A stretch of DNA of 64,000 nt from Candidatus Aminicenantota bacterium. GTDB taxonomy: Bacteria > Acidobacteriota > Aminicenantia > Aminicenantales > UBA4085. Position 1 is the first letter of the stretch; every line of letters begins with the position of its first letter. A program made the position numbers and the translations under genes. The notes under the pieces were generated by a model that saw only the letters and a program-made list of their open reading frames with translations, was not told the DNA's origin and made no database searches. Below, one piece after another: positions 1 to 64,000 of this stretch. Location: NCBI GenBank assembly GCA_026393895.1, contig JAPKZG010000096.1, forward strand, positions 1 to 64,000, written 5' to 3'.

Positions 1-1
1 G

Positions 2-667
2 GGACAAAAAGTACATCCACATGGCTTCCGGCTCGGGTTCAACAAGCAGTGGAGCTCCCGCTGGTTCGCCAAGGGGCCCGAATACGCCCGTCTCATCCAT
101 GAAGACCTGCGGATGAAGCAGGAAGTCAAGAAAAAATACGCCCACGCCGGGATCTCCGAAGTGGTCGTCGAACGCGTCGGCCCGAAGATCCGGGTCATTA
201 TTTACACCGCCCGGCCCGGGATCATCATCGGCCGCGGCGGAAAGGAAATCGAAAGCCTGAAGCATTACCTGGAGGGCATCGTCAAGCGGGAGGTCTACGT
301 GGACATCCGCGAAGTCGAAAAGCCAGAGCTCGTCGCCCTGCTCGTCGGCGAAGGCATCGCCGTCCAGCTGGAGAAACGCATCGCCTACCGCCGGGCTATG
401 CGCAAAGCGGTCGAGATGGCCCTGAAAATGGGCGCCAAGGGAATCAAGGTCATGTGCGCCGGCCGGTTGGGCGGCGTCGAAATCGCCCGGTCGGAATGGT
501 ACCTGCGCGGCCAGCTCCCGCTCCAGACGCTCAAGGCCGACATCGACTACGGTTTCACCGAGGCCTTCACGACCTACGGTCAAATCGGGATCAAGGTCTG
601 GATTTACCGCGGCGACGTGGAAAAATCCAAGATGACGTCGCAAACGGCGGAGGTCGAGGAGATCTGA
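2..667 (+). CDS. rpsC: 30S ribosomal protein S3 (5' partial)
   Basis: Frame is open from base 2 ([25 protein letters not shown]...); KH domain 'GRGGKEIE'; C-term S3 motif. Confidence 0.97.
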
Positions 668-669
668 TC

Positions 670-988
670 ATGTTGATGCCGAAGAAAGTCAAGTTCCGGA
701 AGCAAAGCCGGGGCCGGATGACCGGGCAGGCCAAACGCGGGGCGACCCTCTCGTTCGGTCAGTACGGGCTTCAAGCCTGCGAATGTTCCTGGCTCACCGC
801 CCGCCAGCTCGAGGCGGGCCGGATCACCATCAGCCGGTTCATGAAACGGCGGGGGAAGCTTTGGGCGGATCGTCTACGAGCTGGAAGGCGTGCCCGAGGA
901 CATCGCCCGCGAGGCGATGCGCCTGGCGGCTCAGAAGCTCCCGATGAAGACGCGTTTTGTCGCCCGGGAAAACAGAGAAATCCGATGA
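670..988 (+). pseudogene. rplP: 50S ribosomal protein L16, internally deleted and frameshifted
   Basis: N-part [24 protein letters not shown]...MKRRGKLW in frame 1, then C-part [41 protein letters not shown] in another frame from 863; the ~35 aa middle of L16 is absent. Confidence 0.88.
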
Positions 989-1182
989 AACTCAGCGAAC
1001 TCCGAGAATTGTCCAAGGACGAGCTCGTCGCGAAAAAGGCCGAGCTCAAAGACCAGCTCTTCAAGCTCCGTTTCCAGCATTCGCTGGGCCAGCTCGAATC
1101 GACGGCGAAGCTGCATTCCCTCCGCAGGGAGATCGCCCGGATCGAGACCCTGGTCGGCGAGGCGGACCGGAAGGCGAAATAG
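985..1182 (+). CDS. rpmC: 50S ribosomal protein L29
   Basis: [31 protein letters not shown]...; ATGA overlap with rplP stop. Confidence 0.95.
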
Positions 1183-1191
1183 GAAACGGCC

Positions 1192-1497
1192 ATGAACTCC
1201 AAAGAACAGACCCCCTCGCGGAAGACGACCAAGGTCGGCACGGTCATCGGCGCCAAGATGGCTAAGACCGTCACCGTCCAGGTCGAACGGCAGCACCGCC
1301 ATCCGCTCTACAAGAAAATCGTCCGGACCCGGCGGATTTTCCTGGCTCACGACGAGCACGGAAAGTGCAAGGTCGGGGACGTGGTCCGCATCATCGAGAC
1401 GCGCCCGATCAGCCGGCACAAGCGCTGGCGCGTCGTCGAGATCCTCGGCCTCGTCCCCCAAAGCGTCGCATCGGATCTTGGTGAGGCCCAGTCATGA
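1192..1497 (+). CDS. rpsQ: 30S ribosomal protein S17
   Basis: [40 protein letters not shown]. Confidence 0.96.
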
Positions 1498-1862
1498 TCC
1501 AGCAATACACTCTCCTCAAGGTTGCGGACAATTCCGGCGCGCGCCGCATCCGGGCGATCACCCCGCTGGGCGGCGGCACCGGCCTCGTTTGCTCCATCGG
1601 CGACATCATTTCCGCTTCCGTCCGCGCGGCGGACCCGGAAAGCAAGGTCGAAAAGGGGAAGGTGATCCGGGCGGTCGTCGTCCGGGCCCGAAAGGAAGTC
1701 CGCCGAAAGGACGGATCCTACATCCGCTTCGACGACAACGCCGCCGTCATCATCGACAAACAGGGAGAGCCGGTCGGGACCCGCGTGTTCGGGCCGGTCG
1801 GCCGGGAACTGCGCGAGAAGAAATTCATGAAAATCGTTTCGCTGGCCCCGGAGGTGATCTGA
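1494..1862 (+). CDS. rplN: 50S ribosomal protein L14
   Basis: [27 protein letters not shown]... Confidence 0.97.
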
Positions 1863-2194
1863 TGACCGCCCCGTTCATCCGGAAAAACGACCAGGTCTAC
1901 GTCCGTCAGGGTAAGGACAAAGGCAAGACCGGCAAGGTCCTTGCCGTCGACCCGGACAAAGGCCGGGCGCTGGTGGAGGGGGTGGGGCTGGTCAAGCACT
2001 TCATCCGCCCCGACCGGTCCAAGAACGTCCAGGGCGGGATCATGGAAAAGGAATCCAAGGTGCCCCTGAGCCGCTTGATGTTGTATTGCCCCGAGTGCGC
2101 CCAGGGCGTCCGGGCCCGGGCCAAAAAACTCGGGGACGGCACGCGGACCCGTGTTTGCGCCAAGTGCGGGGTGGCCTTCGAGACGGGAAAGTGA
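1862..2194 (+). CDS. rplX: 50S ribosomal protein L24
   Basis: KOW motif [20 protein letters not shown]; internal start of the longer 1478-2194 ORF. Confidence 0.95.
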
Positions 2195-2201
2195 GGAACC
2201 G

Positions 2202-2747
2202 ATGAGTCGCCTGCAGGATCGCTTCAAAAGCGATATCGTCCCCGAACTTGTTAAAGAACTCGGTATCGCCAACCCGATGGCCGTTCCCCGGCTGGAAAAG
2301 ATCGTCATCAACGTCGGCGTGGGCGAAGCCCTCCAGAACGCCAAAGCCCTCGACTCGGCCAAACACGAACTGACCCAGATCACGGGCCAGGCGCCGGTGG
2401 TTTCCCGGGCCAAGAAATCCATTTCGGCCTTCAAGCTTCGCAAGGGTCTGCCGATCGCCTGTTTCGTCACCCTTCGCCAGCGGCGGATGTACGAATTCTA
2501 TGACCGGCTGGTCAACATCGTCCTCCCGCGCGTCCGCGATTTCCGAGGCGTTTCGCCCAAGGCCTTCGACGGCCGGGGCAATTACACCCTGGGCCTGCGG
2601 GATCAGCTCGTGTTCCCCGAGATCGATTACACCAAGGTGGAACGGCCGCGGGGGATGAACATCACCATCGTCACTACAGCCCGGACCGACGCCGAGGCCA
2701 TGTCCCTGCTCCGAAAACTGGGAATGCCCTTCCGCGAGACGGCCTAA
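2202..2747 (+). CDS. rplE: 50S ribosomal protein L5
   Basis: [43 protein letters not shown]... Confidence 0.97.
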
Positions 2748-2758
2748 GAGAGGTATTC

Positions 2759-2944
2759 ATGTCCACTACAGCAGCTTACGCGAAGTACCTTCGAACCCCC
2801 AAGTACGCCGTCCGGACCCGGAGGCGCTGCAGGATCTGCGGCCGCCCCCGCGGCTATTACCGGAAGTTTGAAATGTGCCGCCTGTGTTTCCGGGACCTGG
2901 CCCACAGGGGCGAAATCCCGGGTATCGTCAAGGCCTCCTGGTGA
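2759..2944 (+). CDS. rpsN: 30S ribosomal protein S14 type Z (zinc-binding)
   Basis: 61 aa, [38 protein letters not shown]. Confidence 0.97.
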
Positions 2945-2966
2945 GGGGCCGGAAAGGAATGTCACT

Positions 2967-3365
2967 ATGAGCGTCACGGATCCCATCGCCGACATGCTCA
3001 CGCGGATGCGCAACGCCGTCCTCATGCGGAAACGGGAAGTTCAAATGCCCGCCTCCAAGCTGAGGACGGAGATCGCCCGGATCCTCAGGGAGGAGGGCTT
3101 CATCCGCAACTACAAGGTCATCAAGGACGGTCCCCAGGGCGTCCTGGCCGTCTCGTTGAAATATACCGAAGGCAATCAGAGCGTCTTGGCCGGCGCGCGG
3201 CGCGTCTCCAAGCCCGGTTGCCGGGTCTACTGCACCCGGGACACGATCCCGAAAGTCTATGACGGGCTCGGCGTGGCCGTCATCAGCACCTCCCAAGGAG
3301 TCCTGTCCGGCGCCAGGTGCGAGGAGCTCGGCCTCGGCGGAGAGGTGCTCTGCACCGTCTGGTGA
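2967..3365 (+). CDS. rpsH: 30S ribosomal protein S8
   Basis: MSVTDPIADMLTRMRNAVLMRKREVQMPASKLRTEIARIL. Confidence 0.97.
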   Translation: MSVTDPIADMLTRMRNAVLMRKREVQMPASKLRTEIARILREEGFIRNYKVIKDGPQGVLAVSLKYTEGNQSVLAGARRVSKPGCRVYCTRDTIPKVYDGLGVAVISTSQGVLSGARCEELGLGGEVLCTVW

Positions 3366-3390
3366 GAGACCCGAAGGAAAGGGACGAACC

Positions 3391-3936
3391 ATGTCACGCA
3401 TAGGCAAACGATCGATCGTCTTGCCCGTGGGCGTCAAGGCCGCGGTCTTCCCCGATCGGATCGAAATCGAGGGAAAGAAAGGCAAGCTCACGACCCCGCT
3501 CTACGAGGGGATCACGGCGAGCCTCGAGGGGACGAACCTCTCCCTCGTCCGGTCCGACGACACCAAGCAGAGAAAAATGGTCCACGGGCTCTGCCGGGCC
3601 CTGGCCCAGAACGCCGTCAACGGCGTCTCCGCCGGGTTCCAGAAACAGCTGGAAATCGTCGGCGTCGGGTACAAGGCCCGGGTCGACAAGAACCAGCTCG
3701 AGCTGAGCCTGGGATATTCCAAGCCCAAGCTGTATCCGATCCCCTCCGACGTGGAAATCGTGTGCGAAAAGCCCACGCTCATCACCGTCCGGGGGATCGA
3801 CCGGCAGCGGGTCGGACAGGTTGCGGACGATATCCACCGGTTCCGCAAGCCCGACCCGTACAAGCTCAAAGGGGTGCGTTATGTCGGAGAAAAGCTCATC
3901 AAGAAAGAACGGAAAGCGGGAGTGACCGGTGCTTAA
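3391..3936 (+). CDS. rplF: 50S ribosomal protein L6
   Basis: MSRIGKRSIVLPVGVKA...VGVGYKARV. Confidence 0.97.
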   Translation: MSRIGKRSIVLPVGVKAAVFPDRIEIEGKKGKLTTPLYEGITASLEGTNLSLVRSDDTKQRKMVHGLCRALAQNAVNGVSAGFQKQLEIVGVGYKARVDKNQLELSLGYSKPKLYPIPSDVEIVCEKPTLITVRGIDRQRVGQVADDIHRFRKPDPYKLKGVRYVGEKLIKKERKAGVTGA

Positions 3937-4303
3937 AGACAAGATTAAAATCCGAGCGGAACGGGACGAGCGGCTGCGGCAGAGAATACGCCGCAAGATC
4001 CGGGGGACGGCCGACCGGCCCCGGGTCTTCATCTACAAGAGCAACCGGTACATCTACACCCAGGCGATCAACGACGAGACCGGATCGGTCGTTGCCTCCG
4101 CCTGCACCCTGGAGAAGGACCTCCGGGCGGAGCTCAAGAACACCAAGAACCTGGCCGGCTGCGAAAAGCTGGGCGAGGTTTTGGCCCAGCGGCTCAAAGC
4201 CCGGAACATCGAGAAAGTCGTCTTCGACCGGGGTGTCTATCCGTATCACGGCCGGATCAAAGCCGTCGCCGAAGCCATGCGCAAGGGCGGCCTGGTTTTT
4301 TAA
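3929..4303 (+). CDS. rplR: 50S ribosomal protein L18
   Basis: GTG start; R-rich N-term, RPRVFIYKSNRYIYTQAINDETG. Confidence 0.95.
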   Translation: MLKDKIKIRAERDERLRQRIRRKIRGTADRPRVFIYKSNRYIYTQAINDETGSVVASACTLEKDLRAELKNTKNLAGCEKLGEVLAQRLKARNIEKVVFDRGVYPYHGRIKAVAEAMRKGGLVF

Positions 4304-4327
4304 AGCGGGCTTGAAGGAGAACCACAG

Positions 4328-4867
4328 GTGCAAACAGAATCGACACGCAAAGAAGGAAACAGACCTCCGCGGCCCCGGCTGGACGACGGAACCGAGCTCA
4401 AGGACCAGGTCATCACGATCCGCCGCGTGACGAAGGTCGTCAAGGGCGGCAAGAACCTGAGCTTCGCGGCCCTGGTGGCCATCGGCGACGAGCGCGGCCA
4501 GATCGGCATCGGCAAGGGCAAGGCCCGCGAGGTCCCCTCGGCGATCGCCAAGGCCGTGGAAAACGCCAAGAAGCACATCCATAAGATCCAACTGGCCGAC
4601 ACGACGATCCCCCACATGATCCGGGGCGAGGCCGATGCCGGCGTGGTGATTCTCCGCCCGGCTTCCAAGGGAACGGGCGTCATCGCCGGCGGCGCGGTCC
4701 GGATCATCCTCGAACTGGCCGGAGTCAAGGACATCCTGACCAAGTCCATCCGTAGCTCGAACCCGATCAGCGTCGCCCACGCGACGATGGACGCTTTAAC
4801 GAAGCTCAAAAATCCGGACCAGATCGTCAAGGACCGGGGCAAGGCGAAAGGAGCGGTCGAGAAATGA
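4328..4867 (+). CDS. rpsE: 30S ribosomal protein S5
   Basis: GTG start; [31 protein letters not shown]. Confidence 0.97.
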
Positions 4868-5061
4868 AAGCCGCTTCGCCGAAACAAATTAAAATCACGC
4901 TGGTCCGCAGCTTGATCGGATACCCGGAAAGCCAGCGGAAGGTCGCCCGGGGGCTGGGTTTGAGAAAACCGAATTCCTCGGTCGTCCGGGAGGACACGCC
5001 GTCCATCCGGGGCATGGTCCGGAAAATCACCCATATGCTGAAAGTGGAGGGCGTCGAATGA
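4864..5061 (+). CDS. rpmD: 50S ribosomal protein L30
   Basis: [54 protein letters not shown]. Confidence 0.95.
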
Positions 5062-5498
5062 ACCTCAGTCAACTCCATCCCGCTAAAGGCGCTCGGAAAA
5101 ACGACCGGCGGGTCGGGCGCGGGCCCGGCTCCGGCCGGCAGAAAACATCCGGACGCGGCCACAAAGGCCAGCTGTCCAACGCCGGCTTCACGGCCCTGCG
5201 CGGATTCGAAGGCGGCCAGATGCCCCTCGTCCGCCGGCTTCCGAAGCGCGGTTTCACCAACGTCTTCCGGAAGGAAGCGGCCGTCATCAACCTTGACCGC
5301 CTGGCCAAGATCGCCGGGGCGGAAATCGGCCCGGCCGAAATGGCCGCGGCGGGTGTTTTGAAACCCGCCTCCGCCCGGGTCAAGATCCTCGGCCGCGGCG
5401 AGATATCCGAAGCCAAGACCATCCGGGCCCACCAATTCTCCGCTTCGGCCGTGAAGAAGATTGAGGCGGCCGGAGGCAAAGCCGTCGTCGTCGAGTAA
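5058..5498 (+). CDS. rplO: 50S ribosomal protein L15
   Basis: [38 protein letters not shown]. Confidence 0.97.
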
Positions 5499-5503
5499 CC
5501 GCC

Positions 5504-6883
5504 ATGCTGGACAGCATTCGCAACATCTTCAGCATCCCCGAGCTCCGGAAAAGGGTTTTCTTCACCCTGATCCTGCTGGCGATCTACCGGATCGGCGGAC
5601 AGATCCCGAATCCGGGAATCAGCGGCTCCGCCCTGGCCGAGTTCTGGCAGGCGCAAAAGGGGACGATCCTGGGATTCGTCGATCTGTTCTCGGGCCGGTA
5701 TATGTCCAGGATGACGATCTTCGCTCTGGGCATCATGCCTTACATCAGCGCCTCAATCATCCTTCAGCTGCTGACCGTTGTCTGGCCCTATCTCGAGCGG
5801 CTGTCCAAGGAAGGGGAGCTGGGCCGGAAGAAAATCACCCAGTACACCCGGTACGGCACGATCCTCATCTGCCTTGTTCAAGCCTTGGGAATCGCTTACT
5901 TCCTCCAAACCCTGAAGACCAACACCGGCCAGCCGATCGTTCCGAACCCGGGCATCGGCTTCATCCTCCTGACCGTCCTTACGCTGACCACCGGGACGGT
6001 CTTCGTCATGTGGCTCGGCGAACAGATCTCGGAACGGGGGATCGGCAACGGCATCTCCCTCATCATCTTCGCCGGCATCGTCGCCCGGTTCCCGGCCGGC
6101 CTGGCGAGCATCGTCACCGGGCTGAAATCCGGGGACTGGAATCCCATCAAGATCATCCTGATGGGCGCGATGATGGTCGCCGTCATCGGCTTCATCGTCT
6201 TCGTCGAGCGGGGCCAGCGTCGCATCCCGGTTTCCTACGCCAAGCGCGTCGTCGGCCGCAAGGTCTTCGGCGGGCAAAGCACCCACCTGCCGCTCCGGGT
6301 CAACACCGGCGGCGTCATCCCGATCATTTTTGCCGCCTCGATCATCACGATCCCGGCGACGATCGCGGCGATGATCAAGGTGCCGGCCCTCCAGACCTTC
6401 GCCCGGTGGTTCGGCGTCGGCATGCCTCTCTACAACCTCCTCTACGTCGTGGCGATCATCTTTTTCACCTACTTTTACGTTTCGATCATCTTCAACCCGA
6501 ACGACGTGGCCGACAACCTCCGCAAGTACGGCGGATTCATCCCGGGCATCCGTCCGGGCAAAAACACTTCGGATTACATCGACGAGATCCTGTCCCGGAT
6601 CACCCTCGTCGGGGCGGTCTACCTGGCCATGCTGGCCATTCTGCCGGAATTCCTGACGACCGGGTTTAAAGTCCAGTACCTGCCGTTCATCGGCGACTTC
6701 ATGGAGAGGACGATGCCCAAGTGGCTGACCCAGGGCCTGGGCATCAACTTCTATTTCGGCGGCACGTCCATTTTGATCGTGGTCGGCGTCGCCATGGACA
6801 CGCTTCAACAAATCGAGGCCCAGCTCGTGATGCGCCATTATGACGGCTTCATGCGCCGCGGCCGGATTCGCGGGAGACGCTGA
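5504..6883 (+). CDS. secY: Preprotein translocase subunit SecY
   Basis: 459 aa multi-TM; FALGIMPYISASIILQLLTVVWP, GIGNGISLIIFAGI. Confidence 0.97.
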   Translation: MLDSIRNIFSIPELRKRVFFTLILLAIYRIGGQIPNPGISGSALAEFWQAQKGTILGFVDLFSGRYMSRMTIFALGIMPYISASIILQLLTVVWPYLERLSKEGELGRKKITQYTRYGTILICLVQALGIAYFLQTLKTNTGQPIVPNPGIGFILLTVLTLTTGTVFVMWLGEQISERGIGNGISLIIFAGIVARFPAGLASIVTGLKSGDWNPIKIILMGAMMVAVIGFIVFVERGQRRIPVSYAKRVVGRKVFGGQSTHLPLRVNTGGVIPIIFAASIITIPATIAAMIKVPALQTFARWFGVGMPLYNLLYVVAIIFFTYFYVSIIFNPNDVADNLRKYGGFIPGIRPGKNTSDYIDEILSRITLVGAVYLAMLAILPEFLTTGFKVQYLPFIGDFMERTMPKWLTQGLGINFYFGGTSILIVVGVAMDTLQQIEAQLVMRHYDGFMRRGRIRGRR

Positions 6884-7551
6884 TGAGGTTGATTCTTCTC
6901 GGCGCGCCGGGCAGCGGGAAAGGGACCATGGGAGAGATGATCTCCCGGGCGACCGGATTTCCCCGCATTTCCACCGGCGACCTTCTTCGGAAGGCCGTCC
7001 GCGAAGACAACCCGGTGGGCCGGAAGGCCGAGGCGGTCATGAAATCGGGCGGGCTCGTGGAGGACGCGACCGTTACCGAACTCGTCCGCGAGCGGATCGC
7101 CGCCCCGGACTGCCTCGGAGGGTATATCCTGGACGGGTACCCGAGGACCATCGCCCAGGCCGAAGCGATCGAGGCGATCGACCCGGCCCGGCCGGAAATC
7201 GTCCTCGACCGGGCCGTGGGCGAAGAAACCATCGTCGGCCGCCTCAGCGGCCGGCGAATCTGTCCGTCCTGCGGTGCCGTCTTTCACGTGGTCAACATGC
7301 CCCCGAAGGTCGCGGGCGTCTGCGACGCCTGCGAGGGAGACCTCGTTCAACGGGCCGACGACGCGGCCGCGACCATCCGGGAACGGCTCCGCGTCTATCA
7401 TGAGGCGACGGCTCCGCTGCAGGCGCGGTACCGGAACAAGGGAACGTACCGGTCGGTGGACGGCGAAGGCTTTCCCGAGGAAGTTTATTCCCGGATCGCC
7501 GGCGTCCTGGCCGGGCCCCGGCCTTCGGCCGGAAAAGGGCGGTCCGCATGA
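6883..7551 (+). CDS. adk: Adenylate kinase
   Basis: MRLILLGAPGSGKGTMGEMISRATGFPRISTGDLLR; Cys lid CPSCGAVFH...CDAC. Confidence 0.96.
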   Translation: MRLILLGAPGSGKGTMGEMISRATGFPRISTGDLLRKAVREDNPVGRKAEAVMKSGGLVEDATVTELVRERIAAPDCLGGYILDGYPRTIAQAEAIEAIDPARPEIVLDRAVGEETIVGRLSGRRICPSCGAVFHVVNMPPKVAGVCDACEGDLVQRADDAAATIRERLRVYHEATAPLQARYRNKGTYRSVDGEGFPEEVYSRIAGVLAGPRPSAGKGRSA

Positions 7552-8339
7552 TCGTCTACAAGACCGACGCCGAGATCGCCCGGATGCGGGAAAGCTCCCA
7601 GATCACCGGGCTGATCTTGGCCGAGCTCGGCGTCCTGATCAAGCCGGGAGTGCGGACGGCGGATCTCGACGCCTACGCGGAACGCCGGTCCCGGGAACTC
7701 GGAGCCAAGCCCGCGTTCAAGGGGTACCGTGGTTTCCCCGGGTCTCTCTGCGTTTCCATCAACGAGGAAGTCATCCACGGTTTTCCCTCCACCCGGCTGC
7801 TGCGGGAAGGGGACCTCGTCAGCCTCGATTTCGGCGTTTTTTATAATGGATATTACGGCGACGCCGCCCGGACGTATCCAGTCGGGCGGGTCGAGCCGGA
7901 AGCCCTGCGGCTGACTCAAACGGCGGGGGAGTCGTTCGAGAGCGGCCTTCTTCATTTCGTCGAAGGCAACCATCTCTCGGACATCTCTCACGCGATCCAG
8001 GCGGTCGTCGAGGCGGCCGGGTTCTCGGTCATCCGCTCGTTCGTCGGCCACGGCATCGGCCAGGAACTTCACGAGGACCCGCAGCTGCCCAATTTCGGGT
8101 TTCCCGGCCGGGGGCCGCGGATCCGCAAAGGCCTCGTCCTGGCCGTCGAGCCGATGATCGCCGCCGGCCAGTGGGAGGTGGAGATCCTGAGCGACGGCTG
8201 GACGGCCGTCACCAAGGACCGCAGCCTGGCCGCCCATTTCGAGGAGACCGTCGCCCTGACCGACCGGGGCGTCGAGGTCTTGACCCGGGTCGGACCAACG
8301 GCCGCGGAATCGGCCCGGAAGGAGCTGCCTTATGCCTAA
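7548..8339 (+). CDS. map: Type I methionyl aminopeptidase
   Basis: [12 protein letters not shown]...[31 protein letters not shown]. Confidence 0.95.
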
Positions 8340-8550
8340 AGAGGACGTCTTCGAAGCCGAAGGCGTGGTGCACGAGACGCTTCCCAACGCGATGTTCAGG
8401 GTCGAGTTGCAGAACAAGCACGTCATCCTGGCCCATATTTCGGGCAAGATGAGAAAGCATTTCATCCGGATCCTTCCCGGGGACCGGGTCCTGGTCGAGA
8501 TCTCGCCCTACGACCTGACCAAGGGACGAATCACTTACCGCTTTAAATAA
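8332..8550 (+). CDS. infA: Translation initiation factor IF-1
   Basis: [65 protein letters not shown]. Confidence 0.97.
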
Positions 8551-8562
8551 AGGGGACAAGAC

Positions 8563-8676
8563 ATGAAAGTCAGAGCCTCCGTCAAAAAAATTTGCCGCAA
8601 TTGCAAAGTCATCCGGCGCAAGGGAATCGTCCGGATCATTTGCACGAATCCCCGGCACAAACAACGTCAAGGATAA
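8563..8676 (+). CDS. rpmJ: 50S ribosomal protein L36
   Basis: 37 aa [37 protein letters not shown]; below the ORF-track length cutoff. Confidence 0.95.
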
Positions 8677-8687
8677 GGACGGCACCC

Positions 8688-9071
8688 ATGGCACGTATCG
8701 CAGGCATCACGCTTCCTCCGGAAAAGCGCATCGAGATCGGGCTGACCTACATTTTCGGAATCGGCCGGCCCAAGTCCAACCAGATCCTCCAGGAGGCCAA
8801 GATCGACAAGAACAAGAAGGTCAAGGCTCTGACCGAGGAAGAGATCAACAAGATCCGCCAGATCATCGAAAAGAGGGAGAAAATCGAGGGCGATCTCCGC
8901 AAGGACATCAGCCTCAACATCAAACGCCTGATCGACATCGGTTGTTACCGCGGCCAGCGGCACAAGAGGAAACTCCCGGTCCGCGGCCAACGGACGAAAA
9001 CGAACGCCCGGACCCGGAAGGGGCCCCGCGGTCACTCGATCAAGAAATTGAAACCGGCCGCCAAATCATAA
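8688..9071 (+). CDS. rpsM: 30S ribosomal protein S13
   Basis: [34 protein letters not shown]... Confidence 0.97.
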
Positions 9072-9086
9072 GGAAGGGAACAGCGC

Positions 9087-9482
9087 ATGGCCACGACGAA
9101 AGCGAAAACCAGGACCAAAAAGAAAGTCCGCAAGGACATCGGCTACGGAACGGCCCATATCCAGTCCACGTTCAACAACACGATCATCACGATCAGCGAC
9201 CACGCCGGCAACGCGGTCTGTTGGACGAGCGCCGGAACAGTGGGTTTCAAGGGCGCCCGGAAGGGAACGCCGTTTGCGGCCCAGCTCGCCGGCAAGGAAG
9301 CCGCGACCAAAGCCCGGGAATTCGGCGTCCGCTACCTGGACGTCCGAGTCAACGGCCCCGGCGCCGGCCGCGAGTCGGCCATCCGGTCCCTGCAAAGCGG
9401 CGGGGTCGAGATCCGCTCGATCAAGGACGTCACCCCGATTCCCCATAACGGCTGCCGCGTTCGGCGCCGCCGCCGGGTTTAA
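9087..9482 (+). CDS. rpsK: 30S ribosomal protein S11
   Basis: [46 protein letters not shown]. Confidence 0.97.
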
Positions 9483-9493
9483 GGAGAGCCCTC

Positions 9494-10120
9494 ATGTCCC
9501 GATATCGCGAACCTTTGTGCCGGCTCTGCCGGGTCGAAAAAACAAAACTTTTTCTCAAAGGGCATAAGTGCCTGACCGACAAGTGTCCGGTCGAGCGCCG
9601 GGCTTACGCCCCCGGGCAGCACGGCCGGAACCGCCGGCGTATCCTCGGGTACGGCCTCCAGCTCCGCGAGAAGCAGAAGATGAAACGGTTCTACGGGATG
9701 TCCGAAAAGCAGTTCCGCCTGTTCTTCGAGCGGGCCGAACAGACGAAGGGCATCACCGGCGAGATCCTGCTCCAGATGCTCGAACGGCGCCTGGACAACC
9801 TCCTCTACATCGCCGGCTACGCCCATTCCCGGTCCCACGCCCGCCAGCTGGTGACCCACGGCCATGTGACGGTCAACGACGGCCGGGTCGCCGTGCCCTC
9901 GTTCATGGTCAAGGCCAACGACCAGGTCGGGTTTCGCCCCCAAGCGGTGAAATCCGAAGACCTGAAGGCCGTGGCCGAGGCCCACGCGGGCAAGACCGTC
10001 CCCGGCTGGATTCAAGTCGATCGAGAAAACCTAAAGGCCCGCGTCATGGCCCTGCCGACGCGCGCCGATGTGACGCTCCCGGTTGAGGAGCACATGGTCG
10101 TCGAGCTCTACTCGAAGTAG
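9494..10120 (+). CDS. rpsD: 30S ribosomal protein S4
   Basis: MSRYREPLCRLCRVEKTKLFLKGHKCLTDKCPVERRAYAPGQHG; S4 RNA-binding domain. Confidence 0.97.
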   Translation: MSRYREPLCRLCRVEKTKLFLKGHKCLTDKCPVERRAYAPGQHGRNRRRILGYGLQLREKQKMKRFYGMSEKQFRLFFERAEQTKGITGEILLQMLERRLDNLLYIAGYAHSRSHARQLVTHGHVTVNDGRVAVPSFMVKANDQVGFRPQAVKSEDLKAVAEAHAGKTVPGWIQVDRENLKARVMALPTRADVTLPVEEHMVVELYSK

Positions 10121-10156
10121 GGCCCGGTTCAAAATCGGTTTCCGGAAGGAGGACCC

Positions 10157-11182
10157 ATGACCGAATTCGGTTTTCAGCGGCCGAAACTGTTGGAATGCGA
10201 TTATGAAACGTTGACGTCGACGTATGGCCGGTTCACGGCTCAGCCGTTCGAGCGCGGCTTCGGGACGACCGTGGGCAACGCCCTGCGGCGGATCCTGTTG
10301 TCCTCGATCAAGGGCGCGGCCATTACCGCCGTCCGGATTCAGGGCGTCGTTCACGAGTTTTCGACCATCCCCGGGGTGGTCGAGGACGTGACCGACATCA
10401 TTCTCAACCTGAAGTCCGTCCCCCTGAAATTGAAGGGAACCGACCCGAAAGCCTTGACCCTCCGCAAGGAAGGTCCGGCCACGGCTACTTCGGCTGACTT
10501 GATCGGCGACGGCGACGTGGAGGTCCTCGATAAAACCATCTTGATCGCCTCCCTCGACAAGGACGGGATCCTTGACGCCGAGCTGATCGTCGAGAACAAC
10601 CGGGGGTTCATTACCGCCGATCAAAATTTCGACGATACGCACAGTCTCGACACCATCCCTCTCGACTCCGCCCATTCGCCCGTCCTCAAGGTCAACTACC
10701 GGGTCGAACCGGCCCGCGTCGGCAAGCGGATCGACTATGAAAAAATGACCCTGGAAATATGGACGACGGGCGCGGTCGCCCCGGTCGAGGCCCTGGCCCA
10801 GGCGGCCAAGGTGATGCGGGACCATTTGATCATCTTCCTGAACGTCGTGGACGAGCGGGCCGACAACGAACCCGTGACCGCCAAGCGCGAGGTTCCGTAC
10901 TTCAACCAAGCCGACCTCCTGGCTAAACCCATCGAGCACCTGGAACTGTCGGTCCGGTCCAACAATTGTCTCCGCTCGGCGGGCATCGAGAAAATCTACG
11001 AGCTCGTGCTGAAGAGCGAAGACGAACTTTTAAAGACGAAAAACTTCGGCCGCAAGTCCCTGGGGGAGATCAAGGAAACGTTGGTTAACCTCGGACTCGG
11101 ATTGAACCTCGATTTGAATCCGAAACTTCTGGAACGAATCAAAGGCGAGACGAAGGACAAAACCAAGGAGACGGACGAATGA
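10157..11182 (+). CDS. rpoA: RNA polymerase subunit alpha
   Basis: [21 protein letters not shown]; alpha-[25 protein letters not shown]. Confidence 0.97.
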
Positions 11183-11592
11183 GGCATCGCTTAAGCGGAA
11201 GAAAACTGGGCCGGACCACGGCCCACCGGGATATGCTCCTGCGGAACCTGGCCACCTCGCTGATGGAAAAGGAGCGGATCCGAACGACGGTCGCCAAGGC
11301 CAAGGAGCTGCGGCCGTTCGCCGAGAAACTGATTACCCTGGGCAAAGCCGGAACCCTCGCCGCCCGGCGCCGGGCCCTGGCCGGCCTGACGAAAGAAGAC
11401 GCGGCGACTCGCCTGTTCGAGACGGTGGCGCCGCGCTTTGCCGAGCGGCCCGGCGGGTACACCCGGATCGTCAAGCTCGGTCCCCGCAAGGGCGACGGCG
11501 CGGAAATGGCGATGATCGAGCTTGTCGGTTCGGAATTCAAAGCCAAAGCAAAGAAGAAAAAGGATAAGGGCAAGAAGCCGGCCAAGGCCTGA
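11179..11592 (+). CDS. rplQ: 50S ribosomal protein L17
   Basis: [53 protein letters not shown]. Confidence 0.97.
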
Positions 11593-11880
11593 GTCCCGAA
11601 GGCGAACGACAAACGTCCGTCCCGCCTCGTCTCCCCTCGACTTTGACATCCCCCGTCCCACGTCGAGAGCTCGATGGTAACGACTCTCCGACGCTCGATC
11701 AGGCCGACGAACGCCTCCCGCACCGCTTAGAGCACATCCCAATGACAGGCCGCCTTGGTCGCCAGCTGGACGAGCCGTCCATCGCGGGACAAACCATTGA
11801 GGATCCTCTTTAACAAAACCCTCTTATAATCAATCTGGGCGCGAACCTCGACGAATGCCCGGAGTCATACTGCCGGAATA

Positions 11881-12792
11881 TTGCCGGGGATTTTTAAGCG
11901 GCGTACAATACTCATGCTCATGCGAGGGAATACATTCTTTTGGCCTGGTCGAAATGCTCTTCGGGTCTCCGTGTTCTTGAGCGTCGTGTGTCTTTCGGCC
12001 TCTTATTTCAGTGGCCCCCCTTCGGCGTCCGGTCATGATGAGATCGACCAGAGCCGGCTTCCCGAAATCTTAGAGAAGACGGCCGCTTATTGCCGGAAAT
12101 TCGAGACAGCCTCCTTGCACTATGTTTGTTTGGAGGACATAACGGAAGTGATATATTCCCCTTATAAGGTGATCCCGTCGTTTTATTCCCATTTCTTTCC
12201 GCGGATAGAAAAAAATCATTACGTTTATGATTATCAGCTTATCCAGAAAGACGGTGCGGTTGAAGAGAAAAGGATTCTGCTCGAGGAAAACGGCATCAGG
12301 GTGAACGTCCAGGATGCGCCCCTTAAACTGAAGAGGTTCCGTTACAAGCATATGACCTCAGGGCCGATGCTGCTCAGCAAATACTGGCAGCAGTATCATA
12401 ATTATCGGATCGTCGATAAAGACATGATCAACCGGCAACAATGCCTGGTCGTTGAAGCCTTGCCTAAGCCGTCCGTCAGGCTGGGGCACCTATCCGGGAA
12501 GATATGGGTCAGGGAAAGCGACGCCAGCATCCTGAAAATTGAGTTTAATCAAGAGACCATTGATAACTACGAACTCGTTGAGGAGATGGCGGCCAGACTC
12601 GATGCCAGGCCCCTGGTCAGCATGATCTCGGAATATGCTTTTGAGAAGAAGGGAATTCGCTTTCCCAGCAAGTATGCCCAGTTGGAAGAATACATCAAAC
12701 TCAGGGGCACCCACTTCATCATTTCAGAAACCACGGTCAACTACAGAGACTACAAATATTTCATCGTGGAGACCGAAGTCAATGTCAAATAG
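11881..12792 (+). CDS. Secreted hypothetical protein (outer-membrane lipoprotein-sorting-like fold possible); true start probably 11917 or nearby
   Basis: Hydrophobic N-term then ~260 aa with LSGKIWVRESDASILKIEFNQ-type beta pattern. Confidence 0.6.
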   Translation: MPGIFKRRTILMLMRGNTFFWPGRNALRVSVFLSVVCLSASYFSGPPSASGHDEIDQSRLPEILEKTAAYCRKFETASLHYVCLEDITEVIYSPYKVIPSFYSHFFPRIEKNHYVYDYQLIQKDGAVEEKRILLEENGIRVNVQDAPLKLKRFRYKHMTSGPMLLSKYWQQYHNYRIVDKDMINRQQCLVVEALPKPSVRLGHLSGKIWVRESDASILKIEFNQETIDNYELVEEMAARLDARPLVSMISEYAFEKKGIRFPSKYAQLEEYIKLRGTHFIISETTVNYRDYKYFIVETEVNVK

Positions 12793-13145
12793 CCGTTTCC
12801 GGGAAGGCCAGCCTTTTCTGATCTTCATGTTCTCTTAAGCTTCAAACGCCACTGAGTCATTTAATAACTTGCCGACAGAATGGACGAGAAATGGAGGGCG
12901 GGTCAGCCCGTGATCACCCCAATGGTGTAACCGAGCTCGCCGGCAAATGTCCTGAAAGCCGAGATCGCCTGCCGTCGAAAATAAATGTCACATCAGCGGA
13001 CGTGGAGTGTTTTAGTTTTCATGTATGAAATCTGCCCGTACATGCTTGGGAAAAAACGTTACCCGGTAGAGAATAAATTCCCGAGTAGCGGATTGAAAAA
13101 GGGATGGATGTTTGGCCGGGGAGTTTGTGACAAAGGAGGCCAACG

Positions 13146-13622
13146 ATGAAAAAATCCCCGTTCTCTTTATTGGTCTTATTGATCTACCTGCCATCCATGG
13201 CTGTCGGGGAGAAAAACTGGCAATTCTCATTCGACGTGGCGCTGACCACTCACTTCGGTTTAGAAAGATCCCCCGGCCTTGGCCTGGGTCTTGGCCTGCA
13301 AAATACCCTATTCAAAAACTTTTTTGTCGAAGGGATGGTCTCTTTTCATCCCGACTTGTACGGAGGAATGCATGACACCCTCGAGATGGGACTGGGCTTC
13401 GGCAACAAGTTTCCAGTGAAAAAAAAGGTGAAGCTGTTTTTTTCGCTGGGAGCGGAGTACCTGCGGAGTCGTTGGACAAAGACCCTGGGAGTGAGCGGCG
13501 GGGCCGGCATAGAATGGTTCTTTGAGAAATCTTCCGGCCTCAGGACCGGGATGACATTGGAGATAAACGGCGGGGAAAAAACTTATCTGAAATACTTCGC
13601 CGGTCTTTTTATCCGTTTTTAA
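13146..13622 (+). CDS. Small outer-membrane beta-barrel-like protein
   Basis: Signal peptide MKKSPFSLLVLLIYLPSMAVG, alternating strands, terminal aromatic FIRF. Confidence 0.65.
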   Translation: MKKSPFSLLVLLIYLPSMAVGEKNWQFSFDVALTTHFGLERSPGLGLGLGLQNTLFKNFFVEGMVSFHPDLYGGMHDTLEMGLGFGNKFPVKKKVKLFFSLGAEYLRSRWTKTLGVSGGAGIEWFFEKSSGLRTGMTLEINGGEKTYLKYFAGLFIRF

Positions 13623-13629
13623 TATGGGC

Positions 13630-13652
13630 GGCCGGGTCATTTTGGCCCGGCC
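13630..13652 (+). terminator. GC hairpin downstream of the 13146-13622 CDS (no clear T tract)
   Basis: GGCCGGG-tcattttgg-CCCGGCC inverted repeat 8 nt after the stop codon. Confidence 0.5.
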
Positions 13653-13691
13653 CCGATTCTGCCGCTTCACCTCCTTTTAGATTTTTTTCTC

Positions 13692-13940
13692 CTGCTCACG
13701 GTCAGAGATAAAGTCAAAGAGATGGTCCAGGAGGCTAACTTCGACCTGCAAGAGGACGTCCGGGCTGTGATCAACGACGCGGCCGCCCCCGAAGAATCCC
13801 CGGCGGGCCGCGAATCCTTTCGCCAAATCTTCGAGAACACGGACATCGCCCGCCGGGAAAAAATGGCCCTTTGCTAGGCACCAGGCTGGCGGTGTTTTTC
13901 ATCGAGTCAGGTGAAGACGTCAGGCTTGAAAAAGACGTAA
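13692..13940 (+). pseudogene. Class I fumarate hydratase (alpha/N-terminal domain) remnant
   Basis: VRDKVKEMVQEANFDLQEDVRAVINDAAAPEESPAGRESFRQIFENTDIARREKMALC* then frameshifted T-LAVFFIESGEDVRLEKDV; expected family motif LCQDTGxAVFF is interrupted. Confidence 0.75.
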
Positions 13941-14058
13941 GCCCTCCGTCCCATTTTTGAGGAGTAGTTTACCTGTAAATGACATTCGAGGCCGAGAAAC
14001 CGCCGCCGTCTGATAAACGCCAAGCATTATCAAAGATAGGTAACATGATGATGTGATG

Positions 14059-14113
14059 CACCTCCCCCGCGGGTCTGAAAAACTTCCGGTAGGAAACGCT
14101 TTTTCAGGAGGTG
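14059..14113. other. Structured inverted repeat
   Basis: CACCTCC..CTGAAAAA-c-TTCC-ggta-GGAA-acgc-TTTTTCAG-GAGGTG. Confidence 0.45.
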
Positions 14114-14220
14114 GCGGTGGGGCTTCTTGTCCGGATATGATCTGCGGACGCGGTTTTCGCGGGGACTCACGGGACTCAAGGTGATTGACATCTCCCCGCG
14201 GCCGGCGATATATTGCCGGA

Positions 14221-15054
14221 ATGGTTGGAAAAAAAAGTTATCGCCCGAAGAGGAAGTTCCATTTTATCAACGGCTTGTTTTTGGCCCTTGGACTGATTGT
14301 TTCTTCCTCATGCGCTCTCTTGAAATCCGGATTACCGAATGATAAACAGGAAGGACGCGAGATCATCGTCAATACGAAGTCGATGATGGTGATCGTGAAA
14401 CTGCCCGTTGATTACAACCCCGCCAAGCCGTACACGTTGCTTGTGGCTCTCCATGGCAACGGCGGATCCGCACAAGGCTGGGCTCCCTCCTTTAATCGGT
14501 ATGCGAATGAACCGTTCATTGTCGCCATTCCCCAAGGAGCATATCAAAAACCTCAGGGCGGATTTTCCTGGTTCTATGAAACAACCGATCGTAGCCTCTG
14601 GAAGTCCTACGATACCTTAGCCGTAACGAAGCTTCTGGAGGCGGTGGCGGAGGTTTCATCGCGCTATCCCGTCAAGGAGAAATTCATTCTCGGCTTCTCC
14701 CAAGGAGCGGGGATGGCCTATATGGCCGGAATACTCAATCCCGCGATCATTCGCGGTGTCATCGCCATCGGGGGGGTGATGCCGGAAATCGATCGGGAGG
14801 GATCCCTCATCAACGACTCCCAGGTGATCCGGGCCCGGGGGTTGAAATTATTGATCGCCCGCGGGAATTCGGATGACCTCGTGAACCGACAACACTTCAC
14901 CGATCAACGAAAATATTTCCGGTCTAAGGGTTATGATGTCTCCTCCTATGAGTACCAAGGAGGCCATTCCCTGACCGAAAGTTTGTTGGGCAGAATCAGG
15001 CGATGGCTGAAGAAGAATTCATCCTCATCACCCGCGGCCCAAGACTTGGAGTAG
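14221..15054 (+). CDS. Alpha/beta hydrolase (phospholipase/carboxylesterase- or PHB-depolymerase-like), putative lipoprotein
   Basis: LVALHGNGGSAQGW, nucleophile elbow GFSQGAG, C-term GGHSL; lipobox-like SSSC. Confidence 0.8.
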   Translation: MVGKKSYRPKRKFHFINGLFLALGLIVSSSCALLKSGLPNDKQEGREIIVNTKSMMVIVKLPVDYNPAKPYTLLVALHGNGGSAQGWAPSFNRYANEPFIVAIPQGAYQKPQGGFSWFYETTDRSLWKSYDTLAVTKLLEAVAEVSSRYPVKEKFILGFSQGAGMAYMAGILNPAIIRGVIAIGGVMPEIDREGSLINDSQVIRARGLKLLIARGNSDDLVNRQHFTDQRKYFRSKGYDVSSYEYQGGHSLTESLLGRIRRWLKKNSSSSPAAQDLE

Positions 15055-15080
15055 CTAGAGCTATAAAAAGGAGATAAGGC

Positions 15081-15392
15081 ATGAAACAGGAATATTTCGC
15101 TAGGTTTCTGGAAAAACAAAGAAAGAAAATTGATGAAGAGAAATGGATAGAAGGTACTCGTATCTGTCGCGATCCAGGTCAGGAATTTGTAACAAACTGG
15201 ATTAACAAGAATGCTGAGAAATTTAGGAAAGAACATTCGCTAGGAGAATTAGCTTGTGCGTTTAAAGAATTAGAGGAAATGCTGGTAGATTTAAAAAATC
15301 AAGTGATTGATATAAATAAGCTGATTGAATATGTTCAGGATATACAAGATAAAATAGAAATTGCCCAGGAAGCTTTACAAGATAGAGAATAA
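15081..15392 (+). CDS. Hypothetical protein, 103 aa, AT-richer than neighbours
   Basis: ORF with upstream aaaaggaga RBS-like sequence; coiled-coil-like C-term. Confidence 0.5.
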   Translation: MKQEYFARFLEKQRKKIDEEKWIEGTRICRDPGQEFVTNWINKNAEKFRKEHSLGELACAFKELEEMLVDLKNQVIDINKLIEYVQDIQDKIEIAQEALQDRE

Positions 15393-15739
15393 GACGGCAA
15401 CGGAAATAAGTAGTGTCGGAAGCATCTCCAAACATGTGATTGAAGGGGGGAGTGGCTCGCCTTGAACTGTGAAGCCAAAGCCGAATACGAAAAAGCCTTG
15501 GAATCATTGAAGAAAGATACCCTTGAGTATGACATTTTTAAAGGAGGAATAACCATAAATACTTGTCCTGTTAGTCGTAATGATCCTTAAAGAAATGCCC
15601 CGCATAATAATTTCTTAAGTTTTTTTTCCATAATTACCTGCGAATAACAACTTGTGTTTATTAAGTTTACTGATAGGAAAATTAATTTAACCCAGGGTTG
15701 ATTTTAAGGATAATTATTTGCAATTTTAATAATCGGCAT

Positions 15740-16135
15740 TTATCCGGGGGGTCTCGTCGTTAGCCAGTTAAAAACGAAATATCGGAACGGCCCGATCTCC
15801 TCCTGTCGCGTGGACAGCTTTTCAAACGCCGGCGGGCATTTTATCGTTGCATCCCAAATCACATAGCGGATATTGTGGTTTTGCAGAAAAACGCTAATCT
15901 TCTCGGGATCGAGAATGTTTTCGCAGTCAATGAAGAAAACGGGCCGACGCCCCAGCGGATCGCAGATCATTCCGAACACGCCCATCATGGGACCAGACAA
16001 AATTTTCCATTTGTTCAACGGCCCTATGGCTGCGGCCTGAAAATTGCTGCTCAATTCCCGATATATGGATCCGCTCTTGGTATCATCGAACGAAGTGAAA
16101 GGGCGGCTCCAGGATAGCCGGTTGAGGGAAATCAT
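15740..16135 (-). pseudogene. C-terminal fragment paralogous to the adjacent GT39-like membrane protein
   Basis: NRLSWSRPFTSFDD...AIGPLN...GMICDPLGRRPV..IRYVIWDA aligns with SRLAWSQPFTAVNK...AVGPLN...GTVCDPLGRRPV..IGYIVWEA of 16163-18112. Confidence 0.75.
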
Positions 16136-16162
16136 GGCACGGGGACAAGCGATGACAACGGG

Positions 16163-18112
16163 TCAGTCAACGCCCCCCCCCCCCACGGAAAGTGCGTGGG
16201 GATTGATTTTAAAGTAACAAAACTCACCAACCCTCTCTCTCTGGACCGACAACACATCCAGAAGCGGCGGATAGGGGGTGTTCGCTTCCCAGACGATGTA
16301 CCCGATTTTTTCATCCCTCACGAAACGGCGCAACAGGTTGTCACTAGCGATTTTAGATGGCTTGAGCAGCCGCACCGGGCGTCGACCCAACGGATCGCAA
16401 ACGGTGCCGAACATGGCCTTCATCCAGACGGAGAGGTTGTCGTTGCTGTTCAACGGCCCGACAGCGACCGGATGATAATTGGACATCATGTCGTGGAATA
16501 TGCTGCCCTGATTGGCTTTGTTGACAGCCGTAAATGGCTGGCTCCAGGCGAGCCGACTGAGCATAATTTGCGGGCGCGGCGGAAAGGAACCCATGCCCCC
16601 GTACCAGTCCACCGGATTAGCGCAGGCGACCCAGCCGAAACCGAACAACAGCTCGACGAGGAAGAAGAACAACAACAGCAACAGCCAGAGAGCGCCCCAT
16701 CTCCGGGCCCACCCCGGCCGCAACCGCTCCAGCACCACCACCAGGCATGGCAAACCAAGGCCCAGGAGCCAGAGCGTGTATCGCGCCCACCACTGCATCG
16801 GGGTCAGCAGAAAAATGCAGGTAGCAACGAAACACCCCGCCAGTAAAGGACGCCGGACGGTTGCCAGCCCCCCTTTTCTGCGACTGGCATACAAGGCCAT
16901 GCCGATGGCCGGAATGCAGCCGAATAGCCATATCAACCCCAGCCCGCCAAGCCGGCCGCTCACACTGCAGACCGAAAACGGCCAATGGGCGGGGCCACCC
17001 TGCAGCCAGTCGTAGATGACCCGTTTCCAATCGGACCAGCCAGCGGTCGCCACCGGGATGTTCGCCGCCTCGTTCATGGTGAATGGTTGGGTCGGCCCGG
17101 GCCAGTCCAGGATTTTCCCCACTTTCACAGCGGCCGGATAGAGTGGATTGCCGGTGTGTACGGCGTTGCGCGCATACCAGTAGCCGCCGACCAGCAGGAT
17201 GACGGCGGCTGCAAGAGTCAACCAGGCAGCTGCCCGCAATGCCTGGGAAACCAGCCGGCCGCGGTGGAATTTCCACAAACTCATGCCGAGCAAAATGACG
17301 GCGGCGAGCGCGGTTATCCCCACCGGCAGCGGGCCGATGCCTTTGATCCCGAGAACCAGACCGGCGCTGGCGCCAAAGATGATCGCGATGGACCACGGCA
17401 GGTTATCGCCATTCCGTCGTTCAGCGATACGAAAAAGCACGGCCAGCAAGGCCACCACCGCGGCGGCGAAAGCGGAATCGACATAGGAACCGTTCAGTTG
17501 CTGGATGTTGACCGGCGCCAGGGCGTAAAGAAGGCCGGCAACCAGCGAGCTCGGTGCTGATGCCCCCAACCGCCGGGACATATAGGCCACGCCGCCGATG
17601 CCAATCAACAGGAACCAGGCGTTGAGCAGGTGAACCATGCCCGTCACTCCCGTGGCGTGGATGGTGACGAAAGCCATCAGCTCGGCGGCTTTTGGATATC
17701 CGTTGATGAACATGTCGGTGTAATAAATTTCAAACGGCTTGAGGTCGACCCAATGCACATACCCGCGCTCGCTCCAGTAGTGGATCGTAGGCAGGTGGTA
17801 AGTGGCGCAATCGGCGGCCACATAGGGGTGCAGGTACGAATTGGCCAGCACCGCCAGCAACAATGTCAGCAACAGCGGCAGCAACCAGCAGGAGAATCGG
17901 GCCGGCCCGGAAATCGTTTCGGCGACCGGAACGACGTCCCCGGCGCCCCGGCGCAGCAGGCGATGGAATACCAGGGCTCCGCCGGCCGCCAGCGCCAGAA
18001 CGGTCAATGCCACCGGCTGGGAAAATCCGACCCGCATCAGGCTAAAAAGGATGGCCAGCACCTGGACCAACCCCAGGAACAGCACGGCTGCGGATAATAG
18101 ACGAAACAGCAT
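16163..18112 (-). CDS. Polytopic glycosyltransferase-family-39-like membrane protein
   Basis: 649 aa, many TM segments; ADCATYHLPTIHYWSERGYVHWVDLKPFEIYYTDMFINGYPKAAEL. Confidence 0.7.
   Translation of the reverse strand: MLFRLLSAAVLFLGLVQVLAILFSLMRVGFSQPVALTVLALAAGGALVFHRLLRRGAGDVVPVAETISGPARFSCWLLPLLLTLLLAVLANSYLHPYVAADCATYHLPTIHYWSERGYVHWVDLKPFEIYYTDMFINGYPKAAELMAFVTIHATGVTGMVHLLNAWFLLIGIGGVAYMSRRLGASAPSSLVAGLLYALAPVNIQQLNGSYVDSAFAAAVVALLAVLFRIAERRNGDNLPWSIAIIFGASAGLVLGIKGIGPLPVGITALAAVILLGMSLWKFHRGRLVSQALRAAAWLTLAAAVILLVGGYWYARNAVHTGNPLYPAAVKVGKILDWPGPTQPFTMNEAANIPVATAGWSDWKRVIYDWLQGGPAHWPFSVCSVSGRLGGLGLIWLFGCIPAIGMALYASRRKGGLATVRRPLLAGCFVATCIFLLTPMQWWARYTLWLLGLGLPCLVVVLERLRPGWARRWGALWLLLLLFFFLVELLFGFGWVACANPVDWYGGMGSFPPRPQIMLSRLAWSQPFTAVNKANQGSIFHDMMSNYHPVAVGPLNSNDNLSVWMKAMFGTVCDPLGRRPVRLLKPSKIASDNLLRRFVRDEKIGYIVWEANTPYPPLLDVLSVQRERVGEFCYFKINPHALSVGGGGVD
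16173..16184 (-). repeat. Homopolymer tract: 12 C (+) / 12 G (coding strand)
   Basis: acg-CCCCCCCCCCCC-acgg, inside the 3' end of the 16163-18112 CDS (SVGGGGVD*). Confidence 0.9.
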
Positions 18113-18337
18113 ATCAGCAGAAAACGGCGGCCAAGCAGCAGTTTTTTTCGTGAATAACTCCGTGGCTTACGCTTTCAGATGCACCTGCACAGGGGCGAGG
18201 CACGCTCGTGAAAGTAATAGTTGAACATTTCCCCGGAAAACGCAAGCACCTTTCAACTTGCACGCTCCGAGGACCTCATCCCTTAAAAATGGTCCAGACA
18301 TAATGTGAGTTTTCTGGAAGTCGGGGCGGGCGGTTTA

Positions 18338-19108
18338 TTATTTCCGCGGGAGCCGCGGGAAAAACACCGGGGTCCTTTTCTTGAAGGTCTCCCAGTCCGG
18401 GCGTCCCGTGTATTTTTTCTCGAGAAGCGGCACGCCGGAAACGAATCGCACAAGGAACGTGATGACGGCCGGGCCGATGAGCCCGGCCCAGCCGTGCTCC
18501 GAGGAAAGGGCGATGAGGCCGATGCCCCACCACAGGGTCGCCTCCCCAAAATAGTTCGGGTGGCGGGTGAGCGACCAGAGGCCGCGGGTCATCAGTTTTC
18601 CCTTGTTCCGGGGATCGCGGACGTGGGCGGCGAGCTGGAGATCGGCGGCGGTCTCGAAGAGAAACCCGGCCAGAAAAACCAGCGTCCCGGCGATGTCCAA
18701 GGCATTCAGCGGCCGGGCGGGGGAGAGGAAGACGAGCACGGCCGGTGAGAACACGACCAGCATCAGGACGCCCTGGAGCATGAAGACGAAAAAGAACGAC
18801 TTCAGGGCGTACGTTTTGCCCCAGTCCATTCTCATTTTGGCGTAGCGGAAGTCCTCGGGTTTCCCGGCGTTCCTCCGAAAAATATGGACGGCCAGCCGGA
18901 GGCCACAGAGCGGGATCAGAACCAGGAGCAGGATTTTCGCCGGATCGAGAGCCGGGTTGCGGAAAAACAGCGCGGCCAGCACCAGGATGAAACCGGGCCC
19001 CCAGGCGGTGTCGACGAGGGAATTGTTTTTCCTGATCAGCGCCACGACGAACAACGCGGACATAAAGAGGAAAATCGCGGCCGCGGCGGTCAGAAGCAGG
19101 TTGAGCAT
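18338..19108 (-). CDS. DUF1295 / steroid-5-alpha-reductase-like membrane protein
   Basis: LIRKNNSLVDTAWGPGFI, TRGLWSLTRHPNYFGEATLWWGIGL. Confidence 0.88.
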   Translation of the reverse strand: MLNLLLTAAAAIFLFMSALFVVALIRKNNSLVDTAWGPGFILVLAALFFRNPALDPAKILLLVLIPLCGLRLAVHIFRRNAGKPEDFRYAKMRMDWGKTYALKSFFFVFMLQGVLMLVVFSPAVLVFLSPARPLNALDIAGTLVFLAGFLFETAADLQLAAHVRDPRNKGKLMTRGLWSLTRHPNYFGEATLWWGIGLIALSSEHGWAGLIGPAVITFLVRFVSGVPLLEKKYTGRPDWETFKKRTPVFFPRLPRK

Positions 19109-19136
19109 CGATTCCCTCCGTCCCGGGCGGGCCCGT

Positions 19137-19493
19137 TCACGCTTCTTCCAGAAGGAACGAAACCGCGACGGCGCCGACCCCGGCGTTTAGGCCGATCACG
19201 GGCGAGATGTCCATGACGAAGGCCGGCTTCTTGCCGAAGATCGTTTCCGTTTCGAGGGCATAGGCATGCGCGTCCTCCGGGTTGTGGGCGTGCAGGACGC
19301 AATATTCCCAGACCCGGTTTCCCGCGGCGATTTTTCTCAGGTGCCTCAGGATGTTTTTAAGGTTTCCCCGCCTGTTGAAGGCCTTGTTGAAGATGGTCGA
19401 CTCTCCGTTCTCCTTCATGGACACGATCGGTTTCAAATTCAGCAGGTTCGCGATCCGGCCGGCCATCGGGCTGACCCGGCCGCCGCGGGTCAA
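19137..19493 (-). pseudogene. DegV-family protein, C-terminal fragment
   Basis: LTRGGRVSPMAGRIANLLNLKPIVSM...KKPAFVMDISPVIGLNAGVGAVAVSFLLEEA*; N-terminal ~2/3 absent; fragment begins at the TGA of the upstream DUF2177 gene. Confidence 0.65.
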
Positions 19494-19915
19494 TTCATCT
19501 TCAACAGCCGGCTCACCCAGACGATGAAGAACCCGGCAAAGGCCCCGATCATCGGTCCCCAGGCGCTTTCCAGGACGGTCACGGAAAGGCTCCAGTCCCT
19601 GATGATCCAATGGTTCACGAGACCGTAAACCGAAATGCTCAGAATGCCGCCCATCATGCAGGAAATGATCCCGTTGAGGTAGGGTTTGGCGGAGGAAAAT
19701 TGAAGGGAGGCGAGAACGACGAACGCCGTGATCACCAATATCTGGGAAAGCGCGCCGCTGAAATTGCGAAAGACGAGTTTGCCGTCGGCGACGACGGCGA
19801 CTTTCCGGATGTCCCGGCCGTAAATCCTCCCCCAGAGGACGAGATGCCACAAAGCGTCCACCGCGCTGATGCCGATAAAAGAAACGACCCATAAAATTGC
19901 GTATTTCAGGATCAT
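19490..19915 (-). CDS. DUF2177-family membrane protein
   Basis: MILKYAILWVVSFIGISAVDALWHLVLWGRIY...LVNHWIIRDWSLSVTVLESAWGPMIGAFAGFF. Confidence 0.75.
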   Translation of the reverse strand: MILKYAILWVVSFIGISAVDALWHLVLWGRIYGRDIRKVAVVADGKLVFRNFSGALSQILVITAFVVLASLQFSSAKPYLNGIISCMMGGILSISVYGLVNHWIIRDWSLSVTVLESAWGPMIGAFAGFFIVWVSRLLKMN

Positions 19916-19987
19916 GGCTCCTCCGGTTCCTTTTCCGCTTCAGGATGATATGCCGGGCGATCATCCCATGTTAATTTCGAGAAATTT

Positions 19988-20063
19988 GGAGACACAATAC
20001 CTGTTTCCTAATATCGACAGGCCTTGATGTTTCCGGAAATAGGGAAATAGGTATGGTGTCTCC
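19988..20063. repeat. REP-like palindromic element (GGAGACACAATACC type)
   Basis: ggagacacaatacctgtttcc ... gggaaataggtatggtgtctcc. Confidence 0.8.
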
Positions 20064-20086
20064 GATTTTTCGTGCCATAATGAGCC

Positions 20087-20671
20087 ATGGCGTGCCCGGT
20101 CCGGATTTTCCTCATCCCGATCCTTTGCGCGTCCGCGGCGTCCTGCGTCCGGCTGGCGCCCCAAACGACGGCGGAGCTTCCCGCCGCCGTATTGGATCGC
20201 TCCGTCCTTTGCGCCGACGTCATCCGGACGGACGATTGGGCCGATCTCGCGCTCGTCGGAACGGCGTTCAGCAAGAGCCGGGACGCGTCGGTATGTTCCG
20301 TTCTCGTTTTCAAACCGTTAAGCGGGCGGCATCGCCTGGCCTGGAAATGGTACGACCCTTCCGGCCGGATCGTCCGGGAATCCGATGCGGTCGAAGCGGG
20401 CGAGGAAGGGATCGAGTACGACCGCTATATCGCCTGGGACCGGCTGCCCGTTACGGCGGATATGACTGTCGGCCGGTGGACAGTCGCGTATTTCATCGAC
20501 GACGAATTGGCCGGATCAAGGGAGTTCGATTTGACGAACGAAACCGGCGCTGAGGTTTCCCTAACGGGGAACGGTTATAAAAGTAAAAAACCGGAGCTCG
20601 AAAGCGGCCGGGAATCAGCCCCGGGTCGGGATCCTAAGAGTTTGCCCGGTGCGGATCAGAGATCCACGTAA
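20087..20671 (+). CDS. Hypothetical lipoprotein
   Basis: MACPVRIFLIPILCASAASC lipobox; 194 aa; overlaps the convergent MltD-like gene by ~57 bp. Confidence 0.6.
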   Translation: MACPVRIFLIPILCASAASCVRLAPQTTAELPAAVLDRSVLCADVIRTDDWADLALVGTAFSKSRDASVCSVLVFKPLSGRHRLAWKWYDPSGRIVRESDAVEAGEEGIEYDRYIAWDRLPVTADMTVGRWTVAYFIDDELAGSREFDLTNETGAEVSLTGNGYKSKKPELESGRESAPGRDPKSLPGADQRST

Positions 20672-22039
20672 ATTGTTCATTTTCTGTAAGTTCTGGACTG
20701 ACGTCCCGTACCTTCTCGCGATCGTCGAGAGCGTTTCTCCGCTTTTCACTTTATGCATGCCGTACTCGGGGGGAACGTATTTCGGAAGTGTGGGGAGCGC
20801 GGCCAGCAAACGCTCTCCGGTCCCGACGGGGACGCGGAGGTCGTAGGGCGTGTCGGGCGTGGATTGATAGCGGAGTTCGGGGTTGAGAAATTCGAGCTCG
20901 GACGCTTCCAGCCCCAGGGCGGCTGCAAAGACGCTCAATTTGGCCGGGTGATGGATCCGGACCGTGTCGAATTGAAGCGGCGGGTACGGTTCGGGCAGCG
21001 TCATCCCGTACTTATCCGGATTCTGGATGATCCGGACGACGGCGATGAAGCGGGGAACATAACGGGCCGTCTGGAAGGGAAGGCGCTGGAAGAGGTCCCA
21101 GAAATTGTCGAGATAGCTGATGTTCTGGGAGTTGATGATCCGCTGAACGTATCCTTCGCCGCAATTGTAAGCGGCTAGAGCGGTCGTCCAATCCCCGAAG
21201 AACGAGTGAAGGTATTCCAGGTACTTGATCGCGGCGATGGTCGATTTGTACGGATCCCGCCGCTCGTCGACGAATTTGTCCTGGTTCAAATCATAATTCA
21301 GCCCGGTGGTCCGGATGAACTGCCAGATCCCGAGCGCCCGGGCCGAGGATAAAGCCAGCGGCTTGAACATGCTTTCGACGATCGGGAGCCAGACCAGGTC
21401 TTCCGGAAGGCCCGCCTTCCGGAGCTCCCCGACGATCCAATCCTTGTAGAATCCGGCGCGCCGGTAGCCTTCCTCGAAGGCCTGCCGCTCGGGGCCGATA
21501 AACGAGTGGATCTCCCGGAGAACCCATTCGTTCTCCGTCAGGGGAATCGATTTGTGATTTTCCACGGTCGGGTTGCGGCGGGCGGCGTTGATTTCCTGGA
21601 TGCGCTGGGCGATCAACAACCGGAGGTTGTCTTTTTCCTGAATCAGCGGCGAATCGGCGGCGATGGGAAGCCGGATCAACATCCCGTAGGCCTCGTCCAG
21701 GAAGTTGACGGCGCCTTCGAAGTCGCCCCGTTCCCGGGCCGCCTTGGCCTCTTCATAGACGCCCAGGGCGTCTTCGATCGAGATGGCGGCGTCGTCGGCA
21801 GCTTGGCCGTTGACCAGGACCCCGTTGGCGGCCAGTTTTTTCTCTTCGACGGGAATGACCGTTTTCTCGGGGACCTTGATGACCTCGACCGCGGGATTCG
21901 CCGCCGGCGGTTCTACCGCCGGAGCGGAGGCGCGGGTTTCGGGTTGAGGTTGGATGACCGGTTTATTTTTTGAGCAATCCAGGAGGGAAAGACAACCGGC
22001 GAGGAGGATGTATATTAAGACGAGTTTTGATGATTTCAT
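20615..22039 (-). CDS. Membrane-bound lytic transglycosylase D-like (SLT + LysM)
   Basis: LPIVESMFKPLALSSARALGIWQFIRTTGLNYDL...AAYNCGEGYVQRIINS; C-term LysM HKVKSGETLSTIARRYGTSVQNLQKMN. Confidence 0.92.
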   Translation of the reverse strand: MKSSKLVLIYILLAGCLSLLDCSKNKPVIQPQPETRASAPAVEPPAANPAVEVIKVPEKTVIPVEEKKLAANGVLVNGQAADDAAISIEDALGVYEEAKAARERGDFEGAVNFLDEAYGMLIRLPIAADSPLIQEKDNLRLLIAQRIQEINAARRNPTVENHKSIPLTENEWVLREIHSFIGPERQAFEEGYRRAGFYKDWIVGELRKAGLPEDLVWLPIVESMFKPLALSSARALGIWQFIRTTGLNYDLNQDKFVDERRDPYKSTIAAIKYLEYLHSFFGDWTTALAAYNCGEGYVQRIINSQNISYLDNFWDLFQRLPFQTARYVPRFIAVVRIIQNPDKYGMTLPEPYPPLQFDTVRIHHPAKLSVFAAALGLEASELEFLNPELRYQSTPDTPYDLRVPVGTGERLLAALPTLPKYVPPEYGMHKVKSGETLSTIARRYGTSVQNLQKMNNLRGSLIRTGQTLRIPTRG

Positions 22040-22247
22040 AATGACGAAAAATTCTTATAACACGCGGCCGGAAGGGAGTCAACCTGAAGAGAAGGCCAAA
22101 GTTCCCCCATTTTTTGCTTTCCAGATCAAAATTCATGTAACATTAAGAAAATTCAGAGATTAGCCAAATTTATCCACGTTTATTGGGGTAAGTCCTGGAA
22201 GGGAAGGATGGAAGGGAGGACCCCGCGACGCTTTTCCCCCGCCAAAC

Positions 22248-24026
22248 TTAAAAAGCGAACCCGAGGCCGAGGCCGACGGCGCGCGGCGCTTCGGGCAAGC
22301 CGGGGATTTTTTCGACCCGCTGGTTGAAAAGATTTTGCAGGTCGGCGAAGATCTCGAAGCGTCCCATCGTTCGGCGCAGGCGGCCGCCGAGATACGGCCG
22401 AACCCGGCCCGATGTCTCCTCCCGCTCGATTTTCAGGGCGACGGATCCCGACCAAACGCCCGATTCTCCCAAGGCGATCAGCGAGAGGCAGTGGTCGGGG
22501 AAATAATAATGGTATTTCAGAGCCGCCGCCTCCGGCCCGGCGACAAACCGGGTTTTCTGATAGGTATACAGGACCCGGGCTTGGAATTTTCCCTTTCGGA
22601 TCTCTCCGTGGAGATCGATCCCGCCGAAAGATCCGCCGCAGATGTTCGCCGCTTTCCAGATTTCCCCGTTCAACGGCCGGGTCCAATCGATCAAATCCCG
22701 GGTTCGGTTGGAAAAAAGACGGCATCCCCAGGACAGCGCTCCCAGAATTCCCCCGGCCGATAACGAAGCCGAATCCGTCCGCTCGGGTTTCAGCGAAGAG
22801 TCGGAGAGGTGAATCGGGTCGGCGTAGTACAGCTCGGTATAGGTGGGGACGCGGTAGGTCCGCGAGACCGATCCGGCAAGGCGGACATTCGTACCCCACG
22901 AACGTCCCAGGACAAGCGATCCTCCCCAGCCCCGGTAATCGCCGAATCCCGCGTCGATGCCCGCCCGCCACGACCAGTCTCCGGCTTCCCTCCCGGCCGC
23001 GGCCCGGAAGGAATGAAACAGCCGCCGATGCCGGCCCAGCGCCGGGACGGAAAGCCCCGCCCGGATTCCGCCGCTTTCGATTTCATCCCAGGTCGATACG
23101 ATCCCGGCGGAATAATCGAAAGCCCGGCCGGTTCCCCTTATCGAAGCTTCGGCCGAGGCCTGGCGGGTGTCGTGGAGATTCCGGTATTTTTCGGGATCCC
23201 GCCGGTCGAGGCGAAAATCGTCCCGTGACGCCTGGCCGGAAATTTGAAAATTTCCCATGAGACTTGCGGACAGTCGCGTTCCACCGGATAATGCCCCCAG
23301 AAAGCGGGAGACTTCTTCGGCCGACGGGTACGGTCCATAAAAATTCGCCGCGCCGAACCGGGCCCCGACAAATCCGGCCTGAACATCCAAGAAGGAGGCT
23401 AGGCCAGTTAACCGTCCTCCGGCCCGGGCGAAGGCCCTCCGGCCGTCGAGGCCGTCGGCGTATCCGGCCGTATCCGTGAAGCCTGCCGCCGCCCGGAGCG
23501 TTTCCGAGCCGGCCGAGGCGGAGACGTCGGTCGTCCGGAAACTCGATCGTCGAAGGCTCAGGCGGTTTCCGGCGGCGGTGATGATGTTCACCTGGCCGCC
23601 GCCCCCGGACGTCCCGAACCTGGAGGAAAATCCTCCCCGGAGAACCTCGATCCGGGCAATATCGTCCGCGGCGACGGGGAGGAGAAAGTTATGGTGGCCG
23701 GTCTGGGCGTTGGCGACCGGAATCCCGTCGACCAGGACGGCGATCTGCTCCTGGTTGAATCCCTGCATTTGAGGATCGGCTTGAAACATGCCCCGGACGG
23801 TGAAATTCATATTGGCGGCCAGGGCGACGAGTTCGGCGATTTGAACGGCCGGGAGACGCCGCAGGACTTCGCCCTCGATGACGATCATGTCGCGCCGGGG
23901 GTCTTCCCGGAACGGAATCTTCATCCCGAGGACCTCGATTTCGTGCCGGTCCTGGCCCGCTCCGGCGAGTTGGGTCGTCCGGAATGTGATAGCGAATATG
24001 ATAAGGATTGCCCGGAGTTTGTTCAT
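22248..24026 (-). CDS. TonB-dependent receptor (BtuB-like)
   Basis: Plug domain AVLVDGIPVANAQTGHHNFLLPVAADDIARIEVLRGGFSSRFGTSGGGGQVNIIT; barrel ending in FAF. Confidence 0.9.
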   Translation of the reverse strand: MNKLRAILIIFAITFRTTQLAGAGQDRHEIEVLGMKIPFREDPRRDMIVIEGEVLRRLPAVQIAELVALAANMNFTVRGMFQADPQMQGFNQEQIAVLVDGIPVANAQTGHHNFLLPVAADDIARIEVLRGGFSSRFGTSGGGGQVNIITAAGNRLSLRRSSFRTTDVSASAGSETLRAAAGFTDTAGYADGLDGRRAFARAGGRLTGLASFLDVQAGFVGARFGAANFYGPYPSAEEVSRFLGALSGGTRLSASLMGNFQISGQASRDDFRLDRRDPEKYRNLHDTRQASAEASIRGTGRAFDYSAGIVSTWDEIESGGIRAGLSVPALGRHRRLFHSFRAAAGREAGDWSWRAGIDAGFGDYRGWGGSLVLGRSWGTNVRLAGSVSRTYRVPTYTELYYADPIHLSDSSLKPERTDSASLSAGGILGALSWGCRLFSNRTRDLIDWTRPLNGEIWKAANICGGSFGGIDLHGEIRKGKFQARVLYTYQKTRFVAGPEAAALKYHYYFPDHCLSLIALGESGVWSGSVALKIEREETSGRVRPYLGGRLRRTMGRFEIFADLQNLFNQRVEKIPGLPEAPRAVGLGLGFAF

Positions 24027-24061
24027 CGGTTTTTCGGCGAAGAAAAAACGCGGCGCCCTGA

Positions 24062-25036
24062 TCAGCGTCCCCGCCTATGCCAGGCCCAGGCGGTTTCGAG
24101 GATCGTTCCCAGGTCGGAAAAACGGAGTTTCCACCCCAGAACGCGTTCCGCTTTTTCCTTGGAGGCCAGAAGGACGGGGGGATCGCCCTCGCGCCGCGGC
24201 TTCTCCTCCCGGGGAACGGGCCGGCCGGCGATTTTTTCCGCGGCGGCGACGACTTCCAGGACGGAATATCCCCGGTTCGTTCCCAGATTGATGATCTCGC
24301 TCCCGCCCCCCTCCAGAAGATGCCGGAGGGCGAGAACGTGGGCCGCGGCCAAGTCCGTGACGTGAATGTAATCGCGGATCGCCGTTCCGTCGGGCGTCGG
24401 AAAATCCGTTCCAAAAACGCTCAAGGCCGGTCCGTGTCCCGAGACGGCCCTGAGGACGTTAGGGATCAGGTGCGTTTCCGGATCGTGCCGTTCGCCGAGT
24501 TCTCCCTCCGGGTCCGCCCCGGCCGCGTTGAAGTAACGGAGGGAAACGTATCGGAGGCCGTAGGCCCGGTCATAATCCCGGAGGATCTCTTCAACCATCG
24601 CCTTCGTCCGGCCGTAGGGGTTGATCGGATCGACCGGATGGTCTTCTCGCAACGGCGTCTCCCGGGGGAGCCCGTAAACGGCCGCGCTCGAGCTGAAAAT
24701 AAACCCGCGGACGCCCGCCTCCAGCGTCGCTTCCAGCAGGTTCAACGCGGTCAGAAGGTTTTGAAGGTAGTATTTGCGGGGATTAACGTATGATTCTCCG
24801 ACCTGGATGAGGGAGGCAAAATGGAGGACGGCCGCGATATCCCCCGTTTTTAAAACGCGACCGATCGCTACCGGATCGCGCAGATCCCCCTCGACGAAAT
24901 CCGCGCCGCCGACGGCGTCCCGATGCCCGCTGGAGAGGTTGTCGAACACCACCGGCCGGAAACCGGCCCGGCGGAGCTCCTTGACCGTGTGGGACCCAAT
25001 GTAGCCGGCGCCTCCGGCGACCAGAACCGATTTCAT
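24062..25036 (-). CDS. galE: UDP-glucose 4-epimerase
   Basis: MKSVLVAGGAGYIGSHTVKELRRAG...FSSSAAVYGLP, YGRTK; internal start of the 522-aa ORF. Confidence 0.93.
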   Translation of the reverse strand: MKSVLVAGGAGYIGSHTVKELRRAGFRPVVFDNLSSGHRDAVGGADFVEGDLRDPVAIGRVLKTGDIAAVLHFASLIQVGESYVNPRKYYLQNLLTALNLLEATLEAGVRGFIFSSSAAVYGLPRETPLREDHPVDPINPYGRTKAMVEEILRDYDRAYGLRYVSLRYFNAAGADPEGELGERHDPETHLIPNVLRAVSGHGPALSVFGTDFPTPDGTAIRDYIHVTDLAAAHVLALRHLLEGGGSEIINLGTNRGYSVLEVVAAAEKIAGRPVPREEKPRREGDPPVLLASKEKAERVLGWKLRFSDLGTILETAWAWHRRGR

Positions 25037-26493
25037 GAGCGCTCCTTTGCCGGGTGTTCCGTCCGAACGAGCCGCCGGGCCGCATTCAAGGCGCCGGCCC
25101 GGGTGTCGAATTCGCCGTCGAGCTGGCGCCCGTAGAGTTCCTTGAGAAGTTTCCCCATCGCCGGGCCGGGAGCGACGTTCAGTTTCAGAAGATCCCGGCC
25201 CAGCACAAGCGGCCGGATCGTTTCCTTGGAGACGTTTTGGTCCCGCATGGCCTGGAGCAGCCAGCGGGCTTCGCGGTCGAGCCCGGCCGCCGGGCGATCG
25301 CTCCGCCCGGCGCGGTCCGCGGCGTCCAGGACGGCCGCGAGCTCGAATTCGCCGGCCGTGTCGGCGGCGAATCGGTTGAACGCTTTCTTGGTTAAAACTT
25401 CGCGGTTTTGCCAGAGTTCGGCGGCCCGATGGTGAGTCCGAATCAGCCGAAGAGCGAGCTCCCGGACATCGGCCCCGTTCCAGGAGTAGATTTTCAAACG
25501 GTCGAACGCCCGCAGCGCCAGCCGCTCTCCGGCTGTATCGTGCCCGGCGCTGGTGACGGCCATCCGGCCCCGTTTGTATTCCCAATGCGTCGTTTCCGCT
25601 TTCCCCGCGTCGTGAAACAGGGCGGCCCAAAGCAGGGCGGGCCTTTTGGCCGGGTCGATTCCGAGCTTTTCGGCCAGCCGCTTGGCCTGGTCCACGGTGA
25701 TTTTCGTATGGGCCCAGACCGTGTGGTGGCCGAAATCGTCTTTCTCGGGATGAAAGACGGAATCCTGGATGACCAGCGTCAGGGCGTAGAGTTCCGGAAG
25801 GAGCGGCCGGAGGGCGCCGAGCCGGAAAAGCTCTTCCAGGCCGCGCGAAGGCCGGGGCGAACAGAGAAGGATTTTATAGAGTTCTTCGGTCACGCGTTCG
25901 ACGCTGAGCCCGGAAAGATCGACCGTCCGGGCGACCGGATAAATTTCGGGATCGATTTCGAAACCGAGAACGGAGGCGAATCTCGCCGCGCGCAGGATCC
26001 GGAGCGGATCCTCGGGAAAGGCCGAGGAATTGGTCAGACGAAGGATTTTCTCCCGGATGTCCCGGCGGCCGTCGAACGGATCGATCAGGGCGCCGTCGGA
26101 AAGCCGCCAGGCGAGGCTGTTGCACCGGAAATCGCGGCGCCGGAGGTCCTCTTCGACGGGGAGCATAGGGTCGGATTGGGCCCGGATGTCCTTGTGGCCG
26201 CGGACGGTTTTCGCCGGCGCCCGGTCGGTCCGGGGGAGGGCGATGTCGACGGTCCTCCCGGCCCGGGTGAACTTGATGACGCCGAAGCTTTTGCCCACCA
26301 GGTCGACCTTGCCCTTCGGCTCCAGGATCCGGACGATTTCGTCCAGGGGCCGTCGGGCGACAAGAAGGTCCACTTCCTCGGAGGGTTTCCGGCGGAGAAT
26401 GTCCCGGACGAATCCGCCGACGGCGTAGACGTCGCCCCCGAAAAGCCGCACGTACAGGCCTCGGTCTCGGAAATCATGCGCGAGTTTAGGCAT
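25033..26493 (-). CDS. CCA tRNA nucleotidyltransferase/poly(A) polymerase family with HD domain
   Basis: YAVGGFVRDILRRKPSEEVDLLV, RRDFRCNSLAW, FHDAGKAETTHWEYKRG. Confidence 0.9.
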   Translation of the reverse strand: MPKLAHDFRDRGLYVRLFGGDVYAVGGFVRDILRRKPSEEVDLLVARRPLDEIVRILEPKGKVDLVGKSFGVIKFTRAGRTVDIALPRTDRAPAKTVRGHKDIRAQSDPMLPVEEDLRRRDFRCNSLAWRLSDGALIDPFDGRRDIREKILRLTNSSAFPEDPLRILRAARFASVLGFEIDPEIYPVARTVDLSGLSVERVTEELYKILLCSPRPSRGLEELFRLGALRPLLPELYALTLVIQDSVFHPEKDDFGHHTVWAHTKITVDQAKRLAEKLGIDPAKRPALLWAALFHDAGKAETTHWEYKRGRMAVTSAGHDTAGERLALRAFDRLKIYSWNGADVRELALRLIRTHHRAAELWQNREVLTKKAFNRFAADTAGEFELAAVLDAADRAGRSDRPAAGLDREARWLLQAMRDQNVSKETIRPLVLGRDLLKLNVAPGPAMGKLLKELYGRQLDGEFDTRAGALNAARRLVRTEHPAKERS

Positions 26494-26581
26494 CGGTTTC
26501 GAAAATCCCCGCTTATTATACCGGAAAACGCCATTCCGTCGATTTATGGTAGAATATTTTTCCCTTGTTACGGGAACGATC

Positions 26582-27412
26582 ATGAAAAAAACGGTCATCG
26601 CGGCGATGTTAGGGCTGCTTGCGGCCGCGCTCGCCTTAGGGGACAAACCGGACCCGGAGGTTCTCCTCCGCGAGAAACGGATCATCGATCCGTCTCCCGA
26701 AGGCCTCACCCTCGTCTTCCACCTGATTTTAAGAAATCCGTCCGACGCCCCCGTCCGCCTGACCCGCTACGATTACAAGGTCGTCATTGACGATACCGAG
26801 TATCTCAACCTCAAAGTTCAGCTCGACGATCCTCTCGGGATCGAAGCCGGAGATGAAATCGTGATCGGCCTTCCGGTTAAGCTGAATTACGGGAATCTCT
26901 TCCCGGCGGCGCCGGGCTTGGAGGACAAGGATCTCGCTGTTTGTTATGTCGCGGGAGGAATGACCTTTCAGGATGAAAAGCGGCGGGACAAGCGCGTCCC
27001 GGTCGCGTTTTCGGGAGATTTCCCGGTTTACCGGGGTTTGGAATTCGTCCCCGTCCCCGTCGAAGTGAAGACCCTGACCATCGGAGGGGCGGAAATCACG
27101 GCGGGGTTCGCGATCAGAAATCCCAACGGTTTCTCGTTTTCCCTGGATCGGTTGACCTATTCCCTGGAATTGGCCGGATATTCAGCGATCAAGGGCGAAA
27201 CCGGCACCGGGACGAGAATCGCGGCCCGGGGCGAAAAAATCTTTACGTTTCCGCTGATTCTCGACTTTTTCGAGACCGGAGGTTCGGTGGCCGACGGCTT
27301 GAACGAATCGGTTCTGGACGTGCGGGTGTCGGGCGAATCCGAGGTCACGACGCCCTGGGGCCGCTGGGTCATTGCCTTCGACCGGACCGTCAAGACTGCC
27401 GTTCGAAAATAA
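26582..27412 (+). CDS. LEA type 2 / WHy-domain secreted protein
   Basis: Signal peptide MKKTVIAAMLGLLAAALALG; two LEA2-like repeats (LILRNPSDAPVRLTRYDYKVVID; FAIRNPNGFSFSLDRLTYSLEL). Confidence 0.7.
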   Translation: MKKTVIAAMLGLLAAALALGDKPDPEVLLREKRIIDPSPEGLTLVFHLILRNPSDAPVRLTRYDYKVVIDDTEYLNLKVQLDDPLGIEAGDEIVIGLPVKLNYGNLFPAAPGLEDKDLAVCYVAGGMTFQDEKRRDKRVPVAFSGDFPVYRGLEFVPVPVEVKTLTIGGAEITAGFAIRNPNGFSFSLDRLTYSLELAGYSAIKGETGTGTRIAARGEKIFTFPLILDFFETGGSVADGLNESVLDVRVSGESEVTTPWGRWVIAFDRTVKTAVRK

Positions 27413-27548
27413 CGTCCCGCCCGCGGGTCCCGGAAAAAGAAAGAGGACAACTGACCTTTTTTCGCCACAACCGGACGGCTCGCTCCCGGGGAAAGCCGAA
27501 TGGCACGGATTTTGCTATTGTTTTGGGTGTTGAAGTAGGAGAACGACG

Positions 27549-28316
27549 ATGAAAAAAAGATTATTGATCGCGATTCTGGTTTTCGGGCTCGCGGCCGGAG
27601 CGGCTTCGGCCAATGTCCTGACGATCAGGATGAATTATTTCGTCCCCCGCCTGACGACGGGGAATTTCTGGGACATCGAGTTTGAGAACATGCAGTTTAA
27701 AAAGACGACGTTCCAGGACGTGTCCCTCGGCATCCAATACGAAGCCTTCGTCAGCCGGGATTTCAGTTTGGTCATCGGCCTCGATATCTTCAAGAAAAGC
27801 AAAGGGGCGTATTACAAGGATTGGGTCGGATATGAACTCGAGGACGGCGACTATGCCTTCCCGGCGGATGAATTTAGGGGCGATTTCGTCCCCTCCCACT
27901 CGCTCACGTATTCGGTCGCGCCCCTTCAGGCGTCCATCAAATGGACGCCGTTCGGCCGGCGGGGGAACGTGATTCCCTATATCGGCGGTGGCGTTAATGC
28001 GACGTTCTGGAACGTGCGGATACAGGGCGACCAGATCTTTTTCAAAGACGAATATATCTATGAGGATCAATTCGGCCAGGTTTTGGTCTACCCGATCTAC
28101 AAAGTCGACGCCAGAGAGAGCGACGGCCTCGGCCGCGTTTCGTTCGGCTGGCAGGCGTTCGGCGGGTTGATGATTCCCGTCGGCCGCCGGATGACCATCG
28201 ACGTCGGCGGCCAGTACTTTTCCTGTCCGGCGGAATTCACCAACGCCTTCGAAGGGTTCCAACCGATCGACGTCGGCGGGTACCAGTTTTCTCTCGGGGT
28301 CAATTACTGGTTCTAA
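27549..28316 (+). CDS. Outer-membrane beta-barrel protein
   Basis: Signal peptide; GVNYWF C-terminus; beta pattern. Confidence 0.75.
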   Translation: MKKRLLIAILVFGLAAGAASANVLTIRMNYFVPRLTTGNFWDIEFENMQFKKTTFQDVSLGIQYEAFVSRDFSLVIGLDIFKKSKGAYYKDWVGYELEDGDYAFPADEFRGDFVPSHSLTYSVAPLQASIKWTPFGRRGNVIPYIGGGVNATFWNVRIQGDQIFFKDEYIYEDQFGQVLVYPIYKVDARESDGLGRVSFGWQAFGGLMIPVGRRMTIDVGGQYFSCPAEFTNAFEGFQPIDVGGYQFSLGVNYWF

Positions 28317-28476
28317 GAGGCCGTCTCGGCGGACCGGCCTCCGCCGGATCACCCGGCTTTCCCTTCGTCCCGGTCCGGGCCGGGTCGCGTCTGGAATTTT
28401 CCGGTTTCGAAAATTCGAAAAAAAGAGTGGAAAATTCGCGCGAAATAGAGCATAATCCTGCGAAGGAAAAGTATTG

Positions 28477-29112
28477 ATGTCTTTCCGTGTCGTTCGAATC
28501 AACCCGAAGAAATATGATCTGGAGCCCGTGCGAAAAATCCGCGATGATATTCTTGCCGGCGGGATCGTCATTTTCCCGACGGAAACGTTTTACGGATTGG
28601 GGGCGAACGCTTTTTCCCCGGACGGCGTGCGGGAAGTGTACGCCTTCAAGGAGCGCGATAAGGGAAAACCGCTGCCCATCGTGGCCGCGGACGCGGAATC
28701 GGTTCTGTCCTATAGCGAACATCTCCCCCGGGTCTTCTTCGATCTGATCCGGCAGTTCTGGCCGGGTCCTCTAACGCTCGTCGTCCACGCCCGCCCTCTG
28801 TTTCCGCCGAAAATGCTGGGGCCGAACAACACGATCGCCGTCCGCGTTCCGGGGATGGCCTGGCTGAGGGATTTTCTGAAGGATCTGGGCGTTCCCCTGA
28901 CGTCTACGAGCGCCAATCGGTCGGGCCATGGAGAAATCGCCGATCCGTTCAAAATCTTCCGGGATTTTGAGGATCGAAACGTGACGATCATCGACGCCGG
29001 CCGGACGACCTGCGGGTTGTCGAGCACGATCGTCGATGTGACTTCGAACCCGCCGAAAATTCTCCGCGAAGGCGCGATCCCGACCGAGTGCGTCGCGCCG
29101 TTTCTGTTCTGA
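28477..29112 (+). CDS. L-threonylcarbamoyladenylate synthase (Sua5/YciO/YrdC)
   Basis: GGIVIFPTETFYGLGANAFSPDGVREVYAFKERDKGKPLP...LTSTSANRSGHGE. Confidence 0.93.
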   Translation: MSFRVVRINPKKYDLEPVRKIRDDILAGGIVIFPTETFYGLGANAFSPDGVREVYAFKERDKGKPLPIVAADAESVLSYSEHLPRVFFDLIRQFWPGPLTLVVHARPLFPPKMLGPNNTIAVRVPGMAWLRDFLKDLGVPLTSTSANRSGHGEIADPFKIFRDFEDRNVTIIDAGRTTCGLSSTIVDVTSNPPKILREGAIPTECVAPFLF

Positions 29113-29119
29113 TCCCCGC

Positions 29120-31072
29120 CTACTTCACCTTCGCCCCGGTCGGGACGTCCGCTTCAAAAAAGGGAATGGCCGACTTGTCGCCGGAAACAGCCGCAAGAAG
29201 CATGCCCTGCGATTCAACGCCGCGGATGACTGCGGGCTTGAGGTTCACGATGACGATGAATTTTTTCCCCACCAGCTGCTCGGGCGCGTAGGTTTCGGCC
29301 ACGCCGGCCACGATCTGCCGCTGTTCCGTCCCCAGGTCGATTTTGAGTTTCAGGAGTTTTTTGGCGCCCTCGACCTTGACCGCTTCGAGAACGTGGGCGA
29401 CACGCAGTTCCAATTTGGCGAATTCGTCGTAGGTGATGATGTTTTGATCGACAGATGGGGTTTTGGGTTCGTCCATGGGTTGTTCCTTTGAAGTCCCGGG
29501 TTCTTCGGCTAAAAACGCCTTTAAGTCCACGCGCGGAAACAGCGGCGTCGGTTCCTTGAGGATATGCCCGATATCCAGGCCGGCGAAGGCCAGATCGTCG
29601 AACCGGACATCCTGGACCGAGCCGCTTTCCCCGAGAAATTCCCACATCTTTTGGGCCGAACCGGGCATAACCGGGGCGATCAGCGCAGCCACGCCCCGGA
29701 GGGACGCCGCCGCCTGATAAAGCACGCGGGCCAGCCGCGGCCGCAGGGCCGGATCTTTGTGAAGTTTCCACGGGGCGTTGTCGGCCAGATATTTGTTAAC
29801 CGTCGTGATGAAGGCCCAGATTTCCTCCAGGGCCTTGTTCAGGGCGTAGGAATCGTATTGGGCGACCGCCCATTTCTTCATTTCCTCAAAGGCCTTCCGG
29901 ATCTCCGCGTCGGCCGGGTTCTCCGCGGCGGGCGGGGGGATCTTCCCCTGGAAATAATTGCGGATCATGGTCAGCGCCCGGCTGACGAGGTTGCCCAGAT
30001 CGTTGGCCAGGTCGGAATTGACCCGGTGGATGAACCCCTCATGGCTGAAATTTCCGTCCAGCCCGATCGGAACTTCCCGCAGGAGGAAATACCGGAGCGG
30101 ATCGGGGCCCATCGCCCGGATGAGAACATACGGGTCCAGCACGTTGCCCTTCGACTTGGACATCTTGGCTTCGTCCTTCATCCACCAGCCGTGGCCGAAG
30201 ACGCATTCGGGAAGCGGCAACCTCGAGGCCATGAGGAAGGCCGGCCAGAACACGGCGTGGAAGCGGAGGATATCCTTGCCGATCAGGTGGACCGAAGCCG
30301 GCCAGAATTTTTCGAACAGAGCCGGGTCCCGGTCGTAACCGATTCCGGTCACGTAATTGTGCAGGGCGTCGAACCAGACGTAAATCGTGTGGGCCGGGTC
30401 GCCGGGGACCGGGACACCCCACTTGACCGTCGTCCGGGTGATGCTCAGGTCTTTGAGCCCGCCGCGGACGAAACTCGTGACTTCGTTCATCCGGCTTTGA
30501 GGACGGACGAACTGCGGATGGGTCCGGTAATGATCGAGCAGTTTCTGCTGATAGGCGGAAAGCCGGAAGAAATACGTTTCCTCGGAAACGACCTGGGCTT
30601 TCCGGCCGCAATCCGGGCAGGTTTTCGTCCCGTCCTTGTCGAGGGCCACGTCCTCGGTGAGGAAGTTCTCGTCCGAAACGCAGTACCAGCCCTTATATTC
30701 GCCTTTGTAGATGTCGCCCCGGTCGAGAAGGATTTTAAAGAGCTTCTGAACTCCTTTCTCGTGGATGTCCATGGTCGTCCGGATGAAGAAATCCGGCTCG
30801 CAGTCGAGGGCTTTCCAGAGGTCGAAAAACCGGACGACGACCTTGTCCGCCCAGGCGCGCGGGTCGACGCCGTGCGCGGTGGCCGCTTTCTCCACCTTCT
30901 GGCCGTGTTCGTCCGTGCCGGTGAGGAAGAAGACGTCCCGGCCGTTCATTTTCATAAACCGGGCCAGGGTGTCGGCGATGATCGTCGTATAGGCGTGGCC
31001 GATGTGGGGGACATCGTTGACGTAGTAAATCGGCGTCGTGACGTAAAACGGAGGCTTAGACTTCTTTGCCAC
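29120..31072 (-). CDS. metG: Methionyl-tRNA synthetase with C-terminal tRNA-binding domain
   Basis: [33 protein letters not shown]-term tRNA_bind [34 protein letters not shown]. Confidence 0.97.
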
Positions 31073-31664
31073 TGGATAATCCTCCCCGGATCAGGGAAAT
31101 GGCTTCGAGGCGGGTCACGGAACGGGTCCGGAACATCCCGCGCACGGCCGAAGTGACGGTGATGGCTTTGGGCTTTTTAGCTCCGCGCATGGATACGCAC
31201 ATGTGCTCGGCCTCGATCACGACGATGACCCCAAGCGGGTCCAGGTGTTCCATGATGATGTCGGCGACCTGCTTGGTCAGCCGCTCCTGGACCTGGAGAC
31301 GGCGGGACAGCGTTTCTACCACCCGGGCGATTTTTGAGAGGCCGACGATCCGGCCGCCTTTGGGGATGTAGGCGACGTGGGCGACCCCGGCGAACGGGAG
31401 CATGTGATGCTCGCACATCGAATAGAGGGGAATGTTCTTGATCAGCACCATCTCGTCGTGCTTTTCCTCGTGAACGGCCCGGAGATGAGTTTCGGGGTTT
31501 TCCTGGAGGCCGCCGAGGATTTCGGCGTACATCCGGGCGACCCGCTGGGGTGTGCCCCGCAGGTCCGGCCGGTTCGGGTCTTCGCCCACGCCCTCGAGAA
31601 TCAAACGGACGCCGCGTTCGATTTTTCGGAGGTCCATCCCCTTGGTTTTGGGTTTCGGTGTCAT
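31056..31664 (-). CDS. folE: GTP cyclohydrolase I
   Basis: [51 protein letters not shown]. Confidence 0.96.
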
Positions 31665-31671
31665 GGGGGTT

Positions 31672-32847
31672 TCATCCTTTGAGGCGGATGTTCGCCGCCT
31701 CGGCCGCCCGCCGCAGGACGTCCTTGAGGGGAAGTTTTTTCGCCCGGGAAAGAGCGAGACAATCCTCGTATTCCGGCTGGACGTTGATCGGCCGGCCGTC
31801 GAGGAGGGCCGTTTTGACCCGGATGGGCCGGCCTTCCAGCCGGATGGTCTCGATCCGGCGGACGAGCGCCCGCCGCTCCACCGGGAAGTAACGAAGGCCG
31901 ATCGAGCTCGTTTCCGTGAAAACGGCGGCGATCAGGGTTTCGAGGGCGGCCGATTCGGTGAGAAGCGTCAGTTTCGTCCCCAACCGATTTTTTTTCATGA
32001 CGACCGGGGTGAGATGGACGTCGAGGGCTCCTTTTTCCAAGGCCCGGTCCATGAACGCCGCCAGGACCTGGGGATTGGCATCGTCGATCGTCGCCTCCAG
32101 GAGATAAACGTGCTTGTCCGGGGAAAAATTTCGTCGGTCGCCGTAAAAAGCGCGGAGGATGTTGGGGAGCGTCTCGATGTCCCGGCCGCCGGCGCCGCAA
32201 CCAATTCGGTCATAGGTCAGTTCTGGAAATGACGTGAACTTCGAGACGAATGTTTTAATCAAGGCGGCCCCGGTGGGCGTGACGAGCTCGGTTTGGGCAT
32301 GGGCGGAATATACGGGGATACCGCGGAGAAGCTCGGCCGCCGCCGGCGGAGGGACCGGAAGAATGCCGTGGGCGGTCCGGACGGAACCCGCGCCGACGTT
32401 GAGGGGCGAACAGAAAAATTCGCCGATTCCGAGGGTTTCCGCCAGCCAACAGGCGCCGAGGATGTCGACGAGGGCGTCGTCGGCCCCGGCCTCGTGGAGA
32501 TGGACGCGATCGAACGTTTCGCCGTGGACTTTCGCTTCGGCCGCGAACAAGGCCTCGAAAACGGTCCGCCCGCGTTCTTTCACCGAAGCCGGGAGAGCCG
32601 CTTTTTTGATCAACCCGGCGACGTCCTTCCACCGGCGGGCAGGCGAGCCCTTGCCCCGTATTTCAACGTCGATCTTGCGGGCCCGAAGATGCGAGCGTTC
32701 GACTTCGCGGACCCTGATCCGGACGGGCAGGTTCAAACCGTTCATGACGGTTTTATATTCGGTCGGCGAAACGCCCAGGTCGAGCAGGGCGGACGAGATC
32801 ATGTCGCCGCTCAGCCCGGCGGAAGCGTCGAAATAGACGAATTTCAT
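31672..32847 (-). CDS. larC: Nickel-pincer cofactor biosynthesis protein LarC (DUF111), single ORF
   Basis: [51 protein letters not shown]-type motif. Confidence 0.92.
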
Positions 32848-32983
32848 GGGGTCATACCACGCGATGAGTTACGATAGCACAAATGAGGAAACGAGGGTAG
32901 GGCAGGGGCGGCAACGCGCTCCTTGACTTGTTCCCGGGGCGGAGTTTGGATGATCGGGCGACACGGCGTCGCTCCAGAGATTT

Positions 32984-33313
32984 ATGTCCGCGGACACCGA
33001 TACCCACCCGCCCCTTGCCCTGACGGTTTCTTCTCCTCATCTCGCGTTCATCGTCTGCCTTCTCCTCGGGATCTCGCTCGCTCCGCTCTATTTCGGGAAA
33101 ATCAACGCTCCGGATAAATCGGACATCAAGGCGATGGCCCCGGCCATTCGTGCTTGGACGGCGGAAGGCCGGCCCGTCGCGACTCGCGCCCTCGGCGAGG
33201 ATTTCCGGAACACGCTCGTCCCGGTCGCCCGTTCCGGCCGCTTCCTCCTGATTACGAACTGGGCGGAGTTCGAGAAGCTGGTTCCGAAGATTTTTCCGAT
33301 CCTGCTCCATTGA
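32984..33313 (+). CDS. Hypothetical membrane-anchored protein or fragment
   Basis: 109 aa with one TM segment (LAFIVCLLLGISLAPLYFG). Confidence 0.4.
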   Translation: MSADTDTHPPLALTVSSPHLAFIVCLLLGISLAPLYFGKINAPDKSDIKAMAPAIRAWTAEGRPVATRALGEDFRNTLVPVARSGRFLLITNWAEFEKLVPKIFPILLH

Positions 33314-33343
33314 CGATTTCGACCGAAAACCCCATTCACCGAA

Positions 33344-33599
33344 TTGTCCTGACTTCGTGAAGGACTACCCGGCCTTGTTTTCTTTCGAAGCCGTGTCCGG
33401 ATTGTCCTGACTTCGTGAAGGACTACCCGGCCTTGTTTTCTTTCGAAGCTGTGTCCGGGTTGTCCTGACTTCGTGAAGGACTACCCGGCCTCGTTTTCTT
33501 TCGAAGCTATGTCCGGGTTGTCCTGACTTCGTGAAGGACTACCCGGCCTCGTTTTCTTTCGAAGCTGTGTCCGGGTTGCTCTGACTTCGTGAAGGACTA
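33344..33599 (+). repeat. 58-bp tandem repeat, ~4.4 copies
   Basis: Units start at 33344, 33402, 33460, 33518, 33576: TTGTCCTGACTTCGTGAAGGACTACCCGGCCTTGTTTTCTTTCGAAGCCGTGTCCGG. Confidence 0.95.
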
Positions 33600-33636
33600 A
33601 CACCGTAAGATTCCCTTCGGGAATCCTTGCGGTGTT
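33599..33636 (+). promoter_or_regulatory. Strong hairpin (terminator or leader element) upstream of mtnP
   Basis: AACACCGtaaGATTCCC-ttc-GGGAATCcttgCGGTGTT. Confidence 0.65.
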
Positions 33637-33688
33637 GACTCTCCCCAGGGGAAAAGATATCTTTAAACTCCTGTTGAAAGGAGACCCC

Positions 33689-34633
33689 ATGACTCCGAAA
33701 AAAACCGCGCAAAGATCCGGAAAAACCCCCGTCAAAAAAACTTCTTCGGCCCGGAAACCTGAGGCCCTCCGGGCGGAAATCGGCATTCTCGGCGGGACGG
33801 GATTATATGAAATCGAAGGCATCCATGACCTGAAAGAAGTCCGGTTGCGGACGCCCTGGGGAGATCCCTCGGACGAATATATCCTCGGCATGCTCGAAGG
33901 CCGCCGGGTCGCCTTTCTCAGCCGACACGGCCGCGGCCACCGTTTTGGCCCGTCCGAGATCAACTACCGGGCTAATGTCTATGGGTTCAAAATTCTCGGG
34001 GTCGACCGGTTGATTTCGATCAACTCGGTCGGGTCGCTCCGGGAGGAAATCCACCCCCGCGACATTGTCTTCGCCGACCAGTTCATCGACAAGACGAAAC
34101 GGGCCAGCACGTTTTTCGGGGAAGGCTGCGTCGCCCACATCTCCTTGGCCGATCCGGTCTGCCCGCAGCTTTCCCGGCATTGCCACCAAATAGCCGTCGG
34201 CCTCGGCATCCGGTCGCGCCTCGGCGCGACGTATGTCTGCATGGAGGGCCCGGCCTTTTCGACCCGGGCGGAATCGAGAATGCACCGGATCTGGGGCGGC
34301 GACCTGATCGGGATGACCGCGGCGACCGAAGCGAAGCTTTTCCGCGAGGCGGAAATCTGCTATACGACGATGAACCTGGCCACCGATTACGATACCTGGC
34401 GGGAGCAGGACGAAGGTGTTACGGTGGGCATGATCTTCGAAAACCTGCGGGAGAACATCTCGAAGGCCAAGGAGATTATCCGGAAAGCCGTGGCGACGCT
34501 CCCCGCTTATGACGACACGGCCTGCCGGTGCCGGCACGTCCTGGCGGCGGCGGTCGTCACCGCGGCCAAGCATGTCCCGGCCGCAACCCGGAAAAAACTT
34601 GCCCTCTTCGTCCCCGAATACCGAGGCCGCTGA
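33689..34633 (+). CDS. mtnP: S-methyl-5'-thioadenosine phosphorylase family
   Basis: EIGILGGTGLYEIEGI, VAFLSRHGRGHRFGPSEINYRANVYGFK, CMEGPAFSTRAESRMHRIWGGDLIGMTAATEAKLFREAEICY. Confidence 0.94.
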   Translation: MTPKKTAQRSGKTPVKKTSSARKPEALRAEIGILGGTGLYEIEGIHDLKEVRLRTPWGDPSDEYILGMLEGRRVAFLSRHGRGHRFGPSEINYRANVYGFKILGVDRLISINSVGSLREEIHPRDIVFADQFIDKTKRASTFFGEGCVAHISLADPVCPQLSRHCHQIAVGLGIRSRLGATYVCMEGPAFSTRAESRMHRIWGGDLIGMTAATEAKLFREAEICYTTMNLATDYDTWREQDEGVTVGMIFENLRENISKAKEIIRKAVATLPAYDDTACRCRHVLAAAVVTAAKHVPAATRKKLALFVPEYRGR

Positions 34634-34668
34634 GCTCCGGGAGCCCGCCGGATGGACGGGAGATTCGC

Positions 34669-35571
34669 ATGAGCCTGGTCATTGTCGGATCGGTCGCCTT
34701 CGACACTATTGAAACGCCCGGGGCGCGCCGGGAACGTATCGTCGGCGGGTCCTGCACCTACAGCGCCCTGGCCGCCAGCTTTTTCACCCGTCCCGGGATC
34801 GTGGCCGTGGTCGGAGAGGATTTCCCTAAAACGACGGCCGACTTTTTGAAAAAGCGCGGCGTCGACCTCAAAGGGTTGACGGTTGTCCCGGGCGGAAAGA
34901 CGTTCTTTTGGGAGGGCCGGTACGGAGACGATCCCAATCAACGCGACACTGTGCGGCTCGACCTGAACGTCTTTCGTGATTTTCAGCCGACGTTGCCCCC
35001 GTCCTATCGCGCGCCCGACATCCTCTTTCTGGCCAACATCAGCCCGGGCCTGCAGGAGCACGTCCTCGCCCAGGTGAAGCGCCCCCGGTTGGTGGCGATG
35101 GACACGATCCGGCACTACATCGAAACCGAACCCGAGGCCCTCGACCGTGTTCTGCGGAAAACGGACATCTGCTTCGCCAACGACGAGGAAGCCCGGCTGA
35201 TGACGAACGAGGGCAATTTGATCCGGGCCGGCCGCCGCCTCCTTGAACGCGGCCCCCGGCTGGTCGTCCTTAAAAAAGGGGAGCATGGGGCGTTCGTCTT
35301 CGGCCGTGATTCCCTGTTCGGGATCATGGCCCACCCCTGCGAGGGCGTCGTCGACCCGACCGGCGCCGGCGACAGCTTCGCCGGAGCTTTCCTCGGCTAC
35401 CTCGACCGCGTCGGAAACTTCCGGGCCTCGTCGATCCGCCGGGCCGCGGTTTATGGAAGCGTCCTGGCCTCGTTCACGATCGAGGATTTCGGGATCGAAC
35501 GGTTCAAAACCATGAAACCGGCCGACGTCGAAGCCCGGTTCGCCGCCTTGAAAAAGCTCGTTTCCGTATAA
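34669..35571 (+). CDS. PfkB-family carbohydrate/nucleoside kinase
   Basis: GGSCTYSALAASFF, C-term signature DPTGAGDSFAGAFLGYL. Confidence 0.92.
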   Translation: MSLVIVGSVAFDTIETPGARRERIVGGSCTYSALAASFFTRPGIVAVVGEDFPKTTADFLKKRGVDLKGLTVVPGGKTFFWEGRYGDDPNQRDTVRLDLNVFRDFQPTLPPSYRAPDILFLANISPGLQEHVLAQVKRPRLVAMDTIRHYIETEPEALDRVLRKTDICFANDEEARLMTNEGNLIRAGRRLLERGPRLVVLKKGEHGAFVFGRDSLFGIMAHPCEGVVDPTGAGDSFAGAFLGYLDRVGNFRASSIRRAAVYGSVLASFTIEDFGIERFKTMKPADVEARFAALKKLVSV

Positions 35572-35604
35572 TTCCGCATTCATTCGTTTATTTGGAGGTC
35601 CATC

Positions 35605-36987
35605 ATGCGTTTGATTCCCCCTCCCGTCGAGCCGTTCCGGATCAAAATGGTCGAATCCTTGGGTTGGACGACCCGCCGTGAGCGCGACAAACTGCTTCAG
35701 GCTGCGGGCTTCAATGTTTTCGGCCTGCATGCCGATAAAGTCCTGATCGATCTCCTGACAGATTCCGGAACCTCAGCCATGAGCGACCGGCAGTGGGCCG
35801 GGATCATGATGGGCGACGAATCCTACGCCGGGGCTCGGAGTTTTTACCGGTTCGAAAAGGCGGTCCGCGGCATCTTCGGATTCACCCACGTCATCCCGAC
35901 GCATCAGGGGAGGGCGGCCGAGCGCGTTCTCTTCGAAACGGTTCTCGGCAAGAACAGCGCCGTCCCGAGCAACATCCATTTCGACACGACCCGGGCCAAC
36001 ATCGAGGTCCGGAACGCCCGGGCCGTGGACCTGGCCGGGGCCGCGGCCTACGACCCGGACGCGTTACTGCCGTTCAAGGGCGACATGGACACGGCCAAGC
36101 TCGAAGCGTTTCTGGACCGCAACGGCGGCCGCGTTCCCGTCGTAATGCTGACCGTGACCAACAACAGCGGGGGGGGCCAGCCCGTTTCGCTGGCGAACAT
36201 CCAACGGGTCGCCGCGATCTGCCGCCGCCGGAAAATCCCCTTCTTTTTCGACGCCTGCCGATTTGCCGAAAACGCCTGGTTCATCAAGCAGCGGGAGAAG
36301 GGCTACGGGCGTTGGTCGGTGCGGGACATTGCCCGGAAGATGTTTTCCTTCGCGGACGGGGCAACGATGAGCGCCAAGAAGGACGCCCTGGTCAACATGG
36401 GCGGCTTCGTCACGCTCAACGACCCGGACCTGGCCGGCCGGATCAAGAACAATCTCATCATCGGCGAAGGGTTCCCGACCTACGGCGGTCTGTCGGGCCG
36501 GGACCTCGAGGCGATCGCTCAGGGGCTGCATGAAGGTTTGGACGAGGCCTACCTGGAGTACCGGACGCGGCAGGTCGCTTATTTGGGCGGCCTTCTGGAC
36601 GAAGTCGGGGTTCCCTATTTCAAACCGGCCGGAGGCCATGCGATCTATGTCCTGGCCGATCGGCTCCTTCCCCATATCCCCCGGGACCGCTATCCCGGTT
36701 GGGCCCTGACCGTGGCCCTCTACCGCGAATCCGGGATCCGGGCGGTGGAAATCGGCGGCGTCATGTTCGGCCGGAAAAACCCCAAAACCGGCCGCGAGGT
36801 TTTCCCGGAGCTGGAACTGGTCCGGCTGGCGATTCCCCGCCGGGTCTATACGGCCTCGCACATGATATTCGTGGCCGAAGCCCTGGCCTCCATCGCCCGA
36901 AAGCCCGAACAGGTGAAGGGAATTCGGATCATCGAAGAGCCCCGGTTCCTCCGCCATTTCACGGCGCGTTTCGAAGAGATCGACTGA
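35605..36987 (+). CDS. Tryptophanase / tyrosine phenol-lyase family (PLP beta-eliminating lyase)
   Basis: EPFRIKMVESLGWTTRRERDKLLQAAGFNVFGL...LLTDSGTSAMSDRQWAGIMMGDESYAG; PLP Lys in ADGATMSAKKDALVNMGG. Confidence 0.94.
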   Translation: MRLIPPPVEPFRIKMVESLGWTTRRERDKLLQAAGFNVFGLHADKVLIDLLTDSGTSAMSDRQWAGIMMGDESYAGARSFYRFEKAVRGIFGFTHVIPTHQGRAAERVLFETVLGKNSAVPSNIHFDTTRANIEVRNARAVDLAGAAAYDPDALLPFKGDMDTAKLEAFLDRNGGRVPVVMLTVTNNSGGGQPVSLANIQRVAAICRRRKIPFFFDACRFAENAWFIKQREKGYGRWSVRDIARKMFSFADGATMSAKKDALVNMGGFVTLNDPDLAGRIKNNLIIGEGFPTYGGLSGRDLEAIAQGLHEGLDEAYLEYRTRQVAYLGGLLDEVGVPYFKPAGGHAIYVLADRLLPHIPRDRYPGWALTVALYRESGIRAVEIGGVMFGRKNPKTGREVFPELELVRLAIPRRVYTASHMIFVAEALASIARKPEQVKGIRIIEEPRFLRHFTARFEEID

Positions 36988-37042
36988 AGGCGTTCGGACC
37001 CACCGCGGGCCGTCCCGCCGCGGATATTTTTCCGGCCTCCTG

Positions 37043-37069
37043 TTTACAATTTCTTTTCTCTGATATAAT
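37043..37069 (+). promoter_or_regulatory. Candidate sigma70-type promoter for the sensor kinase gene
   Basis: TTTACA-15 nt-TATAAT. Confidence 0.4.
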
Positions 37070-37120
37070 TAAATAAATACGGGATTTCGGCCTTACCCGA
37101 ATTTCCGGAGGATCGAAAGG

Positions 37121-39721
37121 ATGACGTTTCAGTTTTCGCCGTGGGCGCTCGCCATTATCCTGAGCGCGCTGGTTTCCGTCGTCCTGGCCGTTTTCAGCTG
37201 GCGGCGGCGCCGGGCGTCGGGCGGGTGGATGTTCTTTTGGCTGATGATCGCCCTGGCTTGGTGGCAGATCGCTGCGGCGACGGAAATGCTCGCCGTTTCC
37301 GCCGGGCTCAAACTCCTACTCTCCCAGGTCATGTATGTCGCGATGACGAGCATCGCCCCCCTCTTTTTTCTCTTCTGTTTTGATTATCGGGAATTTCAAA
37401 CCCGGTTCGGTTCCCTGTTCCGGTCGCTCTTCTGGATCGTTCCGGCCGTCATCACCGCCCTGGCGTTCACGAATTCCCTGCATGGATTGGTCTGGTCGAA
37501 CATCACTCCGGCGCCCGGGACGACCCGCGGGACTTTGGTCTATTCCGGCGGTCCGGCTCTTTGGTTTTTAGCCGGGTATTCATACGCCTTGTTGTTCGGC
37601 GCGACCGTGCTTCTCCTGGGACTCGTCGTTAAGGCTCAGCGTCCGGTCAATCGGCAGGCCGCTTGGATCATTTTAGGCGCGATCTTCCCCTGGTTGGGGA
37701 ACATGGTTTATCTCCTCAAACTTGGACCAGCCGGCGTGGATCTGACGCCTTTCGGTTTTATTTTATCCGGAATATTTCTCTCCGAAAGCCTGTTCCGGCA
37801 ACGTCTCCTCAGCGCCGCACCGGTCGCCTACGGGAGCATTTTTGATTTTATGGCCGACGCCGTCATCGTCTTTGACGGCGAAAACCGGGTGGTCGAAGCC
37901 AATCCCGCGGCCGAGCGTCTCTTTTCCGTGACCAAGGCAAACGCGGGCGAGACGCTTGAAAAAATCCTGGAATCATGGCCCGAATACCGTGACCGGGTCA
38001 CCGCGCTCATCCACATGACCGGGGCGCGGACTCTGAAGAGCGCCCGCGGTTCGGAATGGCTGGAGACGCGGTTCTTCAATATTTACGATCGCTTTGGGGA
38101 GATCAAGGCCTGGTATCTCATCGCCCGGGACATCACTGAAACCCATAAAGCCGAAGAGGAGCGGGCCGCTTCCTCGGAACGCATACATTCCCAGCGGAAG
38201 CTGCTTCTGAAATTATCCTTCTCCCGGGCGGCGGCCGAGGGGGATTTCCCGAAAGCGATCCGGGAAATTACGGAAACGGTCGCCCGGAATCTCGACGTCG
38301 AACGGACCAGCGTTTGGCTGGGAAACGCCAAGGAAGGCCTCATCCGTTGCACCGACCTTTACGAAAAATCTCGGGATTATCACGCCCAGGGCCCCGTTCT
38401 CATGGCGGACCGCTTCCCCCGGTACTTCGAAGCCCTGGCCCGGGATCGCGTGATCGACGCTTCCGACGCCGCGGCCGATCCCCGGACGCGGGAATTTAAT
38501 GACTCTTATTTGCGGCCGCTGGGAATCGGGTCCATGCTCGATGCGCCCATCCGCGTTTCCGGCGCCGTCATCGGCGTTGTCTGTTGCGAGCATGTCGGCC
38601 CGCCGCGCCGCTGGCTGGACGACGAGGTCCGTTTCACCGCCGAAGTCGCCGACGCGATCTCCAACGCCTACACCAACTGGGAGAAACGGACGATCGAAGA
38701 TGCCCATCGCGAAAGCGAGGAACGGTTCCGGAAACTCGTCGAAGGAGCGCCCGACGGCATCTTCGTCCAGGCCGAGGGCGTATTCGCCTATCTCAACGCC
38801 GCCGCTCTCCGCCTGTTCGGCGCCCAAACGCCCGATCAGCTTTTAGGCCGGCCCCTTCACGATCGCGTTCGTCCCCAGGACCGGGCCAAACTCCAGGAAC
38901 AAATCAAGCTGATCAACGAGAAGAAGCGCAGCATCCCGCGCATGGAGGAGATTTATCTCCAGCTCGACGGGACGCCCGTGGAAACGGAAACGTCGGCCGT
39001 TCCCATCCGCTATCGCGAACTCGACGGGGCGCTGGTGTTCATTCGGGAAATTACCGAACGCAAGCGGGCGGAAGCGGAACTCCAAGCCTCCTATCAGGAA
39101 AAAGTCGTCCTCCTCCGGGAAATCCAGAGCCGGGTTCGCAACAACATGCAGATCGTCATGAGCCTGCTCAACCACCAGGCCGCCGCTTTTTCGGATCCCG
39201 TCCTGCGCGAAGCCTTCCGAGCCAGCCGGAACCGTATCAAATCGATCGCTTTGGTTCATGAAAAACTCTACCGGTCGGAGGATTTGTCGCGGATCGATTT
39301 CGCCGATTACATCCAGAGTCTGGTCGTTCATCTTTTCCAGGTTTACCAGATCGATCCGGGACGGATCCGCTATACGTTCGACCTGTCCCCGTCCATTTTC
39401 AACGTCAATATTTCCATCCCCCTGGGCCTCATCGTCAACGAACTCGTCGTCAACGCCCTCCAGTACGCTTTTCCGGACGATCATAAAGGCGAGATTTTAA
39501 TCCGGTTGGCGAAAAACGAGGGGGATTCCCACACGCTCCTCGTCCGGGACGACGGGATCGGGATCGCCGGGCCGGTCGATCTCGCGAAGGCCGAATCCTT
39601 GGGCTTCCAGCTCGTCGGGATGCTCGCCGAACAGATCCGGGGCGAGGTCAAGATCGAAACGGCGGCGGGTGTGTCGTTCACGATCACGTTTCCTGCCCGG
39701 CCGGAGGAAACGCGCGCCTAA
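37121..39721 (+). CDS. 7TM-type sensor protein with PAS-GAF-PAS and HisKA_2-like/HATPase domains; H-box His absent
   Basis: N-term ~7 TM; PAS; GAF; PAS; LLREIQSRVRNNMQIVMSLLNHQ (family norm EIHHRVKNNLQ); N-box NELVVNALQYAFP; G-box DDGIGI. Confidence 0.9.
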   Translation: MTFQFSPWALAIILSALVSVVLAVFSWRRRRASGGWMFFWLMIALAWWQIAAATEMLAVSAGLKLLLSQVMYVAMTSIAPLFFLFCFDYREFQTRFGSLFRSLFWIVPAVITALAFTNSLHGLVWSNITPAPGTTRGTLVYSGGPALWFLAGYSYALLFGATVLLLGLVVKAQRPVNRQAAWIILGAIFPWLGNMVYLLKLGPAGVDLTPFGFILSGIFLSESLFRQRLLSAAPVAYGSIFDFMADAVIVFDGENRVVEANPAAERLFSVTKANAGETLEKILESWPEYRDRVTALIHMTGARTLKSARGSEWLETRFFNIYDRFGEIKAWYLIARDITETHKAEEERAASSERIHSQRKLLLKLSFSRAAAEGDFPKAIREITETVARNLDVERTSVWLGNAKEGLIRCTDLYEKSRDYHAQGPVLMADRFPRYFEALARDRVIDASDAAADPRTREFNDSYLRPLGIGSMLDAPIRVSGAVIGVVCCEHVGPPRRWLDDEVRFTAEVADAISNAYTNWEKRTIEDAHRESEERFRKLVEGAPDGIFVQAEGVFAYLNAAALRLFGAQTPDQLLGRPLHDRVRPQDRAKLQEQIKLINEKKRSIPRMEEIYLQLDGTPVETETSAVPIRYRELDGALVFIREITERKRAEAELQASYQEKVVLLREIQSRVRNNMQIVMSLLNHQAAAFSDPVLREAFRASRNRIKSIALVHEKLYRSEDLSRIDFADYIQSLVVHLFQVYQIDPGRIRYTFDLSPSIFNVNISIPLGLIVNELVVNALQYAFPDDHKGEILIRLAKNEGDSHTLLVRDDGIGIAGPVDLAKAESLGFQLVGMLAEQIRGEVKIETAAGVSFTITFPARPEETRA

Positions 39722-39746
39722 CGCCCCGGCCCCGCCTCCGAATTTG

Positions 39747-39801
39747 GGGACAGGTTACTCATTCCCCGATTTCTGAAATCGGGGAATGAGTAACCTGTCC
39801 C
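39747..39801. repeat. REP-like perfect palindrome, 26-bp arms, 3-nt loop
   Basis: GGGACAGGTTACTCATTCCCCGATTT-ctg-AAATCGGGGAATGAGTAACCTGTCCC. Confidence 0.95.
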
Positions 39802-39849
39802 TGATTTCTCTCTAAGCGGATGAGGGAAGACGTGCGGCCGGCGTGCGGT

Positions 39850-40191
39850 TTATTTGATGCGGTGGAACCACATCAGGGGGAGCCAGAGTTGATGGCCGTA
39901 GGGGAGGGGTTTGTGATTAACCAGGATTTCCGTGTGTTCCCAGTCGTGAACGATGTTGAACAGGTCGAATAGATCCTCGACTTCGGCCGGCGTGTATACG
40001 GCGGAATGCCGGATCCATTCGCCTTCCCCTTTCTCCCGGTAGGTCGGATTTCGTTTGGCCAGTAAGACGGCTTTCTTATATTGAGGATGGAGTCGGTAAC
40101 CGAAAACGACAGTGATGCGGAACGTCTTGGCCGTCGAACTCGGATGAAGGATGTCCTCGAGTTTGGCTTGGGCCGCCGGGTCGGGATTCAT
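39850..40191 (-). CDS. Hypothetical protein, 113 aa
   Basis: Intact ORF; no recognised family. Confidence 0.45.
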   Translation of the reverse strand: MNPDPAAQAKLEDILHPSSTAKTFRITVVFGYRLHPQYKKAVLLAKRNPTYREKGEGEWIRHSAVYTPAEVEDLFDLFNIVHDWEHTEILVNHKPLPYGHQLWLPLMWFHRIK

Positions 40192-40376
40192 GCCCCCATT
40201 TTACTCGAAAACGGCTGGAAGGGGCAATCTGTCCGTCCGATGGGTCCTGGGTCAAACTGGCCTCGGGACGTCTCGCCGGGGAACGCTTGCTGGGCCTCCA
40301 CCTCGACTTACCCGGGCCGGCCAATCCATGCTGGCTAATCCCATTATTACCGGGAAAGGAAGAGCGTCATGGGGGT

Positions 40377-40497
40377 AATTCGGGGACATGACCGAAATCT
40401 CTTGATTTCGGATCGTGCCCGCGCCAACGGCGGGGAGGACTGCTCTCTCACCGAAGCGGCGGGGAGGGCTGCGAAGCCTGTCCCCTACAATTCCCCA
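40377..40497. repeat. REP-like element (composite)
   Basis: aattcggggacatgacc...GAAATCtcttGATTTC...gcctgtcccctacaattcccc. Confidence 0.6.
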
Positions 40498-40576
40498 AAA
40501 TACCTCGTATAGTATAGAATACGCCCATGAAGAGAGCCCCGGCCGCCCATCGTTCCCCGCGGCGGAGGAGGATTCC

Positions 40577-42490
40577 ATGACCGAACCCCGGACGTTGCCG
40601 CGTCTTCTGGAAACGAGTGCCGACCGTTTCCCGAACAACCCGTTGATGTGGGAAAAGCGGACCGACACGTACGAGCCGACGACCTACGCCCAAATGCGGG
40701 AACGCATTCACGCCTTCGGGGCCGGGCTGATGTCCCTGGGCTTGAACAAGGGCGACCGGGCCGCCCTGATCTCGGAAGGCCGGAACGACTGGGTGATGAG
40801 CGAGATGGGCATCCTCTATTGCGGGGCGATCAACGTCCCGATATCAATCAAACTCGACGAACCCTCCGACCTCAAGTTCCGGCTGAGCCATTCCGGATGC
40901 CGGTTTGTTATCGTCTCGCAGGGGCAGGTTGAGAAAATTCGGAAAATCAAGAACGATCTTCCGGAACTGGAAAAGGTCATCGTCCTGGACGAGCTCCGGT
41001 CGTTCGAGAGCGACGAGATATGGGCCGGAGACATTCTCCGGGCCGGGTCGGCCCTCGCGCCCGCGGCTCGGGAGGCGTTCGACGACCGGTGGAAATCCGT
41101 CCAGGAATCTGATTATGCCAACATCTGCTACACGTCGGGAACGACGGCCGATCCCAAGGGCATCATTCTGACTCATCGCAACTACACGGCCAACTGCGAG
41201 CAGTCGCTCGACTTGGTCCGGTGTGAGGAGGATTGGGTCTGCCTGATCATCCTTCCCTGGGACCACGCCTTCGCCCATACCTGCGCCGTCTACACGCTGA
41301 TGATGCGGGGGGCGAGCATGGCTTCGATCCAGACCGGGCAGACGGGCCTGGAAACGCTCCGCAACATCCCTATCAATATCAAGGAAACCCGGCCGCACAT
41401 CCTCCTCAGCGTCCCGGCCCTGGCCAAGAATTTCCGCAAGAACATCGAGAAAGGCGTCCGGGAGAAAGGCCCAAAGGTCCAGGGGCTGTTCCGGAAGGCG
41501 TTGAAGACCGCGATCGAATACAACGGCGAAGGCTGGAACCGCGGCCGCGGGGTCCAGGCCCTGAAAAAACCGCTCTTCCTTCTTTACGACAAGGTCCTGT
41601 TCCGCAAGATCCGGGAAAACTTCGGCGGCCGCCTCAAATTTTTCGTCGGCGGCGGCGCCTTGCTCGACATCGACCTCCAGCGCTTCTTCTACGCCATCGG
41701 AATCCCGATGTTTCAAGGCTACGGGTTGACGGAGGCCGCTCCGGTCGTTTCGGCCAACAGCGGCGCGGCCCACAAGCTGGGCTCGTCGGGCCGGATCGCA
41801 ACCGGGATCGAACTCCGTATCTGCGATTCTTCGGGAACGCCGCTTCCCGTCGGCGGCCGGGGCGAAATCGTCATCCGCGGTGAGAACGTCATGGCCGGTT
41901 ATTGGAAAAACGACAAGGCGACCCGGGAAACGATCAAGAACGGCTGGCTCTACACCGGCGATCTCGGCTACCTTGACGAGGACGGGTTCCTCTACGTCCT
42001 CGGGCGGACCAAGAGCCTGTTGATCGCCAACGACGGGGAAAAGTACAGCCCCGAATCCATCGAGGAAGCCCTCACCGAAGGATCGCCGTACGTCGAGCAG
42101 TTCATGCTCTACAATAACCAGTCGCCCTGCACGGTCGGGCTTCTCGTCCCCAACAAGGAGGCGATCCTGAGCTGGCTAAAAAAGAGCGGCCTTTCGGCCC
42201 GGACGCCCGAGGGGCAGGCGGCGGCCTTGAAGCTGCTGGACGGGGAAATCGCCAAATATCGCGAGGGAGGATCCCTCTCCGGGCTTTTCCCCGCCCGCTG
42301 GCTGCCGGCGACGGCCGCCGTCCTGGGCGAGGGGTTCACTGAGCAGAATCACCTCATGAATTCGACCATGAAAATCGTCCGCGGAAAAATCGAGGAATTT
42401 TACCGGGCCCGCCTCGACTACCTGTTCACGCCCGAAGGCAAGACCATCGACAACCCCCAGAACCGGACGATCATCGCCCGGTTTGAATGA
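40577..42490 (+). CDS. Long-chain fatty acid--CoA ligase / AMP-binding enzyme (FadD15-like)
   Basis: ICYTSGTTADPKGIILTHRNY, QGYGLTEAAPVVSAN, GWLYTGDLGYLDEDGFLYVLGRTK. Confidence 0.94.
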   Translation: MTEPRTLPRLLETSADRFPNNPLMWEKRTDTYEPTTYAQMRERIHAFGAGLMSLGLNKGDRAALISEGRNDWVMSEMGILYCGAINVPISIKLDEPSDLKFRLSHSGCRFVIVSQGQVEKIRKIKNDLPELEKVIVLDELRSFESDEIWAGDILRAGSALAPAAREAFDDRWKSVQESDYANICYTSGTTADPKGIILTHRNYTANCEQSLDLVRCEEDWVCLIILPWDHAFAHTCAVYTLMMRGASMASIQTGQTGLETLRNIPINIKETRPHILLSVPALAKNFRKNIEKGVREKGPKVQGLFRKALKTAIEYNGEGWNRGRGVQALKKPLFLLYDKVLFRKIRENFGGRLKFFVGGGALLDIDLQRFFYAIGIPMFQGYGLTEAAPVVSANSGAAHKLGSSGRIATGIELRICDSSGTPLPVGGRGEIVIRGENVMAGYWKNDKATRETIKNGWLYTGDLGYLDEDGFLYVLGRTKSLLIANDGEKYSPESIEEALTEGSPYVEQFMLYNNQSPCTVGLLVPNKEAILSWLKKSGLSARTPEGQAAALKLLDGEIAKYREGGSLSGLFPARWLPATAAVLGEGFTEQNHLMNSTMKIVRGKIEEFYRARLDYLFTPEGKTIDNPQNRTIIARFE

Positions 42491-42496
42491 GCCGGG

Positions 42497-43543
42497 TCAC
42501 CGGATTTCGCGCCGGTCTTTCAGGAACGACGGCGGCATGGGCAGGGAGAGCCGGTCGAGGACGTTGGCGATCAATTCCGGTTTTTTAAGTTCGAAAATGC
42601 GGCGGCTCTCGGCCAAAAGCGCTTCGCTCTTGGTGAAGTCGAGGACGCCGAGTTCGGGAAAGTCAAATTCAAAAAGAACCGCCGGCGGGTGGGCCGCCAG
42701 CATCTGCAGGGTTTCCGTGTAGGCCATAATGTCGATCGTCCGGGTGACGATGTCGATCAGGTTCGGCGTCTTTGGCTTGGCCCCGGCCCCGCTCCGGTTT
42801 GAAGTCAGCCATTGATCGGCGATCTTCAACCAGCGGCGCTCCTCGCTCCGTCCGGCCGAGATACGGTGGACGAATTTTTCCATTATTGGAATTTTTTCGG
42901 CCGCTTCGCCGTCGGCGGGTTTCGTCCGTTTCCAGCCCGTGGGGAATATCCGGCGGAGCTTTCCGATCGCGGGTTGAAGACTGACGGCGACGACCAGGTG
43001 GGCGCCCATTTGTTCGGCGATGTCGATCGGCAGGGGGGAGGCCACCCCGCCGTCGAGGAGCAGCTTTTTCCCGATGCGGACCGGCGTGAATACGCCGGGA
43101 ATGGAGATGCTCGCCCGGATCGCCTCGAGAAGGTTTCCCTTGCGGAAAACGACCGGACGTCCGGAATCGAAATCGGTGGCGACGATCCCCAGGGGGACGG
43201 AAAGGTCTTCGATCCGGGTTTCGGCGGGAATATACCGGCGGAGAAAGACGATCGCCTTCCGGCCGGTGAAAAACCCGTAACGCGAGAGCGAAGGATCGAA
43301 GAGCTTGAAAAAATCCTCGCGTTTCATCGTCCGAAGGTCTTTGCGCAGAAGAGGAAGGCCGCCGGCGGCGTAGATACCGGCGGCGACCGCGCCGATGCTC
43401 GATCCGACGATCAGGTCGAGGGGAACGCCCAGGCGGGGAAGGTTTTCGAGAATCTCGACATGAACGATGCCGCGCGATCCGCCGCTTCCCAGGACAAGCC
43501 CGACTTTAGGCCGGCGCGGGCGGGCGGCTTTTAAATCCGGCAT
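42497..43543 (-). CDS. Patatin-like phospholipase (RssA-like)
   Basis: GLVLGSGGSRGIVHVEIL, GSSIGA (GXSXG), DGGVASPLPID. Confidence 0.92.
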   Translation of the reverse strand: MPDLKAARPRRPKVGLVLGSGGSRGIVHVEILENLPRLGVPLDLIVGSSIGAVAAGIYAAGGLPLLRKDLRTMKREDFFKLFDPSLSRYGFFTGRKAIVFLRRYIPAETRIEDLSVPLGIVATDFDSGRPVVFRKGNLLEAIRASISIPGVFTPVRIGKKLLLDGGVASPLPIDIAEQMGAHLVVAVSLQPAIGKLRRIFPTGWKRTKPADGEAAEKIPIMEKFVHRISAGRSEERRWLKIADQWLTSNRSGAGAKPKTPNLIDIVTRTIDIMAYTETLQMLAAHPPAVLFEFDFPELGVLDFTKSEALLAESRRIFELKKPELIANVLDRLSLPMPPSFLKDRREIR

Positions 43544-43597
43544 GAAAAATATTTATCACGATCATCCGGGAATGGCAACCCGGACCCGTTTTCGGGT

Positions 43598-44401
43598 ATG
43601 ATGACCGGGATGTTCGCCCGACAAAAAATGCGCCGCGTCCCGCCGTCTCTTCACACTTTGAAATACGGTTTGGAAAGCATCGAATTTCTCTGGATCCGGG
43701 GATCCGGCCGAAGGCTTCGGATCGAAGTGAATTCGGACGGCCGGGTCCGTGTCTTTTCCCCGGCCGGCGCCGCCCTTGGCCAAATCCTTCCCTTCGTCAC
43801 CGGGAAAGCCGCCTGGATTCTCCGGTCGCGGGAGAAGGTCCGGCACTGCGTGCGGTTGACCTGGCCGTCCTTGCCCCGGGCCGGGGACGAATATTATTGG
43901 GAAGGACGGCTTCTTCGGATGGAGGAAGTCCCCGGCCTTCGTTTTTCCATCCGGATCGAGCCAGAACGTTTTCTCCTTGTTTGCCCTCCGGCCGCCGATT
44001 CCGATCGCCTGGCCCGTCAGGCCGGCCTCCGGGTGCGGGCCGAGGCAGAACGCCTGCTCCGCGATCGTGTAAGAGCGTGTTTATTGACGATTCCGATCCT
44101 GACTCCGGGCAAAGCCCGTCGTGAAGGACTGGCCTCCGGCCTTGCCCCCGGCCTTTCTTCTCCGCAGGTTTCTTTCCGGATGATGAAACGGCGCTGGGGA
44201 AGCTGCGGGCGGGACGGCCGCGTCGTTCTCAACGTCCGGCTGGCCCAACTCCCCGCCGCCTGCGCCGATTACGTGATTCTTCACGAACTCTGCCATCTCC
44301 GCCATCATCATCACGGCCGGGCTTTCGTCGATTTACTCGCCCGCGTCGTTCCGGATTGGAAGAGCCGAAAAAAAGAACTGGAACATTTCGTAATGGTCTG
44401 A
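43598..44401 (+). CDS. YgjP/SprT-like metal-dependent hydrolase (DUF45, M48-like)
   Basis: MMKRRWGSCGRDGRVVLNVRLAQLP...VILHELCHLRHHHHGRAFVDLLARVVPDWKSRKKEL. Confidence 0.92.
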   Translation: MMTGMFARQKMRRVPPSLHTLKYGLESIEFLWIRGSGRRLRIEVNSDGRVRVFSPAGAALGQILPFVTGKAAWILRSREKVRHCVRLTWPSLPRAGDEYYWEGRLLRMEEVPGLRFSIRIEPERFLLVCPPAADSDRLARQAGLRVRAEAERLLRDRVRACLLTIPILTPGKARREGLASGLAPGLSSPQVSFRMMKRRWGSCGRDGRVVLNVRLAQLPAACADYVILHELCHLRHHHHGRAFVDLLARVVPDWKSRKKELEHFVMV

Positions 44402-44477
44402 TTCCGTTCATCGCGCTTGCGCCGATGCGCGTCCTTCGATATGATGATAACGTCTTTCGACGATCATTGAGGAGGAG

Positions 44478-45548
44478 ATGAGGAGACTTCGGGTCGCGCT
44501 TGTTTACAACGCCTACGCCGATTCGCAGGCCGTTTCGGAAGACGATCAGAGCAGCTCTGAGTATTTGCGGGAGATGATCTTCGGCATCGCCCGGGCGATC
44601 CGCCGGCTCGGGCACAAAGTGACCGTCGTCCCGCTGACCGACGACCTGAATTATCTTCAGCGGCGTCTCCGCCGGCTGAAACCCCACCTGGTCTTCAATC
44701 AATACGACGACGTCGTCCACGGCGCCTTGTATGAAATGCGTGTCGCGGCGTTCATCCGGATGATGGGTTTTCCGATGACCGGTTCGCCGGCCATCGCCCT
44801 TGGCCTCAGCCGCCACAAGTACATGGCGGCCAGCCTGCTGCAGGGCGCCGGGGTTCCCATCCCCGCCGAGACGTCCCTGATCGAACGCGTCGGCGAGCTC
44901 GACAGGCGCGATTGGCATTTTCCCCTCATCGTTCATGCGAGTCAGGAGCATGCGGGAATCGGAATGGACCGCCATTCCGTCGTCACGACGAAAGCGGCCC
45001 TGAAGGACAAGGTTCGCGAAATTCTGAAAACGTATCGTCAGCCCGCGCTCGTCCAGCAGTTCCTCCGGGGGAGGGAATTCAACGTCGGCGTCATCGGCGG
45101 GAGGAAATTACGGATCATGCCCCTGGCCGAGGTCGATTATTCCACCCTGCCCGAGGCGATCCCCCCGATCATGTCCTACGCCGCCAAATGGATCGAGACG
45201 ACGGTGGAATTCCAGCAGACGCGGATTGTTTGTCCGGCCAAGACGAAGCCGGATCTGACCCAGGCCATCGCCGAAACCGCGAAGAAGGCGTTCCGGGTCA
45301 TCGGCGGCTGGGGATACGGCCGGGTCGACATCCGCCTGGACGAGGATGGGCAGCCCCGTGTCCTCGAAGTGAATTGCAATCCTTGTTTGGACAACGACAT
45401 GGGGCTCGCCCGGGCGGCCCGGCGGGCCGGAATCAATTATTCCGGGCTGCTCGGGATCATCATCAAGGCGGCGTTCGAGGGGCCTCCGTTCGACATGAAT
45501 CTCCCCATTTTTGGGGTTCACAAAAATCCGCCGCTCCGCCCGAAGTAG
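44478..45548 (+). CDS. ATP-grasp ligase, D-alanine--D-alanine-ligase-like
   Basis: FPMTGSPAIALGLSRHKYMAASLLQGAGVPIPAE...GYGRVDIRLDEDGQPRVLEVNCNPCLDNDMG. Confidence 0.9.
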   Translation: MRRLRVALVYNAYADSQAVSEDDQSSSEYLREMIFGIARAIRRLGHKVTVVPLTDDLNYLQRRLRRLKPHLVFNQYDDVVHGALYEMRVAAFIRMMGFPMTGSPAIALGLSRHKYMAASLLQGAGVPIPAETSLIERVGELDRRDWHFPLIVHASQEHAGIGMDRHSVVTTKAALKDKVREILKTYRQPALVQQFLRGREFNVGVIGGRKLRIMPLAEVDYSTLPEAIPPIMSYAAKWIETTVEFQQTRIVCPAKTKPDLTQAIAETAKKAFRVIGGWGYGRVDIRLDEDGQPRVLEVNCNPCLDNDMGLARAARRAGINYSGLLGIIIKAAFEGPPFDMNLPIFGVHKNPPLRPK

Positions 45549-45557
45549 TAATAAATC

Positions 45558-45715
45558 GGTGACACAATACCTATTTCCCAATTCTTTTCGATTCCTTCAA
45601 AGACGAGAATTATATTCTCGATAAAAAACAGAAGAATCATTAAATGCAACGCTCCCTTGAATCCCCTGGGAAAACCCGTCTCTGAATACAATAGGGAAAT
45701 AGGTATTGTGTCACC
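45558..45715. repeat. REP/MITE-like element with 22-bp terminal inverted repeats
   Basis: GGTGACACAATACCTATTTCCC ... GGGAAATAGGTATTGTGTCACC; internal CGAGAAT-tat-ATTCTCG. Confidence 0.9.
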
Positions 45716-45770
45716 AAAAAATCAGGCCAGCCCTGACTCGCAAATGCTCGTGTAGGGCCAGCCTTGTGCT

Positions 45771-46805
45771 TCAGGCTAGCCTCCCGGTGTAGGCGTAATC
45801 CAGGGCCAGGGCGACGGCCAGGGCGACGATGTCCAGTTCCTTCGCCCGTTTCTTTCCCTGGGGATAACGAAGCTCGAGGGTTTTGGTCCGGCTCTCGAGT
45901 TTGCGCAGGATCGTCTCGGCTTCCTGCTCATCCAGGGACGACCAGCGGACGACCCTGTCCAGGAGTTCCGCCCGGCGGCGGCGGAACAGGTCCACGGCCG
46001 GGACGAGAACCTCCGCCCGTGACGGCGGAAAGACTTCGCGGAGCCGGTCGTCGACATATCCCCGGGCGGCGCGGCGGAAAACATCCGCCTTTTTCCCGTA
46101 ATGTTCGGCCAGGGTCAGGTTCATTTTTTCGATCGGCCGGACCATCTTCCGGCGGAGGTTCTGCGGTTTTTGCCGGCGGATTTCCTTCATCAGGCGGTCG
46201 ATGTATTTGAGTTTGCGCAGGACGGGCCAGCGAAGATACCGGCGCCGCCAGTCGCTGCGGGGCGCAAGCCACACGGCGAAAGTTTCGGCGAAATCCTCAT
46301 CAGGGTGTTTTTGGGCGTACGTGCGGCCGTAGGGGTGGGCGGCGATGTGGCGGACGAATTGGCGGCTGAAGCGGTCCGGCCGGAAGATGTCGTGATACGG
46401 TTTGGTGAACGAGCCGAAGATCTCCTTCCAACTGGATCGTTCCCAGAGCCGGAAGGCGTAATTCATGGCGTGCCCGGCTTCGTGGCGCAGGAGCATCATG
46501 ATCGTCTTCGGGTCCTCGATTTCGCCGTTTTGCTCCTCTTCAAGCCGGGACAGCCGCTGGTCGGCCAGGTAGAAAGGAATTCCGATGACCGGCGTCCGGT
46601 CGGGGCAGCCCCACCCGTCGGTCAGATAAATCCCGGGCTTGAAGATAAAACCCTTGGCCTCGAGCTCCCGGCGCAAACGCTGAACGAACGGCTCGGCCGG
46701 GGATCCTTCGATTTTCAGCCCAAGGTCGGAAATTTTACGGTTCAGCAACTCGAAACGCACAGTCTCCCAGCTTTGAACGAGACTTTTGACATTCGAGGCG
46801 CTCAT
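45771..46805 (-). CDS. Putative zinc-binding metallopeptidase
   Basis: LLRHEAGHAMNYAFRLWE (HEXXH) and downstream DEDFAETFAVWLAP (candidate third ligand). Confidence 0.75.
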   Translation of the reverse strand: MSASNVKSLVQSWETVRFELLNRKISDLGLKIEGSPAEPFVQRLRRELEAKGFIFKPGIYLTDGWGCPDRTPVIGIPFYLADQRLSRLEEEQNGEIEDPKTIMMLLRHEAGHAMNYAFRLWERSSWKEIFGSFTKPYHDIFRPDRFSRQFVRHIAAHPYGRTYAQKHPDEDFAETFAVWLAPRSDWRRRYLRWPVLRKLKYIDRLMKEIRRQKPQNLRRKMVRPIEKMNLTLAEHYGKKADVFRRAARGYVDDRLREVFPPSRAEVLVPAVDLFRRRRAELLDRVVRWSSLDEQEAETILRKLESRTKTLELRYPQGKKRAKELDIVALAVALALDYAYTGRLA

Positions 46806-46902
46806 GGGCGGGGGATTTCCTCTCTAATGGCCGGGAGGCCGGCGGCCTCCCTTAGAGCGACAAAATAGGTGGAAAGGGGAAACTTGTCAAGAAGAATTAA
46901 TC

Positions 46903-47137
46903 GGAGACACAATACCTGTTCCCTTCTATAAATTGCCTAACTCGCTCAAAAAACACGATTTAAGTAATGATTGACCTGTCCCTACGATTCACGATATATC
47001 GTGTTTTTTATTTTGGATAGGGCCCCTAATGGCGGCGGCACTTACTCATTCCCCGATTTCCCTTATCTCCGAATTGCCAAATAATTCAAAAAAAACACTT
47101 AAAAATTCGGGAAATGAGTGCTCTGTCCCCGAATTAA
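46903..47137. repeat. Composite/nested REP-like elements
   Basis: ggagacacaatacctgttccc; CACGATATATCGTG; actcattccccgatttcc...aattcgggaaatgagtgctctgtccccgaatt. Confidence 0.7.
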
Positions 47138-47225
47138 ATTCAGCCAACGCCGTAGAACGTGGCCACGGATTTCGCTATAATCATCCGGTCTCGCTAAAAA
47201 GTCCGAATCCGACGAGGAGGATGAC

Positions 47226-48590
47226 ATGAAAGACGATCCCATCGCTCAAAAACGCCGCGAGTTCCTGAAAGCGACCGCCGCCGCCGGCATGGGTGCGGCT
47301 CTGGCCGGTTTCAAGCCGCTCTTCGGCGATCAACATCAAGCTCCGGGTGAATCCCGGTCCGAATTCAAAGTCGCCCCGATTCCGGCCGTCCGGATCGGTT
47401 TCGTCGGCGTGGGGGGGATGGGTTCGGATCATGTCCAGAACCTGCTCAACATCGATGGGGTTCAGATCAAGGCGATCTGCGACATCGTTCCGGCCAAGGT
47501 CGAGCGGGCCCAGAAATGGGTCGTCGAAGCCGGCCAACCCCAACCGACCGGATATTCGAAGGGCGATCATGATTTCGAGCGGATGTGCGAGACCGAGGAC
47601 CTCGACCTGGTCTTCACCGCGACGCCCTGGGAGTGGCATGTCCCGGTCTGCCTCTCGGCCATGAAAAACGGCAAGCACGCCGCGACCGAAGTCCCCGCGG
47701 CGATGTCTCTCGACGATTGCTGGGCCCTGGTCGAAGCGGCGGAAAAAACCGGCAAACACTGCCAGATGATGGAGAATTGCTGTTACGACCGGATCGAGCT
47801 CATGACCCTGAACCTCGTCCGGCGCGGCGTTCTCGGCGAAGTCCTTCATGCCGAAGCCGGATATCTCCATGACCTGCGCGAAGTCAAATTCTCGAGCGAA
47901 GGGGAGGGGCTCTGGCGTCGCGCCTGGTCCCAGAAGCTCAACGGCAATCTCTATCCGACCCACGGCCTCGGGCCGGTCGCCCAATGCCTCAACATCAACC
48001 GGGGTGACGCATTCGACTTCATCGTCTCCGTGAGCTCCCCGACGCGTGGGCTTCATGAATATGCCATCGAAAAATTCGGCCCGGGCTCAGCTCAGGCCGC
48101 GGAAAAATACGTCCTCGGCGACGTCAACTCCACCCTCATCCGGACCAAACTCGGCAAGACGATCATCCTCATTCACGATACGAACCTCCCCCGGCCGTAC
48201 TCCCGCATCAACCTCGTTCAGGGGACCAAGGGCGTCGCACAGAAATGGCCCGATCGGATCTACATCGAAGGCCTGGCCGCCGAACCCCACGAATGGGACG
48301 ATTTCGAGAAATTCGCGGCCATTTACGAGCACCCGCTCTGGAAGGCGATCGCCTCCAAAGGGGAGGGCCGGGGCCACGGCGGCATGGATTACATCGAGGA
48401 TTTCCGGCTGGTCCACTCGCTTCTCAAGGGCGAGCCGCTGGACCAGGACGTCTACGATGCGGCCGCTTGGAGCGCGATGGTCGGCGCGACCTGCGAAAGC
48501 GTCTCGGCCAAGAGCAAGCCGGTCGAAATCCCGGACTTCACCCGCGGCAAATGGAAGACGAACCCGCCGCTGGGAATCATCACAGCGTAA
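47226..48590 (+). CDS. Gfo/Idh/MocA oxidoreductase, GH109-like, Tat signal
   Basis: RREFLKATAAAGMGAALAGF; VRIGFVGVGGMGSDHVQNLLNIDGVQIKAICDI; EVPAAMSLDDCWALVEAAEKTGKHCQMMENCCYDRIELM. Confidence 0.92.
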   Translation: MKDDPIAQKRREFLKATAAAGMGAALAGFKPLFGDQHQAPGESRSEFKVAPIPAVRIGFVGVGGMGSDHVQNLLNIDGVQIKAICDIVPAKVERAQKWVVEAGQPQPTGYSKGDHDFERMCETEDLDLVFTATPWEWHVPVCLSAMKNGKHAATEVPAAMSLDDCWALVEAAEKTGKHCQMMENCCYDRIELMTLNLVRRGVLGEVLHAEAGYLHDLREVKFSSEGEGLWRRAWSQKLNGNLYPTHGLGPVAQCLNINRGDAFDFIVSVSSPTRGLHEYAIEKFGPGSAQAAEKYVLGDVNSTLIRTKLGKTIILIHDTNLPRPYSRINLVQGTKGVAQKWPDRIYIEGLAAEPHEWDDFEKFAAIYEHPLWKAIASKGEGRGHGGMDYIEDFRLVHSLLKGEPLDQDVYDAAAWSAMVGATCESVSAKSKPVEIPDFTRGKWKTNPPLGIITA

Positions 48591-48702
48591 ATTTTCGGTC
48601 GGTCAGGCCGCCGGATTCCCTCAATCTCCGCCGCCGTCTGATTCGTCTGAGGCGGCCTTCTATTTGCCCCTAATCGGGCGGGGAGCTGGCCCGCGCTCTT
48701 CC

Positions 48703-49206
48703 TCAGTCGAATGTCTTCAGGTCTTTGACGACCTGGAAGAAATCATCGTCAAGGAGCTTGGTCCAGTCGGTTTCCACGATCATTTTGCGGTCGACGGCGA
48801 AATGAAGGCGGGGTTTCCATAACTCGGCGCCGAGGTCGGTGACGAAGACGTCGAAGTAGACGGTGTCGATCTCCTTGACCTTGGCGTATAGTTCCCGAAT
48901 TTTAGGAGCGATATGGGGTCCGAAAGTCTTATCGAAGACTTGTTCTTTATCCAGGTAGTAATGGTAATTGACCGTGACGGCGTCGTCGCCGATTTGAATG
49001 TCGGCGGCTCCCGATATATCCGCGTCGGTTTTACCCAGAACCGTATACAGGGGATCGGCCGATAGGACGGTTGTTGCCATCGGCTTCTCGGTCATTTCCG
49101 AGGCCGGCGCGGGGACCTCTTTCTTACAACCGGCGAGGGCGAATAGCCCGAGTGCCGCCGAACCCGCCAACAGGAAAACAAGAATACGTTTCGGCGCTTT
49201 TATCAT
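48703..49206 (-). CDS. Hypothetical lipoprotein
   Basis: Lipobox LFALAGCKK; 167 aa. Confidence 0.65.
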   Translation of the reverse strand: MIKAPKRILVFLLAGSAALGLFALAGCKKEVPAPASEMTEKPMATTVLSADPLYTVLGKTDADISGAADIQIGDDAVTVNYHYYLDKEQVFDKTFGPHIAPKIRELYAKVKEIDTVYFDVFVTDLGAELWKPRLHFAVDRKMIVETDWTKLLDDDFFQVVKDLKTFD

Positions 49207-49293
49207 TTCCCTATACCTCCTGAATAAATGCGATGGATTACCTATAATCCCAATTCGGACGGCTTGTCAAATTCCCTGTAAACGGCGAAAAAC

Positions 49294-50403
49294 TTACAAA
49301 ATCAACATGCAGTCGCCGTAGGAGAAGAAGCGATATTTTTCCCGAACTGCGTCCTCATACGCTGCCAGAATCAGCTCGCGGCCGGCAAAGGCCGAAGCCA
49401 GCATGAGAAGCGTCGATTGCGGCAAGTGGAAATTCGTTAAAAGCCGGTCGACGACTTTGAATTCAAACCCGGGATAAATAAACATGGACGTTCCCCGCGT
49501 CCCGGGTGAAACGATCGAACGCGCCGCCGCTAATTCCGCTTGGTTTTCCCCGCCGTCCTGTCCGCCCCCCGCTCCTCTTTCTGCGCCTTCCAACCCAACC
49601 CTTGCCGCGCTTTCGAGCGTCCGGACGACCGTCGTCCCGACGGCGACAACCGGCCTTCCCTCCGCTTTGGCCCGCGTCACCGCTCCGGCCGCCTCTTCTG
49701 AAATCGTATAAATCTCCTCCAGCATCCGGTGATCTTCGATTCGTTTCGCCCGCATCGGCTGGAAGGTCGCCAGCCCGACTTGAAGCGTCACCCGGGCCGT
49801 CTTGACGCCCCGTTCGCTCAGGCGCCCCAGCACTTCCGGCGTGAAATGCAGCCCGGCCGTCGGGGCGGCGATCGCCCCTTCCTTCTCGGCGAACAGCGTC
49901 TGATACCGCGCCAAATCCTCCGCCCTCCCCGACGCGTCGTTTTTGGGCCGCTTGATATAAGGAGGGAGCGGAGCGAATCCGATCTCCCGGAGATACCCCA
50001 GCACATCCGGAACGCCGAACCTGAGGACGCGATGCCCCTCGTCCCCCGATTCGACCACGTCGGCCGTCAGCCCGCCGGGGAAATCGACACGGTCGCCGGT
50101 CCGGATCTTCCGGGCCGGCCGGCAAAGAACTTCCCATGTTCCCGGCTCGCGCTGTTTGAACAACAGGAATTCGACGAGCGCGCCGCTCCGATGCCCCCAG
50201 ACCTTTGCCGGGATTACCTTAGTGTCGTTCAGCACCAGCAGACTCGACGCCTCCAAATAATCCGGGAAATCGCGGAACGCCGCATGGCGGAACGTCCCCT
50301 CCTCCCGCCGGACGACCATCATCCGCGAATCGTCGCGGCGTTCGAGCGGTTTCTGGGCGATGAGCTCCGGGGGAAGGTGAAAATCGAAGTCTTTGACCAG
50401 CAT
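49294..50403 (-). CDS. queA: S-adenosylmethionine:tRNA ribosyltransferase-isomerase
   Basis: DFDFHLPPELIAQKPLERRDDSRMMV, AAPTAGLHFTPEVL, NFHLPQSTLLMLASAFAGRE. Confidence 0.96.
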   Translation of the reverse strand: MLVKDFDFHLPPELIAQKPLERRDDSRMMVVRREEGTFRHAAFRDFPDYLEASSLLVLNDTKVIPAKVWGHRSGALVEFLLFKQREPGTWEVLCRPARKIRTGDRVDFPGGLTADVVESGDEGHRVLRFGVPDVLGYLREIGFAPLPPYIKRPKNDASGRAEDLARYQTLFAEKEGAIAAPTAGLHFTPEVLGRLSERGVKTARVTLQVGLATFQPMRAKRIEDHRMLEEIYTISEEAAGAVTRAKAEGRPVVAVGTTVVRTLESAARVGLEGAERGAGGGQDGGENQAELAAARSIVSPGTRGTSMFIYPGFEFKVVDRLLTNFHLPQSTLLMLASAFAGRELILAAYEDAVREKYRFFSYGDCMLIL

Positions 50404-50439
50404 GGAGCTCAAAATCGCGTCAAGGGGGCCGGCCGTCCT

Positions 50440-51492
50440 TCAGTCTCGGAAGAGTTTTTTCTGGTTCGGGCCGGAGCGGCCATGCCCGGGATGGGGGATG
50501 CCGAGATGATCATAGGCCTTCCGGGTCAGTTTCCGGCCGCGGATCGTCCGTTCGAGGAAGCCGATGCGCATCAGAAAGGGCTCGTAGATGGACTCGATGG
50601 TGTCCTTCTCCTCGTCGATGGCTGCGGCGATGGTCGAAATCCCGACCGGGCCGCCGCCGAAGTTGTCGATGATCATGTGGAGGATTTTCCGGTCGACGTC
50701 GTCCAGGCCCAGGGCATCGACTTCCATCAGGTCGAGGGCTTCGTCGGCCGCGGCCGCGGTGATCACGCCCTTGCCCTTGACGTCGACGTGGTCCCGGACC
50801 CGCCGGAGCAAGCGGTTGGCCCCGCGCGGTGTGCCCCGGGCCCGTTTGGCGATCTGTTCGGCGCCCTTGTCCTCGAGCTTGACCTTGAGGAGAACGGCCG
50901 CTCGGAGCAATATCTTCTTGATGTCGGCGTCTTTGTAGTAATCGAGGCGGTGGATGATCCCGAACCGGCCGCGCAGCGGGGCGGTGATTTTCCCGGCCCG
51001 CGTCGTCGCCCCGACCAGGGTGAACTTTTTTAGCATGAGCTTGTGGCTTCGGGCCGCGGGGCCCTGGCCGATCACGATGTCCAGGCTGAAATCCTCCATG
51101 GCCGAGTACAGAATCTCCTCAATGCTTGGGTGGAGGCGGTGGATTTCGTCGATGAACAGGACTTCCTTGCTCTGCATGTTCGAGAGGATGGCCGAAAGGT
51201 CTCCGGCCCGCTCTATCACCGGCCCCGCCGTGGGCTTAAGGCCGACTCCGAGCTCCTTGGAGAGCAGGTAGGCCAGGATTGTCTTTCCCAGCCCCGGCGG
51301 GCCGTACAAAAGAACGTGATCCAGGTGCTCGCCGCGCTTTTTCGCCGCCTCGATATAGACCTTCAGGTTGGCCTTGATATTTTCCTGGCCGATGAACTCG
51401 GCGAAACTCCGCGGCCGTAAGCTATCCTCGAAAAGCAGGTCCTCCTTGGTCCGGACGGGGTTGAGGACGGCGGAAGTGGCGAGGGGCGGCAT
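50440..51492 (-). CDS. ruvB: Holliday junction branch migration helicase RuvB
   Basis: LRPRSFAEFIGQENIKANLKVYIEAAKKRGEHLDHVLLYGPPGLGKT. Confidence 0.97.
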   Translation of the reverse strand: MPPLATSAVLNPVRTKEDLLFEDSLRPRSFAEFIGQENIKANLKVYIEAAKKRGEHLDHVLLYGPPGLGKTILAYLLSKELGVGLKPTAGPVIERAGDLSAILSNMQSKEVLFIDEIHRLHPSIEEILYSAMEDFSLDIVIGQGPAARSHKLMLKKFTLVGATTRAGKITAPLRGRFGIIHRLDYYKDADIKKILLRAAVLLKVKLEDKGAEQIAKRARGTPRGANRLLRRVRDHVDVKGKGVITAAAADEALDLMEVDALGLDDVDRKILHMIIDNFGGGPVGISTIAAAIDEEKDTIESIYEPFLMRIGFLERTIRGRKLTRKAYDHLGIPHPGHGRSGPNQKKLFRD

Positions 51493-51493
51493 G

Positions 51494-52078
51494 TCAGACC
51501 TTGGAGAGCGCCTTCAGGCAGGCGCGGAGTTGGCGTTCAAAATCCTCGCCTTTTTGGGACTTGATGATTTCGTCGACGACGGGCTCGATCTCCTTGCGGC
51601 GGAAGCCCATGTTGAGCAGGGCCGAGACGAGGTCCTCGGTCTCCTTCGAACTTTGAGCTTTGAGGACCTTTTCCTTTTTGTCGATTTTGTCGGCCAGCTC
51701 CATCGCGATCCGGAGGGCCGTCTTCTTGCCGATCCCGGGCACCATCGCGATCCGGGCGACGTCGCTTGTCCGGACGGCCTCGGCCAGCGTTTCCGTGTCC
51801 ATCCCCGAAAGGACGGCGATGGCCAGCTTCGGCCCGATCCCGGAGATCGAGATGAGCTTGAGGAAGAGTTCTTTTTCGTCGAGCGTTAGAAAGCCGAAAA
51901 GCGAAAGCGCATTGTCCGTGAGGTGGGTGTGGATGAACAGCTCGACGCGCTCGCCCTCCTCGCCGACCTTGAAGAACGTGGAAAGGGGGATGGCCGCCGC
52001 GTACCCGACGCCGCCGCAATCGACGACGATTTGGGCCGGGGATTTCTTGAGGATGACGCCTTTCAGATGCGCGATCAT
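51494..52078 (-). CDS. ruvA: Holliday junction helicase subunit RuvA
   Basis: MIAHLKGVILKKSPAQIVVDCGGVGYAAAIPLSTF...ISGIGPKLAIAVLS. Confidence 0.95.
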   Translation of the reverse strand: MIAHLKGVILKKSPAQIVVDCGGVGYAAAIPLSTFFKVGEEGERVELFIHTHLTDNALSLFGFLTLDEKELFLKLISISGIGPKLAIAVLSGMDTETLAEAVRTSDVARIAMVPGIGKKTALRIAMELADKIDKKEKVLKAQSSKETEDLVSALLNMGFRRKEIEPVVDEIIKSQKGEDFERQLRACLKALSKV

Positions 52079-52118
52079 ATGCTCTGGATTGTAGACTAAA
52101 CGGCGGCCGAAATCAAAG

Positions 52119-52173
52119 AAATCAGGGACATGTTCGGAATTCGCTTCGAATTCCGTACGTGTACCCGATTTCT
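52119..52173. repeat. REP-like palindrome (GGAATTCG subtype)
   Basis: GAAATCaGGGacatgttCGGAATTCG-ctt-CGAATTCCGtacgtgtaCCCGATTTC. Confidence 0.85.
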
Positions 52174-52175
52174 TT

Positions 52176-52637
52176 TTATTTATTTTCGAGAACGTCCAAA
52201 TAAGAGGAAAGTTCGAGGGCCCGCTTGCGGACGATGTCGACCCGGTCGGCGGTCTTCATCAACCCGTACATCGTGCCGTCGAGCGGGTCATAGAGCGCGG
52301 CGAGCAGTTTGAATTCCTCGTCCCGGTGCTTCAACCAGGCGACCTGGGCGGCCTTAAGGGCCGGCCGGGAGTCCTCCGGGAGCTTGTTCATGAGTTCCTG
52401 GTACACCCGGTTAAGTTCGGCGTCCCATTTTCCATAAGCCGTCGCCAGGCAAGCGAGCTGCCCGGCGGTGGATTCGTCCTTGGCCGTGCATTCTTCCAAC
52501 CAGGCGTCGATCGGATGTTTGGCCGCGCCGGCCGCCACGTTCTCTTGTTCTTGGGGCGGGCCGGAAATAGCCGCCGTCCCGGCGGCGGCCAGGATAAGGG
52601 CCATGAGAATGATTGAACGGTATTGCGGTCGGCGCAT
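52176..52637 (-). CDS. Lysozyme-inhibitor LprI-like (DUF1311) secreted protein
   Basis: CLATAYGKWDAELNRVYQELMNKLPEDSRPALKAAQVAWLKHRDEE. Confidence 0.8.
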   Translation of the reverse strand: MRRPQYRSIILMALILAAAGTAAISGPPQEQENVAAGAAKHPIDAWLEECTAKDESTAGQLACLATAYGKWDAELNRVYQELMNKLPEDSRPALKAAQVAWLKHRDEEFKLLAALYDPLDGTMYGLMKTADRVDIVRKRALELSSYLDVLENK

Positions 52638-52643
52638 GGTTAT

Positions 52644-53117
52644 TTAAAAAACAAACCCGATTGTCGCGCCGACGGCCGCCGACTTGAATAAACCGTTGAA
52701 CGGCGTGAAAAGGAAAGCGCAGAGTCTCATGTCGGCGCCCTGGAAGCCCGCGTTGAGCTTCAGGGAAAAGTCGGAGGAAGGCGAGCCGTTGATATCGTTG
52801 CCCAGGAGGAACCACTTGGAAACGCCGGCCCCTGCGAAAAATTCCTTGAAATTGAAGTTCAGCATGACCGACGGGGCGAAAATGAAGGCTCCGAACTCGA
52901 AATTGTGGACCACGAAATAGCCTTCCGGACACAAGGTAAAGACGTTCCCCAGGGGGATGTCGATCGTCATGCCTCCCGTCCACAAGAACGGCTTGAAGGA
53001 GAACGACGAATCTGTGATGACACCGAAATTCAACGAGAGGTAATTCGCCTCGACTTTGGCCGGACCGACAAACGACACGGCGGCGATCAACAGAACCGCG
53101 ACCAGCGCTTTTTTCAT
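52644..53117 (-). CDS. Hypothetical secreted/outer-membrane protein
   Basis: Signal peptide MKKALVAVLLIAAVSFVGPAKVEA; beta pattern ending GFVF. Confidence 0.65.
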   Translation of the reverse strand: MKKALVAVLLIAAVSFVGPAKVEANYLSLNFGVITDSSFSFKPFLWTGGMTIDIPLGNVFTLCPEGYFVVHNFEFGAFIFAPSVMLNFNFKEFFAGAGVSKWFLLGNDINGSPSSDFSLKLNAGFQGADMRLCAFLFTPFNGLFKSAAVGATIGFVF

Positions 53118-53327
53118 GGGATTTCCTCCTTCCTTTGTTTGAGCCGCCAGCTGCGGCCCCTCGCTTCTTCAGTCATTATAACCGAAATCGGCCGCGAAAA
53201 GCCTCTCCAACCGGAAACATCGACCCGGTCCGGGACTTCCTACAAAAGCAGAAATAGCGGAATATCCCATGGCCGTGAGGGCCTCTCGGAAGACGCATAG
53301 CGAAGGGTCTGGCCCAAATCAGGGAAG

Positions 53328-53437
53328 CCCCTGTGCACGGGTGACGCGGAGATGCCCCAGCGCAGCGCCAGGGGTTCCCCACGGGGGGATGGGTGGCGCG
53401 AGCGGGGGCACTCCGCGGCAGGACCCGTGCGCGGGGG
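53328..53437. other. ~110-nt long imperfect hairpin
   Basis: CCCCTGTGCACGGGT-gac-GCGGAG-a-TGCCCC-..-GCGCCA...TGGCGC-..-GGGGGCA-CTCCGC-ggcagg-ACCCGTGCGCGGGGG. Confidence 0.75.
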
Positions 53438-53611
53438 AACCGATATTCCGTCCCGGCGGGTTTGACAGGGCCGGGTCGATGTGTTACCAAATACTCTTTC
53501 CATTTATCGACATCACCGCGCAATATGGTCCGGCCGCCCGAGCCCTCACGCCAAAGGCGGGGAGGATGGCAAGGCTCAGCGCACCGGTCCCGGCGCCAAG
53601 GAGAGAAATCG

Positions 53612-54700
53612 ATGGCGAAATTCGAAGGGCTCAAATGGTCGTCCAAGCAGATGCGTTACGGCCTGGCCGACAAGTCCTATGAACTGCTTCCAAGTGACGC
53701 GAAGATTGCGGCCTGTTCCCGGTCGACCAACTACGCGATTTTCCTTGCCTTCGAGGGGATCCGGTATTACTGCCGCAAGAATGCCTCCGGGAGCCTGGAG
53801 GTAGTTTTCCTGAACTGGGACAAGAACCTCGAGCGGTTCCGCCGGTCGATGCTCTTCAACATCGGCCGGGATTCCGCCCACCTTGTCCCCACGGCCGACG
53901 AGCTGGAGGACATCCTGGCCGACCGGTTCTTCCGCGAGCCGGAGATGCGCGGCTTGTTTGAGGAAATGGCCGCGATGGGCGTCCAGGGCTACCTCCGGCC
54001 ATTCACCGTCGACGAGGAACAGTCGATCGGCGTCACGTTCCCCAACCAACCGGCTATCCGGGCGCTGGCCTCGCGCTTCGACCAATACCTGGGCGAGCCG
54101 TTTACCGGCGTCGTCATCCCGCACCTTGTCCGGGCCGTCGGCGTCAACGGCACGGGTTGTCTAAAACTGGGTGTGAATTACGTCATGAGCGTTAAAGCCG
54201 TCGAAGCGGCCAAACAAATCGATCCGGCGGCCGCGGCGGCCTTGTTCCTTGACGATCAACTGCACCTGCCGATCGAGGAGAGGCATATCACCGAGTGGGA
54301 TTCGTCTTGCTGTTTGTTCGCCTTCCGCGACGGGACTGTGGTTAAAATCCCCGAAAGCCCCTTGATCCTGCCCTCGGTCACGATCCAAGGAATCTGTAAA
54401 ATCCTGACCTACCTGGGTGTGCGGGTCGAGGAGCGGCACTTGTCCTACGGCGAACTCGTCCGGAGATGCAAGGTCGGGGAACTCGTGACTATCTGCAGCA
54501 TCGGCACGGCCGGGATTCTCAACCGCTGCGCCAAACTCCTGTTGGTTGACGGTGACCGGAAGGTCATCGGGACGCACGTCCCGGACGAAAAGCACGCGCT
54601 TTACGCCAAAATGGCGGAGGCGCGGACATATTATTGGGACATCTATCGGGGCAAGGTCCCGCCGCTTGAGGGAATGAAGCTCTTCAAGTACGTAATTTAG
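53612..54700 (+). CDS. Divergent class IV (branched-chain) aminotransferase-like protein
   Basis: GTGCLKLGVNYVMSVKAVEAAKQ (K..NY), ERHITEWDSSCCLFAFRDGTVVKIPESPLILPSVTIQGI, VEERHLSYGEL. Confidence 0.8.
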   Translation: MAKFEGLKWSSKQMRYGLADKSYELLPSDAKIAACSRSTNYAIFLAFEGIRYYCRKNASGSLEVVFLNWDKNLERFRRSMLFNIGRDSAHLVPTADELEDILADRFFREPEMRGLFEEMAAMGVQGYLRPFTVDEEQSIGVTFPNQPAIRALASRFDQYLGEPFTGVVIPHLVRAVGVNGTGCLKLGVNYVMSVKAVEAAKQIDPAAAAALFLDDQLHLPIEERHITEWDSSCCLFAFRDGTVVKIPESPLILPSVTIQGICKILTYLGVRVEERHLSYGELVRRCKVGELVTICSIGTAGILNRCAKLLLVDGDRKVIGTHVPDEKHALYAKMAEARTYYWDIYRGKVPPLEGMKLFKYVI

Positions 54701-54714
54701 CTCTTCAAGTACGT
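54678..54714 (+). repeat. 21-bp tandem duplication at the end of the aminotransferase gene
   Basis: AGCTCTTCAAGTACGTaatttAGCTCTTCAAGTACGTgctgtaa. Confidence 0.9.
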
Positions 54715-54723
54715 GCTGTAAGC

Positions 54724-54843
54724 GAAATCGGGGACAGGCGAGGAAATGAGGGACATGACCCGATTTTCTTAAATCGGGATCGTGTCCCCCATTTCTTTGC
54801 CCTTCATGGTAATTAGGGTAATTGGTATTGTGTCCCCGAATTA
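54724..54843. repeat. REP-like elements (two subtypes adjoining)
   Basis: gaaatcggggacaggcg...gacccgattttcttaaatcgggatcgtgtccccc...ggtaattggtattgtgtccccgaatt. Confidence 0.75.
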
Positions 54844-56607
54844 ATATCTCCAGCTCTTCAAATCCGCCCCGAGCGGCGCGGTCTTGAGCAACCGCTCGAT
54901 CGCCCGGGGAATGTACATCTGGTGATAGCGCAGGCGCGAATACGCGTTCGCCCGGGTCGAATCCCCGTTCCAGCAATGCTCGGCCCGGTCGCCGTATTTC
55001 ACTTCGCCCGCGTAATACGGGTCCTTCGTGCTCTCCAGGAACGCCTCCATCAAGTAGACGGCGTTGTTTAAATAGAAGTTATCCATGTCGCCGACATAGA
55101 TGTTGATTTTTCCCTGGAGCTTGGGGCCGAGGGTTTTCCAGTCGCGCTGGAGGATGTAACCGAGGTCGTAATTCTCTTTCCAGTAGGCCGCCACCTTCGG
55201 GTCGATGACGCCCGTGAGCTTGTCCCAGATCGGCTTGGGGTATCCGTCCGCTCCGACAGGGCCGAACACGGCCTGCCAGATGTCCCACTGGTCGCCCGAC
55301 CGGCCGTGGGTGGCGATGGCCAGCTCCCGGTGGTTTCCCTGCTCGAGCGTCGTCGCGACCTCGCCCAGGTAATTGCGCGTGCCCGGCCGCGGCGTTTTCT
55401 TCCACGGGCCGTCGACGTAATAGGCGTTTTTGTGGTCGTAGATGTTGACGACCGTGTAGGCCCGGAAATCGATCGGGTCGGGGCAGGCGGCGTAGCATCC
55501 GTTGAAGTCGTCCGGGTAGAAGACCTGGGCGGCCAGCGCCTCCCAGCCCCCGGTCGAGCCGCCGTACATGAACCGGGCCCAGCCCGCGCCGAGCCCCCGG
55601 AATTTCTTCTCGATGTAGGGGATCAATTCCTTGACGATGGCGTCGCCATAGGGGCCGAGGTTGGCCGAATTGACCGCGTAGGAATCGTCGTAATAGGGAT
55701 TGGCGTGCTGGATTTCGATCACGATCACCCGCGGGAAATCCGGCCCGGTCCAATCTTTGTATAGTTGGTAGGCATACTCCTGCTGGATCCTGTTGTAGCC
55801 GGCCAGGTGAAACCGGTCGCTGTAATCCGGCTTAAGGTCAGGATCGGGGGGCGTTTCACGGAAACCGCCGAACGTGTATGGGAAATGCCCATGTTCGACG
55901 ATGAGGGGATATCGGGCGTTGGGATGTTCGTCGAATCCCTCAGGCAAAAGGACGCAGGCCCCGATTTCCGTCGGCCTCCCCCAGAACTTCGTCAGCAGTT
56001 CGCTTTGGATTTTGACGTGCTTGATGTATTTCGTGTCGGCCGGGGGAGGGATCGGCGGGATTTCCTTGTCGAGGGAAATTTCGATGGCCGGCGATTCGCC
56101 CGCGGGGATCGTGATCTTTTTCGGCTCGCTGTACAAATTCCCCGGCTTCTCGTTCCAGATCTGTCCCTCGCCTTTATCGGGCGGGAGTTTCACCGTAAAA
56201 CCGTCCGACCGGACGAAGGTTTCATACCGGTTGAGAAGCGCCTGGACGTAGTATTCACCCGGCGGGAGTTCGGATAAGCTCGGGATCGGGTAGCCGAAGG
56301 CCGACGCGTCGACCACGGCTTCCGCCCCCGGCGCGAGATTGTCCACGTCGATCCCGAATATCAACTGGGTCGTCGCCCCGTCGTTGATCTGGAAGCGTGG
56401 CTCGGCCGATGCGTCATTTGAAAGCAGGAGCAAGACCCGGCCGTCCAGCGGCTGGGCCGACCGCTCCGCGGGAAACGAGACGGCGAATTTCGGCGATGCG
56501 GCCGCCGAGGATTTCGAGCCGATGTTGCCGGCGGCGCCGATAAAAACAAGAACGGCGGCTGCCGAAACCAAGATTCCTGTGGCGAGAATAAACCGACGTT
56601 GACGCAT
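54841..56607 (-). CDS. Secreted alpha/beta-hydrolase esterase
   Basis: N-term TM; YPLIVEHGHFPYTFGG; MYGGSTGGWEALAAQVFYPDDFNGCYAACPDP. Confidence 0.82.
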   Translation of the reverse strand: MRQRRFILATGILVSAAAVLVFIGAAGNIGSKSSAAASPKFAVSFPAERSAQPLDGRVLLLLSNDASAEPRFQINDGATTQLIFGIDVDNLAPGAEAVVDASAFGYPIPSLSELPPGEYYVQALLNRYETFVRSDGFTVKLPPDKGEGQIWNEKPGNLYSEPKKITIPAGESPAIEISLDKEIPPIPPPADTKYIKHVKIQSELLTKFWGRPTEIGACVLLPEGFDEHPNARYPLIVEHGHFPYTFGGFRETPPDPDLKPDYSDRFHLAGYNRIQQEYAYQLYKDWTGPDFPRVIVIEIQHANPYYDDSYAVNSANLGPYGDAIVKELIPYIEKKFRGLGAGWARFMYGGSTGGWEALAAQVFYPDDFNGCYAACPDPIDFRAYTVVNIYDHKNAYYVDGPWKKTPRPGTRNYLGEVATTLEQGNHRELAIATHGRSGDQWDIWQAVFGPVGADGYPKPIWDKLTGVIDPKVAAYWKENYDLGYILQRDWKTLGPKLQGKINIYVGDMDNFYLNNAVYLMEAFLESTKDPYYAGEVKYGDRAEHCWNGDSTRANAYSRLRYHQMYIPRAIERLLKTAPLGADLKSWRY

Positions 56608-56619
56608 TTTTTACCTCCT

Positions 56620-56694
56620 GAAATCGGGGACATGTTCGGAATTCGCCTCGAATTCCGTAGTGCCGCCCCCCTTAGGGGCCGTGTCGCCGATTTC
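56620..56694. repeat. REP-like palindrome (GGAATTCG subtype with extra GC arm)
   Basis: GAAATCGGGGACatgttCGGAATTCGcctCGAATTCCGtagtgccgCCCCccttaGGGGccGTGTCgCCGATTTC. Confidence 0.85.
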
Positions 56695-56846
56695 TACTTT
56701 TCCGAGCAGCTATGAATCCAATACCCCGGCATCCGGCTGAACATCGGGTGGTCCGTGCAATTTTTATCATCCTTCTGCCGGGCCCAGCCGGCGGCCGCTA
56801 GTCCGACGATCAGCAGGCCCAGGATGATGACATAGGACTTCTTCAT
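56694..56846 (-). CDS. Truncated N-terminal fragment resembling OmpA-family proteins
   Basis: MKKSYVIILGLLIVGLAAAGWARQKDDKNCTDHPMFSRMPGYWIHSCSEK*; stops at the REP-like element edge. Confidence 0.5.
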   Translation of the reverse strand: MKKSYVIILGLLIVGLAAAGWARQKDDKNCTDHPMFSRMPGYWIHSCSEK

Positions 56847-56911
56847 GAATGCACTCTCCAAAAATAGATGTCCTAGTATACCGCGATTCAAGAGAGGCGG
56901 CTAAAAATATC

Positions 56912-56939
56912 TTGACAAAACTGTTTATTGTCTTATAAT
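56912..56939 (+). promoter_or_regulatory. Consensus sigma70 promoter
   Basis: TTGACA-16 nt-TATAAT, 36 nt before the NTase start. Confidence 0.85.
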
Positions 56940-56969
56940 AAGCATATTAAATACTAATAATAAGCATAT
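56935..56969 (+). promoter_or_regulatory. Direct-repeat operator candidate
   Basis: ATAATAAGCATAT at 56935 and 56957 (22-bp spacing), overlapping the -10 and start region. Confidence 0.65.
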
Positions 56970-56975
56970 ATAAGT

Positions 56976-57596
56976 ATGAAAAAACCAAGAAACAACTTGG
57001 AAAGAGCCGATCAGGTCTATCGCGTCTTTGATCTTTTGGGCGTCCTCCTGAGCCAAAGAACTTCCGATCATATCTCTTTGGTCGTTTGCGGAGGATCGGC
57101 GCTGATTTCTTTAGGGCTCGTTTCGCGTGCGACGAAGGACGTCGACGTGGTTGCTCTCCTTGACCGCGGGACGCTTGTTTCCGCGGAGACGATGTCTCCG
57201 GTCCTGATCGAATCGGCCCATCTTGTTTCCCTCGAATTGGGGCTTCCGGAAGATTGGCTGAATTCCGGTCCGACCTCGATTCTCAACGAAAACCTGCCGA
57301 ATCAGGGATTTCCCGTCGGCTTTCAAGATCGGTTAACGCGTCGCGATTTTGGCCCCGTCCTGAGTGTTTATTTTATCAGCCGCTACGACCAGATTCATTT
57401 CAAGCTTTATGCGGCCGCCGATCAAGGCGGTCCAAGTTCCCATTTGATCGATCTTGTCGGCTTGAAACCGTCGGATGACGAACTCCTGGCCGCCGTGGCC
57501 TGGGCGAGACTTCACGATGTGTCGCCGGCATTTCTCGAAACCGTACGGTCGATGCTGGACGCGATGGAGAGACGCCATGTCCTTGCCAGGCTTTAA
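56976..57596 (+). CDS. Nucleotidyltransferase-fold protein (AbiEii/MNT/DUF6036-like), putative toxin
   Basis: VVCGGSALISLGLVSRATKDVDVVAL (GGSA..LGL..R.TxDVD). Confidence 0.8.
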   Translation: MKKPRNNLERADQVYRVFDLLGVLLSQRTSDHISLVVCGGSALISLGLVSRATKDVDVVALLDRGTLVSAETMSPVLIESAHLVSLELGLPEDWLNSGPTSILNENLPNQGFPVGFQDRLTRRDFGPVLSVYFISRYDQIHFKLYAAADQGGPSSHLIDLVGLKPSDDELLAAVAWARLHDVSPAFLETVRSMLDAMERRHVLARL

Positions 57597-58599
57597 AGAA
57601 ACATTCCTACAAAATACGTTGGACCTTCTCTGGGGACAATGGTGCGTCCTTGGAGTCGCCGGACACTCAAAAAAAGCGGGAGCTTATTGTATCGATCCTG
57701 AAGCCCTCCTTCTCGCGACGTGTCGTTTCGGCCGTTTTGACCCGCGTTTATTCGACGGTATGCTCGAATGGCTGACCAGGCATGAAGAATTCCTTAGCTT
57801 GTTGAGAGTTAATACACTCCTGAAAAAAGGATTTGATGAAAGCGCGCAGGTCATGCGTCCCGTCGCCGCCTTCCTCGAGGAGGAATATAAAAAGCATCGA
57901 TGGAGCAAGCTCGTAGGGGAATTACCGGGGATCTCGAAGCCGGAACCGCTTTTTTTCTATGCGAACGGTTTGCCCGTCGAGATCTTCGGCCGGCAAGATG
58001 CTCGTTTTCTTTCGTATGGATTATCAAGAGGCCGCGTCGAGAACAAAGGCCATATCGGGCCTTTTCAGATGAATCATCCCGGATCGCTGCGGCTCCGTCT
58101 TCGCGCCTTGATGGGTGTTTCAAGTCGAACGGACGTTTTAGTCTATTTGATGATGTTCAAGACCGGCGGCCACCCTTCGCTCATCGCAAAAGAGCTCGAC
58201 TATACGCAACGAGGGATCCATCAAGCGCTGGTTTCCATGAGCTTGTCCGGATGGGTCTTGAGAAACGAGAGACCGAGGGAAGTCGTCTATACGGTCGCCG
58301 ACTCCCTTAGGGAGACATTCATTTCGTCACTCAAGCAGAACCCGAAGTGGGTGACGTGGAGCAGGTTTTTTCAAGCTCTTGAAATATTCTGGAAGATTTT
58401 GGAAAAAGCCTCGCCGGACCGATTGCCCGTTGAAGGTCGGTCCGCCGAACTTCGCGGCGCGATGCAGAAGGCATCAAATTTATTGAGTCTTCTCGGATTC
58501 TCCGGGTATTTTCAGGAATGCCAGCAAAAAACGGGAGCGGAATATATTGATTCGCTGGCCGTGGCCTGGGGACATCTGTTCGCTTTGTTGAATGAGTAA
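57577..58599 (+). CDS. ~340-aa protein with central winged-helix DNA-binding segment; partner of the NTase
   Basis: 20-bp overlap with the NTase; VLVYLMMFKTGGHPSLIAKELDYTQRGIHQALVSMSLSGWVLRNERPREVVYTV. Confidence 0.75.
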   Translation: MSLPGFKETFLQNTLDLLWGQWCVLGVAGHSKKAGAYCIDPEALLLATCRFGRFDPRLFDGMLEWLTRHEEFLSLLRVNTLLKKGFDESAQVMRPVAAFLEEEYKKHRWSKLVGELPGISKPEPLFFYANGLPVEIFGRQDARFLSYGLSRGRVENKGHIGPFQMNHPGSLRLRLRALMGVSSRTDVLVYLMMFKTGGHPSLIAKELDYTQRGIHQALVSMSLSGWVLRNERPREVVYTVADSLRETFISSLKQNPKWVTWSRFFQALEIFWKILEKASPDRLPVEGRSAELRGAMQKASNLLSLLGFSGYFQECQQKTGAEYIDSLAVAWGHLFALLNE

Positions 58600-58730
58600 A
58601 AAACGCCGGTGCTGCCGATTTGCCTCTAAACAAAGCGTTATCTTCACGTTAATATTGAATAATTCAGACCGGAGTGATAATCTTCGGGCATGTCGGTTGT
58701 GGGGAATCTGAATAATCACGGATATATCGC

Positions 58731-58868
58731 ATGAGCCTTAACGAAGCCGATACCCCGGCAAAGCTCATCGATCCGGCTATTCATAAACGTGGATGGACCG
58801 ATGATCTTATTCGGTATGAATTCTACTTTGAGAAAATGATTTTGGACTATTTTATTGTATGGGAATAA
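58731..58868 (+). pseudogene. Type I restriction HsdR N-terminal remnant (45 aa)
   Basis: [45 protein letters not shown]; resembles HsdR starts such as NEADTRAKLIDPxLxxxGW. Confidence 0.65.
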
Positions 58869-58887
58869 CCCTAATAGAGTGGAAACC

Positions 58888-60438
58888 ATGAATCATAACG
58901 GAAGCGACATCGAATCGCGCCTCTGGGATGCGGCGGATGAACTACGGGCGAACTCGAAGCTGAAGTCTTCTGAATATTCCGTTCCTGTGCTGGGGCTGGT
59001 CTTTCTACGCTATGCCGATCACAAATTCCAGATGGCGGCGAAAAAAATGGAAGGCGTGGGCAGCGGCCGGCGTAAGATCGGCCCGGCCGACTATCATGCA
59101 AGCGGCGTTCTCTACTTGCCCAAAACCGCGCGATTTTCGTCGCTGATTGCCTTGCCGGAGGGAGCTAATATCGGCCAAGCAATTAACGACGCCATGGGCT
59201 CCATAGAAACGGATAATCCCGATCTCAAGGGCATCCTTCCTAAAACCTACAACCGCTTTGTGAACTCCCTCCTCAAGGAGTTGCTTAAAACAATGAACTC
59301 TGTCCCCATGGATATCGAAGGGGACGCTTTCGGAAAGATTTATGAATATTTTCTTGGCAACTTTGCTAGGGCCGAGGGTCAGAAAGGCGGCGAGTTCTTT
59401 ACTCCCACCGCCATTGTTCAGCTCATTGTCGGCATAATCGAGCCATTTCACGGCCGTATTTTCGACCCTGCCTGCGGATCCGGCGGTATGTTCGTCCAAA
59501 GTGCAAGGTTCGTCACAGAGCATAAAAAGAATCCTGGTGCCGAGCTGAGCGTCTTCGGTCAGGAGAAAGTGGCTGAGACTGTAAAACTGGGCAAGATGAA
59601 CCTCGCTGTCCACGGGCTTGCCGGCGACATCCGCGAGGGAAATTCCTATTACGAAGACTTACACCGCTCTACCGGCATATTCGATTTCGTCATGGCCAAT
59701 CCGCCCTTCAACGTGGGTCGGGTGGACAAGGAGCGGCTCAAGGACGATCCGCGCTTCCCTTTCGGCTTGCCCCGCACCGATAACGCTAATTATCTCTGGA
59801 TTCAACTCTTTTATAGCGCTCTCTCCGAAACCGGACGAGCCGGCTTCGTCATGGCCAATTCCGCATCTGACGCACGCGCTTCGGAGCTAGAAATTCGCAG
59901 GCAGCTCATCGAATCCCATTCTGTTGATGTAATGGTTGCTGTCGGCCCAAACTTTTTTTACACCGTAACACTGCCATGTACCCTTTGGTTTTTTGATCGA
60001 GGCAAAAGAAAAACCGCACGTGTTGAAAAGGTGCTCTTCGTAGATGCCCGCCACCTCTTTCGTCAGATTGATCGTGCCCACCGTGATTGGACACCAAAGC
60101 AGATTGAATTTCTCGCGAACATAGCCCGGGTCTACCGGGGAGAGCCTGTCGAGAACTTGCATGACAGCGCGGGGCTGATGGCCGAGCACTTCCCCAAGGG
60201 AAAATATATCGACGTGGCAGGGTTGTGCAAAGTGGCGACCTTAGCCGAGATCGAAGCCCAGGGCTGGAGCCTCAACCCCGGCCGCTATGTGGGCGTGGCC
60301 GAGCGCGAGGAAGATAATTTCGACTTCAAGGCGCGGCTAGAGGAGCTGAACGAGGAACTAGAAACCCTCAACACCGAAGCGAGAGAGCTGGAGGAGCGGA
60401 TCGGGGAGAATGTGGAAAAATTGATGGAACAAGCATGA
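58888..60438 (+). CDS. hsdM: Type I R-M system methyltransferase subunit
   Basis: [44 protein letters not shown]. Confidence 0.97.
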
Positions 60439-61706
60439 AGTCAGAATCACATCAACTCAAGAGCGTCCGATTAGATGAGGTCTGCCGTTTAGTGACTGAT
60501 GGCACTCACGATTCGCCTAAGCTACAACTGACCGGAGTGCCATTCATTAAGGGAAAGCATATTTCTGGTGGTTTTGTTGATTTTGAAAATTGTGACTTCA
60601 TAACAATATACGACCACCGCAAAGCCATCTTACGTTCAAAACCGGAACGGGGCGACATTCTGTTCTCGAATATCGGTTCAGTAGGAGATGCGGTTTACGT
60701 CAGAACAAACAGAGAGTTCAGCATCAAGAATGTAGCCTTGTTCAAACCGGACTATACAAAAGTAGACAGTCGTTATCTCTACTATGTGGTTATAGGTCCT
60801 GAGTTTCGTGGTGAATTGATGTCAAAACGCCAAGGCGTTGCCCAGCCATTCTTCTCGCTCGAGATACTGAGAAGCCATCAAGTCCGTTATCATGAAGATA
60901 TTATGATACAGCGCAAAATTGCGGCGATACTTTCAGCATACGACGACCTGATCGAGAACAACCTGCGGCGGATCAAGATTTTGGAGGAAATGGCCCAAAA
61001 TCTTTATCGCGAATGGTTCGTGAACTTCCGCTTCCTCGGCCACCAGCGTGTACGCTTCATTGATTCGCCCCTCGGCCGGATTCCGGAGGGGTGGGAGGTG
61101 AAATGTATTGGCGATACCTTTGTAACTGTACTCGGTGGAACACCATCTAGAGAAAAGCCTGAATACTGGGATGGCGGCACAATCCCCTGGATTAACTCAG
61201 GTAAGGTAAACGAACGGCGTATTATCGAGCCATCCGAGCTTATCACGGAACTCGCCCTCAATCGGTCTGCCTCAAAACTCATGGGGAAAGGAACGACAGT
61301 TTTGGCGATCACAGGAGCGACCCTTGGCCAAGTCAGCTACCTCGAAATTGAAACCACAGCAAATCAATCAGTCGTTGGAATCACCGACTTGTCAGGCGTT
61401 CGTTCCGAGTGGATTTATCTCACAATTTGTAACCGCATCGAAGGTATTGTGAAACATGCTAGTGGTGGTGCTCAACAACACATTAACAAGGAAGTAGTGA
61501 ATAACGTTCTTGTCGTGTTACCACCTGTAAAACTTGCGTTGATGTTTAAGCACCTCATCGAGCCAGTATTCCGAGAAATTGCAACGCTCTTATTTCAACA
61601 AAAAAATCTCCGCCGCACCCGCGACCTGCTGCTACCAAAGCTCATCTCCGGCGAGGTAGATGTGTCGAAGATGGACATCGTCATTCCCGCGGAGACCGGT
61701 GGATGA
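60435..61706 (+). CDS. hsdS: Type I R-M specificity subunit
   Basis: Two TRDs separated by [34 protein letters not shown]; second conserved region at the C-term. Confidence 0.95.
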
Positions 61707-63118
61707 AAGCTACCGATCTTGAAATTCTGCTCCAGGAAGGCGAAGGGGTCATGCTGGAGTACAAAGAAAATATTTCTGCTTCTTTCGCCCGCGAAATGGT
61801 AGCCTTGGCCAACACCGCGGGCGGAAGGATTCTTCTGGGAGTTCGGGATGATGGTACGGTAAAGGGCATCGCCGATACCAACGCATTGCGCGCCCGCATC
61901 CAGGATATTGCCCGCAACTGCGATCCGCCGGTAAAAATCCTGTTGCAGCGCATCGGCAAAGTAACCGTCGTTATGGTGCGCGAGAGTGATGCGAAGCCAG
62001 TCCAATGCAGCGATGGTTTTTTCTGGCGGCAAGGCGCGGAGACGCAAAAGCTATCCCGCGGGGAAATCCGTGATCTCTTTCAACAGGCCGGGGCCATCCG
62101 TTTCGATTTTTCCGTCTGTCCTCACTTTCGTTATCCCGATGATTTCGACCCGGATAAATTTAACGATTGGCTGAGAAAAAGTACGATCTCCCGGAACGGA
62201 GCGGCAGAGGATATTCTGGTGAACATCGAGGCGGCGGAACGTTCGGGCAGCAAGCTGCTATTCCGCAACGCCGGAGTACTGTTCTTCGCCCGTGAGCCTC
62301 GGCGATTCTTTAATCAAGCCTATGTCACCTGTCTATTATTCAAAGGCACAAGCAAGGTGCATATTCTTGACCGAAAGGATTTTGGCGAGGGCTTTGTCTC
62401 CGACATCGAAGAGAGTATGCGATTCCTCGAACGCAATACCCGCACGGCCTACCGGATCGAGAAGCTCCAACGCGAAGAAATTCCGGAATATCCTATGGCT
62501 GCCCTGCGAGAGGCCATCACCAATGCCATGATGCATCGCGACTGGTTTATCGAAGGGGCCAATGTCTTTGTTGAGATTAGCGAGGATCGCATCGAAGTAT
62601 CGAGTCCCGGTGGTCTCCCGAAAGGGATGCTTCCCGAGGATCTTGGCCATAAGAGCGTCCGCCGCAACCCTCTGATTGCCGATCTTCTGCATCGCATTGC
62701 CTTTATTGAAAAGGCCGGTACGGGCATTCGCCGGATGCGGGATGGGGCCAGAAATCAAGGGTATTGCGAACCCGAGTTTTTCACCGGCAGTTTTTTTACT
62801 GCCATATTTCGTCCGGTTGTCGCTATGGTTGGACCAAGTGCCCCGCAAGTACCCCGCAAGTACCCAGCAAGTACCCCGCAACTTTTGGCAATACTCAACT
62901 CCGCGGCATTAGGGGAGAAATCCAGAGAAGAATTGCAGATTGCAGCGGAAATTAAGGACCGGGAGCACTTTCGTAAGCAATACCTCGAAGTCCTTCTTTC
63001 TGCGGATCTCTTGGAACGGACCATCCCTGACAAACCGCAAAGCCCGAAACAGCGATACCGAATCACCGTAGCCGGACGCAGTTTTCTTGAAAAAACCGCA
63101 AAGGAATCGAAATCATGA
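61703..63118 (+). CDS. AlbA_2/Schlafen-like putative ATP-binding protein in the R-M operon
   Basis: MLEYKENISASFAREMVALANTAGGRILLGVRDDGTVKGI; ALREAITNAMMHRDW, PGGLPKGM. Confidence 0.9.
   Translation: MKATDLEILLQEGEGVMLEYKENISASFAREMVALANTAGGRILLGVRDDGTVKGIADTNALRARIQDIARNCDPPVKILLQRIGKVTVVMVRESDAKPVQCSDGFFWRQGAETQKLSRGEIRDLFQQAGAIRFDFSVCPHFRYPDDFDPDKFNDWLRKSTISRNGAAEDILVNIEAAERSGSKLLFRNAGVLFFAREPRRFFNQAYVTCLLFKGTSKVHILDRKDFGEGFVSDIEESMRFLERNTRTAYRIEKLQREEIPEYPMAALREAITNAMMHRDWFIEGANVFVEISEDRIEVSSPGGLPKGMLPEDLGHKSVRRNPLIADLLHRIAFIEKAGTGIRRMRDGARNQGYCEPEFFTGSFFTAIFRPVVAMVGPSAPQVPRKYPASTPQLLAILNSAALGEKSREELQIAAEIKDREHFRKQYLEVLLSADLLERTIPDKPQSPKQRYRITVAGRSFLEKTAKESKS
62837..62880 (+). repeat. 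11-bp tandem repeat x4 within the AlbA_2 gene
   Basis: AGTgCCCCGCA AGTACCCCGCA AGTACCCaGCA AGTACCCCGCA. Confidence 0.95.
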
Positions 63119-64000
63119 CCCCTGCCGGCTATACCGAAGATGCTTTGATCGAACGACCGGCCATCGCCCTGCTTGCGAAGATTGGCTGGAAGACGGTCAA
63201 TGCCTATCATGAGTTTGATCATGGCCCGAGCACATTGGGACGCGAGAACAAGGCAGAAGTCATTCTCAAATCCCGCTTGCATCCAGCCATCCAGCGATTA
63301 AATCCAGAAGCGAAATCCGAGGTTATTGACCAGGTAATCGAAGAATTGACTCGAGATCGCTCGCGAATGAGCATGGCAGCCGCGAATCGCGAAATTTATC
63401 ACCTGCTTAAAAACGGTGTTCGTATTCGTATCCCTGATCCTGAGGGCGACGGAGAGACGGTAGAAGTAGTGCGGATCGTAGATTGGGACAATCCCGCCAA
63501 CAATGACTTTCTGCTTTGCTCCCAGTTCTGGGTTACAGGCGAAATGCACACCCGGCGCGTGGATCTTGTAGGTTTTGTTAATGGCCTGCCGCTGGTTTTG
63601 GTGGAACTAAAAGCGGTTCATCGCCGGTTGGAGACCGCCTTCACCGGTAATTTACGTGACTACAAAGACACTATACCGCAGCTTTTCTGGCCCAATGCCT
63701 TGATTATTCTTTCCAACGGCAGTCAAAGCCGCGTGGGCAGCATAACGGCCGGATGGGAACATTTTACAGAGTGGAAAAGAGTCGGCAGAGAGGACGAGGC
63801 GGGCCAAGTATCGCTGGAGACCATTCTTCGCGGAGTCTGCGAACCAACGCGTTTGTTGGACCTGGTGGAGAACTTTTGCCTTTTCCAGGAAGCATCCGGT
63901 GGACTGATTAAATTACTCGCTAAAAACCATCAGTATTTAGGCGTGAATAATGCGTTGGAGGCGTTGGCCGATATTCGGCAGCGGTCCGGAAAGCTGGGTG
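63115..64000 (+). CDS. hsdR: Type I restriction endonuclease subunit R (3' partial)
   Basis: MTPAGYTEDALIERPAIALLAKIGWKTVNAYHE...DFLLCSQFWVTGEMHTRRVDLVGFVNGLPLVLVELKA; runs off the window. Confidence 0.94.
   Translation, partial: MTPAGYTEDALIERPAIALLAKIGWKTVNAYHEFDHGPSTLGRENKAEVILKSRLHPAIQRLNPEAKSEVIDQVIEELTRDRSRMSMAAANREIYHLLKNGVRIRIPDPEGDGETVEVVRIVDWDNPANNDFLLCSQFWVTGEMHTRRVDLVGFVNGLPLVLVELKAVHRRLETAFTGNLRDYKDTIPQLFWPNALIILSNGSQSRVGSITAGWEHFTEWKRVGREDEAGQVSLETILRGVCEPTRLLDLVENFCLFQEASGGLIKLLAKNHQYLGVNNALEALADIRQRSGKLG

Follow-up and report, generated by a model that had tools for sequence, protein, structure and literature searches.

Introduction

Small nucleotidyltransferases (NTases) encoded beside larger helical partners are known from MNT-HEPN systems (MntA/HepT), in which the partner is defined by a conserved HEPN R-x(4-6)-H motif. 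In AbiE (AbiEi/AbiEii, DUF1814) a pol-beta NTase and a winged-helix (wHTH) autorepressor form a bicistronic operon with operator repeats at its promoter, and the NTase is defined by motifs I-IV, with hG[G/S]..DhD, KLxA as motif III and +DxxD as motif IV (PMC3985639). A further described system is MenAT (MenT1/MenA1, MenT3/TglT; PMC11375011, PMC10435456), with R37, T39, D41, K137 and D152 as the catalytic residues of MenT1 (PMC11375011).

The regulation of type I restriction-modification (R-M) operons is poorly known. A recent example is RptR, which is found with the toxin-antitoxin pair DarTG2 in a type I R-M operon and acts as repressor on repeats at the operon promoter (PMC12255303). With this precedent the general idea of such a pair inside an R-M operon is therefore known; the components of the module described here, likewise a proposed toxin-antitoxin pair, differ. 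DarTG2 lies between hsdS and hsdR, whereas our pair usually lies between hsdM and hsdS. There the toxin is DarT and the repressor a separate 9-kDa protein; here repression likely falls to the partner encoded in the pair itself. MenAT, unlike this module, is not known within R-M operons. Our literature search for NTase pairs in R-M operons returned RptR/DarTG2 and no description of, or experiment on, the present module, a prior listing elsewhere being possible. DUF6036, the family of its NTase, found no mention in the literature searched.

Results and Discussion

Locus and R-M operon

The window analysed here is a stretch of 64,000 nucleotides from a Candidatus Aminicenantota bacterium; its relevant features are collected in Table 1. 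A first-pass annotation had described a consensus promoter in front of a 206-aa protein with an NTase signature, overlapping by 20 bp a protein of about 340 aa with a central wHTH-like segment. All of these parts were recovered, the overlap of ORF1 and ORF2 being 20 bp. With a predicted promoter of its own, the pair stands upstream of a complete type I R-M operon, hsdM beginning about 290 bp downstream and hsdR extending past the window to 66255 on the same contig (L103:7116-10256). The GC content, about 0.60 outside this block, falls to about 0.51 at its start, which is consistent with acquisition. Rfam gave no matches near the locus.

Table 1. Features of the NTase/wHTH pair and the adjoining type I R-M operon in the window.
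Feature	Coordinates	Strand	Basis
Sigma-70-type promoter, TTGACA-N16-TATAAT	56912..56939	+	12/12 consensus positions; sequence match only
First direct repeat (CTTATAATAAGCATAT); candidate operator, overlaps the -10 box	56932..56947	+	
Second direct repeat (CTAATAATAAGCATAT), 22 bp from the first	56954..56969	+	
NTase (ORF1), DUF6036 subfamily, 206 aa	56976..57596	+	PF19502 profile, AF2 model, conserved columns
wHTH partner (ORF2), 340 aa, proposed antitoxin/repressor	57577..58599 (ATG 57577)	+	AF2, profile matches, position 3' of NTase
Winged-helix segment of partner, residues 183-240	58123..58296	+	AF2 secondary structure, ArsR-family PDB profile matches
HsdM, type I methyltransferase subunit; ATG chosen as start	58891..60438	+	PF02384 1.2e-81, PF12161 3.2e-20
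HsdS, specificity subunit	60435..61706	+	PF01420 3.1e-22
SLFN_AlbA_2 / HATPase_c_4 / Fic-like_C protein within the R-M operon, between hsdS and hsdR	61703..63118	+	
hsdR start, 1046 aa	63115..64000	+	HSDR_N, SWI2_SNF2, T1RH-like_C

On its other side the pair adjoins, in divergent orientation, the gene of a 588-aa protein (54841-56607) without a Pfam match at E 1e-5. Proteins similar to that of 61703-63118 occur near the pair in loci L034, L038 and L086. About 1.2 kb beyond hsdR lies a gene for a Fic/DOC protein that has a wHTH at its C-terminus (contig C31:67487-68644; L103:11488-12645); the loci L049, L074 and L086, too, have Fic proteins near the pair.

The nucleotidyltransferase

ORF1 bears VVCGGSALISLGLVSRATKDVDVV and matches PF19502 (DUF6036) with 32.6 bits and an E value of 8.4e-8, the Pfam gathering cut-off of 23.6 being exceeded. 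It is a complete pol-beta nucleotidyltransferase of this family, with G39-G40, R51-x-T53-x-D55-x-D57, K143, H156 and D159 as motif residues. Among 76 aligned sequences G40, T53, D57, R119, D138, K143, D149 and D159 are invariant, and R51 and D55 are each kept in 75. The AF2 model (pLDDT 92.4) has as nearest solved folds in Foldseek 5uvd (prob 0.98), MenAT1 (0.82) and TglT (MenT3; 0.77), all of these fold matches being weak (E 0.03-0.4, TM <0.5).

Similar to MenAT, the R-x-T-x-D, K and D elements occur in the same order and with near-equal spacing as the catalytic set of MenT1, a comparison made with no solved structure, in which R51, T53, D55, K143 and D159 take the corresponding places. The threonine at the phosphoacceptor position (T39 in MenT1) is invariant as T53. 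The residues on which catalysis depends, and toxicity in the case of MenT1, appear to be retained. Motifs I-III of AbiE are found as well, including the arginine of motif II, whereas motif IV is replaced by HxxD in 75 of the 76 sequences.

The winged-helix partner

The partner consists of an N-terminal helical domain (residues 1-113), a middle part (114-167), the wHTH (about 168-250) and a C-terminal helical region (260-340), and its AF2 model reaches a pLDDT of 95.1. ArsR-type PDB sequences match the family profile at residues 185-253 (best E 2.5e-4). Solved structures match the partner over its wHTH only and are generic wHTH folds. The central ArsR/MarR-like winged helix is real, and the remainder of the protein is helical and without matches; ORF2 gave nothing above noise against Pfam, NCBIfam and PADLOC. 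The recognition helix (residues 211-224) has a clade-specific sequence. Pairwise identity amounts to 0.43 in the N-terminal domain, 0.38 in the wHTH and 0.25 at the C-terminus. The N-terminal domain is the best-conserved part of the partner, as expected of a domain contacting a conserved toxin.

That the partner resembles neither AbiEi nor HEPN proteins had been suggested from the outset, and this holds. The pairing of a small NTase with a larger helical protein, as in MNT-HEPN, might be taken to mean that the roles are reversed and the NTase is an antitoxin nucleotidylating a larger toxin. However, the invariant and near-invariant columns of a 70-sequence alignment contain neither a conserved His nor an R-x(4-6)-H motif, and the partner is a wHTH protein for which Pfam gave no family of nucleases or other enzymes above noise, which makes such an exchange of roles improbable.

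A divergent but ordinary AbiE system (AbiEi-AbiEii, type IV) would account for the KLxA of motif III and for the weak AbiEii matches of the NTase, which cover its catalytic region only (Pfam 0.038, PADLOC 0.002). The Pfam cut-off is passed by DUF6036 and not by AbiEii (14.4 bits, cut-off 22.5), no AbiEi model in Pfam or PADLOC matches the partner, the wHTH is central rather than N-terminal in a 340-aa protein, the NTase of about 200 aa is the first gene, and motif IV reads HxxD instead of DxxD; we therefore hold this explanation to be very improbable. Nor does the partner show likeness to MenA-type antitoxins in sequence or fold searches. By analogy, the module may work like AbiE and MenAT and yet would belong to neither, because the partner does not fit AbiE, motif IV departs from the AbiE form, and the partner is unlike MenA.

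Pairing and distribution

A scan of one genome per species yielded 192 relatives, from which 80 loci were kept. In all 76 loci with a continuing contig the partner follows directly 3' of the NTase; in the other four the contig ends within about 150 bp. The first-pass annotation had noted that the gene order is reversed with respect to AbiE and had asked for a survey of neighbourhood conservation; the NTase is upstream in 76/76 loci and the pair is co-conserved in each of them. Both genes overlap in 75 of the 76, most of these overlaps being 20, 26 or 32 bp long; for this reason the overlap is not due to chance; the exception, L102, has a 28-bp gap. NTase and wHTH partner are a strict two-gene module. 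Their tree distances are highly correlated (Pearson 0.84, Spearman 0.48), a measure by which interaction and co-inheritance are inseparable.

The pair is spread over some 15 phyla (NCBI names) and is found in 6 of 60 close relatives of the window organism and, within the phylum, in 10 of 396 genomes. Of the 80 copies the majority, 66, do not adjoin R-M genes. The neighbour survey of these stand-alone loci revealed no recurrent third gene and no clear excess of defence genes when near and far neighbours were compared. The NTase had no match in plasmid and phage collections. The hallmarks of toxin-antitoxin systems that are present comprise the overlapping two-gene operon, the sporadic distribution and a candidate operator at the module's own promoter.

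This distribution also bears on the counter-case named in the first-pass annotation, a housekeeping NTase, which did not emerge. The complete catalytic motifs would suit a housekeeping nucleotidyltransferase with its regulator, but the pair is patchy among close relatives, present in two copies in some genomes (L034/L035, L036/L042, G102), set in variable neighbourhoods and repeatedly inserted into R-M operons, and TglT/MenT3 and MenT1 are among the nearest folds. A housekeeping role is scarcely credible.

Embedding in type I R-M operons

Thirteen of the 80 loci and three relatives of the window organism carry the pair within a type I R-M operon, usually in the order hsdM-NTase-wHTH-hsdS. hsdM is directly upstream of the NTase in 12 loci, and hsdS comes after the partner wherever the contig reaches, with one small ORF in between in L084. 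The thirteenth embedded locus, L099, starts at the NTase and has hsdS downstream, and in L074 the pair is upstream of an hsdM. Of the three relatives, L002 and L005 show the full order and L006 has hsdM and NTase before the contig ends. On the NTase tree seven changes between R-M-linked and other positions are counted, at least five of them forced by well-supported branches, compared with an average of 16.7 for random labels. The R-M link is therefore clustered in one deep clade and was also gained or lost several times.

The putative link to phage defence consists in this computed association with type I R-M operons. The link to type I R-M that had been proposed for the window is thus real; only adjacency had been noted, and the embedding of relatives between hsdM and hsdS had escaped attention. 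The same applies to the overall reading, which had the parts, the pairing and the R-M link right and missed the embedding, the clade-specific candidate operators and where these lie in embedded operons, upstream of hsdM, as well as the assignment to DUF6036 and the stand-alone nature of most copies.

As a separate observation, a gene for a YgjP-like metallopeptidase, assigned by eye from sequence, follows hsdR in the embedded operons of L059, L068, L088 and L095.

Promoter and candidate operators

The direct repeats in front of the window pair consist of CTWATAATAAGCATAT twice, and this candidate operator is not palindromic. Their exact 13-mer ATAATAAGCATAT occurs at these two repeat sites only in the 2.96-Mb genome. 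The repeat core ATAATAAGCAT matches the half-site of clades D/E, ATAAATAGCAT, at 9 of 11 positions.

Alignments of the upstream regions of relatives revealed short conserved palindromes amid otherwise unrelated sequence, at fixed distances before the NTase start and specific for each clade. Clade A has AAACAC-N9-GTGTTTA at -32 in 10 loci, with no occurrence elsewhere in 883 kb; seven clade B loci have, at -35 to -37, a TTGAAcTAC palindrome that occurs once elsewhere. In clades D/E ATGCTATTTAT is found in 10 loci from Verrucomicrobiota, Thermodesulfobacteriota and Myxococcota, and nowhere else. In clade C, which has the hsdM-NTase-wHTH-hsdS order, the NTase usually starts 0-3 bp past hsdM, and TAAACTAT/ATAGTTTA is located upstream of hsdM in six loci of different phyla (one occurrence elsewhere in 91 kb). 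The TAAACTAT motif was absent from 19 control hsdM loci (81 kb). Counting against the pattern, it is also missing from L053 and L041, the upstream sequence of L041 being only about 105 bp long. A generic inverted-repeat score over all loci gave a modest excess (6.6 compared to 5.5 for shuffles), owing to misplaced starts in some loci and to the absence of a clear palindrome from some clades; the clade-wise motif counts are far more specific.

The recognition helices of the partner are split by the same clades as the palindromes. Palindromes that track the recognition helix and are shifted upstream of hsdM in clade C are what is new here. Within one clade, common operators may partly be due to common descent. 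The simplest reading is that the partner would bind these sites and autoregulate.

Clade-specific candidate operators with matching recognition helices, and the candidate operator upstream of hsdM in embedded operons, could also belong to a regulatory or sensor device. Neither protein would then be toxic, and the operator would be switched through modification, by the NTase, of the wHTH protein, of a small molecule or of a nucleic acid. Most copies, however, stand alone and share no common target gene, to which a self-sufficient module fits better than a regulator, and NTase toxins are among the nearest solved folds. We regard a purely regulatory device as unlikely.

Proposed function

The pair is probably a self-contained, autoregulated toxin-antitoxin-like module with the NTase as toxin and the wHTH protein as antitoxin and repressor, and the embedded copies would bring the R-M operon under this repressor. 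We favour the NTase as the toxin and the wHTH protein as the antitoxin and repressor that holds it, because the catalytic residues are kept and the N-terminal domain of the partner is its best-conserved part. In analogy with MenT and AbiEii, the NTase would add nucleotides to RNA, probably tRNA. The conserved N-terminal helical domain of the partner probably binds and restrains it, while the wHTH would bind the operator at the pair's promoter. DNA binding, neutralisation, toxicity with its RNA target and trigger, and phage defence are all inferences for this module.

The module travels alone and, on this reading, was captured by type I R-M operons more than once. Since the main captured clade has its candidate operator in front of hsdM, the wHTH protein is there likely to repress the R-M genes and the toxin as one operon. 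If the repressor were lost, for example upon phage takeover, restriction would rise and the toxin would be set free at the same time. In the window, where the pair has a promoter of its own and hsdM is about 290 bp away, such control of the R-M operon is less certain. That the antitoxin doubles as master repressor of its host R-M operon, so that its loss in infection would both lift the repression of restriction and set the NTase toxin loose as a fallback, is put forward tentatively.

On this proposal a compact NTase pair would carry an operator-repressor code of its own, which can be read across phyla and is set before hsdM, and would link a candidate suicide module to restriction in a directly testable manner. 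If true, a function would also be assigned to a subfamily of DUF6036. The family as a whole is heterogeneous, and most of its other members occur without this partner, so the pairing is a property of the subfamily. Outside the subfamily, the window genome contains two further DUF6036 NTases (G000:C45:38392-38799 and G000:C1:8696-8809). In L133 the order is reversed, a protein weakly matching the partner profile (E 1e-7) preceding a DUF6036 NTase.
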